Source of the DNA: Polyangiaceae bacterium
Lineage (GTDB): Bacteria > Myxococcota_A > Polyangia > Polyangiales > Polyangiaceae
Direction of reading: 5' to 3'
DNA: 64,000 nt
Assembly: GCA_019637295.1 (NCBI GenBank)
Contig: JAHBVX010000013.1
Span: 62,001 to 126,000 of the forward strand
In this document: piece after piece, positions 1 to 64,000 of the stretch
Layout of the letters: every line of letters starts with the position of its first letter
Numbering within the stretch: the stretch's first letter is position 1
The notes under the pieces: model-generated
What the model saw: the letters and a program-made list of their open reading frames with translations, nothing else
Database searches by the model: none
Told to the model about the DNA's origin: nothing
Made by a program: the position numbers and the translations under genes

Positions 1-1697
1 CTGCAGGCGATGCCGTTGACGCCATCCGAGCACGCCAGGTTGGAGGGCGTGACCAGATCGGCACGAAAGTTGCCGTCCGTATCCGCGACGATGGGGTTCT
101 CGTACCAGGTACAAGACGAGCGATACTGACTGAACAGCACGCTGCCGTCTGTACCGTCGTACACGCGAACGAAGCACTCGTCCGCGTAGACGACCTCGGC
201 TTTGCCGTCGCCTTCGAAGTCGAACACGCTCGACCCGGTGATGTTGCTCGAGATGTCTTGGGTGCGGCGCGACCACAAGATCCCGGGCGGGCAAGCGCCG
301 GGCACTCCGCTCATGTCCTCGCAGGCGTTCGTGTTCTGGCACAGGCCCCCCGGACGCGGGCTCGCCGTGCAGTCGATGTCGTACACCGTCAAGAACGCCT
401 GACCCGCGACGGCCACCTCGGGTAGGCCGTCACCGTCGTAGTCGGACACGGTGGGTGCACCGCCTCCCCCGCCGGGGACCAGAACCTCCGGCAGGACTGC
501 GCTGCCATCCAGCGCGAAGATGCCGACCAACCCCGAACGTACGACCACGACCTCGGGGTTCGTAGCAGGGAGCCCCGCGCCGTAAGCACCGAAGTCGGCC
601 ACCGCCGCGAAGCCCGGACCGGGGGCGAGGGTGACGCTCTCCTGCACCCAGGCTCCGGCGACCCACTCCCACACGAGCTGCCCGTTGGTGAGCTCGATGG
701 CCGGATCCGAGTCCAGATTCGCCAACACCGGGTTGAGCCCCACGCTGTGGCTGACGTAACTCGCCGGGTTGCCGCTCTTGACGACGCCCGTCGCTCCGTC
801 CACGACCACGGCCTCACGGATCACTTCGGGGATCCCGTCGTCATCTAGATCGTGAATGCTCGGCCCCGCCCAGCCGAGCGGGCAACGGTTGTTCGAGCAC
901 GCGCCGCTCACCGCGACGGACGAGACCCACAGTCGGCTCCAGGTCCCGGCTTTGCGGGTGAACGCGACCAAGGTGCCGTCGGCGGCCGCGGCGACCACCT
1001 CGGCCGAGCCATCTCCGTCCAGGTCTGCAACGGCGACCGAGGCGGACGAAACGAGGTAGCCCGGGTGGCCGGCGCTGCCACCCCCCAGGTTCGCCTCGAG
1101 CTCGCAGTTGTCGCCGCGCAGCACGCGAATCACGCCGAGGTCCTCGGTGTAGTTCGATGGCACCGTCGCGGTGAAGGGGGCCACGATGCTCGGCACGCCA
1201 GTACCGCCCACGTTGAAGTTGACCACCACGGGGGTGGCCTGCACATCCGTGTGGCTCGGGAACGGATCAGCCGTTGGCGCAGCCTTGAACTCGCACTTCA
1301 CGGTCGGCGCGAAGTTCCCCGGTGGCAGCCCGATCTGACACGTCGGGTCGAAGGTCTTGGTCGGAGGTTGGCCCCAGGGCACGCAACCCACGTTCGGCTC
1401 GCAATAGGTGTCGTTTTGACAGTCGTCGTCTTCGGTACAGGCCGTCTGGATCACGCAGAAGCCGTTGATGCAGACCTGACCCTCGGGACAGCCACCCGGG
1501 CAGGTGAGCGCTCCATCGCTGCCGGTGTCGCCGATCACGACCTGGTCGCCGCCCGCGTCGCCGGGGCCGCCGCCCGTGGCCGGCAACTTTCCCGCGGTGC
1601 TGCCGTCATCGCTACCGCAGCCGAAGGCGACCTGAGCGCCGGTGAAGAGGATTGCCACCAGCGATCCGCCGCGTACCCAAGTCCTAGCGCTCTGCAT
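1..1697 (-). CDS. FG-GAP/VCBS repeat lipoprotein (C-terminus cut by the window edge)
   Basis: An open frame runs from an ATG at 1697 to the left edge, about 565 codons without a stop, so the C-terminus lies outside the window. Residues 1-27 form a lipoprotein signal with lipobox VAFGC (Cys27), so the protein is probably anchored in the outer membrane. A Cys-rich EGF-like stretch with spacing such as CPGGCPEGQVC and CTEDDDC follows at about residues 65-105. After that come several FG-GAP/VCBS-type calcium-binding loops, for example ADLDGDGSAEVV, DLDDDGIPEV, DYDGDGLPEV and DFEGDGKAEV. Proteins of this kind are usually cell-surface beta-propellers. The gene is divergent from the kinase gene at 1798. 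The family call is firm, but ligand and role are unknown. Confidence 0.85.
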   Translation of the reverse strand, partial: MQSARTWVRGGSLVAILFTGAQVAFGCGSDDGSTAGKLPATGGGPGDAGGDQVVIGDTGSDGALTCPGGCPEGQVCINGFCVIQTACTEDDDCQNDTYCEPNVGCVPWGQPPTKTFDPTCQIGLPPGNFAPTVKCEFKAAPTADPFPSHTDVQATPVVVNFNVGGTGVPSIVAPFTATVPSNYTEDLGVIRVLRGDNCELEANLGGGSAGHPGYLVSSASVAVADLDGDGSAEVVAAAADGTLVAFTRKAGTWSRLWVSSVAVSGACSNNRCPLGWAGPSIHDLDDDGIPEVIREAVVVDGATGVVKSGNPASYVSHSVGLNPVLANLDSDPAIELTNGQLVWEWVAGAWVQESVTLAPGPGFAAVADFGAYGAGLPATNPEVVVVRSGLVGIFALDGSAVLPEVLVPGGGGGAPTVSDYDGDGLPEVAVAGQAFLTVYDIDCTASPRPGGLCQNTNACEDMSGVPGACPPGILWSRRTQDISSNITGSSVFDFEGDGKAEVVYADECFVRVYDGTDGSVLFSQYRSSCTWYENPIVADTDGNFRADLVTPSNLACSDGVNGIAC

Positions 1698-1785
1698 GAG
1701 TGTGCTCCTCGGCGCAGTATATCCGCCTGGCGACCCCGTGCCTGCTCGGGCACGACTTCTTGCCGTCTCGCCGCTTCGCCTCGGA

Positions 1786-1797
1786 TAGACTCGGCCC
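1786..1797 (+). promoter_or_regulatory. -10-like box abutting the start codon
   Basis: TAGACT at 1786-1791 sits 6 nt before the GTG at 1798, and no Shine-Dalgarno sequence lies between them. This is the layout expected for a leaderless transcript. No convincing -35 lies 17 nt upstream; the nearest TTG-type box is TTGCCG at 1760, 20 nt away. Confidence 0.35.
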
Positions 1798-3159
1798 GTG
1801 TCCGCCTTCGAGAACCTGCCCGATTTCGAGGGCTGCCGCGCCATCGAGAAGATTCGAGGCGGCGCCGTGGCGGACCTGTATCGAGCCATCCAGCAGCCGC
1901 TCGGGCGCCCGGTCCTGGTCAAGGCGCTGAGTCCGAGCATCCTGCCGTCCTCCCCCTTCGCCGCGTCCCTCGAGCGGGAGGCCACCTTGCTGGCCAACTT
2001 GCAGCACCCGAACATCCCGCACGTCCACGACTTCGTCCGTCGCGATGACCGCATGTGGCTGGTGCTCGAGCACGTCGACGGCTGGATGCTGGAGAAGGTG
2101 ATGCTGGAGTCGGGTCCACTGCCGACTCTCGCGGCTCTCGCCGTCGCGCTCGAGGTTACGCGTGCGCTGGCGCACGCCCACGCACACGGCATCGTCCACC
2201 GCGACGTTCGTCCCCGAAACATCTTGGTGGGCACGCGCGGCGAGGTGAAGTTGGTCAACTTCTCGGTGGCGGTGGACGAACGCTTGCCGACCGCGCCTGA
2301 GCTACTCGATGGCAATGCCTCCGTCGGGACACCCCTGTACTTCTCCCCCGAGCAGATCTTGGGAGAGGCTCCCGACCCGCGCAGCGATCTGTTCTCTCTG
2401 GGGGTCGTGCTGTTCGAGATGCTGACCGGCGAACGCCCGTTCGACGGCCCAGACCCGAGCACCGCCGTCCAACGCATCCGGCAAGCGGTCGTACCCCCGC
2501 TCTCGCGGCGCGGCCGCCGAGTCCCAGCGCAGATCGAGCGCATCGTGAAGCGCTGCCTGGAGAAGCTCCCGAGCGACCGCTTCGACACCGCCGACCAGCT
2601 CGCGCTCGCCCTCGAGTCCGCCCTCGGGGACGCGGCAGCCAATCCCGCGCGAACCATCGCTCGCGCCCTGGCGGACGCGACGTTGATCGACAGAGCGCCG
2701 GAGTCCATCGCCAGCCCGATGGTCGACCGCCCCAGCGCGAGTCCGCCGCGGTCGCTCTTGCCCGCGGTGCTCGGCCTCGTCGTCTTCTCCCTGCTCGGCG
2801 CGATCGGGGGCGCGGTGGTGTGGGTGCAGGAGGCAGCGCACGCGGGTCCATCCCGGGCAGCCGGGGCGGGGCTGGCGCTGGTTCCCAAGAACCCCGGCTA
2901 CCTGCGGGTGGTGGCCGAGCCGTGGGCCCATGTGGTCGTCAACGGACAGCGCGTGGACACCACGCCCTTCGCGCGGCCCATCCCGCTCGAACCGGGGACC
3001 CACTACGTGCAGCTCGAGCACCCCGAGGCCCCCGCGGAGCTGCGCACGGTTCAGCTCGTCGGCGGCGAGACGGTGCTACTCGACGTCAAGATGCGCATGG
3101 CGGCCAAGCCGCCCGCCCCAGCCGAAGCTCCAGACGCAGCGGTCGACGAGTCTCCGTGA
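1798..3159 (+). CDS. Degenerate Ser/Thr protein kinase with PEGA domain
   Basis: This 453-residue bitopic membrane protein has a Hanks-type kinase fold at residues 10-275, a transmembrane helix at about 320-343 and an outside PEGA domain at about 365-432. Kept features are the ATP-binding lysine (VLVKAL, K42), the helix-C glutamate (E60), the HRD aspartate (D136) and SPEQ at 183-186. Key sites are altered: the glycine loop reads IRGGAVAD, the catalytic-loop lysine is Arg (HRDVRPRN) and DFG is NFS (N154). Losing the DFG aspartate usually abolishes or greatly weakens phosphotransfer, so I infer a pseudokinase or weak kinase that senses the envelope through PEGA. The start is GTG, with a leaderless-type -10 box in front. 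It is convergent with the exonuclease gene across a 146-bp repeat. Confidence 0.85.
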   Translation: MSAFENLPDFEGCRAIEKIRGGAVADLYRAIQQPLGRPVLVKALSPSILPSSPFAASLEREATLLANLQHPNIPHVHDFVRRDDRMWLVLEHVDGWMLEKVMLESGPLPTLAALAVALEVTRALAHAHAHGIVHRDVRPRNILVGTRGEVKLVNFSVAVDERLPTAPELLDGNASVGTPLYFSPEQILGEAPDPRSDLFSLGVVLFEMLTGERPFDGPDPSTAVQRIRQAVVPPLSRRGRRVPAQIERIVKRCLEKLPSDRFDTADQLALALESALGDAAANPARTIARALADATLIDRAPESIASPMVDRPSASPPRSLLPAVLGLVVFSLLGAIGGAVVWVQEAAHAGPSRAAGAGLALVPKNPGYLRVVAEPWAHVVVNGQRVDTTPFARPIPLEPGTHYVQLEHPEAPAELRTVQLVGGETVLLDVKMRMAAKPPAPAEAPDAAVDESP

Positions 3160-3171
3160 GCTCGAGCGCGC

Positions 3172-3210
3172 AAGAGCTGTCGAATAATCGACAGCTCTTT
3201 CATTCTTTCA
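3172..3210 (+). terminator. Perfect hairpin followed by a T-rich tract
   Basis: Two perfect 12-bp arms (AAGAGCTGTCGA and its complement) flank the loop ATAA at 3172-3199, followed by TTTCATTCTTT. The structure starts 12 nt after the stop of the kinase-like gene and would act as a Rho-independent terminator for it. It is part of the 146-bp repeat, so the termination role is inferred and may be secondary. Confidence 0.6.
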
Positions 3211-3317
3211 CCGGGGCGGGACGCGCCTCCCCGCCCCGCCGCAGTGGATTCGTCGGGGCGGAGCCCCACGCGGGCCGGCTCCGCCGGCGCGGACTGGGTC
3301 AACTCCTGACAGCCCTT
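3172..3317 (+). repeat. 146-bp element with terminal inverted repeats, copy 1
   Basis: This interval matches the reverse complement of 39594-39739 over its full 146 bases without gaps, with about 13 differences (roughly 91% identity by eye). The ends are inverted repeats: AAGAGCTGTC at the left and GACAGCCCTT at the right (GACAGCTCTT in the other copy). The left end also holds a perfect hairpin. The element lies between two convergent genes, and its right end overlaps the first base of the exonuclease stop codon. It looks like a small non-autonomous (MITE-like) or REP-like element. It carries no transposase. Confidence 0.85.
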
Positions 3318-4063
3318 CAGCCACGGCTGGCGCGCCAACGCGCCCGCTCTTCGTCATGCAAACGCGCCAAGCGGCGCTGCTCTTGGACGAACGCACCGTA
3401 GGCAGTTGGGACGCGCGTGTCCTTGCGCAGGCGCTCGAACACCGCGAGCGTCGCCTCGGCGTCGTCCGTCGCACGGTGCGCCGTCCCGATCTCGATCCCG
3501 AGCCGCAGGCAGACATCGCCCAGGCTCTTGCCCTTCTCGAACTTCTGCAGCTCCCGCACCCAGACCAACGGATCGATCCACTCCACGCCGCTCCGGCAAG
3601 CCGGAGGAAGGTCCACGCCGTGCGCCTCCGCACGCGACAGCTCGGCGAGCACGAAGCGACGATCGAACTCGGCGTTGTAGGCCATCGGTACGGCACCCCG
3701 CATCGCCTCGACCACCTCGAGCGCGACGCCCGCGAAGCTCTTGGCCTCCGCCACATCCGCGTCGCTGATGCCGTGCACGTCGAAGGCCTCTTTCGGTATC
3801 GGGATGCCAGGGTTGATGAGCCAACCGTGCCGCGCGACGACCGCGCCGCTCTGCCAGCGAACACAGGCGATCTCCACGATGCGATCCGCGTTCGGGTCCC
3901 GCCCCGTCGTCTCGGTGTCGATGCACACCACGGGAAGCTCGCTCAAGACGTGCTCTGCCGGCCACTCTTCGGCCAAACCCGCGGCGACCACCTTGAGCAG
4001 GTGCGCAATGCCGGGATAGTGACGCCCCGTCGGGAAACAGCCGAGGTCCTGAGCGCCTCTCAC
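3317..4063 (-). CDS. 3'-5' exonuclease, DnaQ/DEDDh family
   Basis: This 248-residue protein has the three motifs of DnaQ-like proofreading exonucleases: ExoI CIDTETTGRD (about 48-57), ExoII YNAEFDRRF (about 138-146) and ExoIII HRATDDAEA (about 205-213), the last giving the DEDDh His and Asp. It would remove nucleotides from single-stranded or mispaired 3' ends using two metal ions. There is no polymerase or UvrC domain, so it is a stand-alone exonuclease. It could be the DNA polymerase III epsilon subunit or a repair or RNA exonuclease; sequence alone does not settle this. The GTG start at 4063 overlaps the stop of the upstream DsbA-like gene (GTGA), so the two are translationally coupled. 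Its own TGA lies at the end of the 146-bp repeat. Confidence 0.9.
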   Translation of the reverse strand: MRGAQDLGCFPTGRHYPGIAHLLKVVAAGLAEEWPAEHVLSELPVVCIDTETTGRDPNADRIVEIACVRWQSGAVVARHGWLINPGIPIPKEAFDVHGISDADVAEAKSFAGVALEVVEAMRGAVPMAYNAEFDRRFVLAELSRAEAHGVDLPPACRSGVEWIDPLVWVRELQKFEKGKSLGDVCLRLGIEIGTAHRATDDAEATLAVFERLRKDTRVPTAYGAFVQEQRRLARLHDEERARWRASRG

Positions 4064-5040
4064 TCGCCCGGCTCCGGCGGTGCTGGAGCAGGCACCGACG
4101 CCGAGGGTGCAGCCGGCGCCTGGGGCTTGGGACTCGGGGCCTTGCCCGTCACCAGTTCCGCCTCCAGCCGCACCCAGTCTTCCAGGTCTTCACCGACGTC
4201 GAAGTAGTCCAGATCGAAGTGCCGACCGTTGATGTAGATCAGCGGGGTCCCCTCGAGCCCGAGAGCGTCCCCTTGCTTGCGGTCTCTTGCGACCGCGTCC
4301 GCGACCGGTTCGCTGTCCAGTTCTTCGCGGAAGCGACGCATGTCGAGCCCCGCGGCGCGCGCAGCTTCCTGTAGACCCGTGGCGTCGAGGGGCTTGGGGT
4401 GACGCTCGAACAAGGCGCGGTGCATGGCCCAGAACTTCTCTTGGCGCGCCGCCGCCATGGAGGCGCGCGCAGCCTTCTCCGCGTTCTTGTGGATCGCGAG
4501 CGGATAGTTCTTGAACACCAGCTTGACGTCCGAGGAGTAACGCTCGACGAGCGAGTCGAGCAGCGGCGCCGTGCGCGCGCAGAACGGACACTCGAAGTCC
4601 GCCCACTCCACGATCACGACCGCGGCGTTCGGTGCGCCCTTCTCGGGCGATCCGTCGATGGTGATCTGCTTCACCTCACTCGGCGAGAAGCGCTTCTTGA
4701 ACGCGGCCTCCACCTGCGACCGGGTCTTGCCCTTTTGCACCTGCTTGACCAGGAAGCGCGCCGCTGGCGCGCACGCCTTGCAGTCCCGTGACTCCTTCAC
4801 GCACACGGCCAGGCTCACGGGTTGATCCGGACAGGGCGCCAGGAACTCGGACACGGCGCTCGACCACTCGCGCTTCTCTCGCGCACGCAGCCCCGAGGTG
4901 TCCACCTTGGGCAACTCCACGAGCTCCGCTGCCTCGGGCGCCGGGTCGGGCCCCTTCCCACCCTCCCCGGGCGAGCGACAGGTGGAAAGCCGGAGGCTGA
5001 GCAGCGACGCGGCGATCAAGGCTCCGGCTCTCCAGAACAT
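4060..5040 (-). CDS. DsbA-like thioredoxin-fold lipoprotein
   Basis: Exported thiol-disulfide protein of 326 residues from the ATG at 5040. That start puts the hydrophobic signal at the N-terminus; a longer frame opens at 5073. The signal ends near LRLSTC (Cys21), an imperfect lipobox. A DsbA/thioredoxin_4 domain spans about residues 135-295, with active site CPFC (151-154) and the cis-proline segment GTPLIYING (about 267). Before it, residues 70-125 carry four more cysteines, including CKAC (87-90), followed by a helical stretch that recalls CcmH-type redox segments. The tail is rich in Pro and Ala. It probably forms or rearranges disulfides in periplasmic proteins. It is coupled to the exonuclease gene by overlapping stop and start codons. 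Confidence 0.85.
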   Translation of the reverse strand: MFWRAGALIAASLLSLRLSTCRSPGEGGKGPDPAPEAAELVELPKVDTSGLRAREKREWSSAVSEFLAPCPDQPVSLAVCVKESRDCKACAPAARFLVKQVQKGKTRSQVEAAFKKRFSPSEVKQITIDGSPEKGAPNAAVVIVEWADFECPFCARTAPLLDSLVERYSSDVKLVFKNYPLAIHKNAEKAARASMAAARQEKFWAMHRALFERHPKPLDATGLQEAARAAGLDMRRFREELDSEPVADAVARDRKQGDALGLEGTPLIYINGRHFDLDYFDVGEDLEDWVRLEAELVTGKAPSPKPQAPAAPSASVPAPAPPEPGE

Positions 5041-5187
5041 GGCGGCAGAGCTATAACAGAAACCCACTCCCACCGGCAGCGGGCGATGGCGGCGCTGGCG
5101 CTCGGAGCCGCTCCCCCGGGAGCCGCGGACCAGCCGTGTAAATGCACGGAATCAATTGGGTAACTTCATCTCCGGCGCGGCCGGTGC

Positions 5188-5200
5188 TAGACAGGCGGCG
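5188..5200 (+). promoter_or_regulatory. -10-like box or ribosome-binding site before GTG
   Basis: TAGACA at 5188-5193 lies 7 nt before the GTG at 5201, resembling the -10 boxes that abut other starts in this window. The intervening AGGCGG could instead act as a Shine-Dalgarno sequence. Both readings favour the GTG at 5201 over the upstream TTG at 5156. Confidence 0.3.
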
Positions 5201-6772
5201 GTGAGTGACTCCTTCCTCCCGCCGGAGCCGACCGGCACGGCACCGAGACACGTGCGCAACGTGATCGCCGTGGGCGGAGGGCGTGGGGGCGTGGGCAAGA
5301 GCGTGCTGGCGGTCAACCTCGCCGTGTACCTGGCGCAGCTCGGGCGCAGCGTGGTGCTGGTGGACGCGGACCCCGCCGGTGCGGTGCTTCACACGATGCT
5401 GGGCGTGGATGTGCCGCCGCCCCGGCCTCGCTCGGGGGACGAGCCCGCGGAGGACGATCTGACCCCGCTGCCCTCGCCCATCCCGGGCCTCTTGCTCTTG
5501 CCGCAGCTCTACACGGTTGGGTCGACGGTGCCCGTGCGGCCGGGCCGAAAGCCTCGCTGGGCGCGTAAGCTCCGACAGCTCGACGTCGACTGGGTGCTCA
5601 TCGACCTAGGCGAAGGCACCACCCCCGCCACGCTCGATCTCTTCCTCGGTGCCGATCTCGGCGTGTGCGTCACCGCTCCCGAGCCACCGAGCGTCGAGGC
5701 CACCTACCGCTTCGCGCGCGCCGTGTTCCAGCGCACGATACGGCGCACGCTGGTCAAGGACCGCTTCAAGATGCGGCTGGTGGAGCGCGCGTACGGCGAG
5801 CTGCCCCCCCTGCCGTCGCCGCAGGATCTCGTACGCGCCATCGCGCGCTACGACGTTGGCGTGGGAGAGCTCGCCGCCCAGGAGCTGGCGCGACTCTGTC
5901 CCAGGCTGGTGGTCAACCAGGTCCGCCTGCGGACGGACAGCGAGCTCGGGCCTGCGATGTGCGACATGGCCGCGCGCTATTTAGGGGTGAACTACGACTA
6001 CGTGGGGCACATCGAGCAGGACGACTCGCTCTGGCTCAGCGTAGTCCGGCGCAGGCCCGCGCTGATCGACAGCCCGACCAGCAAGAGCGCTCGCAACATC
6101 GAGCGCATCGCACGACGCATCTCGGCCATTCTCACCACGCGCGAGCACGTGCGCACAGCGACGCCGATCTCGTTGGTGCCTCGCGAGCCGAGCTTGTACG
6201 AGGTGCTCGGCACGCATCGCAGCGCGACTGATGAAGAGGTGCGTCGCGCCTACAAGCGTCAACGCGACCTGTACCAGCCCCACAGCTTGCCACTCACCTC
6301 GCTGCTGTCCGGCGCGGAGTTCGTGACCGAGCAGGCACGCGTGGAAGAGGCTCACGAGACGCTGCTCGATCCGGTGCGCCGTCGCTCCTACGACCTCTCG
6401 GTGTTTCCGGAGGAGGAAGAGAAGCCCAAGCGCCCGGACGCGACGGACAGCGCGCTCGAGGCCGAGCGCGCCATGCTCCGACAAGAGCTCGCACGCGAGA
6501 TCAACGCGGAGACCGAGTTCACGGGCAAGCTCTTGGCCAAGGTGCGGGAGTCTCAAGGTATCGAGATCGAGGAGATCGCCGAGCACACCAAGATCAGCGC
6601 CGGACATCTGCGCGCCATCGAGGCGGAGGACTTTCGGAGCTTGCCCGCCCTGGTCTACACCCGCGGCTTCGTGCAGCAGGTCGCGAAGTACTTGAAGCTG
6701 GACCAGGCTCAGGTGGGCCGAACCTACTTGCGGAGAATGCGCCAGTGGCGCGCGGCCAGCGGCGAACTCTGA
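5201..6772 (+). CDS. ParA/MinD-type ATPase fused to a J-like domain and a RodZ-like HTH
   Basis: This 523-residue protein joins three modules. Residues 15-300 are a MinD/ParA/FlhG-type ATPase with Walker A GGRGGVGKS (about 26-34; the signature lysine is Arg), LVDADPAG and DWVLIDLGEG. About residues 330-405 form a J-like domain (SLYEVLGTHRSATDEEVRRA), but the HPD tripeptide that stimulates DnaK is missing: the loop reads YQPHS. Residues about 440-520 are a RodZ/HTH_25-type helix-turn-helix (GIEIEEIAEHTKISAGHLRA). I infer a cytoplasmic positioning or scaffold protein, perhaps for polarity or motility. No other part of such a system is adjacent. It precedes the glycosyltransferase gene by 22 nt. 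Confidence 0.85.
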   Translation: MSDSFLPPEPTGTAPRHVRNVIAVGGGRGGVGKSVLAVNLAVYLAQLGRSVVLVDADPAGAVLHTMLGVDVPPPRPRSGDEPAEDDLTPLPSPIPGLLLLPQLYTVGSTVPVRPGRKPRWARKLRQLDVDWVLIDLGEGTTPATLDLFLGADLGVCVTAPEPPSVEATYRFARAVFQRTIRRTLVKDRFKMRLVERAYGELPPLPSPQDLVRAIARYDVGVGELAAQELARLCPRLVVNQVRLRTDSELGPAMCDMAARYLGVNYDYVGHIEQDDSLWLSVVRRRPALIDSPTSKSARNIERIARRISAILTTREHVRTATPISLVPREPSLYEVLGTHRSATDEEVRRAYKRQRDLYQPHSLPLTSLLSGAEFVTEQARVEEAHETLLDPVRRRSYDLSVFPEEEEKPKRPDATDSALEAERAMLRQELAREINAETEFTGKLLAKVRESQGIEIEEIAEHTKISAGHLRAIEAEDFRSLPALVYTRGFVQQVAKYLKLDQAQVGRTYLRRMRQWRAASGEL

Positions 6773-6794
6773 CCGCCTCCGACTCCCAGGCAAG

Positions 6795-8207
6795 ATGACG
6801 ACGCGCCCCACCCGCTCGGACCTCGGGTTCTCCGTGGCGCTGTTCGTGGTGGCGCTGCTCCCTCGCCTGTTCGTCGCGATCGCCTGGGCGCGGGAGCCGG
6901 TTTGGGACGGCCACTACTACCACTTCGGTGCCGAGCGCATCGCGCAGGGGCTCGGTTACTCGGAAGACGTCGTCATCGGCGGGCAAGCGGTATGGAAGCC
7001 CTGGTGCCACTACCCGGTAGGCTACAGCGCGTGGCTCGGTCTCTTGTACCGCGTGCTGGGCAGCGATCTGCTGGTGGCGCCGGTGGCGGGGGCGCTGGTA
7101 GGTGCGCTGACGGCGCTCCTGGTTCATCGCTTGGCGCTCTTCGGCCTGTCGCCGACGCGAGCACGCGTCGCGGGCGCCCTCGCCGCGCTGCACCCGGGTC
7201 TGATCGCCTACAGCGCGCTGGTCATGACCGAAGGACTTGCCGCGGGGCTCTTGCTGCTCGCTCCCTGGGTCTACCTGCGACTGCGACAGCGCGTCCTGCT
7301 GGCCACGGTCGTCGCTGGGTTCGTGTTCGGGCTCGCCGCGCTGGTCCGACCGTCGAGCTTGCTCGCGGTGCCGCTGCTCGGGCTGCTCGCGTCGGGGACA
7401 GTGCCCAGGCGCGGCCTCGTAGCGCTCGGAGCGCTGGCGATGGCGCTCGTCACCGTGTTGCCCTGGACGGTGCGCAACTGTCGCGTGATGGATGGCTGCG
7501 CACTGATCAGCACCAACGGCGGCTGGAACCTGGCCATCGGCGCACTGACCGAGACCGGTCGCTTTCAGACCCTGCGCGCCGAGGACGGTTGCCCCATCGT
7601 GACGGGACAAGTGCAGCAAGATCGCTGCTGGGCGAGCATCGGGCGACGACGGATCGCGGAGGCTCCCGGGCGCTGGCTCGCGCTGGTTCCGAAGAAGCTG
7701 TCGCACACCTTCGACCACGAGTCGTTCCCCGTCGAGTACTTGCGACAGGCCAATCGAGCAGCCTGGCCCGAGGAGAGGCGCGTCGCTGGCAGGCGCCTGC
7801 TGACCTTCGCCCACCGCGGCTTGTTGGTAGCGGCGTCCCTGTCGGTGGTGGCGTGGGCGTTCTCTCGTCGTCACCGCCGCGAGCAGCGAACCGGCCAAGG
7901 CGTCGCGTTGGGGCTGCTCGTGCTGCTCGCGCTGTACGCCATCCTGTCCGTGGAGCATCCGTTCTTCTGGCTCGTCGTCGCAGCGCCGCTGCTCGCCACC
8001 CTGCCGCTACCCGGGCGGCCCAGGCTCGGTGGCGCTGTGCGCTACGCGCTCGGCTCGCTCGCCGTCACCGCGGCGACACATGCCATCTTCTTCGGGGAGG
8101 ACCGCTATCACATGGTCATCTCGCCGCTTTTGTGCCTGCTGGCCGCAGCAGGCCTGCGCCGTCCCGGCAGCGGTGTGACCAGCGCAGAAACCACGGTAAG
8201 CTCGTGA
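6795..8207 (+). CDS. GT-C type membrane glycosyltransferase (ArnT/PMT-like)
   Basis: A 470-residue integral membrane protein with about ten or more hydrophobic helices. The first periplasmic loop after helix 1 reads AREPVWDGHYYHFG, which places an acidic residue where GT39/PMT/ArnT-type (GT-C) enzymes have their catalytic aspartate. Such enzymes move a sugar from a polyprenyl-phosphate donor to lipid or protein on the outer face of the inner membrane. The acceptor cannot be deduced. The gene opens a five-gene operon, and its TGA overlaps a possible GTG start of the LysM gene (GTGA). Confidence 0.75.
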   Translation: MTTRPTRSDLGFSVALFVVALLPRLFVAIAWAREPVWDGHYYHFGAERIAQGLGYSEDVVIGGQAVWKPWCHYPVGYSAWLGLLYRVLGSDLLVAPVAGALVGALTALLVHRLALFGLSPTRARVAGALAALHPGLIAYSALVMTEGLAAGLLLLAPWVYLRLRQRVLLATVVAGFVFGLAALVRPSSLLAVPLLGLLASGTVPRRGLVALGALAMALVTVLPWTVRNCRVMDGCALISTNGGWNLAIGALTETGRFQTLRAEDGCPIVTGQVQQDRCWASIGRRRIAEAPGRWLALVPKKLSHTFDHESFPVEYLRQANRAAWPEERRVAGRRLLTFAHRGLLVAASLSVVAWAFSRRHRREQRTGQGVALGLLVLLALYAILSVEHPFFWLVVAAPLLATLPLPGRPRLGGAVRYALGSLAVTAATHAIFFGEDRYHMVISPLLCLLAAAGLRRPGSGVTSAETTVSS

Positions 8208-8212
8208 CGCCC

Positions 8213-9121
8213 ATGTCGAGTACCGTCCGCTCGCTCACGCTCGGCGCGCTGCTGCTGTCGCTGACAGCACCCGCGCGGGCGTTCCCGTACATCGTACAGA
8301 AGGGTGACACCCTCGCCTCGATCGCGGAGCGCTTCTACGGGAAGATTCAGCATGAGCAGATCCTGGTCACGGCCAACTCGCTCGACGCACAGGGTGGCTC
8401 GCCCATCATCGCCGGCATGCGCCTTCAGGTGCCGGCGATCAGCCACAAGAAGGCCAGGAAAGGGGACACTTGGGCGAAGCTTGGGCTCACGTTGCTCGGC
8501 GCCAGCCATCGGGCGGACGTGCTGGCCGCCGCCAACGGAACCACCCCCTGGCTACCGCCGGAGGACGGCGCCGAGTTCGCGATCCCGTACAACCTGACCG
8601 TGCTCGTGGGCTCGAGCGACACCATCGTGACGATCGCCTACGAGTTCATGGGGGACCGCAACAAGGCATGGGTGCTTGATCACTACAACGGACTGAAGGG
8701 CAGGCGGCTGCAGCGCGGAGACGTGGTGCTCGTTCCACTCACGAACTTGGCGTTGACCGAGGAGGGAAAGTCCGCGCTGCGCGAGTCTCTGGACCTGACC
8801 ACGGCGCAGGCGGGCGGCGACGAGCGCGCCACGCAGCGTCGCGTCACCCAAGAGCTACCACTGCTCTCGGCCGACGTTCGCGGGGGCCGGTACGTTGACG
8901 CAGTCAAGCGCGGGAACGCCTTCCTGGCCACTGGCGCGCTCACGCGTCCACAGCTCGCGCTGGTGCATCGGCAATTGCTCGAGGCCTACGCGGCCCTCGA
9001 CGCGCACGGGCTTGCGACCGCGTCTTGCAAGGCCTGGCGCGAGCACGACCCGAGCGCTCGCGTGGATCACACTTGGTTCAGCCCCAAGCTCGTGGCTGCT
9101 TGCGCCCGGAGCAGTCCATGA
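8213..9121 (+). CDS. Exported protein with three LysM domains
   Basis: A 302-residue protein with a signal peptide ending near PARAFP. Three LysM-like peptidoglycan-binding units follow: FPYIVQKGDTLASIAERFYG (about 23-75), a second around ARKGDTWAKLGLTLLG (about 82-122) and a third around VGSSDTIVTIAYEFMG (about 128-175). The C-terminal 120 residues are helical and resemble a TPR-like segment. It probably binds the cell wall. I use the ATG at 8213; the GTG at 8204, which overlaps the glycosyltransferase stop, is in frame and is an alternative. The 3' end overlaps the next start as ATGA, so the kinase downstream is translationally coupled. Confidence 0.85.
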   Translation: MSSTVRSLTLGALLLSLTAPARAFPYIVQKGDTLASIAERFYGKIQHEQILVTANSLDAQGGSPIIAGMRLQVPAISHKKARKGDTWAKLGLTLLGASHRADVLAAANGTTPWLPPEDGAEFAIPYNLTVLVGSSDTIVTIAYEFMGDRNKAWVLDHYNGLKGRRLQRGDVVLVPLTNLALTEEGKSALRESLDLTTAQAGGDERATQRRVTQELPLLSADVRGGRYVDAVKRGNAFLATGALTRPQLALVHRQLLEAYAALDAHGLATASCKAWREHDPSARVDHTWFSPKLVAACARSSP

Positions 9122-10233
9122 CCGACGCGCAGTCCGCGCCCACATCGGTCCGTGGCGCGCTACGCTCCGGACAGAAGGTCGGCCCGTACACGATTTGCCA
9201 CCCGCTCGGGGACGGCGCGAGCGGCATCGTCTATCGGGCCGAGCGTGAGGACGGCCGCCAGTCCCCGGTCGCGCTCAAGGTCATCCACCGCCACTTGGTG
9301 CGTGATCCGCAGGTCAGTCGCCGGTTTCACCGGGAAGCGCAGATCCTCGGCCAGCTCCGCGGTCCAAACCTGGCAGCGCTGCTCGACGCTGGCGAGGCCG
9401 AGGACGGCCGCTTGTACATGGCGCTCGAGCTCGTGGAAGGCGAACCCCTCGACGTGGTGGCCAGAAGAGGCCCGCTGCCCATCGAGCAGGCGATCGATAT
9501 CGCACTTCAGATCTGCTCAGCGCTCGAGCTGGCCCACGAGCACGGCGTGGTACACCGTGACCTCAAGCCGGGCAACGTCATCCTGTCTCGGGGCGCCGAC
9601 GGCGAGCTGAACGTGCGCGTGCTGGACTTCGGCATGGCAAAGCTGCTGCGGGTGGAGGCTTCGCAGACGCTGACCGCGCTGACTGAGGCCAACATGGTGT
9701 TCGGAACCCCCGAGTACATGGCCCCCGAGCAAGCTCGGGGTGAGGATGTCGACGCGCGCTGCGACGTCTACGCGCTCGGGATCGTGCTCTACGAGCTGCT
9801 GACGGGGCACGTCCCCTTCTCCGCCTCGACCCCCATCGGGGTGATGACGGCGCACCTCGTACAGGAGCCGCCCCCACCCTCGAGTCGAACCACGGCGAGC
9901 CCCATCCCGCCGGCGCTCGAGGCGGTGGTACTCCACGCTCTGGCCAAGTCGCCGGAGGACCGCTATCCGAGCGCCGCGGCGCTGGCCGCTGCCCTCGGCA
10001 GTGCGCGGCGTGAACCACGCAACGTGGCCTCTACCGCGCCGCCGCCACCGGACGACCTGGGGCTACGCGACACGGCGCTCGCCCTGCAGTTCGCGGCGAC
10101 GCAGCGGTTCTCAGCCGTTCCCGGCGCTGACGTCCGCGCAACTCCCGGGCAGCGCACCTGGTGGGTCGTCGCCATCGTCGCGGCGCTCGCCGGTGTGTTG
10201 GCAGGCGTCGCCGCGAGCTTGGCATCGGGCTGA
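9118..10233 (+). CDS. Tail-anchored Ser/Thr protein kinase
   Basis: This 371-residue Hanks-type kinase has all catalytic motifs: glycine loop LGDGASGIVY (about 30-39), lysine in VALKVI (about 56), HRDLKPGN (about 147), DFG (about 170), and GTPEYMAPEQ (about 196). A single hydrophobic helix lies at the very C-terminus (about 347-367) with only a few residues after it. The kinase is therefore tail-anchored in the membrane and has no extracytoplasmic sensor of its own. It is sandwiched between LysM and DUF58/VWA genes with overlapping or 2-nt spacing, so those proteins are candidate partners or substrates. The start at 9118 overlaps the previous stop (ATGA). Confidence 0.93.
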   Translation: MTDAQSAPTSVRGALRSGQKVGPYTICHPLGDGASGIVYRAEREDGRQSPVALKVIHRHLVRDPQVSRRFHREAQILGQLRGPNLAALLDAGEAEDGRLYMALELVEGEPLDVVARRGPLPIEQAIDIALQICSALELAHEHGVVHRDLKPGNVILSRGADGELNVRVLDFGMAKLLRVEASQTLTALTEANMVFGTPEYMAPEQARGEDVDARCDVYALGIVLYELLTGHVPFSASTPIGVMTAHLVQEPPPPSSRTTASPIPPALEAVVLHALAKSPEDRYPSAAALAAALGSARREPRNVASTAPPPPDDLGLRDTALALQFAATQRFSAVPGADVRATPGQRTWWVVAIVAALAGVLAGVAASLASG

Positions 10234-10235
10234 GT

Positions 10236-11141
10236 ATGCAGCTGCGACGAGGCCTCGATTGGGGAACTCTGACCCCACTGCGCATCACCGCGAAGGTCGT
10301 GGCTGACGGCTTGTACTCGGGTGGGCACCCGAGCCCGCGCCGAGGACCGGGCGTCGAGTTCGGCGGACACCGCAACTACGTTCCGGGAGACGACCTGCGC
10401 TGGCTGGATCGCCGAGCGCTGATGCGCCACGGTCGCTTGTTGGTGCGCGAGTTCGAGACGGATACGGACCGCGCGCTGCGCTTGGTGCTCGATGCCAGCG
10501 CGAGCATGACCTACAAGAGCGCCGCGGCACCCGCGGCCAAGTTGGCCTACGCCGCGCTGCTCGCTGCGGCGCTCGGTCGGGTGGCGCTCTCGGCGGGTGA
10601 CCCGGTCGCGCTCGACTGGATTGGGGGCGACGAGCGGCGACCACTGCCGGCCACCGGCGGCCGCGAAGCCTTCGAGCGCATCGTCCGGGCGCTCGAGGAC
10701 GCACGACCGGGCGGGGACCTGCGACTGGACCGGACTGCCATCGAGCGAGCGTTGGCACCCGTGGCACGGCACGCGCGCCGGGGCTCTGTGGTCGTGCTCT
10801 TCAGCGATCTGCTGGATCTGCCGGACGGGGCGCTCGAGCGCTTTGCCGCGCTTTCGGCGCGCGGGCGTGTCCTGATCGCGGTCCAGGTGCTGGATCCGGC
10901 CGAGGCCACCTTTCCGTTTCGGGGCGCCGTACGCCTGCGCTCGAGCGAGGGCGGGCAGATCGTCGAGACGGATGGCGATTCGGTGCGCAGCGAGTACCTT
11001 CGCGCGCTCGACGCGTTGACGGCCACTTGGCGAGAGCGCCTGCTCGCCGTGCGGGGACGCCTCGTGCGCTGCCAGACGACGGACGACCCCGTCGACACGG
11101 TGCGCAGCGTGCTGCGCGCAATCGAAGGTGGTCGGCAATGA
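10236..11141 (+). CDS. DUF58 domain protein (BatB/YeaD-2-like)
   Basis: A 301-residue protein with the DUF58 signature: GVEFGGHRNYVPGDDLRWLD (about 45-64), then a VWA-like strand with metal site LDASASM (about 87-93) and a second VVVLFSDLLD strand. DUF58 proteins normally occur with MoxR AAA ATPases and VWA membrane proteins and act in poorly known envelope or complex-assembly tasks. Here the VWA gene follows with an ATGA overlap, but the usual MoxR gene is absent and a kinase gene stands in its place. The ATG at 10236 is 2 nt after the kinase stop. Confidence 0.85.
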   Translation: MQLRRGLDWGTLTPLRITAKVVADGLYSGGHPSPRRGPGVEFGGHRNYVPGDDLRWLDRRALMRHGRLLVREFETDTDRALRLVLDASASMTYKSAAAPAAKLAYAALLAAALGRVALSAGDPVALDWIGGDERRPLPATGGREAFERIVRALEDARPGGDLRLDRTAIERALAPVARHARRGSVVVLFSDLLDLPDGALERFAALSARGRVLIAVQVLDPAEATFPFRGAVRLRSSEGGQIVETDGDSVRSEYLRALDALTATWRERLLAVRGRLVRCQTTDDPVDTVRSVLRAIEGGRQ

Positions 11142-13138
11142 GCTTCGTGGTGGCCGCCGCCCTGGCCATCGCCGCGCTGATCGGACTCCCCGTACTGGCG
11201 CACCTCTTGCGGCGCTCTCGCGCGCGAGAGCAGGAGTTTCCACCGGCACACCTGGTTCCCCAGGCACAACCCGTGGCTCGCCAACGCCGGCGCATCGAGG
11301 ATCGCGCGCTGCTCTCGATCCGTGCGCTCGTGATCCTCGCCCTCGCATTGCTTGGCGCCACACCCCTGGTGGAGTGCTCACGGCTCTCCCTGGATCGCAG
11401 CTCGGGCGCATCCGTCGCCATGGCCATCGTGTTGGACGACTCGCTCAGCATGTACGCGAAGAGCCAGGGAGGCCGGCGACGCTTCGACCATGCGCTCGCC
11501 GGCGCGCGCGAGCTGCTGGATAGCGCGCGCAGCGGCGACGCGGTGACGATCGTGCTCGCTGGTGCGCCACCCCGCCTGCACTTGGCCGCCACCACGGATC
11601 TGGAGCAGGTCCGGCGCGCCCTCGGGGAGTGCGAGCCCAGCGACCGAGCGACGGATCTGTCCAGCGCGGTGAAGATGGCTCGCGCCGCGCTGCAGCGGCT
11701 GCCGCACGCCGATCGCCGGGTGGTGGTGCTCAGTGACATGGCCGACGATCCGTTGCCGGAGGGACAGCCCATCGCCGTGGCGCCCCTGGCCCAGCTCAGG
11801 ACTGCTGCACCAGACTGCGGAATCGTACAGGCAGAGCGTCAAGGCCGAAGGGTGCGGGTCAACGTCGCCTGCAACACCGCCTCGGCGTCGCGGGATCGCC
11901 GCCTCGAGGTCGTGGCGCAGGCCGCGGCCCCAGCGGGTGACGGAGGCCAGAGGGTCGGGGCGGGCCAGGTAATTGGCGATGCACCTCTCGAGGTGCGGGC
12001 CGGCGCTCAGTTGCTCAGCCTCGAGGTGAGCCAGCCCTTGGCCGCGATGGACGTGCGACTCACGGGCGGCGATGCCCTGGCCGAGGACGACCAGTTGGCG
12101 GTGGCCCCAGAGTCGGCGGCGTTGATGGTGGCGGTGATCCGCGATCCGTCCACCAGTTCGGTGCTCACGGGTGGCGCAACGCTGCTCGAACAAGCCCTGG
12201 CGGCGCTCGACCGCGATATCGTGATGCGTCCGCTGGGCGTGCTTCCCGACGACGCGAAGACGCTGGCGCCCTTCGCCCTGCTGATCATGGATGACCCCCC
12301 CGGGCTCGCCGCCGAGTCCCGCACACTCTTGGCCGAGTGGCTCGCGCGGGGCCGAGTCGCGCTCGCCATGCTCGGTCCGCGCGTGGAGGCGACCCAGCTC
12401 GGCTCGACCCTCGACCCTTTCGTGCAGGGTGCTGCGCGCTGGGAGAAGAGCGAATCCGATGGAGCGGACGTAGCGAGCCTCGGCTGGCTTGGCGCCGCGG
12501 CGGAGAGCCTGGCCCGGCTAGAGCCCCAAGGCCGCGTGCTGTTGGCCAGCGCCGCGCCCCAGGGCTCGCAGGTCACGGCTCGCTGGCAAGACGGACAACC
12601 CTTCGCGCTCGAGACGGCGGTGGGGCGCGGCCTCGCGCTCACCACGTCGCTTCCCGCCAGCGTCGAGCAGAGCGACTTCGCGTTGCGTCCCGGTTTCTTG
12701 GCCTTGCTCGGCCACGCCATCGAGCAGGCGGAGCTGCGCGCTGGTCCCCGGCGCAGCCAAGCCGGTGACAGCTGGACGTTCGCCCCGAGCCCTTCGGTCA
12801 CCGTTACGGGTCCGCGCGGTCCTCTGGCGCTGCAGGATCAAGCCGGCGACAGCCCCGAGAAGGTCGTGAGCGTGGCGAACGCGGGGCGCTATGCGGTGAC
12901 CGTCGGCGCCGACACACACGAGCGCTTCGTGCACCGCGCGGAGCGCGAGATCCTGAAGCTGCCCGAGAACCCCGACGACGTGGCGCCCGCCTCCAGCGGG
13001 GTCGCCATCAAGAGTCGCATCGACGCTTCGGCGGACCTGGCTCTACTGCTGCTCGTGCTGCTGACGGCGGAGCTGGCGCTGCGCTTCGCCAAGCGACCAG
13101 CGCGACGCAAACCCGACGCCGACGCCACCGCGGCGTGA
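11138..13138 (+). CDS. BatA-like VWA-domain membrane protein
   Basis: A 666-residue membrane protein. The N-terminus has the BatA pattern: a short helix, the segment LPVLAHLLRRSRAREQEF, then a second helix (about 55-75). A von Willebrand A domain follows with MIDAS motif LDDSLSM (about 99-105), so it probably binds a divalent metal and a protein partner. The large middle region (about 230-610) resembles the glutamine-amidotransferase-like fold often fused in this family, and a final helix lies at about 630-650. The start at 11138 overlaps the DUF58 stop as ATGA. Its exact function is unknown; the family is linked to stress tolerance and envelope integrity. Confidence 0.83.
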   Translation: MSFVVAAALAIAALIGLPVLAHLLRRSRAREQEFPPAHLVPQAQPVARQRRRIEDRALLSIRALVILALALLGATPLVECSRLSLDRSSGASVAMAIVLDDSLSMYAKSQGGRRRFDHALAGARELLDSARSGDAVTIVLAGAPPRLHLAATTDLEQVRRALGECEPSDRATDLSSAVKMARAALQRLPHADRRVVVLSDMADDPLPEGQPIAVAPLAQLRTAAPDCGIVQAERQGRRVRVNVACNTASASRDRRLEVVAQAAAPAGDGGQRVGAGQVIGDAPLEVRAGAQLLSLEVSQPLAAMDVRLTGGDALAEDDQLAVAPESAALMVAVIRDPSTSSVLTGGATLLEQALAALDRDIVMRPLGVLPDDAKTLAPFALLIMDDPPGLAAESRTLLAEWLARGRVALAMLGPRVEATQLGSTLDPFVQGAARWEKSESDGADVASLGWLGAAAESLARLEPQGRVLLASAAPQGSQVTARWQDGQPFALETAVGRGLALTTSLPASVEQSDFALRPGFLALLGHAIEQAELRAGPRRSQAGDSWTFAPSPSVTVTGPRGPLALQDQAGDSPEKVVSVANAGRYAVTVGADTHERFVHRAEREILKLPENPDDVAPASSGVAIKSRIDASADLALLLLVLLTAELALRFAKRPARRKPDADATAA

Positions 13139-13155
13139 CCCACGCGCCTACTCAT

Positions 13156-13168
13156 GATACTGGCCGGC
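13156..13168 (+). promoter_or_regulatory. -10-like box 7 nt before ATG
   Basis: GATACT at 13156-13161 is followed by GGCCGGC and the ATG at 13169. There is no Shine-Dalgarno sequence, so the layout fits a leaderless transcript, but no TTG-type -35 lies 17 nt upstream. This supports the start at 13169 over the ATG at 13154. Confidence 0.3.
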
Positions 13169-13708
13169 ATGCGACTCGCTTTCGTTGTCACTGCGGCGGC
13201 GCTGTTCGTCGCGTGTCACTCACCGGGGCAGTATGGCTACAGCCGCACCTACTCCCCCCTCGATGCGGAGAGCCGTGCCCTCACGGGAGCCGTCGAGTAC
13301 GACCCGGTCATGGCCAAGCGGCAGCCCGACGCTTGGAAGGGCAAACCCCTCAGCGTGTTCGGCGTCGTGCTCTCGCGCACGGAGGGCACGGGGGGCTCGG
13401 CCAGGCTGAAGCTGAGCCTCCGCACGCTGGAGTCCCGCAACCTGTGCGAGAGCAGCAGCGAGGACACCTGTCGCGTCACGGTCAGTGAGCGTGAGCACTC
13501 CATCGCGCACGCGCTCGTCGAGTTGGGCGGCGACGACGACGTTGGTCCCCTCTCCGTCGGCGCCAGCTCGCTGGTGCGAGTCGTCGGTCAGCTAGTGGAC
13601 GACGTAGACCCCAACGACGGCTCGCCGGTGCTCCGGGCCACGTACTACCGACACTGGCCGCGCAACTACTATGTGACCACGGCCGCGCGCTCGCACATGC
13701 GGCGCTGA
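13169..13708 (+). CDS. Slp-like small lipoprotein
   Basis: A 179-residue lipoprotein with a clear signal ending in ALFVAC (Cys16). The mature part contains WKGKPLSVFGVVLSRTEG and later SLVRVVGQLVDD. These resemble the nucleic-acid-free OB-type strands of the Slp/starvation lipoprotein group, though the likeness is weak. It holds two further Cys in NLCESSSEDTCR that could form a disulfide. It sits between the VWA gene and surA on the same strand, 30 nt after the VWA stop, and may join that operon or use its own promoter. Function unknown. Confidence 0.7.
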   Translation: MRLAFVVTAAALFVACHSPGQYGYSRTYSPLDAESRALTGAVEYDPVMAKRQPDAWKGKPLSVFGVVLSRTEGTGGSARLKLSLRTLESRNLCESSSEDTCRVTVSEREHSIAHALVELGGDDDVGPLSVGASSLVRVVGQLVDDVDPNDGSPVLRATYYRHWPRNYYVTTAARSHMRR

Positions 13709-13751
13709 GGCGCGCTGCGGTGCGGTATTGCGCGCAGGGAGGGCTTGCTCT

Positions 13752-14738
13752 ATGACGCTGGGCTCGATGCGGTTCCTTGCTGCTACCACCCTGAGCCTCG
13801 CGTTGGCGCTGTTCGCCGCAAGCGCGAGGGCCACCATCGTGGAGCGCGTCGTTGCCGTGGTGGGCGAGCGTGCAATCCTGCTGTCCGACGTACGCGAGCG
13901 CGCGCGTCCCATGCTGCTACGCATCTACGAAGAGGTGCCGGGGGGCGCGCAACGCGCCGCAGCCATCTCCCAGACCTACAAGACGATGCTGGAGCGCATG
14001 GTGGACGAGGAGCTCGCCCAGCGCGCAGCGAATCGATCGCGGCTCGTCGTCAGCGCGCAGGAAGTGGACGACGCCATCGGCCGCATCGCGGCGCAGAACA
14101 ACCTCACGGTGGACAAGCTCGTCGCCGAGGCCACCAGCGCAGGCCTCACGGAATCGCAGTACCGAAACGAGATCCGCCGTCAGGTGCTGGAGGCCAAGCT
14201 CGTCAACCTCCGCATTCAGGGTCGCATCCGCATCACCGAGGACGACGTACGCACCGCGTATCGCAAGCTGGTGATGGAGGAGCGGCGCAAGCTCCGCTTC
14301 CGCGCGGCGTGGATTCGACTGGACCTCCCCGCCGGCGCTAGCCGCGACGTGGTGCAGGAGAGTCAGCACGAGGCCGAGCGCCTCGCAGGCTCTGCGCGGC
14401 AGGGCGCCGATTTCGCTGCGCTTGCGCGACAGCACTCGGCCGATACGGCAACGCGAGACGCGGGCGGGGTCCTGGGCAACCTGCGGCCAGGGCTCTTGCC
14501 GCGCGCCGTGGACATCGCCGTACAGGGACTCGAGCCCGGTCAGGTCTCCGAGCCGGTTCGCGCCGGGAGCGCGTACTACGTCGTCAAGCTGCTCGAGCGG
14601 GACGAGTCCCAGCTGCCGTCGTACGAGGAAGCTCGAGACGAGCTGAGCGAGCGCATCTACGTCGAGAAGATGAACAAGGCCCGGCGTACCTGGTTCGACT
14701 CGCTCCGCCGACAGACCCACGTCGAGATTCGGCTCTGA
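13752..14738 (+). CDS. surA: Periplasmic peptidyl-prolyl isomerase/chaperone, SurA family
   Basis: A 328-residue exported chaperone. A signal peptide (about 1-28) is followed by the SurA N-terminal chaperone region beginning IVERVVAVVGERAILLSDV, and by one parvulin PPIase domain (about 185-285) with the typical ADFAALARQHSADTATRDAGG segment. E. coli SurA has two parvulin domains; this one has a single domain, which is common outside gamma-proteobacteria. It would escort unfolded outer-membrane barrels across the periplasm, which fits the many barrel genes in this window. The ATG at 13752 follows a GGGAGGG ribosome-binding site. The gene is convergent with the receptor-kinase gene. Confidence 0.88.
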   Translation: MTLGSMRFLAATTLSLALALFAASARATIVERVVAVVGERAILLSDVRERARPMLLRIYEEVPGGAQRAAAISQTYKTMLERMVDEELAQRAANRSRLVVSAQEVDDAIGRIAAQNNLTVDKLVAEATSAGLTESQYRNEIRRQVLEAKLVNLRIQGRIRITEDDVRTAYRKLVMEERRKLRFRAAWIRLDLPAGASRDVVQESQHEAERLAGSARQGADFAALARQHSADTATRDAGGVLGNLRPGLLPRAVDIAVQGLEPGQVSEPVRAGSAYYVVKLLERDESQLPSYEEARDELSERIYVEKMNKARRTWFDSLRRQTHVEIRL

Positions 14739-14754
14739 GCCGGGCCCCTGAGCC

Positions 14755-16410
14755 TCAGCGGCGTCGGGTCGAACCCCAGGGGTGCTGCTTGACGAGCGAC
14801 CAGCCATAGGCGCGTGTGTCCGGGTCCAGCTCGCCCAGAGCCGCAGCCCGAAAGGCCGCCGCGAAATCCTCTACATACTCGAAGCGGTCCTCCGGCTTCT
14901 TCGCGAGCGCGATGGCCAAGACCAGCTCGATCTCGACTGGGACTTGCACGAACGCCCCGGGTTGCTCGGGCTGAGTGTAGAGCACGTCCAAGAGCAGCGG
15001 CCCGATGTCCTCACCCACGAACGGGGGCTGGCCCGTGAGCGTTCGATACGCGAGCGCCGCGAGGGCATACAGATCCGCGCGATGGTCGACCGGCAGCCCC
15101 TGAGCTTGCTCCGGCGCCATGTACTGAGGAGTGCCCATCGCGACCTCGCGGGTGAGCGCGGCGCCACCCTGGATCTTGGACAACCCGAAGTCGAGCACCT
15201 TCCACTTCTGCGGCAGCGAGTCCACCAGGAACAAGTTGGCCGGCTTCAGGTCGCGATGGACCACTCCCGCGTCCCGCACCGCAGCGAGCGCGCCCGCGGC
15301 GTGATCCACCATGGTCACCACCGTCCCGACCGGCAGCCGGCCGTCGTCGGCTCGTCGCAAGTAGTACGCGAGGTCGTGCCCCTCGAGCAGCTCCATCGCG
15401 ATGAAGGGACCGCCATTCGGTGTGAAACCGAGCTCGTACACTTCGGCGACATGCTCGCTGGGCACGGCAGCGGCCGCCTGGGCCTCGCGCATGAAGCGCT
15501 GCACGTACTCGGCGTTCTCCAGCATGTTCGCGTGCAACAGCTTGAGCGCCACTCGGCGCGCGGTCAGCAGGTGAACGGCAGCATAGACCTCGCCCATTCC
15601 GCCACGCCCGAGCAGATGCTCGAGGCGGTAGTCTCCCAGCGTTTGGCCGCTCATGTGACCTTCGCCTGTGCGCAGTGCCCAATCGAGCTCACTGCGGGCT
15701 TCGGCCAGCAGCGCTTCGCGTTGCCGCAGCTCGAATCTCATCTGCTCGGCACCCTGGAGGGCGCCGGTCGCCGCTCGACGGCTGCTGCGCGCCAAGTAGT
15801 AGGTCAACCCGAAGACCACCTGCATCATGACGACTCGGTACCAGCGAGACAGCTCCGGCAGGTCGTCGACCGAGAACAGGCTGTGGTCCGGTAACACGCT
15901 GGCCGCGATGCATGAGGTGATGAGCAGGTAGAGCAACGCGATCGTCGCGTACACGGCGCGTGCCGCCTCAGCCGCGCTGGACAAGCCAAAGAAGAAGATC
16001 GCGACAGCCAGCATGGACGCGGCCGCCGAGAACAGCCCCAGGTAGTAGATGACCAAGACGCCCAGCGCCGCGCCCAGGGTGCCCACGATCACGATCAAGC
16101 GATCCGAGTAGCGCGCCTCGTCGCCGATCAACCACACGGTCGCCAGACACAGCACGAGCAACGACGACGCGAGCCCCGCGGTCGTGCTCCGTAGCCAGGC
16201 AGGGCCCGGCAAGACCAACAGGAAGCCGACCAACACCACGAGTAGTCCGGCGAGCGACTTGAAGAACACGCGGGTGCGTGCGATCTCTTCGCGGCGCTCG
16301 GGGGACACGCTAGCCACCGGTACGGACCAGGGAGCGGCCGACGCGGGCACGGGCTCTTGGGCGGGATCGAGCGAGGTCACGAGCCACCCCATCCTAGCCC
16401 CATCGGCCAC
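14755..16410 (-). CDS. Receptor Ser/Thr kinase with six N-terminal membrane helices
   Basis: The 551 residues begin with about six transmembrane helices (residues 50-207), continue with a helical linker (about 215-250) and end in a complete kinase domain (261-530). The kinase has LGRGGMGEVY, K290, HRDLKPAN (385-392), DFG (407-409) and GTPQYMAPEQ. The arrangement (membrane sensor first, kinase last) is the reverse of the usual PknB-type order. The helices may sense a membrane-soluble or physical signal. It is probably cotranscribed after the pseudokinase-thioredoxin gene, 21 nt upstream. The start is GTG at 16410; the ATG at 16392 is equally possible. Confidence 0.9.
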   Translation of the reverse strand: MADGARMGWLVTSLDPAQEPVPASAAPWSVPVASVSPERREEIARTRVFFKSLAGLLVVLVGFLLVLPGPAWLRSTTAGLASSLLVLCLATVWLIGDEARYSDRLIVIVGTLGAALGVLVIYYLGLFSAAASMLAVAIFFFGLSSAAEAARAVYATIALLYLLITSCIAASVLPDHSLFSVDDLPELSRWYRVVMMQVVFGLTYYLARSSRRAATGALQGAEQMRFELRQREALLAEARSELDWALRTGEGHMSGQTLGDYRLEHLLGRGGMGEVYAAVHLLTARRVALKLLHANMLENAEYVQRFMREAQAAAAVPSEHVAEVYELGFTPNGGPFIAMELLEGHDLAYYLRRADDGRLPVGTVVTMVDHAAGALAAVRDAGVVHRDLKPANLFLVDSLPQKWKVLDFGLSKIQGGAALTREVAMGTPQYMAPEQAQGLPVDHRADLYALAALAYRTLTGQPPFVGEDIGPLLLDVLYTQPEQPGAFVQVPVEIELVLAIALAKKPEDRFEYVEDFAAAFRAAALGELDPDTRAYGWSLVKQHPWGSTRRR

Positions 16411-16431
16411 CGGGGCGGCGCGAACGTTTCG

Positions 16432-18729
16432 TCAGCGCTCGCCACAGACGGCTCGATAGATCTCGCCGCGCGGGGCTCCTGCCTGGATCATCCGCCTCGC
16501 CCAGTCCACCTCTTCATCGACGACCCGCGCGAGCTCGGCGGCGGTGCGCGCCCCCTCGAGCCGGCGCCCGTTGATGAAGGTCGTGGGCGTCCCCTTCACC
16601 TCGAGAGAGTCCCCCTCGCGCACGTCGTCTTGCACGACGCGCGTGTGGTCCCCGCGTCCGAGGGCGCCGAGCGCCCGCGCCGTGTCCAGGCCGGCGCGCG
16701 ACGCCAGTCGCTCCCACACATCTGACGCGCCGAGCTCCGCCTGAGCCTCGAACAGCAGGTCGTGCACCGCCCAGAAGCCCGGGTCACCCTTCTGCCGGCG
16801 CGCCTCGATGGCCAACTCGGACGCCTTGCGCGCGTGTGCGTGGTTGGGCAACGGGAAGTGCTTGAATGCGATGCGGACATCACCTCCACGCTTCGCGAAG
16901 ATTTCCTCGAGCGTGGTGTGGAGCCGCCTGCAGTGCGAACACTGGAACTCGCTGTACACGACCAAGGTAGCCAGGGCGTTGTTCGAACCCCGCACGGGTG
17001 CACCACCAATGGGCGGGCAACTGCGCGCCGAGACGTCGCTGCCGATACCGATCAGGTTCTTGCGCGTGCGCGCGGCGTACAGCTCACTCGGGCGTACGCC
17101 TGTCCCGAGCAGCGTGCGGGAAGCTCTCACCTCGGCCCGCACGAGCGACTCCAATGCTCGGTGATCCAGGAACCCCTCGATGCGGGAACCATTGAGGTAG
17201 AACGTCGGTGTCGCGCGCACCCCCATCTGGCCGGCGAGCCTCAGATCTTCAGCGACGTCGGCCTTTGCACCCGACTCCTCACCGAACCGCCGTCTCTCGC
17301 CCTCGCTCACCTGCTGGGCGGCAAGCACGCGCAGGAACTCCTCCGCGCCGAGTGGGCCACCGTGGCGCCCGATGCTGCGCAACAGACCCGCGAACGCGCC
17401 GCTGCCGCGGGCTCGAAACAGCCCTTGAGCAAGCTCGGCGGAGGTGCGCGCACCGACGTGAGCGGTCAGCGGTCGATGGCGCCAGACGATCTGCAGATCG
17501 TCGGGGAAGGCGAGCAGCAGCTTGTCGATCGAGGCCAGGAAGCGCCGGGTGTGCGGGCAGTGCAGATCGCCGAACACCACCAAGTGCGCCACCGCGTCCG
17601 GGCGACCGAACGCTGGTTGCGCCGGCGTGAGCGGCAAGGGTGGGTCGCCGGCGTGAACGAAGGGCCTGGGCTCACCGGCGGCAGGCGGAGCCACCGGTGC
17701 TGGCGCGTCGGCGCTCGCGGGGGGCTCGGGCTCGGGTTCCGGCACCGGCACCGGGGGTTCGACGGCCGACGCGGGAGGCTCGACGGGCGGAGGCGCAGGG
17801 GGGTCGCTCGTGCCAGCGTCATCGCCAGCAGGCGCTGCTTGCGTAACGGTCGCTGCGGGTTCGCCGCGCAGCTTCGCCAGCGCGATGACACCAACCACAC
17901 CGATGAGCAGCAGCAGCGCTCCAGCGATCACGAGCAACGTCGGCAGGGCTGACTCGCGCTTCGGACTCGGGCGCGTCGCTGAGCCGGGCGGCACAGCCGG
18001 CGGGGGCGGCGGGGGCGCAGCCTCGTCCGTTCGAGGAGGCGGCGCGGCGATGGGTGCGACGGGCGCAACGCTGGCTTGCGGGGCAGACGCGGTGGCGGCG
18101 CGGCGCAGCTCCCGCGCGAAGGCGTGAGCGTCGGGTTGTCGCCGCGATGGGTGCGGCGCGGTGGCCCGCGCAACCACCTCACGGATCGCGTCGCTGGGTT
18201 CGGGCATCAGCCACTCGGTCATCCGCCCGAGAGCGAACACGTCCGAGAGGGTAGTCGCCTCGCCATGCGAGGACAGCTCCGGCGCGTCCCACTCGCTCCG
18301 CGGAAGTCTCAGCTCGGCCAGGCGGGTGAGCTCGCGCGCGCCGAGGCCAGCCACGAGCGCGCTGCCACCGTGCTCGAACACGACCTCGGGCGCGAGACTG
18401 CCATGGCACAGGCCACGATCGTGCAGGGTCGCTACCGCGTCGGCGGCGCCCGCCACCACGGCGAGCAGCGACTCGCTCGAGCGCCCGCGCAGCACGGCGA
18501 GGGGCCTCGCGACAGAAGGGAGGGGAAACACTACGCCGAGCCCCGCGGGCTCCGAGGTCGCGGGCTCGGGTGGGACGAGCTGCGGGGCACCGAACGCGCC
18601 ACGCGCCAACCGCGACGTCGCCGCGTGGAGCAACTCCGGGCGACCCGTGGGCAGGCGCAGCGTCAGCGACGGCGGGGCCACGCCGGCCTCCCAGCGGGCC
18701 TGCCCAGGGTGAAGGTCGTCGCTTGTCAC
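16432..18729 (-). CDS. Pseudokinase fused to two periplasmic DsbA-like thioredoxin domains
   Basis: This 765-residue protein is a very unusual fusion. Residues 30-215 look like the remains of a protein kinase: there is no glycine loop, the HRD site reads CHGSLAPEVV (109-118), DFG reads AGLG (127-130), but DAPEL (148-152) and a C-lobe remain. A Pro-rich linker and one transmembrane helix (263-286) lead to a second Pro/Glu-rich linker. A first DsbA-like domain follows (about 378-550) with active site CPHT (391-394, single cysteine) and cis-Pro segment ATPTF. The second (about 585-760) has CSHC (597-600) and cis-Pro segment GTPTTF. I infer an inner-membrane protein linking cytoplasmic signalling to periplasmic thiol chemistry. 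It starts with GTG after AAGG and precedes a receptor-kinase gene. Confidence 0.85.
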   Translation of the reverse strand: MTSDDLHPGQARWEAGVAPPSLTLRLPTGRPELLHAATSRLARGAFGAPQLVPPEPATSEPAGLGVVFPLPSVARPLAVLRGRSSESLLAVVAGAADAVATLHDRGLCHGSLAPEVVFEHGGSALVAGLGARELTRLAELRLPRSEWDAPELSSHGEATTLSDVFALGRMTEWLMPEPSDAIREVVARATAPHPSRRQPDAHAFARELRRAATASAPQASVAPVAPIAAPPPRTDEAAPPPPPPAVPPGSATRPSPKRESALPTLLVIAGALLLLIGVVGVIALAKLRGEPAATVTQAAPAGDDAGTSDPPAPPPVEPPASAVEPPVPVPEPEPEPPASADAPAPVAPPAAGEPRPFVHAGDPPLPLTPAQPAFGRPDAVAHLVVFGDLHCPHTRRFLASIDKLLLAFPDDLQIVWRHRPLTAHVGARTSAELAQGLFRARGSGAFAGLLRSIGRHGGPLGAEEFLRVLAAQQVSEGERRRFGEESGAKADVAEDLRLAGQMGVRATPTFYLNGSRIEGFLDHRALESLVRAEVRASRTLLGTGVRPSELYAARTRKNLIGIGSDVSARSCPPIGGAPVRGSNNALATLVVYSEFQCSHCRRLHTTLEEIFAKRGGDVRIAFKHFPLPNHAHARKASELAIEARRQKGDPGFWAVHDLLFEAQAELGASDVWERLASRAGLDTARALGALGRGDHTRVVQDDVREGDSLEVKGTPTTFINGRRLEGARTAAELARVVDEEVDWARRMIQAGAPRGEIYRAVCGER

Positions 18730-18880
18730 GGGTGAACCTTAGAGCCAATCGCGGCCGCGAGCAGCCCTGACCGGCTCCTCGCGCCTGCCAGATTGGCACG
18801 GGATCGCCTGCGCGGGACAAGGTGGCGACCCATGCCACGCCGCCCGGGAGGGGTGGCCGATGACTTCGGCATTTGCGGAG

Positions 18881-18895
18881 TGGCACGCGGTGTGC
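18881..18895 (+). promoter_or_regulatory. Possible sigma-54 promoter element
   Basis: TGGCACG-N4-GTGC at 18881-18895 differs by one base from the sigma-54 consensus TGGCACG-N4-TTGC. It lies only about 10-15 nt before the start of the Fn3 protein, which would leave almost no leader. A chance match is possible. Confidence 0.25.
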
Positions 18896-18910
18896 TCTTA
18901 AAGCGTGACC

Positions 18911-20074
18911 ATGTTTCGCGCGCTCGCTGTCCTCGCGACGGTCTTGTCGATCGGGCTGTGCTCGATCCCGGCTTCGGCGCAATCCATCACCGTGCCGCAG
19001 GCGTTCCAGCGCAAGCTCTCCCATCGGCTCGACGACAAGAACAACCGCTGGATGAACTATCAGGACTGCGTCAGCGGGGACGTGTTCACCTGGGAGACCA
19101 AGGTCGCTCAGTTCTCGGGACTGCTGTACGAGGTCTGGGCCGGCAAAGGCAGCGACGACTGCACGATCAAGGAGAATCGCACCGGCGGGACGGCCACCTG
19201 CTGGAATCTGTTCTCTACGTCCCCCACCAAGGCGGACACCCAGGTCCAGATCGCGGTGCAAGACGTCGCAGCTCAGCTGGGCACGGGCGGACCGGCGGCG
19301 TGTGAGCGCACCGATCTGCCGTCCGCCGGTGAGGCGATCCGACTGTACTTCATGTTGGTGAGCGGCAACGAGGCCGTCACCACGGCGATCTGGGAGACGA
19401 AGCTCGATCTGCTGGGCCCTCCCGCGCCCACCGGCGTCTCGGCCGGCGTGGGCGAGCGGCGACTGATCGTGAGCTGGACGCCCAACCCAACGGACGACCT
19501 CATCGGCTACAAGCTGTACTGCGCCCCTTCCTCGGTTGGCGGCACCGCACCGGCCGCTGGCCCGACGGGGAGCGGCCTCGGGGGCGCCGCTGGCGATGGC
19601 GGTCTAGCCGACGCAGCAGCGGGCGCGTCGGGCGCGTCGGGCGCAGCCGGCAGCACGAGCAGCGGTGGCGCGGCCGGTAGCGGTGGTGCGGCTGGCAGCG
19701 GTGGCGCAGGGACCGGCAACCCCGCCTGTCCTTCAGCGAACATCCTCGCCGGGGTCCGCCCGGATCCAGCCTACGAGTGTGCTTCCGTGGAGAGCCAGAT
19801 CACCACCTCCGCCGAGGCCAAGAACCTCATCAACGGCACGCCTTACGCGGTCGGTGTCGCCGCCGTGGACCTGGCCGGCAACAGCGGTCCGCTCTCCGCG
19901 GTCGCCTGTGGCACGCCACAAGAGGTGGACGACTTCTTCGAGCTCTATCGCCGCGCCGGGGGCCAGGGCGGGGGCGGATTCTGCAGCATCCATCGCGGCC
20001 AGCTCGGCACCGCAGGGGCGCTCCTGGGCGCGCTGATGGTGCTGGGCCTCCTGCGGCGGAGGAGTCGCTCGTGA
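18911..20074 (+). CDS. Secreted Fn3 protein with MYXO-CTERM-like tail
   Basis: A 387-residue exported protein with a signal peptide ending ASAQ. The N-terminal part (about 25-170) has several cysteines and no family I recognise. A fibronectin-III-like domain begins near APTGVSAGVGERRLIVSWTP (about 178) and its last strands (INGTPYAVGVAAVDLAGN) come after a 70-80 residue Gly/Ala/Ser-rich insertion. The C-terminus has Gly-rich FCSIHR, a hydrophobic helix and RRR. This matches the MYXO-CTERM tripartite pattern (Cys, helix, basic tail) used for sorting to the cell surface in myxobacteria. The start is ATG 18911 (or GTG 18905). Its stop overlaps the next start as GTGA. Confidence 0.82.
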   Translation: MFRALAVLATVLSIGLCSIPASAQSITVPQAFQRKLSHRLDDKNNRWMNYQDCVSGDVFTWETKVAQFSGLLYEVWAGKGSDDCTIKENRTGGTATCWNLFSTSPTKADTQVQIAVQDVAAQLGTGGPAACERTDLPSAGEAIRLYFMLVSGNEAVTTAIWETKLDLLGPPAPTGVSAGVGERRLIVSWTPNPTDDLIGYKLYCAPSSVGGTAPAAGPTGSGLGGAAGDGGLADAAAGASGASGAAGSTSSGGAAGSGGAAGSGGAGTGNPACPSANILAGVRPDPAYECASVESQITTSAEAKNLINGTPYAVGVAAVDLAGNSGPLSAVACGTPQEVDDFFELYRRAGGQGGGGFCSIHRGQLGTAGALLGALMVLGLLRRRSRS

Positions 20075-20826
20075 GGTTCGGCGCGCTGGGTCTGGCCCTC
20101 GCCCTGAGCGCCGCCAGCTCCGCGGCGTTCGCCCAGGGGACCGACGAGTTCGGCGCCTACGGGGGGCTCGAGGAGCGTCGCTACGAGTCCGAGCAGAGCA
20201 TGGCCTTCGAGCTGCGCATCGGACGCTACCGGCCGCGCATCGACGAAGAGCTCGCCTCAGCCCCGTTCGCCCAGACCTTCGGCGATACACCGCGCTACAT
20301 CTTGGGCTTCGAGGTGGACTGGCAGGCGCTGCGCATCCGCAAGTTCGGCTCCTTCGGACCCGGCTTTGGCTGGGGGTACACGAAGTTCACCGCGGACGCG
20401 CTGCTGGCGGACGGGTCCGGCCGCTCTAGCCAGAGCACCACGCTGGAGATCATGCCCATGTACGCCGTCGGGGTGTTGCGGGTCGATGTCCTCGCGCAGC
20501 AGACGCCCGTGCCGCTCGCCTTCTACGGCAAGCTCGGGCTCGGGTACGCGCTGTGGTGGACGGGGGATGGCGACGAGACGTCGAGGGACGACGCCGGAGT
20601 GAAGGGCAGGGACACCTCCTATGGTCTGCACTACGCGGTCGGTGCCATGTTCTTGCTGGACGCGCTCGATCGCGCGAGCGCCGTCGAGATCGACGTCACC
20701 ACCGGCGTCAACAACACGTACTTCTTCTTCGAGTGGACCGTGAGCCAGCTCGACGGCTTCGGCTCCGGCAACCACATGCAGGTGGGCACGAACAGCTGGA
20801 CCCTGGGGCTGGCCCTGGAAATCTAG
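20071..20826 (+). CDS. Outer-membrane beta-barrel protein
   Basis: A 251-residue exported protein with a signal peptide ending AAFAQG and then alternating strands rich in Tyr, Phe, Trp and Gly, such as YILGFEVDWQALRIRKFGSF and GFGWGYTKF. It ends in LGLALEI, close to the usual barrel end. It resembles the uncharacterised small barrel proteins common in myxobacteria. It is coupled to the Fn3 protein gene by a GTGA overlap, so the two may form one surface unit. The stop overlaps the convergent SprT-like gene by 4 bases. No substrate can be inferred. Confidence 0.8.
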   Translation: MRFGALGLALALSAASSAAFAQGTDEFGAYGGLEERRYESEQSMAFELRIGRYRPRIDEELASAPFAQTFGDTPRYILGFEVDWQALRIRKFGSFGPGFGWGYTKFTADALLADGSGRSSQSTTLEIMPMYAVGVLRVDVLAQQTPVPLAFYGKLGLGYALWWTGDGDETSRDDAGVKGRDTSYGLHYAVGAMFLLDALDRASAVEIDVTTGVNNTYFFFEWTVSQLDGFGSGNHMQVGTNSWTLGLALEI

Positions 20827-21683
20827 GCTCCGCGCGTGCGCAGGAGGCGGTGCACGTGCTTTCGCTCCCAGGCCAGCGCGCGCTCGTAGTGCCGGAACTC
20901 CTGCTCGCGCCGCAAGAACTCGCTCGAGTGCAAGAGCGCGCGGCCGCCGACCCGCACCGCCGGGATCAGGTGGTGGAGCAGCTCGTGATAGACGATGTAC
21001 TCCACGAAGTAGCGAGGCACCCAGTCTCGGTCCAAGCACGGGTGAATGCGGATCAACCGCTCCGCCGTGCTGTAGCTGCCGAGCTTGATGGTGTGCCGAG
21101 AGCGACCATCCCGCGGTTCGGTCTTGCGACCCCAGGTGACGAGCACGTCGGAGACGCTCCCCCCGAAGTAGCGCTCGTTGACGTGGCCGAGGATCGCCGC
21201 GAGGTCGTGCACGGCGCCTCGTGGACGCACGGTCTTGACGGGCCGGTCGCCGCGGATGCGATGCCGGTTCTGGTCGATGTACTCGCCCAGGGTGCCCGAG
21301 GCGTCCGCGTCCTCCCGCCCGACGAAGCGGACCAGCGCATCGATGACCCGCTCGGGAGCGTCCAAGAACATCATGTGCAGCCGCACTCGCAGCCGGCCCC
21401 GGTCCTTGGTCCGGGTGACCATGCGGCGCCGGTTGTCCGTCACGGCCAGCTGCACGACGCCGCCGTGGGCCAGCTCGATGCGGCGCTCCAGGGCCTGCCG
21501 GGCGCCCTCGTGAATGAAGATCTGCGGACCGCCAGTCGCGAACTGCAGCGGCAGCTGGGCCAGCCGCGGGTCGGGGATCCGCACCGCCGAGGCCATGCGC
21601 GGGAGCTTGCCGCGAGGCGTGCGTCGGCGGCGGGATGAACGTCCCGACTCGACGACCCAGGGGAAACCTACGCGACGGACCAC
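20823..21683 (-). CDS. SprT-like zinc metalloprotease domain protein
   Basis: About 286 residues from a GTG at 21683. The frame opens at a TTG at 21728, and the first ATG is at 21596, so the start is uncertain. The C-terminal part holds a gluzincin-type site, YHELLHHLIPAV, followed by LLHSSEF, which supplies the third metal ligand region as in SprT/YgjP-like families. The middle contains YFGGSVSDVLVTWGRK, also typical of the SprT-like fold. It probably binds zinc and may cut proteins, for example DNA-bound ones, but that role is only known for distant relatives. It lies downstream of recA on the same strand, 257 nt away. Confidence 0.75.
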   Translation of the reverse strand: MVRRVGFPWVVESGRSSRRRRTPRGKLPRMASAVRIPDPRLAQLPLQFATGGPQIFIHEGARQALERRIELAHGGVVQLAVTDNRRRMVTRTKDRGRLRVRLHMMFLDAPERVIDALVRFVGREDADASGTLGEYIDQNRHRIRGDRPVKTVRPRGAVHDLAAILGHVNERYFGGSVSDVLVTWGRKTEPRDGRSRHTIKLGSYSTAERLIRIHPCLDRDWVPRYFVEYIVYHELLHHLIPAVRVGGRALLHSSEFLRREQEFRHYERALAWERKHVHRLLRTRGA

Positions 21684-21940
21684 GGTGTACCTATCCTCGG
21701 GGGTAAGAGACGGGCTCCCGAGCGTCAAGGAACCACTGATTCATCTATTATTATCCAATGCTTACAGCGAAGACTTCGAGCCGTTCCCACGGCCCCCCTA
21801 AGTCCGCAGGACCGCATCGGTTCCGCGCCCTGGTCCCGAGATTTCCCGAGGGATCAGTACCGGGCGGATCCCCAGTCTAGGACCAAGCTATCCCCAGGAT
21901 ATCCAGGGCTTGTCCACAGCCAGGGGGTCTGCCCGCTCCG

Positions 21941-23050
21941 TCAGGCTCGGGCCGTGGGCTGGCGCCGCTGAGCCCCATTGGCGGGCTTGGCGTCGTCCCC
22001 CTCGAGCGCGGCAGCGGCCGCGGGGGGAGCGCTTCGACGCACGATGCCGTGATGCTCGAGCACCTTCTGCTCGAGCCGCTCCATCAGCTCGGGGTGCTGC
22101 TCGAGATAGGTGCGGGCGTTGTCTCGCCCCTGACCGATGCGCTCCCCATCCACCGAGTACCAGGCGCCGCTCTTCTGCACCACGTTCAGATCCGAAGCCA
22201 GGTCGATGATCTCACCCGAACGCGACACGCCGAACCCGTACAAGATGTCGAACTCCGTCTCGCGGAAGGGCGCCGCCATCTTGTTCTTGACGACCTTGAC
22301 CCGCGTGCGGTTGCCCACCACGGTCATGTCCTTCGCGCCGGTTGCCTCCTTGATGGCACCGATGCGCCGCACGTCGAGGCGCACGGAGGCGTAGAACTTG
22401 AGCGCGTTACCGCCGGACGTCGTCTCGGGGCTGCCAAACATCACCCCGATCTTCATGCGGATCTGGTTGGTGAAGAAGAACAGGCACTGCGATCGCGATA
22501 CGCTGCCGGTGAGCTTGCGCAGCGCTTGACTCATGAGCCGCGCCTGGAGACCGACGTGGGAGTCTCCCATGTCTCCCTCGATCTCCGCTTTGGGAACGAG
22601 CGCAGCCACGGAATCCACCACCACGATGTCGACCGCGCCGGAGCGCACGAGCATGTCCCCGATCTCGAGCGCCTGCTCACCGTAGTCCGGCTGGCTCACC
22701 AGCAGCTCGTCCGTCTTGACGCCGAGCTTCTTGGCATAGTTGATGTCGAGCGCGTGCTCGGCGTCGATGAAAGCGGCGACGCCTCCCTGGCGCTGTATGC
22801 TGGCGATGGCGTGCAGCGTCAGCGTCGTCTTGCCGCTCGACTCTGGCCCATACACCTCCACGATGCGCCCCCGCGGGTAGCCACCGATGCCGAGGGCCAC
22901 GTCCAGACCCAGCGAGCCCGTCGGAACAACCGCGACGTCCCCGCCGATGGTCTCTCCGTCCTTCAGGCGCATGATGGCGCCCCGCCCGAACTCCTTCTCC
23001 ACGCTCGCGATTGCCAGTTCCAGGGCCTTGCTCTTCTGCTTTTCGTCCAT
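21941..23050 (-). CDS. recA: RecA recombinase
   Basis: A 369-residue RecA, full length, with Walker [30 protein letters not shown], loop L2 region [19 protein letters not shown] and [14 protein letters not shown]. It forms ATP-dependent filaments on single-stranded DNA for homologous recombination and triggers LexA self-cleavage. The C-terminal tail (about 330-369) is variable and basic, without the strongly acidic end of E. coli RecA. The ATG at 23050 is preceded by GGAG at proper spacing; an in-frame TTG at 23077 is less likely. Upstream is a strong promoter with an SOS-type operator in its spacer. Confidence 0.98.
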
Positions 23051-23088
23051 CTCGCGCTCCGACTGTTCGATCACCAACGGTGAGCCGA

Positions 23089-23117
23089 GGAATACTGTGC
23101 GGCTGTTCAGATGTCAA
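23089..23117 (-). promoter_or_regulatory. recA promoter (TTGACA-N17-TATTCC)
   Basis: On the minus strand a perfect -35 TTGACA (23117-23112) is followed by a 17-nt spacer and TATTCC (23094-23089). The predicted transcript would start about 32 nt before the recA ATG. The position and the match to the vegetative consensus make this a good candidate. Confidence 0.65.
23095..23110 (-). promoter_or_regulatory. SOS/LexA-type operator in the recA promoter spacer
   Basis: CTGAACAGCCGCACAG has the CTG-N10-CAG form of the E. coli LexA box, and its GAACAG half recalls the GTTCAG motif reported for myxobacterial LexA. It fills the -35/-10 spacer of the recA promoter, an ideal site for repression. Confidence 0.5.
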
Positions 23118-23157
23118 CGTCTGGGCGGTCGGACAATGTCCCTGGTGCGCTACGCGC

Positions 23158-23679
23158 TCAGGGCCCGCATTGGGCGCCGTCCGCCGGCTTGGCGCAGTCC
23201 TCGAGCCACGCCAGCAGCGTGGTTCGCTCCGCCGCCTCGAGCGGCTCCACCGGCGGATCCAACGGGAAGTTGGGGTTGATGAAGGGCATGAAGCCGACGT
23301 CGACGGCGTTGCGCATGCGCTCGTAGACCGGCTTGCCGAAGTAGTCGTCGTGGATCTGCGCCCAGGTCAGCAGCGCGAACGGAGCGAAATTCTGAGGCGG
23401 CGAGGTGTGACAGCGACGGCACTTCCGCTCGAGGATGTCGTCGATCTCGCAGGGTATGGTCGGGACCACGATGCTCGGATCCGGGGCGCACGCCACGGCC
23501 GCGTCGCCAGCCGCGCCGGCGCTTCCCCCGCTCGGCCCGCCTCCGGTGCCAGCCGCGCCGCTACCGCCCGAGCCAGCTCCGCCGACGCTCCCGAGCTCCG
23601 GCTCGTGCTCCGTGCAGGCAGCGATGAGCGATGCCGACGTCAACAGCCAGAGTAGCCGCGCGGACATGACCTTGGACAT
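23158..23679 (-). CDS. Mono-haem c-type cytochrome lipoprotein
   Basis: A 173-residue lipoprotein: the signal ends at SLIAAC (Cys22). A Gly/Ala/Ser-rich spacer (about 30-60) follows. The compact C-terminal domain has a haem c site, ERKCRRCHTSP (CxxCH, about 87-91), and VGFMPF (about 130), whose methionine may be the sixth iron ligand. It resembles the cytochrome-like lipoproteins of unknown role common in myxobacteria. It is likely to be an electron-transfer or sensing protein on the outer membrane. No oxidase or reductase gene is nearby. It is a separate unit between recA and the TPR gene. Confidence 0.8.
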   Translation of the reverse strand: MSKVMSARLLWLLTSASLIAACTEHEPELGSVGGAGSGGSGAAGTGGGPSGGSAGAAGDAAVACAPDPSIVVPTIPCEIDDILERKCRRCHTSPPQNFAPFALLTWAQIHDDYFGKPVYERMRNAVDVGFMPFINPNFPLDPPVEPLEAAERTTLLAWLEDCAKPADGAQCGP

Positions 23680-23751
23680 AGCACCGAACCGCCGAGGTGG
23701 AACCTCCCACCGGCACGAATGCCGTCGCGCTGCGGCGTGTCGGTTCCTGGC

Positions 23752-24897
23752 TCAGCCGCGAGCAACGCCGGAGAGCTGCTGCTGCTGCTGCTGGAGGAAC
23801 TGCGCCACCGCGCGGGAGCGCTCGATGGCGAACTGCTTGACCTCGCGATTCGGCGAGCCGGCCAGCGCGTTGAGCAGCTTCGTGACTTTGTCCAGTTGAC
23901 GCGCCTGAAACAGGGCCTCGAAGTAGTTGTTCGCCAGGCGGACGTCGTTCGCCATCTTGGCTTCGTGGGGCTGCAGCACCTTGATGACGCTGTCCAGATC
24001 GCCCTTCTGACCATAGAGCGCAGAGAGGCAGATGAGCGCGAGCGGGTCGTTCGAGTTGCGCTCCACCGCGATCTTGGCAAACTCGATGGCCTTGTCGCGA
24101 GTCTCTTCTTCGCCGGCGTAGAAGCCCTGCAGCGCGATGAACGGCGCCGCCGAACGCTTGTTCGTCTCGGCGTCCGCGAGCTCTCTCACGGCCTTGATGC
24201 CCGCGTCTTCATCGGCTGCCTCCCGCGCTTGCGAGTAGAGGTACGCCCAGGCGTCGACGCAGTTCGCGTCGATGGCGATCGCGCGCTCCACCGCCGTCCG
24301 CTCGCCCGTCGCATCGCCCTTGCCCTTGAGCGCCTTGGCCAAATGCAGCGACGGGAACGGGTTGTCCGGGATCAGATTCTGCGCGCCGCGCAGGGTTCCT
24401 TCGGCCTTTTCCCACTTTTCTTGCTGGAGCTGCGCGACCCCGAGCCCGAGCCAATCTTCGCCCGCACCACCGGCGGCGACGACCTTGGCCATCACTTTTT
24501 CCGCGCGCTCGAACCGTCCGTACTTCATCAGCTCTTGCGCGAAGAGCCGTCCGCGGTTGAGATCGTCCTTGTCCTCTTGCCAGTGCTTCTCGAGTCCGCT
24601 GAGCAGGTCCTCGAGACCAATAGCGATGGGGCGCCCCTCGGCGTCCTGCACCTGCACGGCGGGGCCGTTGAAGCCGAGCAGCTTCCACATCTCTTCGACC
24701 TCGAGCGCAACCGGGCCCTTCTTGACCTTCTCCATCAGCTCTTCGCCGGGAGTGGTCAGCGGCAACACGACGAGCGCGTTGCCCGGCACGCCGCCGGGGA
24801 ACGCCGACACCGGGGCGACGATGGCGGCCCCGCCGCTGAGCTGAAGGTTGGTGGGCTGGCCGTTTTGGCCAGAGCCGGGAGGGTTGGACTGAGTCAT
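23752..24897 (-). CDS. TPR-repeat protein
   Basis: A 381-residue soluble protein without a signal peptide. The first 100 residues are Gly/Pro/Ala-rich, then contain a conserved-looking segment ALEVEEMWKLLGFNGPAVQV. From about residue 115 to 360 it is helical with tetratricopeptide-type repeats, for example GEDWLGLGVAQLQQEKWEKA and DPLALICLSALYGQKGDLDS. It ends in a short glutamine run (QQQQQQ). It is probably a protein-interaction scaffold. The ATG at 24897 has GAGGTG at good spacing and is preferred to the overlapping GTG at 24900. Partner unknown. Confidence 0.8.
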   Translation of the reverse strand: MTQSNPPGSGQNGQPTNLQLSGGAAIVAPVSAFPGGVPGNALVVLPLTTPGEELMEKVKKGPVALEVEEMWKLLGFNGPAVQVQDAEGRPIAIGLEDLLSGLEKHWQEDKDDLNRGRLFAQELMKYGRFERAEKVMAKVVAAGGAGEDWLGLGVAQLQQEKWEKAEGTLRGAQNLIPDNPFPSLHLAKALKGKGDATGERTAVERAIAIDANCVDAWAYLYSQAREAADEDAGIKAVRELADAETNKRSAAPFIALQGFYAGEEETRDKAIEFAKIAVERNSNDPLALICLSALYGQKGDLDSVIKVLQPHEAKMANDVRLANNYFEALFQARQLDKVTKLLNALAGSPNREVKQFAIERSRAVAQFLQQQQQQLSGVARG

Positions 24898-25134
24898 CAC
24901 TTCACCTCGTGCGCGGAGCGCCGACGTCCGGGACCATTGTTCGCGCGCCGGGGTGGGCCGACCTGGCTTTGACGGCGCGGGCGGCGGACCCTAGCAGCGT
25001 GCCCGAAGCCGGGCAACACGCGCAATAAAGACAGTGATCTCGGCATCTTGCCGTTCAGGACGCGAGCGCCGGGCAGCGGATTCGACGCGTCCCGCTGTGC
25101 GCGGCGTGCTAAAGCCGAGTTGCGAAGGCCACCC

Positions 25135-25653
25135 ATGGACCGAAGCATGCGCGCGACGCTGGCTTGGATTTGCGGGCTCGCTCTGGTGACGATCACCCCG
25201 GGCGCGCTGGCCGAGAGCCTGATCAACAAGCCCGGGCGCCACCCGGACTACGTCTTCGAGGCCGAGCCGCACCTGATGTTCGGCTTCGATCCGCCGGGCG
25301 GTCGCGCGTCTCCAGGGCTAGGCCCGGGGTTTCGGGGGACGGTCGAGCTGGTGGACAACGGCTTCATCCGGACCATCAACAACACGGTGGGCATCGGCTT
25401 CGGCGCGGACTGCCTTTGTTTCGGCTCCGGCAGCACCTCGGTCTGGGTCCCGATCGTGATGCAGTGGAACTTTTGGCTCACCGACAGCTGGAGCGTGTTC
25501 GGCGAGCCCGGCGGCGGGTTCTACCTGGGCAACGCCACCGGGGCTCGCCCCGCGCTGTACGCCGGGGGGCGGTATCACTTCAGCGAAACCCTCGCGCTCA
25601 CCCTGCGCGCGGGCTACCCGAGCTTGAGCGTGGGGGTCTCGTTCGTCCTGTGA
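25135..25653 (+). CDS. Small outer-membrane beta-barrel protein, tandem paralogue 1
   Basis: A 172-residue exported protein: signal peptide ending GALAES, then HPDYVFEAEPHLMFGF, VDNGFIRTINNTVGIGFG, VMQWNFWLTDSWSVFGEPG and LYAGGRYHFSETLALTLRAG, ending in SVGVSFVL. The alternating polar/aromatic strands and C-terminal aromatic residue suggest an eight-stranded barrel. It is strongly similar to the next gene. The ATG has AAGG 7 nt upstream. The 237-nt stretch between the TPR gene and this gene (24898-25134) shows no further gene. Confidence 0.78.
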   Translation: MDRSMRATLAWICGLALVTITPGALAESLINKPGRHPDYVFEAEPHLMFGFDPPGGRASPGLGPGFRGTVELVDNGFIRTINNTVGIGFGADCLCFGSGSTSVWVPIVMQWNFWLTDSWSVFGEPGGGFYLGNATGARPALYAGGRYHFSETLALTLRAGYPSLSVGVSFVL

Positions 25654-25689
25654 CGTTCACAACCCATGATTGACCGGAGTCACTCGCGC

Positions 25690-26286
25690 ATGACCATCAG
25701 AATCCAACTGCTGGCGTCGACCCTCGCCGCCTGCGCCACGCTCGGCGCCACCCTCCCTGCCGTCGCGAACACGAGCGTCATCAAGCGCCCAGGGGCCCAC
25801 CCGGACTACGTCTTCGAGGCCGAGCCTCACCTGGCGTTCGGCTTCTTCGATGGTCCGCTCGACGGCGAAGGTATCGGGCCGGGCTTTCGTGGAACGATCG
25901 AGCTGGTAGACAACGGCTTCATCACGACCATCAACAACACCGTCGGCATTGGGTTTGGTCTCGATTGGCTGCTGTACGGTGACCACTGCCCTGGCCGTGG
26001 TCCTGCACCTCGGAACTGCCACGACCACGATCGCGTGATCATCCCGGTCGTGATGCAGTGGAACTTCTGGTTGACGCGGAACTGGAGCGTCTTCGGCGAG
26101 CCGGGGCTCGCGCTCCGATTCGACAACGACCATCACGACGATCGCTTCGACGATCGGGATCGCCGCCTGCGGATCCGCCCGTTCGTGTTCTACGCGGGTG
26201 GTCGCTACCACTTCAACGACGCCATCGCGCTGACCATGCGCGTCGGGCATCCGACGTTCTCTGTCGGCGTGTCGTTCTTCCTCTGA
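25690..26286 (+). CDS. Small outer-membrane beta-barrel protein, tandem paralogue 2
   Basis: A 198-residue paralogue of the preceding gene, 36 nt after it. Shared blocks include HPDYVFEAEPHLAFGF, VDNGFITTINNTVGIGFG, VMQWNFWLTRNWSVFGEPG and SVGVSFFL. It differs by two insertions rich in His, Asp and Arg: YGDHCPGRGPAPRNCHDHDR (about 95-115) and a loop around DNDHHDDRFDD (about 140). These lie in predicted extracellular loops and could bind metal. The ATG at 25690 with upstream GGAG is preferred to that at 25666. The pair arose by local duplication. Confidence 0.78.
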   Translation: MTIRIQLLASTLAACATLGATLPAVANTSVIKRPGAHPDYVFEAEPHLAFGFFDGPLDGEGIGPGFRGTIELVDNGFITTINNTVGIGFGLDWLLYGDHCPGRGPAPRNCHDHDRVIIPVVMQWNFWLTRNWSVFGEPGLALRFDNDHHDDRFDDRDRRLRIRPFVFYAGGRYHFNDAIALTMRVGHPTFSVGVSFFL

Positions 26287-26370
26287 CGCGCTCTGCCACC
26301 CAGCCACCCCGGCGAGCCAGCGCGACCAGCCGACGCCCCAGCCCGACTTTGGGGCGATTTCGCGGGAGCC

Positions 26371-26407
26371 TTGGCGACGGAGCGCCCCTCACGCTATAGA
26401 AGGCAGG
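26371..26407 (+). promoter_or_regulatory. Candidate promoter abutting the rseP start
   Basis: TTGGCG (26371-26376), an 18-nt spacer and TATAGA (26395-26400) lie 7 nt before the GTG at 26408. The intervening AGGCAGG could also serve as a ribosome-binding site for a longer transcript, so leaderless use is not certain. Confidence 0.4.
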
Positions 26408-27421
26408 GTGAGTATCCTCATTGGCATCCTCGGCTTGGCCTTGCTGATGGTGATCCACGAGGGCGGCCACTTGCTCGCCGCGCGTGCCTTCGGCATGCGC
26501 GTGATCCGCTTCAGCATTGGCTTTGGCCCGGCGCTCTGGCGGTATCAACCGCGGGGCAGCGAGACGGTCTACCAGGTGGCCCTGATTCCGTTCCTGGCCT
26601 ACGTGCAGATCGCGGGGATGAATCCATACGAGGAGATCGATCCCGACGACAAGGGCAGCTACGCCAATGCGAGCTTGCTCGGTCGCATCTCTGCGATCTT
26701 CGCGGGACCGCTGGCGAACTACCTGTTCGCGTCGGTGTTGTTCTTCGCCGCCTTCAGCATCGGCGGCGACCCCACGAAGATCCAGGTGATGCCCGACACC
26801 GCAGCCGCGAAGGCGGGTGTGAAAGACGGCGACAAAATCGTGAGCATTGGCGGGGACAAGATCAAGCGCTGGGACGACATCCCCGCGGCCGTGTTGCCGA
26901 AGGCGAACGTGCCACTCGTCGTGGTGGTCGAGCGTGAAGGTCAGAAGATCCCGCTGACGATCACCCCGGAGCCGAAGGCCAAGGACGGCGCTGGGCAGAT
27001 CGGCGTCAAGCCCACGAGCATGGTGCCCGCGCTCGAGTGGAAGGACGCAGCGGTCGAGTCAGTGCTTCATCCGGCCAAGGTGGTGCAGGCCCTCGTCGTC
27101 GGGCTGGGCCGGATCATCACCGGTAAGGAGCGCCCGGAGGTGACGGGGCCCGTTGGCATCGTGAAGGAGACGAGCAAGGCCGCCGAGCGAGGGCCGGCGG
27201 ACTACCTGTACCTGCTCGGGCTGCTCAGCGCGTACCTGGGCGGCTTCAATCTGTTGCCTTTCCCTGCGCTCGACGGAGGGCGCCTGATGTTCCTCGGCTA
27301 CGAGGCCGTGACGCGGCGCCGGCCGAACGCGCGCATCGAGGCCCACGTCCACGCGGTCGGGCTCCTCATGCTCTTGGCGCTGATCGCCGTCATCAGCGTG
27401 TTCGACATTCGCGGCAACTGA
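26408..27421 (+). CDS. rseP: Site-2 intramembrane zinc protease, RseP family
   Basis: A 337-residue M50 membrane protease. The first helix carries the zinc motif HEGGH (about 17-21), followed by RFSIGFGP and a short loop. One PDZ domain lies at about 120-200 (PDTAAAKAGVKDGDKIVSIG). The second half has the typical NLLPFPALDGGRLM motif with the third metal ligand. E. coli RseP has two PDZ domains; this shorter form is common. It would cut transmembrane anti-sigma factors or signal-peptide remnants after an initial cut elsewhere. It is followed directly by lpxC: the GTG starts right after the TGA. Confidence 0.93.
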   Translation: MSILIGILGLALLMVIHEGGHLLAARAFGMRVIRFSIGFGPALWRYQPRGSETVYQVALIPFLAYVQIAGMNPYEEIDPDDKGSYANASLLGRISAIFAGPLANYLFASVLFFAAFSIGGDPTKIQVMPDTAAAKAGVKDGDKIVSIGGDKIKRWDDIPAAVLPKANVPLVVVVEREGQKIPLTITPEPKAKDGAGQIGVKPTSMVPALEWKDAAVESVLHPAKVVQALVVGLGRIITGKERPEVTGPVGIVKETSKAAERGPADYLYLLGLLSAYLGGFNLLPFPALDGGRLMFLGYEAVTRRRPNARIEAHVHAVGLLMLLALIAVISVFDIRGN

Positions 27422-28270
27422 GTGGCCGTCGTCATCCCTCGCCTGCCGATCGAGCTGTGGGGTGTAGGGCTCCACGGCGGGGGACCGTGCAGCGTGCGGT
27501 TGGCCCACGCCGCGGGAGCGCCGGTGACCGTGCGGGTTGGGTCAGAGGCCGCACCCGTGTCGTCCCTGCGGGTCACGAGCACGGACCGGGGCGTGAGCGT
27601 CGCCACGGAGGATGGCCGGCTAGGGATCGCGGTAGTGGAGCATCTGTTCGCGGCGCTGGGAGGGCTCGGTATCCGCTCGGGTGTGGCGATCAGCGTCGAG
27701 GGCGGCGAGGTACCGCTGCTCGATGGTGGAGCCAACGAGCTGGCGCGCGCGCTCTTGGTGCTCGAACTGCCGCGCTCGCGACCCAGCCTTCGGGTGACCC
27801 ACGGCGCCACTCTGCACAGCGGGGACTCGACGTATGTGTTCGAGCCTCGAGACGGCGTGGAGCTCGAGGTCGAGGTCGAGTTCCCCGGCGTGGGGCGCGA
27901 GGCGGCTCACTTCAACGGCAACGCGGACACCTTCGTGAGCGAGATCGCGCCGGCACGCACCTTTGGTTACGCTGCCGAAGAGCAGCAACTTCGGGCACGG
28001 GGTCTGGCGCGAGGCGCTCACCCTCACTCGGTGTTGGTGCTCGACGATTGCGGCCACGCTGTGCCTCCCTCGGCTCCCCGGCAGCCTCTGGAGCTCGCGC
28101 GCCACAAGCTGCTCGACCTGGTGGGAGACCTCTATCTCCACGGCGGACCGCCCCTCGGCCGGCTCGTGGCCCGGCGGCCCGGTCACCGCGCGACTCACCA
28201 GCTCGTCGCGCTCGCGCTGGCCGAGGGCATCCTGGAGAGGATTTTTGAGAACCCGCCGGGTGAGGGCTAG
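27422..28270 (+). CDS. lpxC: UDP-3-O-acyl-N-acetylglucosamine deacetylase LpxC
   Basis: A 282-residue LpxC, the committed enzyme of lipid A synthesis (removal of acetate from UDP-3-O-acyl-GlcNAc, zinc-dependent). Conserved parts are GVGLHGG near the start, VEHLFAALGGLGI (first zinc His and catalytic Glu), PLLDGGANELARALL, APARTFGYAAE, HKLLDLVGDLYLHG (second His and Asp ligands) and the later RRPGH histidine. The sequence is divergent and somewhat shorter than the E. coli enzyme (305), but no catalytic residue is missing. It directly follows rseP, an unusual neighbour for lpxC, and the pair is followed by a lipoprotein gene. Confidence 0.9.
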   Translation: MAVVIPRLPIELWGVGLHGGGPCSVRLAHAAGAPVTVRVGSEAAPVSSLRVTSTDRGVSVATEDGRLGIAVVEHLFAALGGLGIRSGVAISVEGGEVPLLDGGANELARALLVLELPRSRPSLRVTHGATLHSGDSTYVFEPRDGVELEVEVEFPGVGREAAHFNGNADTFVSEIAPARTFGYAAEEQQLRARGLARGAHPHSVLVLDDCGHAVPPSAPRQPLELARHKLLDLVGDLYLHGGPPLGRLVARRPGHRATHQLVALALAEGILERIFENPPGEG

Positions 28271-28279
28271 ACTCGGGCC
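28245..28279 (+). promoter_or_regulatory. Promoter of the leaderless type
   Basis: TTGAGA (28245-28250), a 17-nt spacer and TAGACT (28268-28273) end 6 nt before the ATG at 28280. There is no Shine-Dalgarno sequence. A transcript from here would begin at or next to the start codon. The -35 box lies inside the end of lpxC. Confidence 0.55.
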
Positions 28280-28975
28280 ATGACGGTGCGAGGTTCCTGT
28301 GTGCTGCTGTCGCTGCTCGGCGCAGTAGGCTGCACCGAGCCCACGGTCCGACTGGCCGAGGGCCCGCGGGAGTACGCCCCTACCGACTACGAGATCGTGC
28401 TCGAGCGTTGGACGCGGGAAGGCAAGCTGATCGTCGCCAGCCACCTCGACAACGTGCTCGGCGTCACTGCCACCTACGAGTCCTGGGACTTTCGTTGGGC
28501 GTATGTGGTCCGCTACGCGGACGACTACCGGCTAACGGTGGACCAACGCACGCGGCTACTCGAGCGCTCGCTGGCCGAGACCCGCAGCCACCACCAGTTC
28601 TACGTTGCGCTGTTCACCCAGCGGCACAAGTGGAACGACCTCACCGCGGACAACCCGGCCTGGATCGTGAGGCTGATCGACGACCAAGGGAGCGAGACTG
28701 CGCCCAGCGAGATCGAGCCGATCAAGCGCCCGGGCGCCATCGAGCGCACTTACTTCCCGTACACCTCGCCCTGGCGCAGCGCCTATCGAGTGCGCTTCCC
28801 GCGCTTCCGCTCGGATGGCCGGACCGTGATTTCTCCGCGCGCACAGTGGTTCGGCTTGCGCTTCGCCGGTGCCCAGGGTCACGAGGCCTTGGTCTGGGAA
28901 GTCGATGAAGGCGAGCGCAACCGCTCGTCGGTTGCCAAGGCCGAGCCCGCGACCAACGCGCACTCGTCGCACTGA
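28280..28975 (+). CDS. Lipoprotein of unknown function
   Basis: A 231-residue lipoprotein: the signal ends at LLGAVGC (Cys18). The mature protein has mixed alpha/beta character with many aromatic residues, for example SWDFRWAYVVRYADDYRL and RTYFPYTSPWRSAYRVRFP, and later WFGLRFAGAQG. I do not recognise the family. It lies 9 nt after lpxC and might be read from the rseP-lpxC transcript, but it also has its own leaderless-type promoter. It is convergent with the cyclic-nucleotide-binding protein gene. An envelope role is inferred only from the lipoprotein signal and neighbours. Confidence 0.75.
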   Translation: MTVRGSCVLLSLLGAVGCTEPTVRLAEGPREYAPTDYEIVLERWTREGKLIVASHLDNVLGVTATYESWDFRWAYVVRYADDYRLTVDQRTRLLERSLAETRSHHQFYVALFTQRHKWNDLTADNPAWIVRLIDDQGSETAPSEIEPIKRPGAIERTYFPYTSPWRSAYRVRFPRFRSDGRTVISPRAQWFGLRFAGAQGHEALVWEVDEGERNRSSVAKAEPATNAHSSH

Positions 28976-28992
28976 GCCCCTCTCCGCCCGCT

Positions 28993-30597
28993 TCAGCTGG
29001 CCAAGATCTCGAGCAGCGGCGGGACACTCACGAGCAGCTCGTGCGCGACCATGCGATCGGCGAACAAGAGCAACGCTCCCGCGGGACCGGCCCGCGCCGA
29101 AGCATGCGCCTTGCCGCCGCCGAGCACCTCCGAGGCGAACAGAAAATCACCCGGGCCGAGCTCGACTTCGACGTTACCCTCGGCATCCACGATCTCGACT
29201 AGCCCCGAACCGACGATGTGCATCCCCGGAACGGCCGCGCCAGCCTGGACGAACTCCTGGCCGGGCTCGATCGCTCGCACCGTGCACCGCTTGGTCACTT
29301 CCTCACGCAGGCTGTCGTCGAGGCGCTCTCCCAGCGGACCCATGGTCACACCGGCGAGCGCCTGAAATCGATCCGCGACGGCGCGAAGCTCGTCCGCCAC
29401 CCAGGGGCAGTCCGCGGTGGCCTCTGCAAGCGCGGCGTCGTCCCAGACCGCGACGCGCGTGTCGCTCTCGCCGCTGACCACGCGCAACGCGATATTCTCG
29501 CTCAGGCTACCGAGCGTGAACACGACGTCCCCCGGATTGGCCACGGCGGCGCTCGCGTCGGCCACCGCCGCCATGATGCTCACCCAGCCGTCCAGCACCA
29601 GAGCGACCGCGAAGTGGCCGATCTCTTCATCCACGTCGAGGGACTCCACGCGAGCGCGCGCCGCGAACGCGGCCTGCGCCTCGGGCGGGAGATCCTCGAG
29701 ACCTGGCACCTCCTCGAGGTTGATCGCTCCGCCGGGCGCGGCTGGCTCGGCCTCCGGCGGCCCGGGCTCGGGTCCCAGCTCGGGCTCGGGTTCCAGCTCG
29801 GTCTCGGGCTCCGGCTCGGGTTCCAGATCGGTCTCGGGCTCCGGCTCGGGCTCCTGGTCAGTCTCCGGCTCGGACTCTCGTGCGTCCGGTGACGCCTCGG
29901 ACTCAGACTCGTCCAGGTCGAAGCGGGGGAGTGGGGCTCCTGCTTCCGCTGCGGCCTCGAGCGCGAGCTCGTCCGCAGACGTTGCCAGGGTCGGGCTGTC
30001 CTCGTGGTCGAAGGGCGGCAGCGGAGGCTCAGCCAGCGCCGGCTCAGCGAAGTACGCGCCGGGGCTCGAGTTCGATGGCGCGTCGTCCACGTCGTCCGTC
30101 AACGGGGACAGGGACGTCTCGGTGGCTTCCAGTAGATCGTCGGCCGTCGTCACGGAGTCGACGGCGGCGCGTACCCCGCTCGGCGCCGCAAACGGGTCCG
30201 CCGCGGCGCTACTGGCGGCGAGAAACGGGTTCGCGCTCGGCGGCGCGCTCTCGAGGAACGGGTTGCCCCCCGCCACGGACGTCACGTCGTCGAACTCGAT
30301 GTCCACGCTCTGGCGAACCGGAACCCCGTCGAGCAGCGAATCGACCTCGTTGCGTGGTACTCCCGGCGGCGGCGGCACCCCGTCCTGCGGCCCGAGCTGG
30401 GAGGTCAAGTGAGTCACCGCTCCGTTGAGTTCGGCAGCGCGCTCGATCTGCCCAAGCGCCACTGCTGCCTCCACGGCACGCCGCAACCACACGATCGCGT
30501 CGACGAGCGAGCCACGCTTCCATTGGACCTGAGCCGTCTGCAGCGCCCAGGCGACGTCGTCGTCGTCCGTGTCGAGAGGCTGCGGGAGACCGTTCAT
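28993..30597 (-). CDS. Cyclic-nucleotide-binding-type protein with acidic repeat linker
   Basis: A 534-residue cytoplasmic protein. The N-terminal 60 residues are helical (VQWKRGSLVDAIVWLRRAVE looks TPR-like). Residues about 70-290 are disordered and rich in Glu, Pro, Ser and Asp, with tandem EPEPEPET-type repeats at about 240-275. The C-terminal 230 residues contain a cNMP-binding fold: TVRAIEPGQEFVQAGA, GMHIVGSGLVEIVDAEGN and VELGPGDFLFASEVLGG. A weaker copy may precede it (LDVDEEIGHFAVALVLDGWV). The phosphate-binding cassette is not clearly conserved, so it may not bind cAMP or cGMP. There is no DNA-binding domain. No Shine-Dalgarno sequence precedes the ATG. Confidence 0.75.
   Translation of the reverse strand: MNGLPQPLDTDDDDVAWALQTAQVQWKRGSLVDAIVWLRRAVEAAVALGQIERAAELNGAVTHLTSQLGPQDGVPPPPGVPRNEVDSLLDGVPVRQSVDIEFDDVTSVAGGNPFLESAPPSANPFLAASSAAADPFAAPSGVRAAVDSVTTADDLLEATETSLSPLTDDVDDAPSNSSPGAYFAEPALAEPPLPPFDHEDSPTLATSADELALEAAAEAGAPLPRFDLDESESEASPDARESEPETDQEPEPEPETDLEPEPEPETELEPEPELGPEPGPPEAEPAAPGGAINLEEVPGLEDLPPEAQAAFAARARVESLDVDEEIGHFAVALVLDGWVSIMAAVADASAAVANPGDVVFTLGSLSENIALRVVSGESDTRVAVWDDAALAEATADCPWVADELRAVADRFQALAGVTMGPLGERLDDSLREEVTKRCTVRAIEPGQEFVQAGAAVPGMHIVGSGLVEIVDAEGNVEVELGPGDFLFASEVLGGGKAHASARAGPAGALLLFADRMVAHELLVSVPPLLEILAS
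29780..29878 (-). repeat. In-frame repeats coding for Glu-Pro-rich linker
   Basis: Tandem copies of a roughly 45-base unit made of GGCTCGGGTTCCAGCTCGG-type and GTCTCGGGCTCC-type blocks encode alternating Glu-Pro and Glu-Thr-Asp. The repeat is coding and lies within the cyclic-nucleotide-binding-type protein. Unit number could vary between strains. Confidence 0.6.
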
Positions 30598-30675
30598 CGG
30601 AGGTGGCTCATACTAAACAAGTCCGTGCCCCACCCTGCCTGGAAAAGTGCGATTTCCGATCCTTCGCGTGCCCCG

Positions 30676-33309
30676 TCAGATGGGTTGAACGAAGACCTCC
30701 CGATCCTTGGCTCCGTTGGGCGGCCCGACCATGCCGCGCTTCTCCATCATCTCCACGATCTTGGCGGCCCGATTGTAGCCGATCGTCATCTTCCGTTGCA
30801 GCCACGACGTCGAGCAGCGCTGGGTGTCCGCCACGATGCGAACGGCCTCGTCGAAGCGCGGATCGGTGGCCTCCTCCGCTTCGCCCTCGCCTTCCCCGCC
30901 CTCGGGCTCCGCCAAGATGGCCTCGTGGTACTCGGGAGCTCCCTGCCGGCGCAGGAAGGCCGTCAGACCGTTGACGTCCTCCTCGCTCACGAAGGGGCAC
31001 TGAACTCTGAGCGTGTCCGTGCGGCCATTCAGCTTGACCAGCATGTCCCCGCGCCCGAGCAGGTGTTCGGCGCCCTGCTCGTCGAGGATCGTACGACTGT
31101 CGACCTTCTGCGCGACGCGGAAGGCGATGCGCGACGGGAAGTTCGCCTTGATCATGCCCGTGATGACGTCCACGCTCGGCCGTTGGGTCGCGAGCACGAC
31201 GTGCATGCCGGCGGCGCGAGCCTTCTGCGCCAGACGCGCAACGGACGCCTCCACTTCCTTGCCCTGCTGCATCATCAGGTCGGCGAACTCGTCCACCACG
31301 ATGACGATGTAGGGCAACCTGCCGGGAAGCATGACTCCGTCACTGCCGTCGCGACTCACGGGTACACTCACGAGCGCGCCCTCGGGGGTCAATGCCTCGA
31401 CTTCCTTCGCACCAGGCGCAGGGACGTCCCCGGCGTGCACGCGGTCGACCCACGCGTTGTAGGTGCCGATGTTCTTGGTGCCCGCGTTGGCGAACAGTTG
31501 GTAGCGACGCTCCATCTCGTCCACTGCCCAGCGCAGGGCGGTGGCGGCCTGCTTCATGTCCGTGACCACCGGAAGGAGCATGTGTGGGATGCCGTCGAAG
31601 GGCGCGAGTTCGACGACCTTGGGATCGATCATCAGCAGCCGAAGCTCGTCGGGGCTGCGACTGAAGAGCAAGCTGGAGAGCATGACGTTCAGCCCGACGC
31701 TCTTACCAGCGCCCGTCGCGCCCGCCACGATCACATGGGGCATGCTGGCCAGATCCGCGTAGAACGGCGCCCCGACGATGTCGCGACCGAGCACGACCGG
31801 TAGGGGCGCACGCTCCGCTAGCTTCGCGAACCGCTTGTCCTCGACCAACTCGCGCAGATTGACCGGGACGCGTTCGTCGTTCGGCAGCTCGAAGCCGATT
31901 CGGCTCTTGCCGGGAATGGGCGCGATGATGCGAACGGTTCGCGAGAGCCCGAGCGCCAGGTCGTCGCTGAGGTTGGCGACCTTGCTGACCTTGGTGCCGG
32001 CCTCGGGCACGAACTCGAACGTGGTCACGGTCGGACCCGGGTGGATCTCCTCGACGCGACCTCTGACCCCGTAGTCCCCGAGGGTCTTGCTCAGCAGCAC
32101 GGATTGCTCGAGCAGCGCCTCACGATTGACGTCCGTGACCGAGGTCGGCGCCGACTCGAACAGCTCCGGCGACGGTAGCTCGAACGCGCCGGGCTTGCGC
32201 TCCCGCTTCGGCGGGGCGCGGTCGACGGCGCGCGCGGGCGCGGTGTCGACGATCTTGGGGGCCTTGCGCTTCTTCGTCGTCAGCGGCGGGGGCGCAGAGT
32301 TCTCCGATACCTCGAGCAACTCGAGCGCCAGCGCGTCCGGGGACGGCGACGGCTCCCCGTCGACCAGCGGCGAGACCGCGTCGCGCTGCTCGACGACGGG
32401 CGGGCTGACGGTTGCCACGCCAGGGCGGGGCGTCGAGGCGAGGAGTAGCACCTCCGCAGCGCTCTGAGACGACTCGCGCCGGAGCGCTTCGGACACCGCC
32501 AGCGGAGGGGTTCCGGTGCGTTCCAGCGGCGACCAGGCGTCGTCGTCCGCGTCGTCATCCGCGAGCTGCGCGATGATGGCCTCGTCACTGGCGCGCGTCT
32601 CGATGCGCGGCTGCTCCGCGAGCTTCTCGGCGGCACGCGCTTCGCGCCTGAGCTCTAGCGCGGTCTTCCATGCACGACCCAAGCGCAGCAGCAGGGTGGA
32701 CGTGCGCTGGGACAACGTCTCGGCGAGCGCCCACGCCCTCACGCAGAAGCCGATGAACGAGAAGCTGCTGCGACCGATCAGGATGAGGCCGACCACGGTC
32801 GCGCCCACCAGGAAGGACCCGAGCGTCGAGAACATCCCTCGCATCAACTCGCCGAACAGCAGGCCCACGTTGCCGCCCGCTGGCAGGCGGCCGAACACCG
32901 TGCCGTTCGACAGCGCGATGTGAACGAGCGCGGCGAGTACGATGGCTACGATCAGGTCACCCGCGATGCGCAGTCCGAGCGCGCCGATGCGCCGGCCGCG
33001 GATCAGGGGCACGCCGAGCAGACACAACTCGATGGGTCCGAGCCAAGCGACGAGCCCGAAACCTTGCGCCAGGAACCCGGCGACGGCGCCGCCGACGGGC
33101 CCTACCCACTCGGCGCCGCGCAAGCCCGGATCGGCCGGGTCCAAGCGCACACTCGCCAGCGCCAGACACAGGAAGGCGGCCACGGCGAACAGCAGCAGCG
33201 CCGCGGCCTCCCGACCCCGGCGCCCAATGCCGTCCGACTCCGAGCCCGGGCCGGGGGCGTCAGCCGACGGACCTTCGGCGGTCCGGGGAGCGAAGGGGCG
33301 GGTACCCAT
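30676..33309 (-). CDS. ftsK: DNA translocase FtsK/SpoIIIE
   Basis: An 877-residue DNA pump. Four membrane helices occupy about residues 35-185, followed by an acidic/proline linker to about 390. The motor domain has Walker A AGATGAGKS (about 545) and Walker B IVIVVDEFADLMM (about 665). The C-terminal gamma winged helix (about 805-870) includes STSWLQRKMTIGYNRAAKIV and MEKRGMVGPPNG. It moves chromosome ends through the closing septum and would read KOPS-like polar sequences. The RBS GGAAAGG precedes the ATG at 33309. The 78 nt between its stop and the next minus-strand gene (30598-30675) show nothing notable. Confidence 0.96.
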   Translation of the reverse strand: MGTRPFAPRTAEGPSADAPGPGSESDGIGRRGREAAALLLFAVAAFLCLALASVRLDPADPGLRGAEWVGPVGGAVAGFLAQGFGLVAWLGPIELCLLGVPLIRGRRIGALGLRIAGDLIVAIVLAALVHIALSNGTVFGRLPAGGNVGLLFGELMRGMFSTLGSFLVGATVVGLILIGRSSFSFIGFCVRAWALAETLSQRTSTLLLRLGRAWKTALELRREARAAEKLAEQPRIETRASDEAIIAQLADDDADDDAWSPLERTGTPPLAVSEALRRESSQSAAEVLLLASTPRPGVATVSPPVVEQRDAVSPLVDGEPSPSPDALALELLEVSENSAPPPLTTKKRKAPKIVDTAPARAVDRAPPKRERKPGAFELPSPELFESAPTSVTDVNREALLEQSVLLSKTLGDYGVRGRVEEIHPGPTVTTFEFVPEAGTKVSKVANLSDDLALGLSRTVRIIAPIPGKSRIGFELPNDERVPVNLRELVEDKRFAKLAERAPLPVVLGRDIVGAPFYADLASMPHVIVAGATGAGKSVGLNVMLSSLLFSRSPDELRLLMIDPKVVELAPFDGIPHMLLPVVTDMKQAATALRWAVDEMERRYQLFANAGTKNIGTYNAWVDRVHAGDVPAPGAKEVEALTPEGALVSVPVSRDGSDGVMLPGRLPYIVIVVDEFADLMMQQGKEVEASVARLAQKARAAGMHVVLATQRPSVDVITGMIKANFPSRIAFRVAQKVDSRTILDEQGAEHLLGRGDMLVKLNGRTDTLRVQCPFVSEEDVNGLTAFLRRQGAPEYHEAILAEPEGGEGEGEAEEATDPRFDEAVRIVADTQRCSTSWLQRKMTIGYNRAAKIVEMMEKRGMVGPPNGAKDREVFVQPI

Positions 33310-33435
33310 CTACTACCTTTCCCTACATCACCCGCGGGCAGATGCCAAAAAACCCGTGATCTTGGAGATTTCCGCTGCGTTTCACTAGTGTTCGTGCAAG
33401 TTCGGCGGCGACGGTCGAGCCCGAGAGACCCGAGC

Positions 33436-33465
33436 TTGAGCCCGGGCGATTTAGGGCTGTACACT
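33436..33465 (+). promoter_or_regulatory. Candidate promoter of the HEAT-lipoprotein gene
   Basis: TTGAGC (33436-33441), an 18-nt spacer and TACACT (33460-33465) lie in the divergent region between ftsK and the lipoprotein gene. The leader to the ATG at 33499 would be about 27 nt and includes AAGG as ribosome-binding site. Confidence 0.4.
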
Positions 33466-33498
33466 GCTCGCCTCATTTGGGCGAATCGACAGCAAGGC

Positions 33499-35121
33499 AT
33501 GACTAGTAGGGTCGGAAAAGTGGGACACGCGGCCGGGCGTCGGTTCGTCGGCGTGCTGGCGTTATCGGTTGTCCCGCTGCTCGGGATGCAACTCGCGGGG
33601 TGTCGAACCTCCGAGGACGACATCGAGCGGTGGACACACACGGCCCAAGGCCCGCGCAAGCTCGTGTCGGTGCTGACGCACGACAAGTACTCGCTCGAGC
33701 AGCGCGTGGACGCGGCGATGGCCCTGGTGCGGATGAAGCCACGCAGCGGCAAGGCCATCGGCATCCTCGGTCAGGACGACCAGATGGGGTTGCTCGCAGC
33801 ATTGGAGTCGCTCACCCCTGGTGAGCGCCAGAAGATCGTGACGGAAATGGTGCCCCGACTCGAGGCCGCCATGAAGCAAGAGCCGCCGAAGGCGCAAGCT
33901 GGGCAGGCGGCAGCGGATCCGTCGTTCCCCTACAAAGATGCCGCGTTCGGGCTACTCACGCACGCGGACGGCGGGTTGGTGCAGTCGGAGGAGCTCAAGC
34001 AGCGCTTGCGCGTCGCGCTCGCCGACTGGTGCATGACGAACTTCGGGGATCGACTCGACGACTCTTCTCAGCTCTACGGCGTAGAGCAAGTTCTGCGCGA
34101 GCTGGGCGCGCCGGGGGTAGCGAAGCTGCCCGTTCAAATCGACAGTAACGCGAAGAAGATCGACAAGATGGCCGACCTCGTCGCGGACCTGGGCGACGAC
34201 GCCGCCAAGCTCGAGGCCAGCAAGCGCCTAGTGCAAGTCGCCGCGGAGATCGACTCGGAGCGATGGGTCAAGCAGAAGTCCCCGCTGGTGGACGCCGCCA
34301 ACAAGGCGTCGAAGCTCAATCCCACCCCGGACCAGTTCAAGGCCCAGCTGGACCAGTACCAGGAAGAGGAGCTGCTTCGGATCTTCGCCTCCATGAAGAA
34401 GGTGGGAGGCAAGCCGGTCGGCGAGTTCTTGCTGACCTACGCTCAGAACAAGGACAAGCCCGAGAAGCGCCGGGCAGCGGCGCTGGCGGCGCTCGAGGGG
34501 AACGTGGACCGGACCGACGCGCAGCAGGTCGCGCGCGTGCTCGACATAGCCTCGGCAGCCGACACTCCCGACGCGATTCGAGACGTCGCGCTGCGCCGTG
34601 TCGGAGAGCTGCCCCGCAAGCTGGTCGCAGAGCGGCTCTACGGCCTGTTCGGCAACGAGAACTGGAAGATCCGCTGGGTGGCCGCCGAGCTGTTGCTGAA
34701 GATGGGGGACACGAGCAACGTGGACGAGTTCATGCGCAAGATCTCCGGCGTCCGCGGTATGGCCATCACCGAGCCGCTACGCTACGGGGCCATCCTCGGC
34801 GAGCTCAAGGGCAAGGAGAAGGGCCCGGATCTGGCGGACAAGTACGCCGCCCGCACCTATGCCGTCGAGGCGCGGCTCTCCGCGCTTGGCTACTACTACG
34901 AGCACGGCACCAAAGAGATGCTCGCGAAGGTCGCGCCATACGAGGAGGACCGCAGCCGCACGCCGCGGTGCCTGCCGAACGTCGCTGACTGCGAGTGGCA
35001 GTGTGCGGTGGGGGAGGGGCAAGCCCAGCAACTCAAGGACGTCACGACCTTGGGAGAGTTCGTAAAGTACTGCGTCAAGCCCGCGATGGAGAAGCGGTCA
35101 CCGGCGCCCCCGAAGAAGTAA
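33499..35121 (+). CDS. HEAT-repeat lipoprotein
   Basis: A 540-residue lipoprotein from the ATG at 33499: signal ending MQLAGC (about Cys34). The long mature part is helical with HEAT-like repeats, for example SLEQRVDAAMALVRMKPRSG, KRRAAALAALEGNVDR, DAIRDVALRRVGELP and NWKIRWVAAELLLKMGD. HEAT proteins are scaffolds that bind other proteins. The C-terminal 60 residues carry three Cys in CLPNVADCEWQC. The next gene, with RHH and FHA modules, starts 6 nt after the stop, so they are cotranscribed. The open frame reaching back to 32920 is antisense to ftsK and is not part of the gene. Confidence 0.82.
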   Translation: MTSRVGKVGHAAGRRFVGVLALSVVPLLGMQLAGCRTSEDDIERWTHTAQGPRKLVSVLTHDKYSLEQRVDAAMALVRMKPRSGKAIGILGQDDQMGLLAALESLTPGERQKIVTEMVPRLEAAMKQEPPKAQAGQAAADPSFPYKDAAFGLLTHADGGLVQSEELKQRLRVALADWCMTNFGDRLDDSSQLYGVEQVLRELGAPGVAKLPVQIDSNAKKIDKMADLVADLGDDAAKLEASKRLVQVAAEIDSERWVKQKSPLVDAANKASKLNPTPDQFKAQLDQYQEEELLRIFASMKKVGGKPVGEFLLTYAQNKDKPEKRRAAALAALEGNVDRTDAQQVARVLDIASAADTPDAIRDVALRRVGELPRKLVAERLYGLFGNENWKIRWVAAELLLKMGDTSNVDEFMRKISGVRGMAITEPLRYGAILGELKGKEKGPDLADKYAARTYAVEARLSALGYYYEHGTKEMLAKVAPYEEDRSRTPRCLPNVADCEWQCAVGEGQAQQLKDVTTLGEFVKYCVKPAMEKRSPAPPKK

Positions 35122-35127
35122 ACGCGG

Positions 35128-36018
35128 ATGTCGGACCCCAATAAGAAAGTCCCTCGTACATTTCAGTGTCGTGACTCGCTCTGGCAGAAGTTCGAGCAGA
35201 TGGCCCGTGAGCTGGAGTGCTCGGTCGACTACCTGATCAACGACGCCATGAAGCAGTACGCGCGCCAACGCGGGTACAGCAGCACGGGCCAACCAGCCCC
35301 GGGCGCCGCCTCGGGGCCGCCACCCATCCCGGTGGCAACCCATGGCGCTCCGCCACCCCCTCCGCCACCTCCCCCGCCGGGTGGGGGCGCTCGTGGCATG
35401 ACGCCGCCGCCGCCGCCGGGGGGCGCGCGACCCACCGCTCCGCCGCCGGGCTCGCGCGGCGGGTTCCCGTCCAGCGCGGGGCTGCCGCCGCCCCCGCCAG
35501 GGCCGGTCGGGCGCAGCCGGGCGCCACAACCCCAGCGCAGCGTACCGCCGCCTCCGCCGCCACCTCCGCCGCCAGGCGGAGGCATGGGGATGCACCGCGG
35601 CGGCCCACCGCCCATGCCGAGGTCGGTTCCACCGCCGCCGCCGCCTCCGCCTCCGCCGCCTCCGCCTCCGCCGCCGCAGCAGCACCACCACCACCACGCT
35701 CAGCCAGCTCATCAGCCGCAGCCGGCCTATGGGGGAGGGGGCGTGCTCAACGTCTACTACACGGGGGAGCGCTTCCAGATCACGAAAGATCGCTTCATCA
35801 TCGGGCGCGGCAAGCAGAGCAGTGACCTGACGATCAAGGATCCGAACGTGTCTCGCCAACACGCGATGGTCGAGTTCCTGAACGGTCAGTACTACATCGT
35901 CGACATGGGCTCGACCAACGGGGTCGAGTACAACGGTCAGCGGATCCAACGCAAGGTCGTGAACGAGGGCGACGTGTTTCGCGTCTGCGATCACGAGCTT
36001 CGCTTCTCGTACCACTGA
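35128..36018 (+). CDS. Ribbon-helix-helix plus polyproline plus FHA domain protein
   Basis: A 296-residue protein of three parts. Residues 8-45 (RTFQCRDSLWQKFEQMAREL, then CSVDYLINDAMKQYA) look like a ribbon-helix-helix DNA-binding or dimerisation unit. Residues 55-200 are extremely proline- and glycine-rich, with runs of up to about 16 Pro and a HHHHH cluster. Residues about 207-296 are a forkhead-associated domain with FIIGRG, VSRQHA and GSTNG motifs that bind phosphothreonine. The protein could connect Ser/Thr-kinase signals to DNA or to a filament of partners. Long Pro runs need EF-P for translation. It is coupled to the HEAT lipoprotein gene. Confidence 0.83.
   Translation: MSDPNKKVPRTFQCRDSLWQKFEQMARELECSVDYLINDAMKQYARQRGYSSTGQPAPGAASGPPPIPVATHGAPPPPPPPPPPGGGARGMTPPPPPGGARPTAPPPGSRGGFPSSAGLPPPPPGPVGRSRAPQPQRSVPPPPPPPPPPGGGMGMHRGGPPPMPRSVPPPPPPPPPPPPPPPPQQHHHHHAQPAHQPQPAYGGGGVLNVYYTGERFQITKDRFIIGRGKQSSDLTIKDPNVSRQHAMVEFLNGQYYIVDMGSTNGVEYNGQRIQRKVVNEGDVFRVCDHELRFSYH
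35628..35693 (+). repeat. CCG/CCT triplet repeat coding for polyproline
   Basis: A run of CCG and CCT codons followed by CAG CAG and CAC/CAT codons encodes about 16 Pro, then Gln and His. It is a microsatellite within the RHH-FHA gene and may change length by slippage. Confidence 0.7.
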
Positions 36019-36075
36019 GGCGCCTCGGGGCTGGGCGAGGTCAGCCGAAACAGTGCGCAGCGCCAGGGCCCACGG

Positions 36076-36087
36076 TACACTGGCCAC
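36076..36087 (+). promoter_or_regulatory. -10-like box 6 nt before GTG
   Basis: TACACT (36076-36081) is followed by GGCCAC and the GTG at 36088, without a Shine-Dalgarno sequence. No TTG-type -35 is visible 17 nt upstream. It matches the leaderless layout seen at other genes here. Confidence 0.35.
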
Positions 36088-37350
36088 GTGAGGAGTCGAT
36101 TCCGGCGACCGAGACTGTGCGCTCTGGCTGCGGTCACGGTGGCGAGCAGTGCGGGCGCCGCCGGTCCGCCGTGGGTGACGGCGGGGGACCAGGCGCTGCC
36201 GGAGGACGCGCGAAGCGTTCAGATCCTTCGCTCGGACGAGCCCGTCTGGCTCCGCCCGCAGCCAGGCGCCAGCCGTAGGGGCTCGGTGGCCGACGGGACG
36301 CGGCTCCCGCTCTACGGCGCCGTCCGCGGCCCGGGGTGTCGCGGCCGCTGGCTGTCGGTAGGGCCGGTCGCGTGGGTGTGCGAGGACGTCGTGGCGCTCA
36401 GCGCGGAGCCCCCCGTCCCAGCGCGGCGGGCCGACGCACTGCCAACCGATCCCCTGCCGCACCGCTACCACTTCGCCGGACCCCAGGGGGCGCTCGGGTA
36501 CTCCAGCCTGTTGAACGCGGAGGCCGTCCCCCCGGACGCAGAGCTCGAGCCGGGCTTCGCGGTGGCCGTCACGGCTAGCGCCATCCGAGGCGGCGGCGAT
36601 CCCTTCGGCCTGACGACGAAGGGGCTGTGGATCCCTCTGCGCGACCTGATCCCGGCGCGCCGCTTCGACTTCGAGGGCGCGACGCTGAACGGCTCGCTCG
36701 ACGTCGGCTGGGTGTTCACTCAGAGCGCCGAGGTCTATCGCTCGCCCGGTGGCAAACGACACGACGGCGTCGCTCACTCCCAGTTCACGCCACTCACGGT
36801 GCTCGAGGTGGTTGAGCGGGCGCGACGACGCTGGTTCCGAGTCGGCCCGGAGCACTGGGTGAGCGACCGCGACGTGCGCGCACCAACGGTGGCACCCATC
36901 CCGAGCGAGCTCGTCGCTCGAGAGCGCTGGATCGACGTCGATGTCGACAATCAGATCCTCGTGTCGTACGAGGGCACGCGCCCTGTGTTTGCGACGCTCG
37001 TGTCCACCGGACGCGGCAAGGGCAAGAGCGAACTCGCCACGCCAAAGGGTACCCACCGCATCTGGGTCAAGCTCGTGTCGACGGATATGGACAACCTGGA
37101 GAACGCGGAGGCGAGCCGCTACTACGCCATCCAGGACGTGCCTTGGGTGATGTTCTTCAAGCGCGGTTACGGCCTGCACGGCACGTTCTGGCACCGCTCC
37201 TTCGGCAAGGTCCGGAGCCACGGCTGCGTGAACTTGACCCCAAAGGACGCGGCGCGGGTCTTCGCCTGGACCAACCCGAGGCTGCCAGCCGGTTGGACCG
37301 CCGCGTTGCCCAACGACTACGAGCCCGGCACGCTGATCCAAGTGCGCTGA
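36088..37350 (+). CDS. L,D-transpeptidase (YkuD) with SH3-like region
   Basis: A 420-residue exported enzyme (signal ending SSAGAAG). Two SH3-like segments occur, at about 45-110 (EPVWLRPQPGASRRGSVADG) and about 215-270. The YkuD catalytic domain (about 285-410) begins RWIDVDVDNQILVSYEG and has LHGTFWHRSFGKVRSHGCVN, with the catalytic His and Cys. Such enzymes make 3-3 cross-links in peptidoglycan or attach proteins to it, and resist most beta-lactams except carbapenems. It stands alone, with a GTG start and a leaderless-type -10 box. It fits the wall-directed LysM and VWA proteins elsewhere in the window. Confidence 0.9.
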   Translation: MRSRFRRPRLCALAAVTVASSAGAAGPPWVTAGDQALPEDARSVQILRSDEPVWLRPQPGASRRGSVADGTRLPLYGAVRGPGCRGRWLSVGPVAWVCEDVVALSAEPPVPARRADALPTDPLPHRYHFAGPQGALGYSSLLNAEAVPPDAELEPGFAVAVTASAIRGGGDPFGLTTKGLWIPLRDLIPARRFDFEGATLNGSLDVGWVFTQSAEVYRSPGGKRHDGVAHSQFTPLTVLEVVERARRRWFRVGPEHWVSDRDVRAPTVAPIPSELVARERWIDVDVDNQILVSYEGTRPVFATLVSTGRGKGKSELATPKGTHRIWVKLVSTDMDNLENAEASRYYAIQDVPWVMFFKRGYGLHGTFWHRSFGKVRSHGCVNLTPKDAARVFAWTNPRLPAGWTAALPNDYEPGTLIQVR

Positions 37351-37384
37351 GGCGCCCCGGTCCAGCTGGCCGGGTCTTTCCGGG

Positions 37385-37419
37385 TTGGACTCCGATCCGT
37401 AGCTGACTACCCTACCGTC
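37385..37419 (+). promoter_or_regulatory. Promoter of the leaderless type
   Basis: TTGGAC (37385-37390), exactly 17 nt, then TACCCT (37408-37413) and 6 nt to the ATG at 37420. There is no ribosome-binding site in the 6 nt. This is one of the two most complete examples of the pattern in the window. Confidence 0.5.
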
Positions 37420-37872
37420 ATGAGCGTGGATATCGGGAGAGACTCGGTCTTGGCGCTGTGTGCGGTTGCGTGGGCCGATGGCGTGGTGGACCCCGCGGAA
37501 TCCGCTGGTATCCGCGACGCGGCGCGGCAGCTGGGGCTCAGCGCCGAGGACTCGGCGTTGGTCGAGCAAGCGCTCGGTCGAGCGTTCGACCTCTCCGAGG
37601 TCGAGACCATCCGCATGAGCCGGCTGACACGCCTGTTCACGTATGCCGCCGGCTACTGGATCGCGAGCGTTGACGGCGCGCTCTCGGCGCAGGAGACGCA
37701 GGTGCTCGGCTTGCTCGGGGATCGCCTGGGGCTCAGCCAAGTCGCGCGCGAGCGCGCCGCGGCCGTGGTGACCTCATCGCGGGACGCGGGAGCACAATCG
37801 GGGCAACCGTTCGATCTGCAGAAGCTCCGAAGCCGCTTGTCGGCCGGACTCAGCCAGATCGGCGACGAGTGA
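37420..37872 (+). CDS. TerB-like protein
   Basis: A 150-residue all-helical cytoplasmic protein. AVAWADGVVDPAESAGIRDA (about 14-33) and ASVDGALSAQETQVL (about 81-95) are two acidic DG-containing motifs typical of the TerB/DjlA tellurite-resistance-like fold, which may bind metal. No other ter gene is present, so a tellurite role is not supported. It has its own leaderless-type promoter and is followed 15 nt later by the ABC1 kinase gene, so both are probably on one transcript. Confidence 0.7.
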   Translation: MSVDIGRDSVLALCAVAWADGVVDPAESAGIRDAARQLGLSAEDSALVEQALGRAFDLSEVETIRMSRLTRLFTYAAGYWIASVDGALSAQETQVLGLLGDRLGLSQVARERAAAVVTSSRDAGAQSGQPFDLQKLRSRLSAGLSQIGDE

Positions 37873-37887
37873 GCCCCGCGGAGCGGC

Positions 37888-39594
37888 ATGGTCAGCATCG
37901 TTCACGCAGCCCGGGACATCGCCAGACTCCGTGACATTTCGCGCGTGCTCGTCGCGCACGGCTTTGGCGAGGTCGTTCAGCGTATCGGCATCCAGAAGCC
38001 CAAGAAGAGCCGCGACGACGAGCCCGCGTCCACGCGGGACGGGGCGTCGGCGGAGGACGTCGCGCGCGGAGAGCGCGAGCGGGCCGAGACCGCCACGGCG
38101 GTGCGTGTCCGTCGAGTCCTCGAGGATCTCGGACCCAGCTTCGTGAAGCTCGGACAGATCGCTTCGACGCGCTCGGACCTGCTGCCTGCGGACGTGGTCG
38201 TAGAGCTGAAGAAGCTGCAAGACGCGGTGCCTCCAGTCTCTTTCGACGAGATCCGAACGCAGGTGGAGCGTTCCCTGGGAGCCGAGCTCGCCGAAGTCTT
38301 CGAACGGTTCGACGAAGCGCCGCTCGCGGCGGCGAGCATCGCGCAAGTTCACCGGGCGCTCCTTCGGTCGGCGGAGGGTCCCATCGACGTCGTAGTCAAG
38401 GTGCAGCGACCGGGCATCGCCGCCACGATCGCCAGCGACCTCGATCTGTTGCACACCTTCGCCGCACTGGTGGAGCGCGCGATCCCCGAGAGCAAGATCT
38501 ACTCGCCGGTGGGTTTGGTGCAGCAGTTCGATCGCGCCATCACCGCAGAGCTCGACTTCGCCACGGAAGCGGACAATGCGCTCCGGTTCACCCAGAACTT
38601 CGAGCGCCACAAGAACGTCAAGTTCCCCAAGGTCTACAAGCAGGCCTCCAGCAAGCAGGTGCTCACCCTGGAGTTCTTGGACGGCAAGAAGGTGTACGAC
38701 GCCGTCGCCGCCGGGCACTCGGCGAAGCAGCTCACGCGGATCGCGCTCGACGCGATCGTCAAACAGATCTTCGAGGATGGGTTCTTCCACGCCGACCCGC
38801 ACCCTGGGAACGTGCTCGTGCTCGGCTCTGCCGAGGATCCGACGCTCGCCATGATCGACCTCGGCATGGTGGGTCGCCTCAGTCCGCGCATGCGTGATCT
38901 GACCGTGGACGTGATGGTCGGGGCGGTACGCCGCGACTACGAAGGCATCGCGGACGCGATGTACGCCATTGGCACGGCCACCAAGAAGATCGATCTGGAA
39001 GCGTACCGCGCGGAGGTCGCGCTCCTGAGCGAGAAGTACCTCGGCAAGCAGCTACGAGACATCGAGCTGTCCGCGATGATTCGCGACTTGGTGCAGGGCG
39101 CCACCAAGTACGGCCTCGAGATCCCCCCAGACTTCATGCTCGTGGGCAAGGCGCTGATGACGGTGGAGGGCGTCGGCAAGGAGCTCGACCCTGAGCTCGA
39201 CGTGTTCGAGGAGGCCAAGCCGTTGTTCTTGGACATCCTGCGCAAGCGTTACTCCCCCGAGCGCTTGGGCAACGAGCTGCTCCGCCGATTGGAGCGGCTG
39301 AGCGGCGCGACGTACAACATGCCGCAGCAGCTGCAGGAGGTACTCGACGACCTCCGCCTCGGCAGGCTGACCGTGCAGGCGCGGGATCCGGGGCTAGAGC
39401 CTGCCGCGGACCGCTTGGGCCGACGCCTCTACTCCGCGCTGATCGCCGGCGCGTTCGTGCTCGCTGGCGCCTGGCTCGTCAGCGGTGGGCACGAGGCGGT
39501 CGGCTATGGCCTGATCGCCGTCGCCGTGCTGCTGCTAGCGCTGCACGTGCTACTGGATGGTGCGCGTCGCCTGCGCCGCAGTCGCCGGGACTGA
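37888..39594 (+). CDS. ABC1/UbiB-family atypical kinase (AarF-like)
   Basis: A 568-residue membrane-associated atypical kinase. Motifs in order: SFVKLGQIASTRSDLLP (KxGQ, about 86-102), AAASIAQVH (about 151-159), VVVKVQRP (about 169-176), AELDFATEADN (about 218), FHADPHPGN (about 299-307) and IDLGMVG (about 322-328). Two membrane helices close the protein (about 505-550). Relatives support ubiquinone synthesis or lipid handling through an ATPase activity; the substrate is unknown. The GGAG ribosome-binding site lies 5 nt before the ATG. The TGA stop is shared with the end of the second 146-bp repeat. Confidence 0.92.
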   Translation: MVSIVHAARDIARLRDISRVLVAHGFGEVVQRIGIQKPKKSRDDEPASTRDGASAEDVARGERERAETATAVRVRRVLEDLGPSFVKLGQIASTRSDLLPADVVVELKKLQDAVPPVSFDEIRTQVERSLGAELAEVFERFDEAPLAAASIAQVHRALLRSAEGPIDVVVKVQRPGIAATIASDLDLLHTFAALVERAIPESKIYSPVGLVQQFDRAITAELDFATEADNALRFTQNFERHKNVKFPKVYKQASSKQVLTLEFLDGKKVYDAVAAGHSAKQLTRIALDAIVKQIFEDGFFHADPHPGNVLVLGSAEDPTLAMIDLGMVGRLSPRMRDLTVDVMVGAVRRDYEGIADAMYAIGTATKKIDLEAYRAEVALLSEKYLGKQLRDIELSAMIRDLVQGATKYGLEIPPDFMLVGKALMTVEGVGKELDPELDVFEEAKPLFLDILRKRYSPERLGNELLRRLERLSGATYNMPQQLQEVLDDLRLGRLTVQARDPGLEPAADRLGRRLYSALIAGAFVLAGAWLVSGGHEAVGYGLIAVAVLLLALHVLLDGARRLRRSRRD

Positions 39595-39739
39595 AGAGCT
39601 GTCAAGAATTGACCCAGTTCGCGCCGGCGGAGCCGGCCCGCGTGGGGTGGGGCCCCGACGAATTCACTTCGGCGGGGCAGGGAGGCGCGTGCCTCCCCGG
39701 TGAAAGAATGAAAGAGCTGTCGATTATTCGACAGCTCTT
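39594..39739 (-). repeat. 146-bp element with terminal inverted repeats, copy 2
   Basis: This is the inverted partner of 3172-3317, the same length without gaps and about 91% identical by eye. The ends are AAGAGCTGTC and GACAGCTCTT. The perfect hairpin is at 39712-39739, with its T-rich tract on the minus strand. It again lies between convergent genes, and its right end overlaps the last base of the TGA of the ABC1 kinase gene. Both copies show CTGA-AGRGCTGTCA at this junction. Confidence 0.85.
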
Positions 39740-39770
39740 GAGGGCGGAGCGTTCCCGCGCCGGGCAAGAC

Positions 39771-39811
39771 AAAAAAGCCGCCCGGCGTCGCGGTAGGGCG
39801 ACGGCGGACGG
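39771..39811 (-). terminator. Rho-independent terminator of the atp operon
   Basis: On the minus strand, GCCGTCCGCCGTCGC and GCGACGCCGGGCGGC pair with one mismatch and one G-U around a short loop, followed directly by TTTTTTGTCTT. It lies 44 nt after the atpE stop and shows that the operon ends after atpE. Confidence 0.8.
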
Positions 39812-39854
39812 CTCGATTTCGCGCGCGAGCCGGCTGCTCGCGCGGTCGTGTGCT

Positions 39855-40199
39855 TCAGCCCGGGACCTTGCCCTGGAGGAAGAACGCGATGATGAAGGCA
39901 AACAGCACCAGGGACTCGATCAGCGCCAGACCGAGAATCATGGGCGTCTGGATGCGGGCTGCAGCGCCGGGGTTGCGGCTGATGCCCTCGAGAGCGGCAG
40001 CCGCGGCGCGGCCCTGACCCAGTGCGCCACCGAGGGCGCCCAGACCGATGGCAATACCCGCAGCGAGGGCTGCCATGGCCTGCGCATCGAATGCGTTGGA
40101 CCCACGGCTTGCGGCCTCGGCCGCGTCTTGTGCGAACGCGCTCGTCGACACGAGGGTGAAAAGCGACGCGCTGACCCAAGCCAGCTTCTTCTTGCTCAT
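39855..40199 (-). CDS. atpE: ATP synthase F0 subunit c
   Basis: A 114-residue subunit c, longer than the usual 70-80 because of a 30-residue N-terminal hydrophobic segment ending STSAFAQ that looks like a signal peptide. Helix 1 is [19 protein letters not shown] with the Gly-repeat packing motif, and the loop is ISRNPGAA. Helix 2 has the proton-carrying Glu in [13 protein letters not shown]. The ring of these subunits rotates as ions pass. GQG in helix 1 and ES in helix 2 resemble Na+-type rings, but Leu and Phe occupy other ligand positions, so H+ is more likely. AAGGAG precedes the ATG at 40199. Confidence 0.95.
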
Positions 40200-40289
40200 C
40201 TCTAAGGTCTCCTTCTTCAGCCCGGGGGGCTCTAATCCGAAACTTCTGGGGTGGCTACCGAAATCCACGCTAGCGGCAGCCGCTGGAAA

Positions 40290-41057
40290 TCAGTGTTCTT
40301 CGTGCTCGGTCGCCAGACCGATGTAGATGGCCGTCAGCAGCGAGAACACCAGCGTCTGGACCACGATCACCAGACAACCGAGCAGCATGACGGGCAGCGG
40401 CAGCAGTACGGCGATCAAGCCCATGAACGTGCCGAGGATGAGGTGGTCGACCGACATGTTCATCATCAACCGCACGGCGAGCGTGACGGGACGAACGCAG
40501 AGCGAAATGATCTCGATCGGAAAGATGAGCCAAGCCAACCACCACTTGGGCCCCATCAGGTGCTTGATGTAACCAACCCCGTTTTCCTGCAGGCCGTACA
40601 GGTTGAAGAGCAAGAACACCACGAGCGCGCAGCCAAAGGTCACGCTCAGGCTACTGGTGGCCACCGGGAAACCCGGCACCAACGCCAGCACGTTCGAGAA
40701 AAACACGAACATCGCGGCACCGGCGATGACGTGGAAGTACTTCTTGGCCCGCTCGGGGCCCATGACGCTTTTGGCCAGGTCGTAGAAATAGCCGAGGAAG
40801 GCCTCGCAGAAGGTGCGCAGGGTGAGTCGATCCTCAGGGACCACGGCTTGCTCCGGATCCGCGAGCTTCGCGCGGACGACGGTCGCCACCACCACCAGCA
40901 GGGCCATGACCAAGAGCGACGCGATGACCGGCTCCCAGCTGTGCCAGGTAGGTTCTTGCTGGCCGATGAACGACGTCCCGAGATGGTGGGCGTTGTGCTC
41001 GAGAGTGTCCTTGATGTGCTCGAGCAGCAGCGTCAGCCAGGAAGAATGCGAAGGCAT
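40290..41057 (-). CDS. atpB: ATP synthase F0 subunit a
   Basis: A 255-residue membrane subunit that forms the ion half-channels facing the c-ring. The essential arginine is in RPVTLAVRLMMNMSVDH (about 195-211). The N-terminal part contains HSWEPVIASLLVMALLVVVA, and helices fill the rest. It comes 90 nt before atpE in the same transcript and 6 nt after atpI. The length and motifs are normal for the family. Confidence 0.95.
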   Translation of the reverse strand: MPSHSSWLTLLLEHIKDTLEHNAHHLGTSFIGQQEPTWHSWEPVIASLLVMALLVVVATVVRAKLADPEQAVVPEDRLTLRTFCEAFLGYFYDLAKSVMGPERAKKYFHVIAGAAMFVFFSNVLALVPGFPVATSSLSVTFGCALVVFLLFNLYGLQENGVGYIKHLMGPKWWLAWLIFPIEIISLCVRPVTLAVRLMMNMSVDHLILGTFMGLIAVLLPLPVMLLGCLVIVVQTLVFSLLTAIYIGLATEHEEH

Positions 41058-41063
41058 GGTGAC

Positions 41064-41450
41064 TCAGCCTTTCTGATCCGCGGGGGTGGGGGCCGCCGTG
41101 CCACCCACGACGATGCCGAGGGGCAGCGCGCCCCAGCCAATGGCGAGCGGTAGCAGGGAGATCCAACCGCTGGTGACGAGGAGATAGACCCCGCCATACA
41201 GCACGGTCAGTTTGGTGACCGCCAGCAGCGCCCAAGGCAGCCGCCCGGACCCAGAGAGGAACCCCCGCACCACGCGGCCCATCACCCACAGGTTGGCCAC
41301 CGCGGCAGCGCTGCCCACGGCACACGAGAGCCCGGTAGTGCGCCCGCCCACGATGGACGCTACGACCACGGCCACGACGCCCACCAACGCGACCGCGAGC
41401 AGCGCGCGCCGAAAGCCGTCATCGGCCTGGGTCTCGGGGGTGGTGGTCAT
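41064..41450 (-). CDS. atpI: ATP synthase assembly protein I (AtpI)-like
   Basis: A 128-residue protein with four predicted membrane helices (about 15-36, 42-58, 70-90, 95-115), as in AtpI/ATP synthase I. AtpI helps assemble the c-ring and is not part of the final enzyme. The sequence is weakly conserved, so the call rests on topology, size and position between atpZ and atpB. Its 5' end overlaps the end of atpZ by 32 bases in another frame. Confidence 0.75.
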   Translation of the reverse strand: MTTTPETQADDGFRRALLAVALVGVVAVVVASIVGGRTTGLSCAVGSAAAVANLWVMGRVVRGFLSGSGRLPWALLAVTKLTVLYGGVYLLVTSGWISLLPLAIGWGALPLGIVVGGTAAPTPADQKG

Positions 41451-41703
41451 CGAGGTACTTCTTGCGTGCGGCGCGCTCTCGTCGTTCTTCCTGTTCGGCC
41501 TCGCGGGTGGCCCGCTGCCCGGCTTGCCAGATGGCCCGGAAGCCTGCGGCGAGCCCGAAGCCGGAACCCGTGAGGGTCAGCCACGGCGCCGTCCCGAACC
41601 ACTTGTCGCCCTGGTGGCCGAGCCACAGTCCGAACAGGAAGCTCAGAACGAATTCGAGACCGACGGTTCCGTAGGTGCCGAGGCCTTTCCAGTTTTGCTG
41701 CAC
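41419..41703 (-). CDS. atpZ: AtpZ/AtpI-family small membrane protein
   Basis: A 94-residue protein with two helices: GTVGLEFVLSFLFGLWLGHQ (about 13-32) and a second around LTLTGSGFGLAAGFRAIW (about 42-60), then a charged tail RATREAEQEERRERAARKKY. This is the AtpZ pattern; AtpZ with AtpI has been linked to magnesium or calcium transport and synthase assembly. It is the first gene of the atp operon, with a GTG start and GGGAG 8 nt upstream. Confidence 0.8.
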   Translation of the reverse strand: MQQNWKGLGTYGTVGLEFVLSFLFGLWLGHQGDKWFGTAPWLTLTGSGFGLAAGFRAIWQAGQRATREAEQEERRERAARKKYLDDHHPRDPGR

Positions 41704-41803
41704 TCGTTCGCTCCCGCTTCTTGTCGGCGAGCGCGGCGCTCGATTAGCACGCGCGCCGCCCGGGGGTCAACGCCCGAAGGGCGCCAACGCGGGCTCCTGG
41801 TGC

Positions 41804-41815
41804 TATAGACAAATC
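41804..41815 (+). promoter_or_regulatory. -10-like box 6 nt before ATG
   Basis: TATAGA (41804-41809) is followed by CAAATC and the ATG at 41816, with no Shine-Dalgarno sequence. No TTG-type -35 is seen 17 nt upstream. It fits the leaderless pattern. Confidence 0.35.
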
Positions 41816-42679
41816 ATGCGAAAAGCGCAGGTTTGGTTGGCAGCGCTCGGAGGGCTGGTCGGCACCGCTACCAACGCCGGCGCGCAGCCGGTCGAGGGCC
41901 CACCCGCGGAGCCGCCGCCCGGCCCCGGCGGCGCCCACTACACGGAACCGCCCGCAGGGCCGCCCCAGTCCGCGCCGCCGCCCTACCCGGCGGTGTACGA
42001 GCCGCCGCCACCACTGGCCATCTACGAGCCCCCTCCCCCGCCCCGTCCGCGCCATGTGGCACCAAAGACCGCTCTCTCGCTGGGCGCGCGCCTCGGCTGG
42101 TTCGTGCCCTTCGGTAACCTCTGGGTCGTCGGCTCCCCGTCGGGGGTGGTGGTGGACGAGGTGAAGTGGTCGGAGTTCGCCTCCGCGGGGCCGATGTTCG
42201 AGCTGGACGGCGGCGCGCGGCTGGGCCGCTACTACACCGTCTTCCTGCTCTGGGAGCACGCCGTCCTCGGCACGGGCAGCCGCGAGATCCCCGCGCTCGG
42301 AAAGCAGGAGCGCAGTGAGAGTGACTACTACGCCCTCGGGCTGCGCTTCTCGTCGGATCCGAACACGGTCGGTTTCCTGACCGAGATCAACCTTGGCTTC
42401 CGCCGCTTTCGGAGCATTTGGGACAGCGGCGCGGAGCTGAGGATGACGGAGGCTCCGCTCGAGTTCCGCATCGGATTCGGCGCCGACATTCGCCTGGGGC
42501 CGGCGTTCTCGCTGTCGCCCATGGTCACCCTTGGCGCGGGGTCGTTCGGCGACGCCGAGTGGCTCAACCCCGACGGATCGACCTCGAGCGCCACCGCACC
42601 CGGCGATGGAGCGGCCGGTCATGGCTGGCTGACGCTGCACCTGGGCGGGCACTTCGACCTCTTTGGGAGCCAGAACTAA
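41816..42679 (+). CDS. Outer-membrane beta-barrel protein with Pro-rich N-terminus
   Basis: A 287-residue exported protein (signal ending TNAGAQP). Residues 25-80 are rich in Pro, with repeats such as VYEPPPPLAIYEPPPPP. A barrel-like C-terminal domain follows (about 85-287) with strands TALSLGARLGWFVPFGN, GARLGRYYTVFLLWEHAVLG and FRIGFGADIRLGPAFSLSPM, ending in GGHFDLFGSQN. The Pro-rich region may span the periplasm or touch peptidoglycan. It is divergent from the atp operon and convergent with rdgB, 20 nt apart. Function unknown. Confidence 0.8.
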   Translation: MRKAQVWLAALGGLVGTATNAGAQPVEGPPAEPPPGPGGAHYTEPPAGPPQSAPPPYPAVYEPPPPLAIYEPPPPPRPRHVAPKTALSLGARLGWFVPFGNLWVVGSPSGVVVDEVKWSEFASAGPMFELDGGARLGRYYTVFLLWEHAVLGTGSREIPALGKQERSESDYYALGLRFSSDPNTVGFLTEINLGFRRFRSIWDSGAELRMTEAPLEFRIGFGADIRLGPAFSLSPMVTLGAGSFGDAEWLNPDGSTSSATAPGDGAAGHGWLTLHLGGHFDLFGSQN

Positions 42680-42699
42680 GGGGATCTTCGGCCGGGCCC

Positions 42700-43347
42700 C
42701 TAACCCGCGATGCGCTCCGCCTCGTCCAGCTGATTCGAGAGCAGCTGGGCGATGAGCGGCTTCATGGCCCTCGCCGCTTGGCCGCGGTGGCTCACCTGAT
42801 TCTTCTCCGCATCGCCCAGCTCGGCCATGGCGCGCCCCTCGAAACCATCGACCACGAACAGTGGATCATAGCCGAAACCTCCGCCACCGCGCGAGTCGCG
42901 CGCAATGCTCCCGGACACACAGCCCTCCACCGTGAGCGGCTGCTCGACCCCCGGCACGACCAACGCGAGCACACAGCGGAACCGTGCGACCCGCCCTTCG
43001 TCGTCCACGGCCTCGAGCTCGCGCAACAAGGCTGCGTTGTTCTCGGCGTCCGTAGCGCGCTCGTGAGAGAAGCGCGCCGAGCGCACGCCAGGGCGGCCTT
43101 GCAGCCCGGTCACTTCGAGTCCGCTATCGTCGGCCAGCGCGGGCAGCCCCGTGAGCTGGTACGCCGCGCGAGCCTTCTGCACCGCGTTGGCCTCGAACGT
43201 GTTGCCGTCCTCGGGCAACGTCGGGTGCTCGCCGAGCAAGTCCTTCAAGGTCACCAGCTGCACCGGCAGCTCCGCGAGAAGCGATCTGAGCTCCGCGAGC
43301 TTTCCCTCGTTCGACGAGGCGAGCACGATGGTGACCAGCTCCGCCAA
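42700..43347 (-). CDS. rdgB: XTP/dITP pyrophosphatase (RdgB/HAM1)
   Basis: A 215-residue house-cleaning enzyme that hydrolyses dITP, XTP and ITP to the monophosphate and pyrophosphate. Conserved segments: ASSNEGKLAELRSLL (about 10-24), ALADDSGLEVTGLQGRPGVR (about 70-89), GGGGFGYDPLF (about 152-162) and SHRGQAARAM (about 186-195). It is the last gene of a four-gene minus-strand run, 12 nt after the HAMP histidine kinase gene. Confidence 0.95.
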   Translation of the reverse strand: MAELVTIVLASSNEGKLAELRSLLAELPVQLVTLKDLLGEHPTLPEDGNTFEANAVQKARAAYQLTGLPALADDSGLEVTGLQGRPGVRSARFSHERATDAENNAALLRELEAVDDEGRVARFRCVLALVVPGVEQPLTVEGCVSGSIARDSRGGGGFGYDPLFVVDGFEGRAMAELGDAEKNQVSHRGQAARAMKPLIAQLLSNQLDEAERIAG

Positions 43348-43359
43348 TGCAGCCGCTTC

Positions 43360-44949
43360 TTACACGCGTCCGCCCGCGGACGCCACCGCCGGGGCTGCCG
43401 CCTCGGACAGGTGTACCCAGAAGCGCGTCCCCCCGCCCTCGCGAGCAGCGCAGGCGATCGAGCCCCCGTGCGCCTCGACGATCTGGCGCGTGATGGCCAG
43501 GCCGAGGCCCGTGCCCTGATCTTTGGTCGTGAAGAAGGGCTCGAAGATCCGGGCCCTGGCCTCGTCCGGGATGCCTGCGCCGTCATCCTCGACGACCAGC
43601 TCCACACCGCCACCCGAGGCACGGCGCACGGCGACGCTGATGCGCCCGCCCGGCGAGCACGCCTCCCGCGCGTTGCGCAGCAGGTTGAGCAGCGCCTGCT
43701 TGAGCTGCGCCTCGTCCGCGAGCACGACGGGCAGCTCATCCGCGACCTCCATGTCCAGGGTGAGCGCGTGCCGCCCGAGCTCACGGCGCAAGAAGTCGCA
43801 GGCCTCGACTACGATGGCTCCCACGTCCTCGCGCTCGAGCCGCAGCGGTTGCTGCCGGGCCATCGAGAGATACTGCTCGGACAACTCGGTCAGTCGCACG
43901 ACCTCGCCGTGGATGGCGCGCACCAGACTGAGACTCTCGCTGCCACCACTCTCGGCCAGCTCCTCTTCCAGTAGCTCGATGTTGAGGGTTATGGATGACA
44001 GCGGGTTCCGGATCTCGTGCGTGACGTGCGCCGCCATCTTGCCGATGGTCGCGAGCCGCTCGGCGGCCACCAACTGCTCGTTGGCGCTGGCGATGGCACC
44101 GACCATGCTCTCGAAGGTCATGGCCAACTCGCCGATTTCGTCGTTCGACGCGACTACTGGCCGTGGCGCCAGGTCGCCGTGCGCGACGGCCTTGGCGCGC
44201 TCGGTGACCGCGCCGAGGGGGCGCAAGACGCGTCGCGTGTACCAAGCAGTGGCCGCGCCGAGCAAGAGCGCCAGCAGCGCGAGCACCGCAAGCAGCTGAA
44301 TGGCGACGCGCTCGCGAGCTCGCGCTACGTCGAGCAACGCATCGACGTTGCCCTGAACCCGCTGCTCGAGCTGACTGAGGCGTTTTCGCGCCTGGGCGCC
44401 GCGTGTGACGAGCTGATCCCGGGCTCGCTCGGCGCCCGCCGTATCGCCCTGTCCGAGCGCGTCGAACAACTCGCCGAGTTGCTTCCTGTCCTGCTGCAAG
44501 AATTGCTCGATGGCGCTCGACTCACGCGTCAACTCGATGCCTGTGGCGCGCACCGTCGGGTCGCCGGAGGAGACGAAAGCCCGGTCGAGCGCGGCGCGAA
44601 CTTCGCCGAACATCTTCGGTCGACCAATGCGCAGGGTCGTCTCGAACCACACCCGCTTGTCCGCCGGGTTGCGAGCCGTCGTGATGTGGTTCAGCTGCGT
44701 GTTGTAGGTATCCTGACTCGACACCACGTCGCGCAGGGCCAGGGACAATGGCAGGTATCCCGAGCGCATCAGGTTCGCCTCGGTGGAGGCGCGGCCAAGC
44801 GCGAACACGGCCCAACCGGCGACGACCGAGAACAAGAGCGCCACGAGCGAGAAAGACAGCAGTACTCGAGCGGCCACCGTGCGCCGGCGCGTCGAGTTGG
44901 AGGCCACGCCCGCCAGCTGCGCTACCTGTACGCTCCCAGACCCCATCAC
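43360..44949 (-). CDS. Membrane sensor histidine kinase (HAMP, HisKA, HATPase)
   Basis: A 529-residue sensor kinase. Helix 1 (about 25-50) and helix 2 (about 215-235) enclose a helical periplasmic domain like the four-helix-bundle sensors (residues 50-215). A HAMP domain follows (about 235-290), then HisKA with the phospho-accepting His in AAHVTHEIRNPLSS (about 310) and HATPase_c with NLLRNAREA, VEDDGAGIP and GTGLGLAI. No response regulator gene is adjacent, so it is an orphan kinase. It starts one base past the stop of the Fe-S protein gene, with GTG at 44949 or ATG at 44946. Confidence 0.92.
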   Translation of the reverse strand: MMGSGSVQVAQLAGVASNSTRRRTVAARVLLSFSLVALLFSVVAGWAVFALGRASTEANLMRSGYLPLSLALRDVVSSQDTYNTQLNHITTARNPADKRVWFETTLRIGRPKMFGEVRAALDRAFVSSGDPTVRATGIELTRESSAIEQFLQQDRKQLGELFDALGQGDTAGAERARDQLVTRGAQARKRLSQLEQRVQGNVDALLDVARARERVAIQLLAVLALLALLLGAATAWYTRRVLRPLGAVTERAKAVAHGDLAPRPVVASNDEIGELAMTFESMVGAIASANEQLVAAERLATIGKMAAHVTHEIRNPLSSITLNIELLEEELAESGGSESLSLVRAIHGEVVRLTELSEQYLSMARQQPLRLEREDVGAIVVEACDFLRRELGRHALTLDMEVADELPVVLADEAQLKQALLNLLRNAREACSPGGRISVAVRRASGGGVELVVEDDGAGIPDEARARIFEPFFTTKDQGTGLGLAITRQIVEAHGGSIACAAREGGGTRFWVHLSEAAAPAVASAGGRV

Positions 44950-46023
44950 TCAGCGCGCGCTCGCCAGGCTCTCCGCGAGGATGGAGTGAAGGTCGACGGC
45001 ATCCGCGCCGTTCTGGCGAAAGCGTCGCAAGCTGCTGGCGCACGCGGTCACGACCGTGCCACCGCCCAGAGCATCGTGGTCGCGCAGGCGACTGTCGGCG
45101 ATCTCAGCCGAGGTCTCCTTGGCGGTGAGGGGCAGGAGCCCTCCGCCTCCACTGCACTCCCCCCGCTCGCGAGCGCGCGAGAACTCTTCGGGCTGCCTCC
45201 CGAGTGCGCGGGCGAGCAGGGCGCGCGGCTCGTCGAATAGCCTGAGCCCTCGGCCGAGGTGGCACGGGTCGTGCCAGCGCAACTTGACGTCGGCGAGACG
45301 AGAGACGCGACCAAACTGGCCCAGGTTGCGGTGTGCGCGCGCGAGCAGCATCTCGGGAGCGAACTTGGCGAGCGCGCGGGCGCAGGACGGCTCGGCTGCC
45401 AGCAGCGCGTCGGCACCCTCGAGCTCACGCTCGACGTGCGCTTGCTCAGCCTCGAACCCGGGCCGATCGCCCGCGAGCAGCAGGGGCAGCCCGCAGCAGG
45501 CTTCGAGCAACCTGACCGGTCCCGACAGACCGACCGCGACCCGCACGATGTCCGCGCTCACGCCGTGTGGGGCGACGAGCTGCTCCGAGCCGAGCGCCAG
45601 GACGGTACGAGCACCCGACTCCACGCCGGGCAACTCTCGTAGTGCACGCAGCACCTCCCGAGCGCGAGCGCGCCGCGCATCGAAGCGCGCTCGCACGTCC
45701 TGCACCTCCTGAGGTGCCAACCCCAGCTCTCGGTAGAGCACTCGAGCCTCGAGCAGCGTGGCAGCCACGGGGTTCTCGTGGTCGCAGCTGTCACGACAAG
45801 CCAGGCAGCCCGTGCAGGCCCAAGCCACCGCGGCCACGTCACGACTGAGCGGCACCGTGCCACGCGCCGCCAGCCAGGTGGCGCTCATCTTGCCCCAGGG
45901 TGTGAGCGTCTCGCGCCGGTCAGCGTTGGAGACTGGGCACGCGGTGCGACACAGTTTGGGGCAATAGGCGCAGGTCTCGAGCGCCTTTGCGTGGGTGGGG
46001 AGCAGCTTGAGCGACGTCGTCAT
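44950..46023 (-). CDS. Fe-S oxidoreductase with two 4Fe-4S motifs and CCG-type domains
   Basis: A 357-residue protein related to GlcF/HdrD/LutA-type oxidoreductases. Two 4Fe-4S sites lie at the N-terminus: CAYCPKLCRTACP (about 18-30) and CTGCLACRDSCDHENP (about 70-85). The C-terminal part has two CCG-like regions. The first is LEACCGLPLLLAGD. The second is WHDPCHLGRGLRLFDEP with CSGGGG in place of the usual CCGGGG, so one cysteine is lost. It probably shuttles electrons between a dehydrogenase and a quinone or disulfide acceptor, but no partner dehydrogenase is beside it. It lies between two histidine kinase genes with gaps of 12 and 0 nt. Confidence 0.85.
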   Translation of the reverse strand: MTTSLKLLPTHAKALETCAYCPKLCRTACPVSNADRRETLTPWGKMSATWLAARGTVPLSRDVAAVAWACTGCLACRDSCDHENPVAATLLEARVLYRELGLAPQEVQDVRARFDARRARAREVLRALRELPGVESGARTVLALGSEQLVAPHGVSADIVRVAVGLSGPVRLLEACCGLPLLLAGDRPGFEAEQAHVERELEGADALLAAEPSCARALAKFAPEMLLARAHRNLGQFGRVSRLADVKLRWHDPCHLGRGLRLFDEPRALLARALGRQPEEFSRARERGECSGGGGLLPLTAKETSAEIADSRLRDHDALGGGTVVTACASSLRRFRQNGADAVDLHSILAESLASAR

Positions 46024-46035
46024 CGATCCTCGGCA

Positions 46036-47937
46036 TCAGCCCTTGGCGGAACCGCCGCGAGAGGGCTTGGTAGTGCGGCGGGGGCCCCGCTTCGGCCCGG
46101 GCCCCGGGGCCCGGTCGTTGGCCGGAGCGGGCTCGGCCGTCGCGGGAACAGCGGGAGGCACGCGCTCCCGCTGCGGCAGATGCAGCGAGAAGCACGCGCC
46201 CTCGGGGCCGCTCTCCACCTCCACGCGCCCGTCGTGCTCCTCGGCGATCTTCTTCACGATCGCCAGACCCAGACCCGTGCCCCCCTGCTTGGCCGTGACG
46301 AAGGACTGGAAGATGCGCCCCTCGACCTCAGGCGGGATGCCCGGACCCGTGTCGCGCACGCGAATCACCAGCTCGGTGCCAACCATCTGCGCGCTGATGG
46401 TGAGGCGTCCGCCGTGCTCCGCCATGGCCTCGATGGCATTGCGGGCGAGGTTGAAGATAGCCCGCGCGACGCGACCCTCGTCGAAGCGCGCGACGATCTT
46501 CGCGTCGACGTCCACCTCGAGTTCGACCGCTCGGCCGTCGACCTCGTGGGCCATTTGCCGCGTGATGTCGGAGAAGAACTTCTTGAGGTACACCCTGCGC
46601 ACGAACAGCGTCCGCTCGCCCCTGGCAAACTCCAGCACTTCGCGCTGCATCGAGCTGAGTAGGTCGAACTGCTTGAGGACTTCTTCGGCGTAGGCGGACC
46701 GCTGGGCGCCGTCTTTCGCGTCCACCATGAGCTGAACGTAGCCGCTGATCACCGTCATTGGCGTCTTGAAGTCGTGAATCACCTGCGACAGCAATCGACC
46801 GATCGACGTGAGTCGCTCGCCCACCTCCCGAGCGCGGCTGGCGCGAAACAGGCGCACCGCCGTCGCTGCGTTGGCCGCGACCAGGCGCAGCAAGTCGACG
46901 TCCTCGTTGGAGAAGCCGAGCCCGCCCTGCTTACCGAACAAGCCGATGGAACCGAGCGGACGACCATCGCCCTCGAGCGACAACGCCAGGACCCGGGTAA
47001 CGGGGAATGAGAAGACTCCCTCGACGCGCGCGCTGAAGCGGGCGTCCGCGGTGCCGTCCTCGATACGTACCGGCTGCTCGGCGTCCATGGCTGCGCACAG
47101 GAAGCCCTCACCCGCCTTGACGCCTACGCACTCGATCGTCTCGGGGTGCCTCGGGTCGTAGGCGTACACCACCAGATCCCCCGTTTCCTCTTCGACGAGC
47201 AAGGTCGCCGCCCCTTGCGCATCGCACGCCAGCACCAGGCGGCTCATCACCGCAGTGAGGAGTTGTTCGACGGTGGAGGCACGAGCCGTCGCGCGCTCGA
47301 GCTCGAAGAGCAACTCCAGGTCGCGAAGCTTGCGCTCGAGCTGATCCGTCATGTCGAGCAGTTGCTTGTTCTTCTGAATCAGCGACAAGAACAGCCGTGA
47401 GTTGTCGATGGCCACCGCGGCTTGGGTGGACAGCGCGATCAGGAGCGCTTCGTCCTCGGTCGTGAACTCGGCACCGCGCACCTTGTTGAGCACCTGGATC
47501 ACGCCGATGGTGCGCCCCAAGTGGTTCTTGAGTGGCGCGGCCAACATGCTGGTCGTGCGATAGCCGGTCAGAGCATCCCACTGCCGCTCGAAGCGGGGGT
47601 CCTCGTAGGCGTCCCGGATGCGAAAAGGCTTACCGCTGTGCGCAACCGTCCCCGCGATGCCATGACCAACCTTGAGGCGAATGCTGCGTACGTTCTGCCC
47701 TACGACGATGCGGCTGACCAGCTCCTTGTTGGTGTCGTCCAGCAGATACAGAGTCGCTCGGTCTGCATCGAGCAACTCGGTGACCTTGCCCAAGATCAGC
47801 TCGAGCAGGTCGTCGAGCTCGAGGGTGGTCCCGAGCGCGCCGCCCACTTCGCGCAACGCGTCCGCGATGCGTCGCTCCCGCACGAAAGCCAGCTCGAGCT
47901 GCTCGAGGCGCTCCCTGCCGTCGGCTGCGACTACCAC
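46036..47937 (-). CDS. Soluble histidine kinase with two GAF domains
   Basis: A 633-residue cytoplasmic sensor kinase without membrane helices. GAF 1 spans about 30-195 and GAF 2 about 220-375. HisKA has its phospho-accepting His in LLSQVIHDFKTPMTVISG (about 393-410). HATPase_c follows (about 470-590) with NLARNAIEAM, RDTGPGIPP and GTGLGLAIVKK. The basic Pro-rich tail (about 595-633, with RRTTKPSRGG) is unusual and might bind nucleic acid or a partner. GAF domains may bind a small ligand or sense redox state. The GTG start at 47937 has no clear ribosome-binding site. It is the first gene of the run that ends in rdgB; no response regulator is nearby. Confidence 0.9.
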   Translation of the reverse strand: MVVAADGRERLEQLELAFVRERRIADALREVGGALGTTLELDDLLELILGKVTELLDADRATLYLLDDTNKELVSRIVVGQNVRSIRLKVGHGIAGTVAHSGKPFRIRDAYEDPRFERQWDALTGYRTTSMLAAPLKNHLGRTIGVIQVLNKVRGAEFTTEDEALLIALSTQAAVAIDNSRLFLSLIQKNKQLLDMTDQLERKLRDLELLFELERATARASTVEQLLTAVMSRLVLACDAQGAATLLVEEETGDLVVYAYDPRHPETIECVGVKAGEGFLCAAMDAEQPVRIEDGTADARFSARVEGVFSFPVTRVLALSLEGDGRPLGSIGLFGKQGGLGFSNEDVDLLRLVAANAATAVRLFRASRAREVGERLTSIGRLLSQVIHDFKTPMTVISGYVQLMVDAKDGAQRSAYAEEVLKQFDLLSSMQREVLEFARGERTLFVRRVYLKKFFSDITRQMAHEVDGRAVELEVDVDAKIVARFDEGRVARAIFNLARNAIEAMAEHGGRLTISAQMVGTELVIRVRDTGPGIPPEVEGRIFQSFVTAKQGGTGLGLAIVKKIAEEHDGRVEVESGPEGACFSLHLPQRERVPPAVPATAEPAPANDRAPGPGPKRGPRRTTKPSRGGSAKG

Positions 47938-48125
47938 TCGATCAGGATCTCACCCTCATCCCCTCGTGGGAAGCCCTCGCCCGCCTGCGCCACCAGGGCC
48001 AGGGAGTTTCCGGTGGTCCGACCCGCCGGTGGCGTGACCAGGCCAGGCGCGGCGGGGGCGGAAAACACGGCCAGGTTTGCGGGTTGATGTTTGGCTCCCG
48101 CGGGGATGGGTATAGTGGCTGGGCC

Positions 48126-48404
48126 ATGGCGCTCAAGCAACTGCACCTGCTGGTCAAAGGCCGAGTTCAGGGGGTCTACTTCCGCGCATCGACCCAGCGC
48201 GAGGCGAGACGCCTCGGATTGTCGGGTTGGGTCAAGAACAAGAACGATGGCTCGGTGGAGATCCTCGCCGAGGGTGAAGAAGTGGCGATTCGGGAGCTGT
48301 ACGGCTGGGCCCAGAAGGGTCCGAGCGCGGCTCGCGTGGACAAGGTAGAGACGCGATGGCGGAGCTTCACGGGCGAGTTTCCCGACTTCCGCATCTTCGA
48401 CTGA
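48126..48404 (+). CDS. acyP: Acylphosphatase
   Basis: A 92-residue enzyme that hydrolyses carboxyl-phosphate bonds such as acetyl-phosphate. It has the signature KGRVQGVYFRASTQREA with the catalytic Arg, and GWVKNKNDGSVEI with the catalytic Asn, plus the C-terminal DFRIFD. Its 3' end overlaps the start of the next gene by 49 bases. A TATAGT box lies at 48111-48116, 9 nt before the ATG, without a good -35 at 17 nt. The 188 nt before it (47938-48125) hold no other gene. Confidence 0.94.
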   Translation: MALKQLHLLVKGRVQGVYFRASTQREARRLGLSGWVKNKNDGSVEILAEGEEVAIRELYGWAQKGPSAARVDKVETRWRSFTGEFPDFRIFD

Positions 48405-50083
48405 AGGCCAGCCACCGCCTGGCCACCACGCTGGCGCTGCTGGTGTTGGTCACCGCGTCCTTCGCCTGGAGCGACGCAGGCGACGCGGGCGGCGGCGCGA
48501 CGCGAGCGCGCGCGCTGCCCGAGCTGCCGCGTGTACCGAAGCCCGAGCTGCCCGCCCCGACGGAAGAGCAGCTGGCCGAGCTCGACCGGCGTCTATCGCG
48601 CTTCCACGCCGAGGAGCACAGCCAGCGCGACGTGGCGCGCCGGGAGCTGCTCGAGACGCCGCAGGGCCTCGTAGGTGCCATCGATCGACGGATGAACGAA
48701 CTGGCTGACGGCAGAAGCGGCGACGCCATGCGCCGGCACCTCACCGCGGTGCGCGACAAGGCGCGCGCCGCGGAGCGCGAGCGCATGAAGGCCGAGGGCC
48801 GGCGAGGCGCGGTCGCCACCCCCGACTACCTGGACATGCTCGTGGAGTTCGCGTCGCCCTCGGACCCAATCTGGCGTGATCTGGTCAGCGTGGTCGCGAT
48901 GAGCCGCATGCTCACGCACATTGGGACCGTGGAGGCCGTCCGGGAGTTGATCGACGTGCACGTTCGCTTCGGCGAGTTGCTGCGCGTGGACACGCAGCTT
49001 CAGCTCGGCAAACTGGGCGACAGGGCCGTCGCTGCGTTGGTCGAGACGCGCAGGCATCGTGCCGAGAAGATTGCCCGTTGGGCGGAGCGCCAGCTCGACG
49101 CGATGGGGCGCGCGATCGTTAGCGAGGCGGTGCAGACGGACGACCAAGAGGTGCTCGCGGACGTGCTGCGCGCTTATGGACGCATTCGCGATCCGGACGC
49201 TGCGCGCATCGTCATCTCCTTCGCCAACAGCGAACGCGCGCAGATCCGAGAGGCGGCGCGGCAGGGCGTGGCCATGCTCGGTGAAGTGGGCGCCTGGCAG
49301 CTGCGCGACAGCTACGAGAACACCGTAGGCAAGCGGCCGCCTCGGGATTGGACCTGGGAGCGAACGGCACGCGAGCTGTTTGCGGAGCTCGACCGCCTGA
49401 GGCTCGCGCAGGTCTACGAGGCCTTCGAGGACGGCTTGCAGGCCACGCGGGAGGGCAAGCACGAAGCCGCGCGTCTCGCCTTCGACAAGGTCCTCGCACA
49501 GAGTCCGCTGTTCGAACGGCGCGCGGAGATGGCCGCCGCCTACCATGCCTACGCCCTGAGCGCGGCCGACACTCAGCCCGAGCAGGCGCTCGATGCGCTG
49601 AGGCGTGCTCATCGCGTCAGCGGCTCCGAAGAAGAGCAGAAGCGCATCGAGAGCTTGCGTCTCACACTCGAGAGCTCGCAGCTGCTCGCGACGGGCGTGG
49701 CGGATCGGGTGATGGTGGAGCGGGCCATCGAGCTCGACCCGAGCAACGATCGCGCTCGCGAGCTCGCGGGGCGCATGGAGCGCGGGGAGATCGTGAGCGA
49801 GAGCCGCGTGAACCGCTACCTCGCCGCCGGCGCGATCGGTGCGCTGGCGCTGCTCGCCATCGGGCTCATCTCATGGCGGCGTCCCCGAGCGCGCGAGCCC
49901 GAGGCTACCAGCGAGCCCGAGGTCAGCGAGCCCGAGGCTACCGGCGAGCCCACTACCAGTGAGCCCGAGGCTGCCAGCGAGCCCGAGGCTACCAGCGAGC
50001 CCGAGGCTGTCAGCGAGCCCGAGGCTACCAGCGAGCCCGAGGCTACCAGCGAGCCCAACTCCGACGACCCCGCGGTCAGCTAG
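48356..50083 (+). CDS. Helical-repeat membrane protein with tandem-repeat tail
   Basis: A 575-residue protein. It has an N-terminal signal or anchor (about 20-38), then long charged helices. About 160-320 looks HEAT-like (RAVAALVETRRHRAEKIARW, REAARQGVAMLGEVGAW) and about 350-470 TPR-like (EAFEDGLQATREGKHEAARL, DTQPEQALDALRRAHRVSG). A transmembrane helix at about 484-501 and a cytoplasmic or outer tail of SEPEAT-type repeats end the protein. I infer an envelope scaffold. The ATG at 48356 lies inside acyP; no better start is visible. The stop overlaps the convergent glycosyltransferase gene by 4 bases. Confidence 0.75.
   Translation: MAELHGRVSRLPHLRLKASHRLATTLALLVLVTASFAWSDAGDAGGGATRARALPELPRVPKPELPAPTEEQLAELDRRLSRFHAEEHSQRDVARRELLETPQGLVGAIDRRMNELADGRSGDAMRRHLTAVRDKARAAERERMKAEGRRGAVATPDYLDMLVEFASPSDPIWRDLVSVVAMSRMLTHIGTVEAVRELIDVHVRFGELLRVDTQLQLGKLGDRAVAALVETRRHRAEKIARWAERQLDAMGRAIVSEAVQTDDQEVLADVLRAYGRIRDPDAARIVISFANSERAQIREAARQGVAMLGEVGAWQLRDSYENTVGKRPPRDWTWERTARELFAELDRLRLAQVYEAFEDGLQATREGKHEAARLAFDKVLAQSPLFERRAEMAAAYHAYALSAADTQPEQALDALRRAHRVSGSEEEQKRIESLRLTLESSQLLATGVADRVMVERAIELDPSNDRARELAGRMERGEIVSESRVNRYLAAGAIGALALLAIGLISWRRPRAREPEATSEPEVSEPEATGEPTTSEPEAASEPEATSEPEAVSEPEATSEPEATSEPNSDDPAVS
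49895..50056 (+). repeat. 18-base coding minisatellite
   Basis: About nine to ten copies of GAGCCCGAGGCTACCAGC, two of them shortened to 15 bases, encode EPEATS repeats at the end of the helical-repeat protein. Some units vary (GCTGCC, GCTGTC). Not a CRISPR array: there are no spacers. Confidence 0.85.
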
Positions 50084-51192
50084 CCACGCGCGACGACGCG
50101 CTCGAAAAGCTCGAGGTGCCGCGACGCCACGACCGGCCAGGCGCTGGCGTCGCAGTAAGCGCGACAACGACCGGCGATCCTCGCGGTCAGCTCGGCGTCG
50201 CCCAGCATTCTCTCCAGGTCGTCGGCGAGGGGCTCGGTGAGGGTGTAGGCGGCGTGGCGCAGGTCGTCGAACACAGGCGCCACCGAGACGGCGAGCGGGC
50301 GACCGCTGCGCATGGCATGGCGGGCGGCGCCGCTGGTCCCTTGGTTCTGACCCGTCGTGTAGTTGAGCGCCACCCAGTCCGCGGCACGAAGCTCGCTGAG
50401 CACCCGCTCGTCCGTGGCGAAGTCCCCGCCGAGACTCAGCGCCTCACCCAGCCCCAGCGTCGCCCCCAGCTCGCGCAGCTCGCTCAAGTGGCCTCGAGAC
50501 TCGCGGGTCGGAAATGTCCCCCCAACCACCCGATAGTGCAGGTCGAGCCCACGACGACGCAGCTCGGCCACGGCCCGCATCACCGGGGCGATGCCCTTGT
50601 CGGGGTGGATGAAGCCGAAGTGCGCGAGCACCCGGCGGCCCGGGTCCACTCCGATGGCCCGCTTCGCGTCTGCGAGCCCCAGTCGCTGCACGGGTCCAAT
50701 GCCGTGCGCAATCACGTGCGTGTCAGCGCGTCCGATCTCGGCCGCGTGCTCGGCGTTGTGCACGATCACGGGGACTCCTCGCAGCGCGAGCAGCATGGCG
50801 GAGACCCCGACGCGGCGATCGAGCCGCCCACCGTAGCGTCCGTGGAGCGTGGCGACGACGGGCAACCCCGCTCGCCGGCACGCGCGCACCAGAAGGGCCG
50901 TGAAACGGATGGAGAACAAGCCCAGGTTGACCTGCAAGTGCACCACGTCCGGATGCAGCGACCGCAGGTGCTTCACGGTGGAGAGAGCTTGTCCAATCGT
51001 CGCGCGATTGCGCGCCCACAGTCGCTCGGGCTGTGCGCCGAGGGCGACACCCCCCACTTGCAGGAACGGAGAGACCACCATCACCTCGGCGCCCCGCGCG
51101 GCGAACGCGGTCATCAGCGCTTCAGTGTAGGTGGCGATGCCGCAGCTCTCGTGGAAGGTGCTGAGCTCAACGATGCGGAGCGGTCCACTCAT
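50080..51192 (-). CDS. Glycosyltransferase family 1/4 (GT-B)
   Basis: A 370-residue cytoplasmic glycosyltransferase. The acceptor domain begins RIVELSTFHESCGIATY with the Gly-rich loop. The donor domain starts near RRVLAHFGFIHPDKGI (about 190). A GTSGAARHAMRSGRPLAVS segment (about 305-323) replaces the usual EPFG/E motif with an altered version. It would add a sugar to a lipid-linked or surface glycan. The ATG at 51192 overlaps the stop of the GT2 gene (ATGA), so both act in one pathway. The longer frame to 51321 is not supported. Confidence 0.85.
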   Translation of the reverse strand: MSGPLRIVELSTFHESCGIATYTEALMTAFAARGAEVMVVSPFLQVGGVALGAQPERLWARNRATIGQALSTVKHLRSLHPDVVHLQVNLGLFSIRFTALLVRACRRAGLPVVATLHGRYGGRLDRRVGVSAMLLALRGVPVIVHNAEHAAEIGRADTHVIAHGIGPVQRLGLADAKRAIGVDPGRRVLAHFGFIHPDKGIAPVMRAVAELRRRGLDLHYRVVGGTFPTRESRGHLSELRELGATLGLGEALSLGGDFATDERVLSELRAADWVALNYTTGQNQGTSGAARHAMRSGRPLAVSVAPVFDDLRHAAYTLTEPLADDLERMLGDAELTARIAGRCRAYCDASAWPVVASRHLELFERVVARG

Positions 51193-52121
51193 GACCGCCT
51201 CGTCCGCGCCGTGCGCGCTCGCACCGCCCCCGCCATTCGACCCAGGCGGTTGGCCACTCTCGTTTCGCACACGACCCGATCCGCCGGCGACCGCCGCAGC
51301 GCGTGCAGGATGACCAGCCAAGCGTTGGCGATGGCCAGCACGCCGTCGACACCCAGCGACAAGGGCAGCGGGCGTCCCGACGCGACCATGATGGCGTCCG
51401 AGTAGCCCTTCTCCCAGGAGTTCTTGCGAAAGAAGCCAACGCTCGAGCGATCCGGGCCGATCACGTGGACGACCTGTGCGCTAGGCGCGTACACGATGCG
51501 CTCACCAGCGGTCCGCAAGCGGCGCGTGATCTCGATGTCCTCCGAGTACCCTGCCGTGCCCTTGCCGAGATCGACCCGAAACGGCTCAAACCCATCGAAC
51601 ACGGAGCGCAGGAAGAACATGTTGCCACCGAACAGATCGATGTCCTCGGGCCCTTCTGGGGCGTCGCGGGTCTGACCGAGCACGGTCGCCAAGCGCGGCG
51701 ACAACCAATCCGGGCGACCCTCGGTGAACCGCAGGCTGATGCCGCCCTGTTGGACGCGCGAGCCGTACCGACGGGCGACCCGCAGGTGTTCGGCGAGGGC
51801 TCTCGGATCGACCAGCTGGTCGTCGTCCGTGAAGAACAGATACTCCCCGTGAGCTTCGGCGATCCCTCGGTTTCGCGCCGCGGACAGCCCGGGGGTAGCC
51901 TCGTAGCAGTAGCGCACGGCGAAGGGCGCGCGTCGGGTGAAGTTCCGCACCACCTCCGCCGTGGCGTCGCGGCTACCGTTGTCTACCAGTACCAGCTCGA
52001 ATCGCTCGGGCGGGTGCTCGATAGCGAGCAAGCTCTCGAGCGCGTCGCGCAGCAGGTGTACCCGGTCCCTGGTACACAGCACGATGGAGACGTCGAGCTG
52101 GCCGGTCATGGGGGGCAGCAT
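51189..52121 (-). CDS. Glycosyltransferase family 2
   Basis: A 310-residue GT-A enzyme with VSIVLCTRDR (about 11-20), VLVDNGSRD (about 44-52), GLSAARNRGIAEA (about 77-89) and the metal site FTDDDQLVD (about 96-104). EDIEITRRL (about 193-201) provides the catalytic-base region. It uses an activated nucleotide sugar to build a polysaccharide or glycolipid. An AGGAG ribosome-binding site lies 7 nt before the ATG at 52121. It is divergent from the FGE-like lipoprotein gene and followed by a coupled second glycosyltransferase. Confidence 0.9.
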   Translation of the reverse strand: MLPPMTGQLDVSIVLCTRDRVHLLRDALESLLAIEHPPERFELVLVDNGSRDATAEVVRNFTRRAPFAVRYCYEATPGLSAARNRGIAEAHGEYLFFTDDDQLVDPRALAEHLRVARRYGSRVQQGGISLRFTEGRPDWLSPRLATVLGQTRDAPEGPEDIDLFGGNMFFLRSVFDGFEPFRVDLGKGTAGYSEDIEITRRLRTAGERIVYAPSAQVVHVIGPDRSSVGFFRKNSWEKGYSDAIMVASGRPLPLSLGVDGVLAIANAWLVILHALRRSPADRVVCETRVANRLGRMAGAVRARTARTRRS

Positions 52122-52192
52122 GGCAGACTCCTAGGCCAGGATCGGCGCCGAAAATGTGGCCCGCTGCGCCGTCCTGGGTAGCTTCGGCCCCC

Positions 52193-53146
52193 ATGAGTCG
52201 GTTGGCACTGCGAGTCGCGGGCGCCCTCGCGCTCGGTGGGCTGCTCGGCTGCGAGCCGCTCCCCGCCCCCGCACAGGAGCCCGCGCAGTCATCCCCCGCG
52301 GCGCAGAGCGCCCGAACGGCGCGCCGGGTGGAGCGCGACCCAGCGCCGCCGGGACGTCGCGCAGCGCGGCCAGCGGGCGGCGCTCGAAAGCGGGCAGCCA
52401 GTAGGCCCGGCGAGACGAAGGCCCAGTCCGCGGCGTGCCCAGCCGAGATGGCACTGGTCGAGGGCAACCACTGCCGCAGCGTGGAGCAGCCCTGCCTCGA
52501 ACCGATGACCGACGCCAAGCGAGGGCCGGACAAGAACCGGTGTCAGCGGTTCGGCGCTTCACGCTGCACCGATCCGAAGCCGCCGCGCGCGATGCGCTTC
52601 TGCATGGACCGCCACGAGTACCCCGGCAAGCCCGGCGAGCTCCCGATGACCCTCGTGAGCTGGACCGAGGCGAGCCGCCTGTGTGAGGCGCAAGGCAAGC
52701 GACTGTGCACGGAGAGCGAGTTCACGTTCGCCTGCGAGGGCGAGGAGATGCGACCCTACGCCGTGGGTTTCGAGCGGCGCCCGGACCAGTGCAACATCGA
52801 TCGGCCCTACCTCACCCCCACTCGCAAGCTGCTCCCCGGACCACTGTGCGAAGCCAACGCCGCGTGTCAGGCCGAGATGAAGCGCATCGATGGGCGACGC
52901 CCCATCGGCGAGTCCGAGGCGTGCGCCTCTCCGTTCGGGATCTTCGATCTCAACGGTAACGCCAACGAGTGGGTCAGCCGCCCGTGGAAGGAGCAGCCAC
53001 ACCGCTCGGCGATCAAGGGAGGCTGGTGGGGCCCGGTGCGCAATCGCTGCCGAGCGATGACCACCGCGCACGACGAGAGCTACCTGGGCTACGAGGTCGG
53101 CTTCCGGTGCTGCGGGGATGCGGCGCCGGCCATTGCGACGCATTAG
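52193..53146 (+). CDS. Formylglycine-generating-enzyme-like lipoprotein
   Basis: A 317-residue lipoprotein: signal ending LGGLLGC (Cys19), a Pro/Ala/Arg-rich spacer (about 20-80), then a domain of the FGE/sulfatase-modifying-factor fold. Family marks are FCMDRHEYPGKPGELPMTLV, SWTEASRLCEAQGKRLCTESE, LNGNANEWVS and YEVGFRCCG. The domain has many cysteines, probably as disulfides. In such fused or exported forms the fold often acts as a binding domain and not as an enzyme. A TAGCTT box lies 8 nt upstream of the ATG. Confidence 0.85.
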   Translation: MSRLALRVAGALALGGLLGCEPLPAPAQEPAQSSPAAQSARTARRVERDPAPPGRRAARPAGGARKRAASRPGETKAQSAACPAEMALVEGNHCRSVEQPCLEPMTDAKRGPDKNRCQRFGASRCTDPKPPRAMRFCMDRHEYPGKPGELPMTLVSWTEASRLCEAQGKRLCTESEFTFACEGEEMRPYAVGFERRPDQCNIDRPYLTPTRKLLPGPLCEANAACQAEMKRIDGRRPIGESEACASPFGIFDLNGNANEWVSRPWKEQPHRSAIKGGWWGPVRNRCRAMTTAHDESYLGYEVGFRCCGDAAPAIATH

Positions 53147-53230
53147 CGCCAGTTCGGTTGACGGCGGCGCGGGGCTCGCGCAAGTATGCACCCGGCTCGA
53201 TGAGCCGCAGACTCTTGCGAGGTGCCCTGA

Positions 53231-53926
53231 GTGAACGCACGGACTTTCGAGCTAACGTTCACGAGCAACACCGAGGTGGACGATGCGTTGATCGAAGCCG
53301 CCGTCGCGCCGCCGCGCTCCCTCACGGACCAGCCTCCTAGCGAGCGGGTGCTCGCGTTGCTCGAGCGCATGGCCGAAGTCGCACGCCCCGGGGAAGAGAG
53401 CGGGCGAATGTTGGACGTCCTTGCCCACGTTGCCCGCTCCACCTTCGTGGAGGGGCTACTCGACGTCCTCTTGCAGGCCGATCCGGAAGGCACGGTGATG
53501 GACGTGCTGGTCTACGATGGCCTGAACTTCCAGCGCGCGTTTCCCACATGGCTCGTGCCGGTGCCGCTGCACGAGTTCCTCGAGTGGATCGCGCGCCGCG
53601 GCAGCGAGCTCTCGCCCTTGGAGCTGATCAAGGACATACCGGGAACGGAGATCCACCTGCAAGCGACTCGCGAGGCGCCCAAGAGCATGCGCCCAACCGT
53701 CCCCCCGGAGCCCGCTCACCAGTCCCCTACGCTGCGCATCGCCAAGCTGCGCATGCCCCACGAAGCGCTGGCGTCCGCGCCCGCCAGCGCCGAGGAGCCG
53801 CCGCCGCCGACCCGACGTGCCCCCGCCCAGGGCGACCCGCACAGCGCGCCAACGGTGGAGATCGCGGCGGTCAAACCGCCGGCGCCCCCACCCGGGAACG
53901 ACGAAGTAGACGGCGAGTGGGAGTGA
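53231..53926 (+). CDS. Unknown protein with Pro-rich tail
   Basis: A 231-residue protein without signal peptide or membrane helix; I do not recognise the family. The first 130 residues are helical and acidic, for example ERVLALLERMAEVARPG and FVEGLLDVLLQADPEGTV. The C-terminal 80 residues are rich in Pro, Ala and Glu and ends in EWE. The GTG at 53231 has GAGGTG 7 nt upstream. The next gene begins 7 nt after its stop, so they form a two-gene unit. Confidence 0.7.
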   Translation: MNARTFELTFTSNTEVDDALIEAAVAPPRSLTDQPPSERVLALLERMAEVARPGEESGRMLDVLAHVARSTFVEGLLDVLLQADPEGTVMDVLVYDGLNFQRAFPTWLVPVPLHEFLEWIARRGSELSPLELIKDIPGTEIHLQATREAPKSMRPTVPPEPAHQSPTLRIAKLRMPHEALASAPASAEEPPPPTRRAPAQGDPHSAPTVEIAAVKPPAPPPGNDEVDGEWE

Positions 53927-53933
53927 CCCGCCG

Positions 53934-55004
53934 GTGAGCTCGAGAGACTACTTCGATTCTGCGCGAGACATCCCGCTCGCCGCCCGCGAGCTGGCCGCCG
54001 AGCTCGGTGTCGACGTCGTGCCGCACAAGGGGCAGCTGCAGACGGGCGGACCGTTCATATTGGATGCCCTCGGTCTGCGCGGCACCGTGGATGGGCAGGA
54101 GTTGCACGCGACGGTGGCGCATCGCTTCGTGGGGTCCATGCTGGGCACCGCGCTGGTGGCGTGCGAGCTGCCGTTTCGTCGCCCCCTCTGGGTCGACCTG
54201 TCCGTGACCGGTCGCACCGTGCCGTCGGCCGAGTTCAGCGACGAGCTGGAGTCGGAGTTCGCCATCTCGACCGAGGACGAGCCCTTCCGCAGGTCTCTCC
54301 TGGCGGAGCCGGTGCGTGGAGCCCTCCTGCAGTGCACGCGAGCTGGCTATAGACCCCTGCTCGACGACCAACGATTTCTCATGTCGGCCTACGGTCTCGG
54401 CTCGCGCAAGGAGCTGCGCGAGTTCTTTCGCTCCGCGCTCCGCGTCGGAGCCGTCCTGCGCGACCGCCAGAGGACGCTGGCGCGCTCCGGAAACCACGCG
54501 CAGCTCGCGAGAGGCTGGCTCGCGTGCGCGCGGGATCTCGCCGGTACCCTCGACGAGGACGCTCTGACGTTGGAGCTAGAGGCCCCCGGCGGCGCGCTAC
54601 GGCTGTGGGTGGAGCACCCTCGCTACGGGTCGTGGCTGACGTCCCTGTCCGTCGCACTCGACCCCCCGCTCCCGGGCGAGCTACGCATCACGACCGTCAG
54701 CGGCATGTGGGAACGCTGGTTCACTTCCGACATCGAGGTGGGCAACCCGGAGTTCGACAAGCAGTTCGTCGTACGGGCCAGCTCCCGAGAATACGCCGAG
54801 CGCGTCATCTCGCCCGAGACCCAGTCTTGCTTGACCACCCTGGCGGCGGAGGGTTCCGAGCTCCTCGTCACCGAGGGCCGCGTCGAGTGGAGCGCGAAGC
54901 GCCTCGTTACCCAGCCCGACGACACCAAGCGCTTGCTGCACTCGGCGCTGCGACTGCTCGATGCCCTGACGCGTCACGCCGAGCGGCGCGCCGCTTACCG
55001 CTGA
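53934..55004 (+). CDS. Unknown cytoplasmic protein
   Basis: A 356-residue soluble protein not assigned to a family. Two halves look similar in layout: each contains strands such as LWVDLSVTGRTVPSAEFSDE and then an F-SDxx or FTSDIEVGNPEFDKQFVVRA segment followed by a helix. The second half segment recalls the DUF3137-like pattern for a repeated pseudo-enzyme fold. It has few conserved polar residues that would mark an active site. It is probably cotranscribed with the preceding unknown gene. Its end overlaps the convergent Kef antiporter gene by 10 bases. Confidence 0.7.
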   Translation: MSSRDYFDSARDIPLAARELAAELGVDVVPHKGQLQTGGPFILDALGLRGTVDGQELHATVAHRFVGSMLGTALVACELPFRRPLWVDLSVTGRTVPSAEFSDELESEFAISTEDEPFRRSLLAEPVRGALLQCTRAGYRPLLDDQRFLMSAYGLGSRKELREFFRSALRVGAVLRDRQRTLARSGNHAQLARGWLACARDLAGTLDEDALTLELEAPGGALRLWVEHPRYGSWLTSLSVALDPPLPGELRITTVSGMWERWFTSDIEVGNPEFDKQFVVRASSREYAERVISPETQSCLTTLAAEGSELLVTEGRVEWSAKRLVTQPDDTKRLLHSALRLLDALTRHAERRAAYR

Positions 55005-57034
55005 GCCACGTCGAGCCCGTCGTCGCTCACGCGCGCAGGCCGCGGCGGCTCCGCCCCCCCGGCGAACACCAAGAGCGCCCCATCGAGCTCTTCCTGGGAG
55101 CCCACCAGGATGACGCGATCGCCGGCTTCGAGCCGGGTGTCCGGGCTTGGATTCGAGATCAGCTCCTCTCCTCGGCGGATCGCGACCAAGCTGGCACCGG
55201 TCTGGTTGCGCAGATCCAGCTCCCGCAGGGTCTTGCCGTCCGCCGGTGCCCCCGGCCTGAGTATCAGCGTGTCGACGGGAAGACGCGCCAGATCGCCGTG
55301 CCCGAGCTTGCCCACGGGCGCTGGCGACGACGGCGAGCGCAGCATCTGATACATCCCCTCCCGGCAATGCTCGACCAGGTCGAGTACCACGTTCCGCGGC
55401 ACGTCGAAGTGGTGCAAGACCTGACTGAAGATCTCGATGGACGTCTCGAACTCCTCGGGGATGACCTCATCTGCCCCGAGCCCCTTGAGCTCCTCCACTT
55501 CGGCGACGAAGCGCGTGCGTACGACGATGAAGACGTCGGGGTTCTGCATCCGGACCAAGCTCACGGTGGCGCGAGTGGCCGTGGCGTCGGAGATCGCGAC
55601 GACGACCGCGCGCGCACGCTTCAGGCCCGCGTGCTGCAGTATCTCGATCCGAGTCGAGTCCCCGAAATCGATGGGCTCGCCCTCGTCCCGCGCACGGCGC
55701 ACCGTCTCCGGGTTCAACTCCAGGATGACGTACGGAACCGACGTCGAACGCAAGGCACGCGCCACGTTGCGACCATTCACGCCATAGCCCACGATGATCA
55801 CGTGCTCGGACACTTGATGCTCTGCCCCGGCAGCCACGTCCGCGTTCCTCCCCCAGGGCACCATCCGAGCGTGAACGGGCGCACGCCCACCCGCGATCTC
55901 GCCCACCTTCAGCAGGAGGGGGGTGGCGATCATGGTAACCACGCTCGCCGCCAGGAACACCTGGTACTCGTGCTGAGAGAGCAAGTCGAATCCCTTGCCC
56001 GTGTGCGCCAGGACGAAAGCGAACTCCCCCACCTGCGCGAGGGCGAAGCTGGAACGCAGCACGATCGGGATCCCATGCCCCAGCAGCAACACCGGCAGCG
56101 CGGCGCACAGCAGCTTGACCATGACGATCGCGAGCACCGTCCCGCTCACCAGCATCAGGTTGGAGACGACGAAGCCAACGTCCATCAGCATGCCAATGGA
56201 CAGGAAGAACAGGCTGCCGAACGCGTCACGGAACGGTACCGCTTCGGCTAGAGCCTGGTGTCCGTACTCGCTCTCGCTGACCGCCAGCCCCGCGAGAAAT
56301 GCGCCGAGCGCCAACGACAAGCCGGCCACCGAGGTCAGGTAGGCCGTCCCCAAGCACAGGACCACGAGCAACGTGAGGAACAACTCGCGACTGCGAGTGC
56401 GCACTACTTGAAACAGAATGGGCGGCACCAGCTTACGCGCGGCGATGACCACTCCCACGACGATCAGCACCGCCTTGCCCAGGGTGATGAACACGGCCGT
56501 GCTCCCGCCTCCCACACCCGCGCAGAACGGCGCGAGGAGCATCATCGGCACGATGCACAGATCTTGAAACAGCAGCACGCCCAGCGCTATCCGCCCCGAC
56601 GGCGTTCCCAGCTTGCCCGAATCTCCGAGCAGGCGCAGCACGATCGCAGTGCTGGACAGCGCCACGAGGAATCCAAAGAAGATGGCCTTGCCCCCCGGAG
56701 CATCACCGCGGAAGTAGGTCATCGCCGCGACCGCCAGGGTGGTGAGCACGACCTGACCCCCCCCCCCTCCCAGGATGGTGCGCCACATGCCGACGAGCTG
56801 CGCCAGCGAGAACTCCAGACCGATGGTGAATAGCAGCAGCACCACACCGATCTCGGCGAGCACCTCCACGCGGTGGACGTCGCGGATCAGGTTCAGCGCG
56901 TGCGGACCGGCCAGTGCTCCGGCAACCAGCAGCCCAACCAGGGGGGGGACACGCAGCGGGCGCAACGCGAACACGACGGCGCCACCGAGCGCGAAGGCGA
57001 GCAGCAGGTCGCGAAGAAACGCAAAGTCGTGCAT
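54995..57034 (-). CDS. Kef-type monovalent cation:proton antiporter with RCK domains
   Basis: A 679-residue membrane protein of the CPA2 family. About 12-13 helices occupy residues 5-390. A TrkA-N/RCK NAD-binding domain follows (about 415-540) with HVIIVGYGVNGRNVARAL. A TrkA-C domain comes next (about 580-665) with GKTLRELDLRNQTGASLVAI. It would exchange K+ or Na+ for H+, gated by nucleotides or redox. It resembles KefB/KefC but could also be a YbaL-type protein. The ATG at 57034 is preceded by a C-rich leader without a clear ribosome-binding site. It is downstream of rplQ but separated by a terminator. Confidence 0.9.
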   Translation of the reverse strand: MHDFAFLRDLLLAFALGGAVVFALRPLRVPPLVGLLVAGALAGPHALNLIRDVHRVEVLAEIGVVLLLFTIGLEFSLAQLVGMWRTILGGGGGQVVLTTLAVAAMTYFRGDAPGGKAIFFGFLVALSSTAIVLRLLGDSGKLGTPSGRIALGVLLFQDLCIVPMMLLAPFCAGVGGGSTAVFITLGKAVLIVVGVVIAARKLVPPILFQVVRTRSRELFLTLLVVLCLGTAYLTSVAGLSLALGAFLAGLAVSESEYGHQALAEAVPFRDAFGSLFFLSIGMLMDVGFVVSNLMLVSGTVLAIVMVKLLCAALPVLLLGHGIPIVLRSSFALAQVGEFAFVLAHTGKGFDLLSQHEYQVFLAASVVTMIATPLLLKVGEIAGGRAPVHARMVPWGRNADVAAGAEHQVSEHVIIVGYGVNGRNVARALRSTSVPYVILELNPETVRRARDEGEPIDFGDSTRIEILQHAGLKRARAVVVAISDATATRATVSLVRMQNPDVFIVVRTRFVAEVEELKGLGADEVIPEEFETSIEIFSQVLHHFDVPRNVVLDLVEHCREGMYQMLRSPSSPAPVGKLGHGDLARLPVDTLILRPGAPADGKTLRELDLRNQTGASLVAIRRGEELISNPSPDTRLEAGDRVILVGSQEELDGALLVFAGGAEPPRPARVSDDGLDVAQR

Positions 57035-57129
57035 GGGGGGCGCGCGGGGTCTGGTCTACGGTACCCCGTCCTCCGGGCGGTAGGCGACGCTCCAGGCGCG
57101 CGTTCGTCGAGGTCGACGGCTGCCAAGAC

Positions 57130-57169
57130 GACAAAACGACAAAGGCGCGCCTGGTGGTCCAGACGCGCC
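57130..57169 (-). terminator. Rho-independent terminator after rplQ
   Basis: On the minus strand, GGCGCGTCTGG and CCAGGCGCGCC pair around the loop ACCA (one G-U pair) and are followed by TTTGTCGTTTT. It lies 26 nt after the rplQ stop and closes the ribosomal operon. Confidence 0.8.
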
Positions 57170-57195
57170 CGTCGAAGCAGCGGAAAGCTCCGGCC

Positions 57196-57714
57196 TCAAC
57201 CCGCCGCGGCCACCTCCGGCTCAGCCGCTGGGGCTGGCTTGGGGGCGGCCTTCTTGGGGGCAGGGGCGCCTGCCTCCACCAGCTCCACGATCGCCATCGG
57301 CGCGTTGTCGCCCCGGCGGTGGCCCAGCTTGATGATGCGCGTGTATCCACCCGGTCGCTCTGCGAAGCGCTTGGCCAGGTCTACGAACACCTTCTCGACC
57401 AGGTCGATCTTCTTGGACTGGCCATCCTTCTCCAGCACGGCGAAGCGGCGCAGGAAGCGCGCCACCTGAGCCGCCGCAGCTTGACGGCGCGCGCGATCCG
57501 CCTCGCTCAGCTCGGCCGCCGGAGTGTAGGCGATCGCGCCGAGACGGCGCGCGCGAGTGATCACCCGCTCGGCGACGCGGCGCAACTCCTTGGCCTTCGC
57601 GTCCGTCGTCTCGATACGCTCGTGCGCCACGAGGTTGGCCGTGAGCGCGCGAAGCATCGCCTTGCGGTGGCTGGTATTTCGGCCGAACTGTCGGCCCGCT
57701 TTTCGATGACGCAT
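57196..57714 (-). CDS. rplQ: 50S ribosomal protein L17
   Basis: A 172-residue L17. It starts [20 protein letters not shown] as in all bacteria and has the family core up to about residue 145 ([20 protein letters not shown]). The C-terminal 30 residues are an Ala/Pro/Lys extension. L17 binds 23S rRNA near the exit tunnel. It is the last gene of the alpha operon, 28 nt after rpoA, and is followed by a terminator. Confidence 0.97.
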
Positions 57715-57742
57715 CGGGAAAACTCCTGTTGGACGCCGGCGC

Positions 57743-58768
<1,026 letters not shown>

Positions 58769-58910
58769 TGGCTCTGCTCCTTCGTCGTGGGCCCATCAGG
58801 GCCATCTGCGCGACCGTCCCGAGCGCTGGAGGAACCCGCTCCCCGTCCCGCTCCGCGGTCTGCCCGCATGCGCCGGTCGCGCACGAGGCGCGAGCCGACG
58901 AAAACTGCTG

Positions 58911-59540
58911 TCACCGGCTGTAATACTCGACCACGTACTGCTCGCGAATCATGGGCTCGTTGAGCTCGTCGCGGACGGGCATGGTCTTGATCGTCCCTGC
59001 CAGCTTGTCCTTCTCCACGTCGATCCAGGTCGGGGGCGTCTTGCTCTCCGCCTGCGCCAACGCCTGAGTGATGTAGGCGATCTTCCTGCTCTTCTCGCGA
59101 ACCTCGATCTTGTCGTTGATCTTCACGCGGTAGCTGGGAATGTTGAGGCGCTTGCCGTTCACCAAGATGTGGTTGTGGCGAACCAGCTGCCGCGCCTGCG
59201 GGCGGCTGGTGGCGAAGCCCATGCGATGAACCACGTTGTCGAGGCGGCGCTCGATCAGCCCCAGCATCTCCTCGCCGGTGCGGCCCTTCATGCCTGAAGC
59301 CTGCGCGTAGTAGCCCGAGAACTGCCGCTCGAGCAGGCCGTAGATGCGACGCATCTTCTGCTTCTCGCGCAGCCGGAGACCGTACTCGCTCAGCTTGATG
59401 CGACCTTGGCCGTGCTGACCTGGGGGATAGGGGCGGCGCACGACGGCGCACTTCTCCGTGAAGCAGCGCTCACCCTTGAGGTAGAGCTTCATGCCTTCGC
59501 GACGGCAGAGCTTGCATACGGGTCCGAGATACCGAGCCAT
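58911..59540 (-). CDS. rpsD: 30S ribosomal protein S4 (zinc, four-cysteine type)
   Basis: A 209-residue S4 with its RNA-binding S4 domain at about 98-160 (RLDNVVHRMGFATSRPQARQ). The N-terminus has a full zinc set: VCKLCRREG (C9, C12) and RCFTEKC (C26, C31). This C+ form is typical of zinc-replete bacteria. S4 starts 30S assembly and in E. coli represses its own operon. It lies between rpsK and rpoA. Confidence 0.98.
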   Translation of the reverse strand: MARYLGPVCKLCRREGMKLYLKGERCFTEKCAVVRRPYPPGQHGQGRIKLSEYGLRLREKQKMRRIYGLLERQFSGYYAQASGMKGRTGEEMLGLIERRLDNVVHRMGFATSRPQARQLVRHNHILVNGKRLNIPSYRVKINDKIEVREKSRKIAYITQALAQAESKTPPTWIDVEKDKLAGTIKTMPVRDELNEPMIREQYVVEYYSR

Positions 59541-59570
59541 CTTGTTACCTTCTCTTGGAGCTGCTGACTG

Positions 59571-59963
59571 TTAGACCCGACGGCGCTTCGGCGGCCGGCA
59601 ACCGTTGTGGGGAATGGGCGTCACGTCGCGAATCACGGACACGCGAAAGCCAACCTGTTGAAACGCTCGGAGCGCGCTCTCGCGCCCCGCGCCCGGGCCC
59701 TTCACGAACACGGCCACGGTGCGAACCCCGTGCTCCTGCGCGCGGCGACCAGCCTCTTCGGCAGCGAGCTGCGCCGCGAACGGCGTGCTCTTGCGCGACC
59801 CCTTGAAGCCGCGCGACCCGGCGCTGGCCCAAGACAACACGTTGCCGTTGATGTCCGTGATGGTGACGATGGTGTTGTTGAACGTCGAGCGGATGTGCGC
59901 GATGCCGGTCGCGATGTTCTTCTTGACCGTCTTCTTCTGGGTGCGCTTCTTGGGATTGGCCAT
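59571..59963 (-). CDS. rpsK: 30S ribosomal protein S11
   Basis: A 130-residue S11 with the conserved [40 protein letters not shown] and the basic end [16 protein letters not shown]. It forms part of the platform at the E-site. Located 14 nt after rpsM and 30 nt before rpsD. Confidence 0.98.
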
Positions 59964-59977
59964 GATCTGTTCCTAAT

Positions 59978-60337
<360 letters not shown>

Positions 60338-60359
60338 CGGTATGTGCTTCCTATCCTGA

Positions 60360-60473
60360 TCAGCCCTGGCGCTGCTTGTGACGCGGGTTGTCGCAGATCA
60401 CCCGAACTACGCCTTTGCGGCGGATGACCTTGCACTTGTCGCAAACCTTCTTGACGCTGGGACGAACTTTCAT
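60360..60473 (-). CDS. rpmJ: 50S ribosomal protein L36 (zinc type)
   Basis: A short 37-codon gene. It reads [20 protein letters not shown] and ends NPRHKQRQG. The zinc ligands C11, C14, C27 and H32 are all present, so this is the zinc-binding form. It is 9 nt after infA and 22 nt before rpsM, the usual place at the spc/alpha junction. Confidence 0.95.
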
Positions 60474-60482
60474 GACGGGCCT

Positions 60483-60719
60483 TCAGAGTTTCTCGGTGAT
60501 TTGGCCTCGGTTGGGATCCTGGCTGGACAGCTTGACGGCGACGCGGTCACCCGCGATGAGTCTGACCACCGAGTGGCGTGCTCGGGAGCTGACTCCCGCG
60601 CGCACTTCGCGACCGCTGGAGAGACGCACCCGGTACATGGCTCGGGGCAGCACCTCCTCGACTCTTCCGTCTATCGTATCGCTATCCTTCCGCTCTCCTC
60701 CGCTATTGCTCGAGTTCAT
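60483..60719 (-). CDS. infA: Translation initiation factor IF-1 (divergent)
   Basis: A 78-residue IF-1 from the ATG at 60719, within the last codons of adk (17-base overlap). The core TIDGRVEEVLPRAMYRVRL and GDRVAVKLSSQDPNRGQIT are of the S1-like fold. The middle GVSSRARHSVVRL is unlike the common HISGKMRKHFIRI, so this is a divergent member, and other copies of infA may exist in the genome. No clear ribosome-binding site precedes the ATG; a longer frame from 60791 is an alternative. Confidence 0.88.
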   Translation of the reverse strand: MNSSNSGGERKDSDTIDGRVEEVLPRAMYRVRLSSGREVRAGVSSRARHSVVRLIAGDRVAVKLSSQDPNRGQITEKL

Positions 60720-61341
60720 TGCTGATCCGAGCCGTGACTTCTTCCGGTTTGCCGACGCCGTCGACTCGCCGTAGCAATCCTCGTTGACCATAGAAGGGCA
60801 GCAAAGCTGCCGTCATGGCGTCGTACTCGTCGAGACGACGCCGAACCGTCTCCTCCCGATCGTCGGCTCGGTGTTCGAGCTCGGCATCCGGGGGCGGGAG
60901 AGAGTACTTCAGGTGATAGATTTGTCCAGTCCGTTTGTCGGTTCGGCGTAGGGTCGCCCGCTCGACCAGCAGGTCGTGGGGCACGTCGATCTGGAGCACG
61001 TGGGTCAGCGGGGTGCCCCGCCGCTCGAGCAGCGACTCGAGGGCCTCGGCCTGGGGGACGGTGCGGGGGAAGCCGTCCAGGATGAAGCCTCGCTCGGCGT
61101 CCGCTTCGGTCAGCCGCTCGGCCACCAGCCCGATCACCACCGAGTCGGGGACCAGCCTTCCGGTCGACATGTAGCCGTCAGCCTCCCGGCCCAGGGCGGT
61201 ACCGGCGGCCCGGGCGGCTCGGAGCATGTCGCCGGTCGAGATCTTGGGGATGCCAAAGCGACTCGCGAGTAGCTCGCCCTGGGTGCCCTTGCCGCTCGCG
61301 GGCGGCCCCAGGAGCACGAGCTGCAAGGCGCGCTCGGTCAC
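60703..61341 (-). CDS. adk: Adenylate kinase
   Basis: A 212-residue enzyme that converts AMP and ATP to two ADP. It has the P-loop GPPASGKGTQGELL (about 9-22), the AMP site KISTGDMLR, GFILDGFPRT and the LID region starting RRTDKRTGQIYHLKYSLPPP without zinc cysteines. The GTG start overlaps the secY stop (GTGA), and the end overlaps infA. The commonly adjacent map gene is absent here. Confidence 0.96.
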   Translation of the reverse strand: MTERALQLVLLGPPASGKGTQGELLASRFGIPKISTGDMLRAARAAGTALGREADGYMSTGRLVPDSVVIGLVAERLTEADAERGFILDGFPRTVPQAEALESLLERRGTPLTHVLQIDVPHDLLVERATLRRTDKRTGQIYHLKYSLPPPDAELEHRADDREETVRRRLDEYDAMTAALLPFYGQRGLLRRVDGVGKPEEVTARISNELEQ

Positions 61342-62669
61342 GTGGCCCTCCGGCCGGAGAGCTTGGTCACTCGGGGTCCGGTGAGCCCCTCGTAGCTGCG
61401 GGTGATGAGGTGCGCCTCGATCTGGTTGACGGTCTCGAGCGCGACGCCCACGACGATCATCAGGCTGGTGCCTCCGAACTGGAACGGCACTCGGAGCGCG
61501 CCGCTGAGCACGGCGGGTACGACGCAGATCGCAGCCACGTAGATCGACCCACCCACCGTCAGGCGCGTCAGCACGCGGTCCAGGTACTCGGCGGTCTGCT
61601 TGCCGGGACGAATCCCGGGGATGTTGGCCTGCTGCTTCTTCAGGTTGTCCGCCACGTCCACGGGCTGGAACGTCACCGCGGTGTAGAAGAAACAAAAGAA
61701 GATGATCAGCGCGCCGAACATGGTGTGAAACACCCAGTCGCCACGGTTGAGGGCGGCCGACAGCCGCGTCATGCCCGGGATGTTGAAGCCCGCGAGCGTG
61801 GTCGGGAACAGGAGCAAGCTGGAGGCGAAGATGGGCGGGATCATGCTCGCCATGTTCACCTTCAGCGGGAGGTGAGCGCTGCGGCCGCCATAAATGTGTC
61901 TGCCGACTTGTCGGCGCGCGTACTGGATGGGTATCCGGCGTTGGGCGCGCTCGAAGAAGACGACCACCGAGATGCTGACCAGGATGATGCCCAGGAGCAG
62001 CGCGATGGTCAGGGGCTCGATCTGCCCGGCGTTCGCCTGCCAGTAGCTGCCCACCGCCGACGGGATGCCGCTGACGATGCTCGCGAAGATGATGAGCGAG
62101 ATGCCGTTGCCAATGCCGCGCTCGGTGGCCTGCTCGCCCAGCCACATGATCAGCGCCGTGCCCGTGGTCAGGGTGAGGATGGTCATCAGACGGAATGGCC
62201 AGCCTGAGCTCTGCACCACGTCCCCGAAGCGACCGCCGCCCATGTCCGCGTCGTTGAGGCCTTCGAGATAGAGCGCGACACCGAAGGACTGGAACACGCT
62301 GAGCACGATGGTGCCGTAACGCGTGTACTGCTCGAGCTTGCGACGCCCGGCTTCCCCCTCCTTCTTCAGCTCCTCCACCTGTTTGCTCACCATGCCGAGC
62401 AGCTGCATGATGATGCTCGCGGAGATGTACGGCATGATGCCGAGCGCGAAGATGGACAGGTTCTCCAGCGCACCGCCGGAGAACAAGTTGAACAAGCCTA
62501 GGATGCCGCCTTCTCCGCTCACGATGCTGCGCATCACGTTGCGGTCCACGCCCGGCGTCGTGATGAACACGCCCACGCGGTAGATGGCCAGCACGGCCAG
62601 CGAGAAGGCGATCCGGCGTCGGAGCTCGGGCACCTTCGTGATGTTGGAGAAGCCGCTGACGATGGCCAT
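61338..62669 (-). CDS. secY: Protein translocase subunit SecY
   Basis: A 443-residue channel protein with ten membrane helices. Family segments include IPELRRRI-like VPELRRRIAFSLAVLAIYR near the start, the plug-like loop around GGALENLSIFALGIMPYISA and the cytoplasmic RRQVGRHIYGG loop. It forms the SecYEG pore for protein export. A GAGG element lies 7 nt before the ATG. The 89 nt before it (62670-62758) hold no gene. Confidence 0.97.
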   Translation of the reverse strand: MAIVSGFSNITKVPELRRRIAFSLAVLAIYRVGVFITTPGVDRNVMRSIVSGEGGILGLFNLFSGGALENLSIFALGIMPYISASIIMQLLGMVSKQVEELKKEGEAGRRKLEQYTRYGTIVLSVFQSFGVALYLEGLNDADMGGGRFGDVVQSSGWPFRLMTILTLTTGTALIMWLGEQATERGIGNGISLIIFASIVSGIPSAVGSYWQANAGQIEPLTIALLLGIILVSISVVVFFERAQRRIPIQYARRQVGRHIYGGRSAHLPLKVNMASMIPPIFASSLLLFPTTLAGFNIPGMTRLSAALNRGDWVFHTMFGALIIFFCFFYTAVTFQPVDVADNLKKQQANIPGIRPGKQTAEYLDRVLTRLTVGGSIYVAAICVVPAVLSGALRVPFQFGGTSLMIVVGVALETVNQIEAHLITRSYEGLTGPRVTKLSGRRAT

Positions 62670-62758
62670 CGGAGAACCTCGCTCAGACTCGGATTTCGCC
62701 CTGGCTGGCAGCGATGTGCAGGATCATCGTCGGGGACCTGGGCCGAAGGGTCCGGGGC

Positions 62759-63244
62759 TCAATCGGCACTGGCTTCGGTCTCGGCTGCAGGCGCAGCCAA
62801 GCGCACCACCGTGCCGCCAGCCTTCTCGATCTTTTCCTGCGCCGACTTGCTGAAGCCGTGGGCAGTGACGGTCAACTTGCGGGTGAGCTCACCCTCACCC
62901 AGGATCTTGATGCGCACGTCGCGCCCCTGAACCAAGCGCGCCTCCCGGAGCTTCTGTTCGTCCACGGCGGAGCCGGCGTCGAAGCGCTCGAGTTGGGAGA
63001 CGTTGACGAGCACGGTCTTGACCGGGAATGGCACGCGGAAGCCGCGCTTCGGCAGGCGGCGCTGCATGGGCGTCTGACCACCCTGGAAGTGCAGCTTGTG
63101 GATGTTGCCGGGCTGACGGGCCTTCTGGCCCTTCTGGCCGCGACCCGCGGTCTTGCCCAGCCCGCTGCCGATGCCGCGGCCGAGCCGCTTCTCGCGGGTG
63201 CGAGCGCCCTCGGGCGGGGACAGTCGCGAGAGAATGTCGCTCAT
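62759..63244 (-). CDS. rplO: 50S ribosomal protein L15
   Basis: A 161-residue L15. It has the typical Gly/Lys-rich start region REKRLGRGIGSGLGKTAGRG, GFEGGQ-like HFQGGQTPMQRRLPKRGF and the C-terminal GTVVRLAAPA strand. It assembles late into the 50S subunit. The ATG overlaps the rpmD stop (ATGA). Confidence 0.97.
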   Translation of the reverse strand: MSDILSRLSPPEGARTREKRLGRGIGSGLGKTAGRGQKGQKARQPGNIHKLHFQGGQTPMQRRLPKRGFRVPFPVKTVLVNVSQLERFDAGSAVDEQKLREARLVQGRDVRIKILGEGELTRKLTVTAHGFSKSAQEKIEKAGGTVVRLAAPAAETEASAD

Positions 63245-63432
63245 GACGTCTTCTCCTGCACCTCGACGAGGTGCATCACTTTCTTGATCATGCCGCGAAA
63301 CGACGGCGTGTTGTCGACGAGCACGCTGCTGCCGATACCGCGCAGCCCGAGGCCCGCGAGCACCTTGCGCTGCGGATGCGGGCGGCCAATCTCGCTGCGC
63401 ACTTGCTTGACTTCGAGCTTCTGGGTGTTCAC
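63241..63432 (-). CDS. rpmD: 50S ribosomal protein L30
   Basis: A 63-residue L30 from a GTG at 63432: [20 protein letters not shown] and [20 protein letters not shown] are family motifs, and the end [16 protein letters not shown] is normal. Both ends overlap neighbours by 4 bases (GTGA with rpsE, ATGA with rplO). Confidence 0.95.
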
Positions 63433-64000
63433 GAGGTCGATCCTCCAGATTCGGTGTGTCCACTCGAGGCAACGATGGACTGCGCCGTGGCGGCGCGGCC
63501 GCTCATGCGCTGGACACCGTAGTCGTGGGTGACGTCCTCCACCTGCTTGTCGCGAGCGGTCGCAACCTGATCCGGGGTCCGCAGACGGCTGAGAGCGTCC
63601 ATCGTGGCGTTGACGACGTTGTACTTGTTCGACGAGCCGAGGCACTTCGACAAGATGTCGTGAATGCCCGCGCTCTCCACGACGGCCCGCACCGGACCGC
63701 CCGCGATCACGCCCGTGCCAGGCGCTGCCGGGCGCAGCAGGACGCGGCCAGCGCCGAACTCGCCGACGACCTCGTGCGGAATGGTGGCGCCGATCATGGG
63801 CACCTTGAACAGGTTCTTGCGCGCCTGGTCGTTGCCCTTGCGAATGGCCTCCGGGACCTCATTGGCCTTGCCCAGACCCACGCCCACGTTCCCCGCTTCG
63901 TCGCCTACGACCACCAGCGCAGCAAAGCTGAACCGGCGACCGCCTTTGACGACCTTCGCCACGCGGTTGATGTGGATGACGCGCTCCTTGAGCTTCTCTT
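63429..64000 (-). CDS. rpsE: 30S ribosomal protein S5 (5' end cut by the window edge)
   Basis: The frame is open to the right edge. It reads [20 protein letters not shown] from 63998, matching the family N-terminus, so the GTG at 63962 is internal and the true start lies outside the window. Core motifs: [34 protein letters not shown] and the second domain [21 protein letters not shown]5 shapes the mRNA entry site and affects accuracy. It is the most upstream gene seen of the spc operon. Confidence 0.97.

Follow-up and report, generated by a model that had tools for sequence, protein, structure and literature searches.

PknE (Rv1743) of Mycobacterium tuberculosis is among the closest described systems. 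It is described as a Ser/Thr kinase with an N-terminal Hanks-type kinase domain, one transmembrane (TM) helix and a single C-terminal, extracytoplasmic DsbA-like domain with a CPPC site (PMC3792642, PMC1262709). The protein analyzed below also shares a kinase fold, degraded catalytic motifs and a tie to the membrane with MviN (ActPs3) and EssB/YukC, as these are presented in the sections used from a pseudokinase review, where a docking-surface role is reported for the EssB/YukC pseudokinases (PMC12599244). An extracytoplasmic thiol domain, unlike in our protein, was not found described for any of these in those sections, and the terms ‘thioredoxin’, ‘DsbA’, ‘myxo’ and ‘Polyang’ are absent from its main text. 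A further point of comparison is AGR2, a one-cysteine (CXXS) member of the PDI family whose cysteine is required both for binding to IRE1beta, a kinase-type sensor of ER stress, and for inhibiting it; in the same paper, a mixed disulfide linking AGR2 to IRE1beta is argued against, and one linking AGR2 to MUC2 is regarded as unconfirmed (PMC10907643). AGR2 and IRE1beta are eukaryotic and are two separate proteins, whereas ours is one chain, and the comparison is an analogy only.

Here we describe a gene, pk-DsbA, in a window of 64,000 nucleotides from a Polyangiaceae bacterium, the window being the whole stretch of DNA that was analyzed (Table 1). The reading frame starts with GTG and has no internal stop; the open frame totals 768 residues, so a longer N-terminus is not available. 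Hydropathy gives one strong peak, the TM helix. Pfam recognizes Thioredoxin_4/DSBA twice (E 3e-34); its match to a kinase model (PF07714, residues 85-170) stays below threshold, with E 0.048 and a score of 13.4 bits where 23.1 would be needed. The N-terminus is probably cytoplasmic and the DsbA domains periplasmic. An earlier note on this DNA had read the protein as a pseudokinase, one TM segment and a monothiol followed by a dithiol DsbA-like domain, with CPHT and CSHC as the respective sites; both sites are present, and the intact frame, the profile searches and the folds bear out the layout.

Table 1. Features of the pk-DsbA gene and its neighbors (window coordinates)
Feature	Position	Strand	Remarks
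pk-DsbA gene, 765 aa	16432..18729	-	pseudokinase - Pro-rich linker - TM - DsbA1 (monothiol) - DsbA2 (dithiol)
Putative pseudokinase domain, residues 1-214	18088..18729	-	truncated N-lobe; HRD>HGS, DFG>GLG
Pro-rich linker, probably cytoplasmic, residues 215-261	17947..18087	-	disorder inferred from composition
Single TM helix, about residues 262-284	17878..17946	-	hydropathy peak 265-283
DsbA-like domain 1, monothiol, residues 360-568	17026..17652	-
CPHT site, residues 391-394 (C391)	17548..17559	-	sole Cys of domain 1
C571, linker Cys	17017..17019	-	26 residues before CxxC
DsbA-like domain 2, dithiol, residues 572-765	16435..17016	-
CSHC redox site, residues 597-600 (C597, C600)	16930..16941	-
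C762, C-terminal Cys	16444..16446	-	probable disulfide partner of C571
Neighboring receptor kinase, 21 nt downstream	14755..16410	-	intact catalytic motifs; outside conserved core
surA-like peptidylprolyl isomerase, conserved neighbor	13728..14738	+	convergent
Divergent MXAN_2561-family MYXO-CTERM-type Cys-containing protein, fn3 match	18905..20074	+	NCBIfam match below cut-off

The order of kinase, single TM helix and extracytoplasmic DsbA domain, with the topology as predicted, is that of PknE and therefore not new, and the earlier note, which knew of no described family with this order, was in part wrong. What sets pk-DsbA apart, judged from the sequence, is a kinase without catalytic residues, a first domain that is monothiol, with CPHT in place of a CxxC next to the TM helix, and an appended dithiol domain. 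The last is carried by 10 of the 17 pseudokinase-bearing members found, compared with the one DsbA-like domain of PknE. A dead kinase combined with a monothiol and an appended dithiol DsbA domain was not found described, by title or opening of the abstract, among the open-licence PMC papers listed. For the individual DsbA domains of pk-DsbA, the top Foldseek and profile matches include the structures of BdbD, ScsC and DsbA; these are solved DsbA-type proteins that have no kinase part, and no kinase-DsbA chain is among the matches listed.

Among 108 genomes of the window's taxonomic family, 22 members of the pk-DsbA family were found, the window's included. As a match had to cover the N-terminal or the TM part to be chosen as a member, this count is a lower bound. 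Three architectures occur: pseudokinase-TM-DsbA1-DsbA2 (10 members), pseudokinase-TM-DsbA1 with a monothiol domain (7 members) and TM-DsbA1-DsbA2 without a pseudokinase (5 members, in the genomes that we number G038 and G077-G080). The pseudokinase form is present in at least 17 of the 108 genomes; member genome G030 shares the window's genus. When the search was widened to the order (183 genomes, six candidates scored per genome), no match to the kinase part was among those listed for the 75 genomes of other families, and a class-level search of 116 genomes gave three matches covering the kinase part, all within the window's own family. Scanning contigs with a single pk-DsbA protein as the query gave no match; with alignment A4 as the query, 2 of the best 80 loci from a larger number (L079 and L080) carry an in-frame pseudokinase. 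A broader tally, of 88 of the 108 genomes, consists mostly of other tandem DsbA proteins rather than the pk-DsbA architecture. Resolution in the tree of domain 1 is poor, with stars on 6 of its 19 inner branches; on this weak tree the architecture requires at least three changes and the presence of the neighboring kinase at least one, with three rows uncounted.

The kinase fold on which the earlier note had staked its reading was found both by profile search and by AlphaFold2 with Foldseek. A profile of 15 pk-DsbA N-termini matches PknA (E 2e-23) and StkP (E 1e-22) in the PDB. AlphaFold2 modeled the pseudokinase domain from three sequences (pLDDT 80.7, pTM 0.81). With this model as the Foldseek query, the top three rows all belong to PknI of M. 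tuberculosis, and the first ten, at E about 3e-8 to 8e-8 and TMq 0.60-0.69, also include PknA, PknB, ABL and EGFR. VIA-align places BRAF in the top row (Z 18.6, 204 aligned, rmsd 3.5), and PknA reaches the same Z of 18.6 (206 aligned, rmsd 4.2). At the level of a predicted structure, the protein kinase fold of the N-terminal part is confirmed.

The catalytic motifs are degraded, as had been read from the window: HRDxKxxN is HGSLAPEV and DFG is GLG. No glycine loop aligns in the window's protein, its N-lobe being cut short. In all 17 aligned pseudokinases the HRD aspartate, its asparagine and the DFG aspartate are missing, and the position of the HRD arginine is occupied by glycine. The VAIK lysine is missing in 16 of the 17; in G030 a lysine aligns there, within a shortened N-lobe whose alignment is uncertain. 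The alignment also holds seven reference kinases, which serve as a yardstick rather than an independent control because six, taken from loci, were chosen by their intact HRD and DFG and the seventh is the neighboring kinase. The row for G044 was taken from locus L080, and the rows for G045 and G044 begin within longer open frames, at chosen points. By its lost catalytic residues, pk-DsbA appears to be a Hanks-type pseudokinase, and the derived HRD/DFG motif common to 17 members indicates an old, inherited loss, not the wreckage of one gene.

In the outer half, domain 2 has the marks of the DsbA fold, namely a thioredoxin fold with a helical insert, a CxxC site and a cis-proline motif (TP). T714 and P715 are invariant in the nine members of alignment A4; among the 14 of alignment A3 the proline is invariant and the threonine varies. 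Domain 1 does not have the dithiol site: it carries one cysteine followed by threonine or serine at +3, or no cysteine at all. The nucleophile is present in 19 of the 22 members and a second cysteine at +3 in none, with T or S at that position in all 22. In each of the seven single-domain members, the monothiol cysteine is the only one in the DsbA part, counting from 60 residues before the site. Every one of the 15 second domains has CxxC, plus a cysteine 25-26 residues before it and another 150-165 residues after it. This pair, the equivalent of C571 and C762, had escaped the earlier note. Outside the family, a regular-expression count over the loci examined (331 sites, of which 290 are non-family DsbA CxxC sites) finds such a pair at only 2 of the 290, with the first cysteine at 4 and the second at 2; the C-terminal range of this count (+158 to +169) misses member G038 (+150), so that by that range the family figure is 14 of 15. 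Being nearly absent from the 290 other sites, the pair probably forms a structural disulfide. Three two-domain members (G042, G078 and G079) have lost the cysteine of domain 1 and kept the other four; the retention of C571 and C762 in these proteins disfavors C571 as a resolving cysteine for C391.

The predicted arrangement of the two DsbA domains relative to each other is of low confidence (pTM 0.52). UGGT gave the best Foldseek E-values for the tandem DsbA part, yet over the joined range the rmsd is 11-13.5 A and TMq reaches at most 0.42; UGGT was rejected as a relative and is taken to share only the domain fold.

Other DsbA-like proteins occur in these genomes. In the window genome (G000), adjacent reading frames on contig C4 (121238-125073, loci L002-L006) encode a tandem array of five or more DsbA-like domains that seem to belong to two neighboring genes. 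These repeated domains are homologous to domains 1 and 2 of pk-DsbA; five of them have CxxC, and a kinase part was not seen in the frames examined. Matches with several DsbA domains are also found elsewhere in the family's genomes. The genome of one single-domain member has a separate lipoprotein-like gene (L012, G015:C10) with a CPFT (monothiol) and then a CPFC (dithiol) DsbA domain, a monothiol-dithiol pair without a kinase part. A further DsbA-like domain lies in the window itself at 4213-4659 on the minus strand and shares 36% identity with a part of domain 2. As for a source of oxidizing power, the window genome has a VKOR match, and a DsbB match was not found in it. At G000:C24:5535-6476 (L194), a VKOR match lies near a DsbA-like match, each in a 389-residue open frame, which suggests a VKOR-thioredoxin fusion as the oxidant.

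The pk-DsbA family has a defined architecture, a kinase fold kept without its catalytic residues, a strict cysteine pattern and a conserved locus; its topology, thiol chemistry and signalling are what we infer. We tentatively favor the reading of pk-DsbA as a thiol-disulfide foldase or receptor, tethered to the inner membrane, with a non-catalytic scaffold in the cytoplasm. The lone cysteine of domain 1 (CPxT/S) might, by analogy with AGR2, capture client thiols as mixed disulfides. Domain 2, with its CxxC braced by the putative C571-C762 disulfide, could then resolve or exchange these, and the VKOR-type pathway of the window genome may supply the oxidizing power. The pseudokinase would have no phosphotransferase activity; after the example of EssB/YukC, it might serve as a scaffold on which a partner in the cytoplasm docks, or else draw the receptor into dimers. 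That thiol occupancy outside is signalled to the inside is the least certain step. Mixed-disulfide capture cannot be universal, as 3 of the 15 two-domain members have lost the domain-1 cysteine, and the periplasmic part can do without the pseudokinase, as 5 of the 22 members lack it. These five members appear to be the strongest fact against a signalling role.

They also speak for another possibility, which we rate as somewhat less likely: that pk-DsbA is a plain membrane-anchored foldase of the DsbA type whose pseudokinase, inherited from an ancestral receptor kinase resembling PknE, is a remnant that it can do without. The glycine-loop region fails to align in 4 of the 17 pseudokinases, the window's among them, and substitution rates point the same way. 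Over five pairs of members, dN/dS of the pseudokinase rises from 0.24 for the closest relatives through 0.33-0.34 for the two pairs that follow to 0.55-0.70 for the two distant pairs, where dS is high. The corresponding ranges are 0.21-0.54 for DsbA1, 0.12-0.30 for DsbA2 and 0.22-0.64 for the linker with the TM helix; in each of the five pairs the pseudokinase lies above DsbA1 and DsbA2, and its values are roughly those of the presumably unstructured linker and TM part. Its dN/dS is below 1 in every pair, which runs against simple decay and suggests some purifying selection on the pseudokinase, no stronger than that on the linker. Since the linker fares about equally, selection was dropped as proof of pseudokinase function. 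A better sign of retention is given by nine positions of structural kinase character that are invariant in all 15 aligned N-termini (G47, L102, H103, G106, G110, P150, E151, D163 and R197). The kinase fold, still recognizable in 17 members, seems to us the strongest fact against pure decay.

The neighboring genes bring in a further possibility. In the window, the order is a vWA-type gene, a gene for a 184-residue protein and surA (plus strand); the receptor kinase and pk-DsbA (minus); the MXAN_2561-family gene and a gene for an MXAN_2562-family barrel (plus); and a SprT-like gene and recA (minus). The vWA-type gene and recA are named from their sequences. The earlier note called surA convergent, and so it is with respect to the kinase. 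A convergent surA is found beyond the gene at all 10 same-architecture loci and all five pseudokinase-less loci. Among the seven single-domain loci it is found at three; two of the remainder, G052 and G018, are near contig ends, and at the last two, G015 and G040, no surA was seen in the 14-15 kb examined. Genes of the MXAN_2561/2562 type flank 9 of the 10 same-architecture loci (the tenth ends at a contig edge) and all five pseudokinase-less ones, with only the 2561 type matched in G077. Neither MXAN_2561 nor MXAN_2562 was found in the open-licence PMC literature.

pk-DsbA could accordingly be imagined as a dedicated maturation factor for the divergent, cysteine-containing MXAN_2561-family surface protein and, together with SurA, for the MXAN_2562-family barrel. 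The open frames of the 2561 type have 10-16 cysteines in all 13 cases, counting the leader and upstream read-through. Only 2 of the 7 single-domain loci show these neighbors in the stretch examined, however, and a shared neighborhood is no evidence of a client relation. The promoter signals argue against it as well. A sigma54-type -24/-12 element lies at 18881-18896 on the plus strand and faces the MXAN_2561-family gene; it was identified with TGGCAC[GA]-N4-[GA]TGCT, which we take to be the consensus. Elements facing this gene score 10-11 of 12 at all 16 loci (10 being reached by 1-4% of shuffles per locus), while towards pk-DsbA a score of 10 is reached in G030 only and the other 15 loci stay at 9 or below. 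Because the element mostly does not face pk-DsbA, in contrast to the surface-protein gene, the two genes may be expressed differently. A scan for consensus promoters and terminators gave nothing. On balance we consider a dedicated maturation factor improbable.

Slightly less probable still is the model put forward in the earlier note, in which pk-DsbA senses redox or folding state in the periplasm and hands the signal on to the active receptor kinase encoded next to it. This kinase lies on the same strand as pk-DsbA, and its motifs are intact (GRGGMG, VALK, HRDLKPAN and DFG). The full kinase domain described in the note is thus present; its six helices are not borne out, as hydropathy gives four peaks in the N-terminal part at the threshold used and a fifth inside the kinase domain. 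Close orthologues, with 53-62% identity over the N-terminal part outside the window genome, occur in 5 of the 22 genomes with pk-DsbA and are adjacent to it in all five. In the other 17 genomes, several of them incomplete, nothing exceeds 36% identity. Between pk-DsbA and surA, the kinase is present at 5 of the 10 same-architecture loci and absent from the other five, from all five pseudokinase-less loci and from all three single-domain loci with surA in view. With a close orthologue found in only 5 of 22 genomes, the kinase is unlikely to be the general output of pk-DsbA, and its distribution disfavors it as an obligate partner.

A frameshift or assembly error joining a kinase remnant to DsbA domains, the pitfall named in the earlier note, has a practically negligible probability and was rejected, because the domain order recurs, in frames without interruption, in nine other genomes; on the sequences of these relatives, pk-DsbA is a real, conserved family and not a chimera.

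The tethered foldase or receptor that we favor can be taken one step further, to an envelope counterpart of the ER folding-stress receptors: the monothiol trap would be loaded with unfolded thiol clients, the dithiol domain would unload it, and the dead kinase would report occupancy to partners in the cytoplasm by binding or dimerization, not by phosphorylation. This extension is speculative and, as a whole, unlikely. In any case, pk-DsbA is conserved and its outside half has a definable chemistry, and its natural variants, with a single domain, with a domain 1 lacking cysteine or without the pseudokinase, are ready-made controls. If the thiol state outside does reach the inside, pk-DsbA would use a kinase fold to signal with no kinase activity involved; if there is no such signalling, it would illustrate a possible path of decay from a PknE-like receptor to a tethered foldase.
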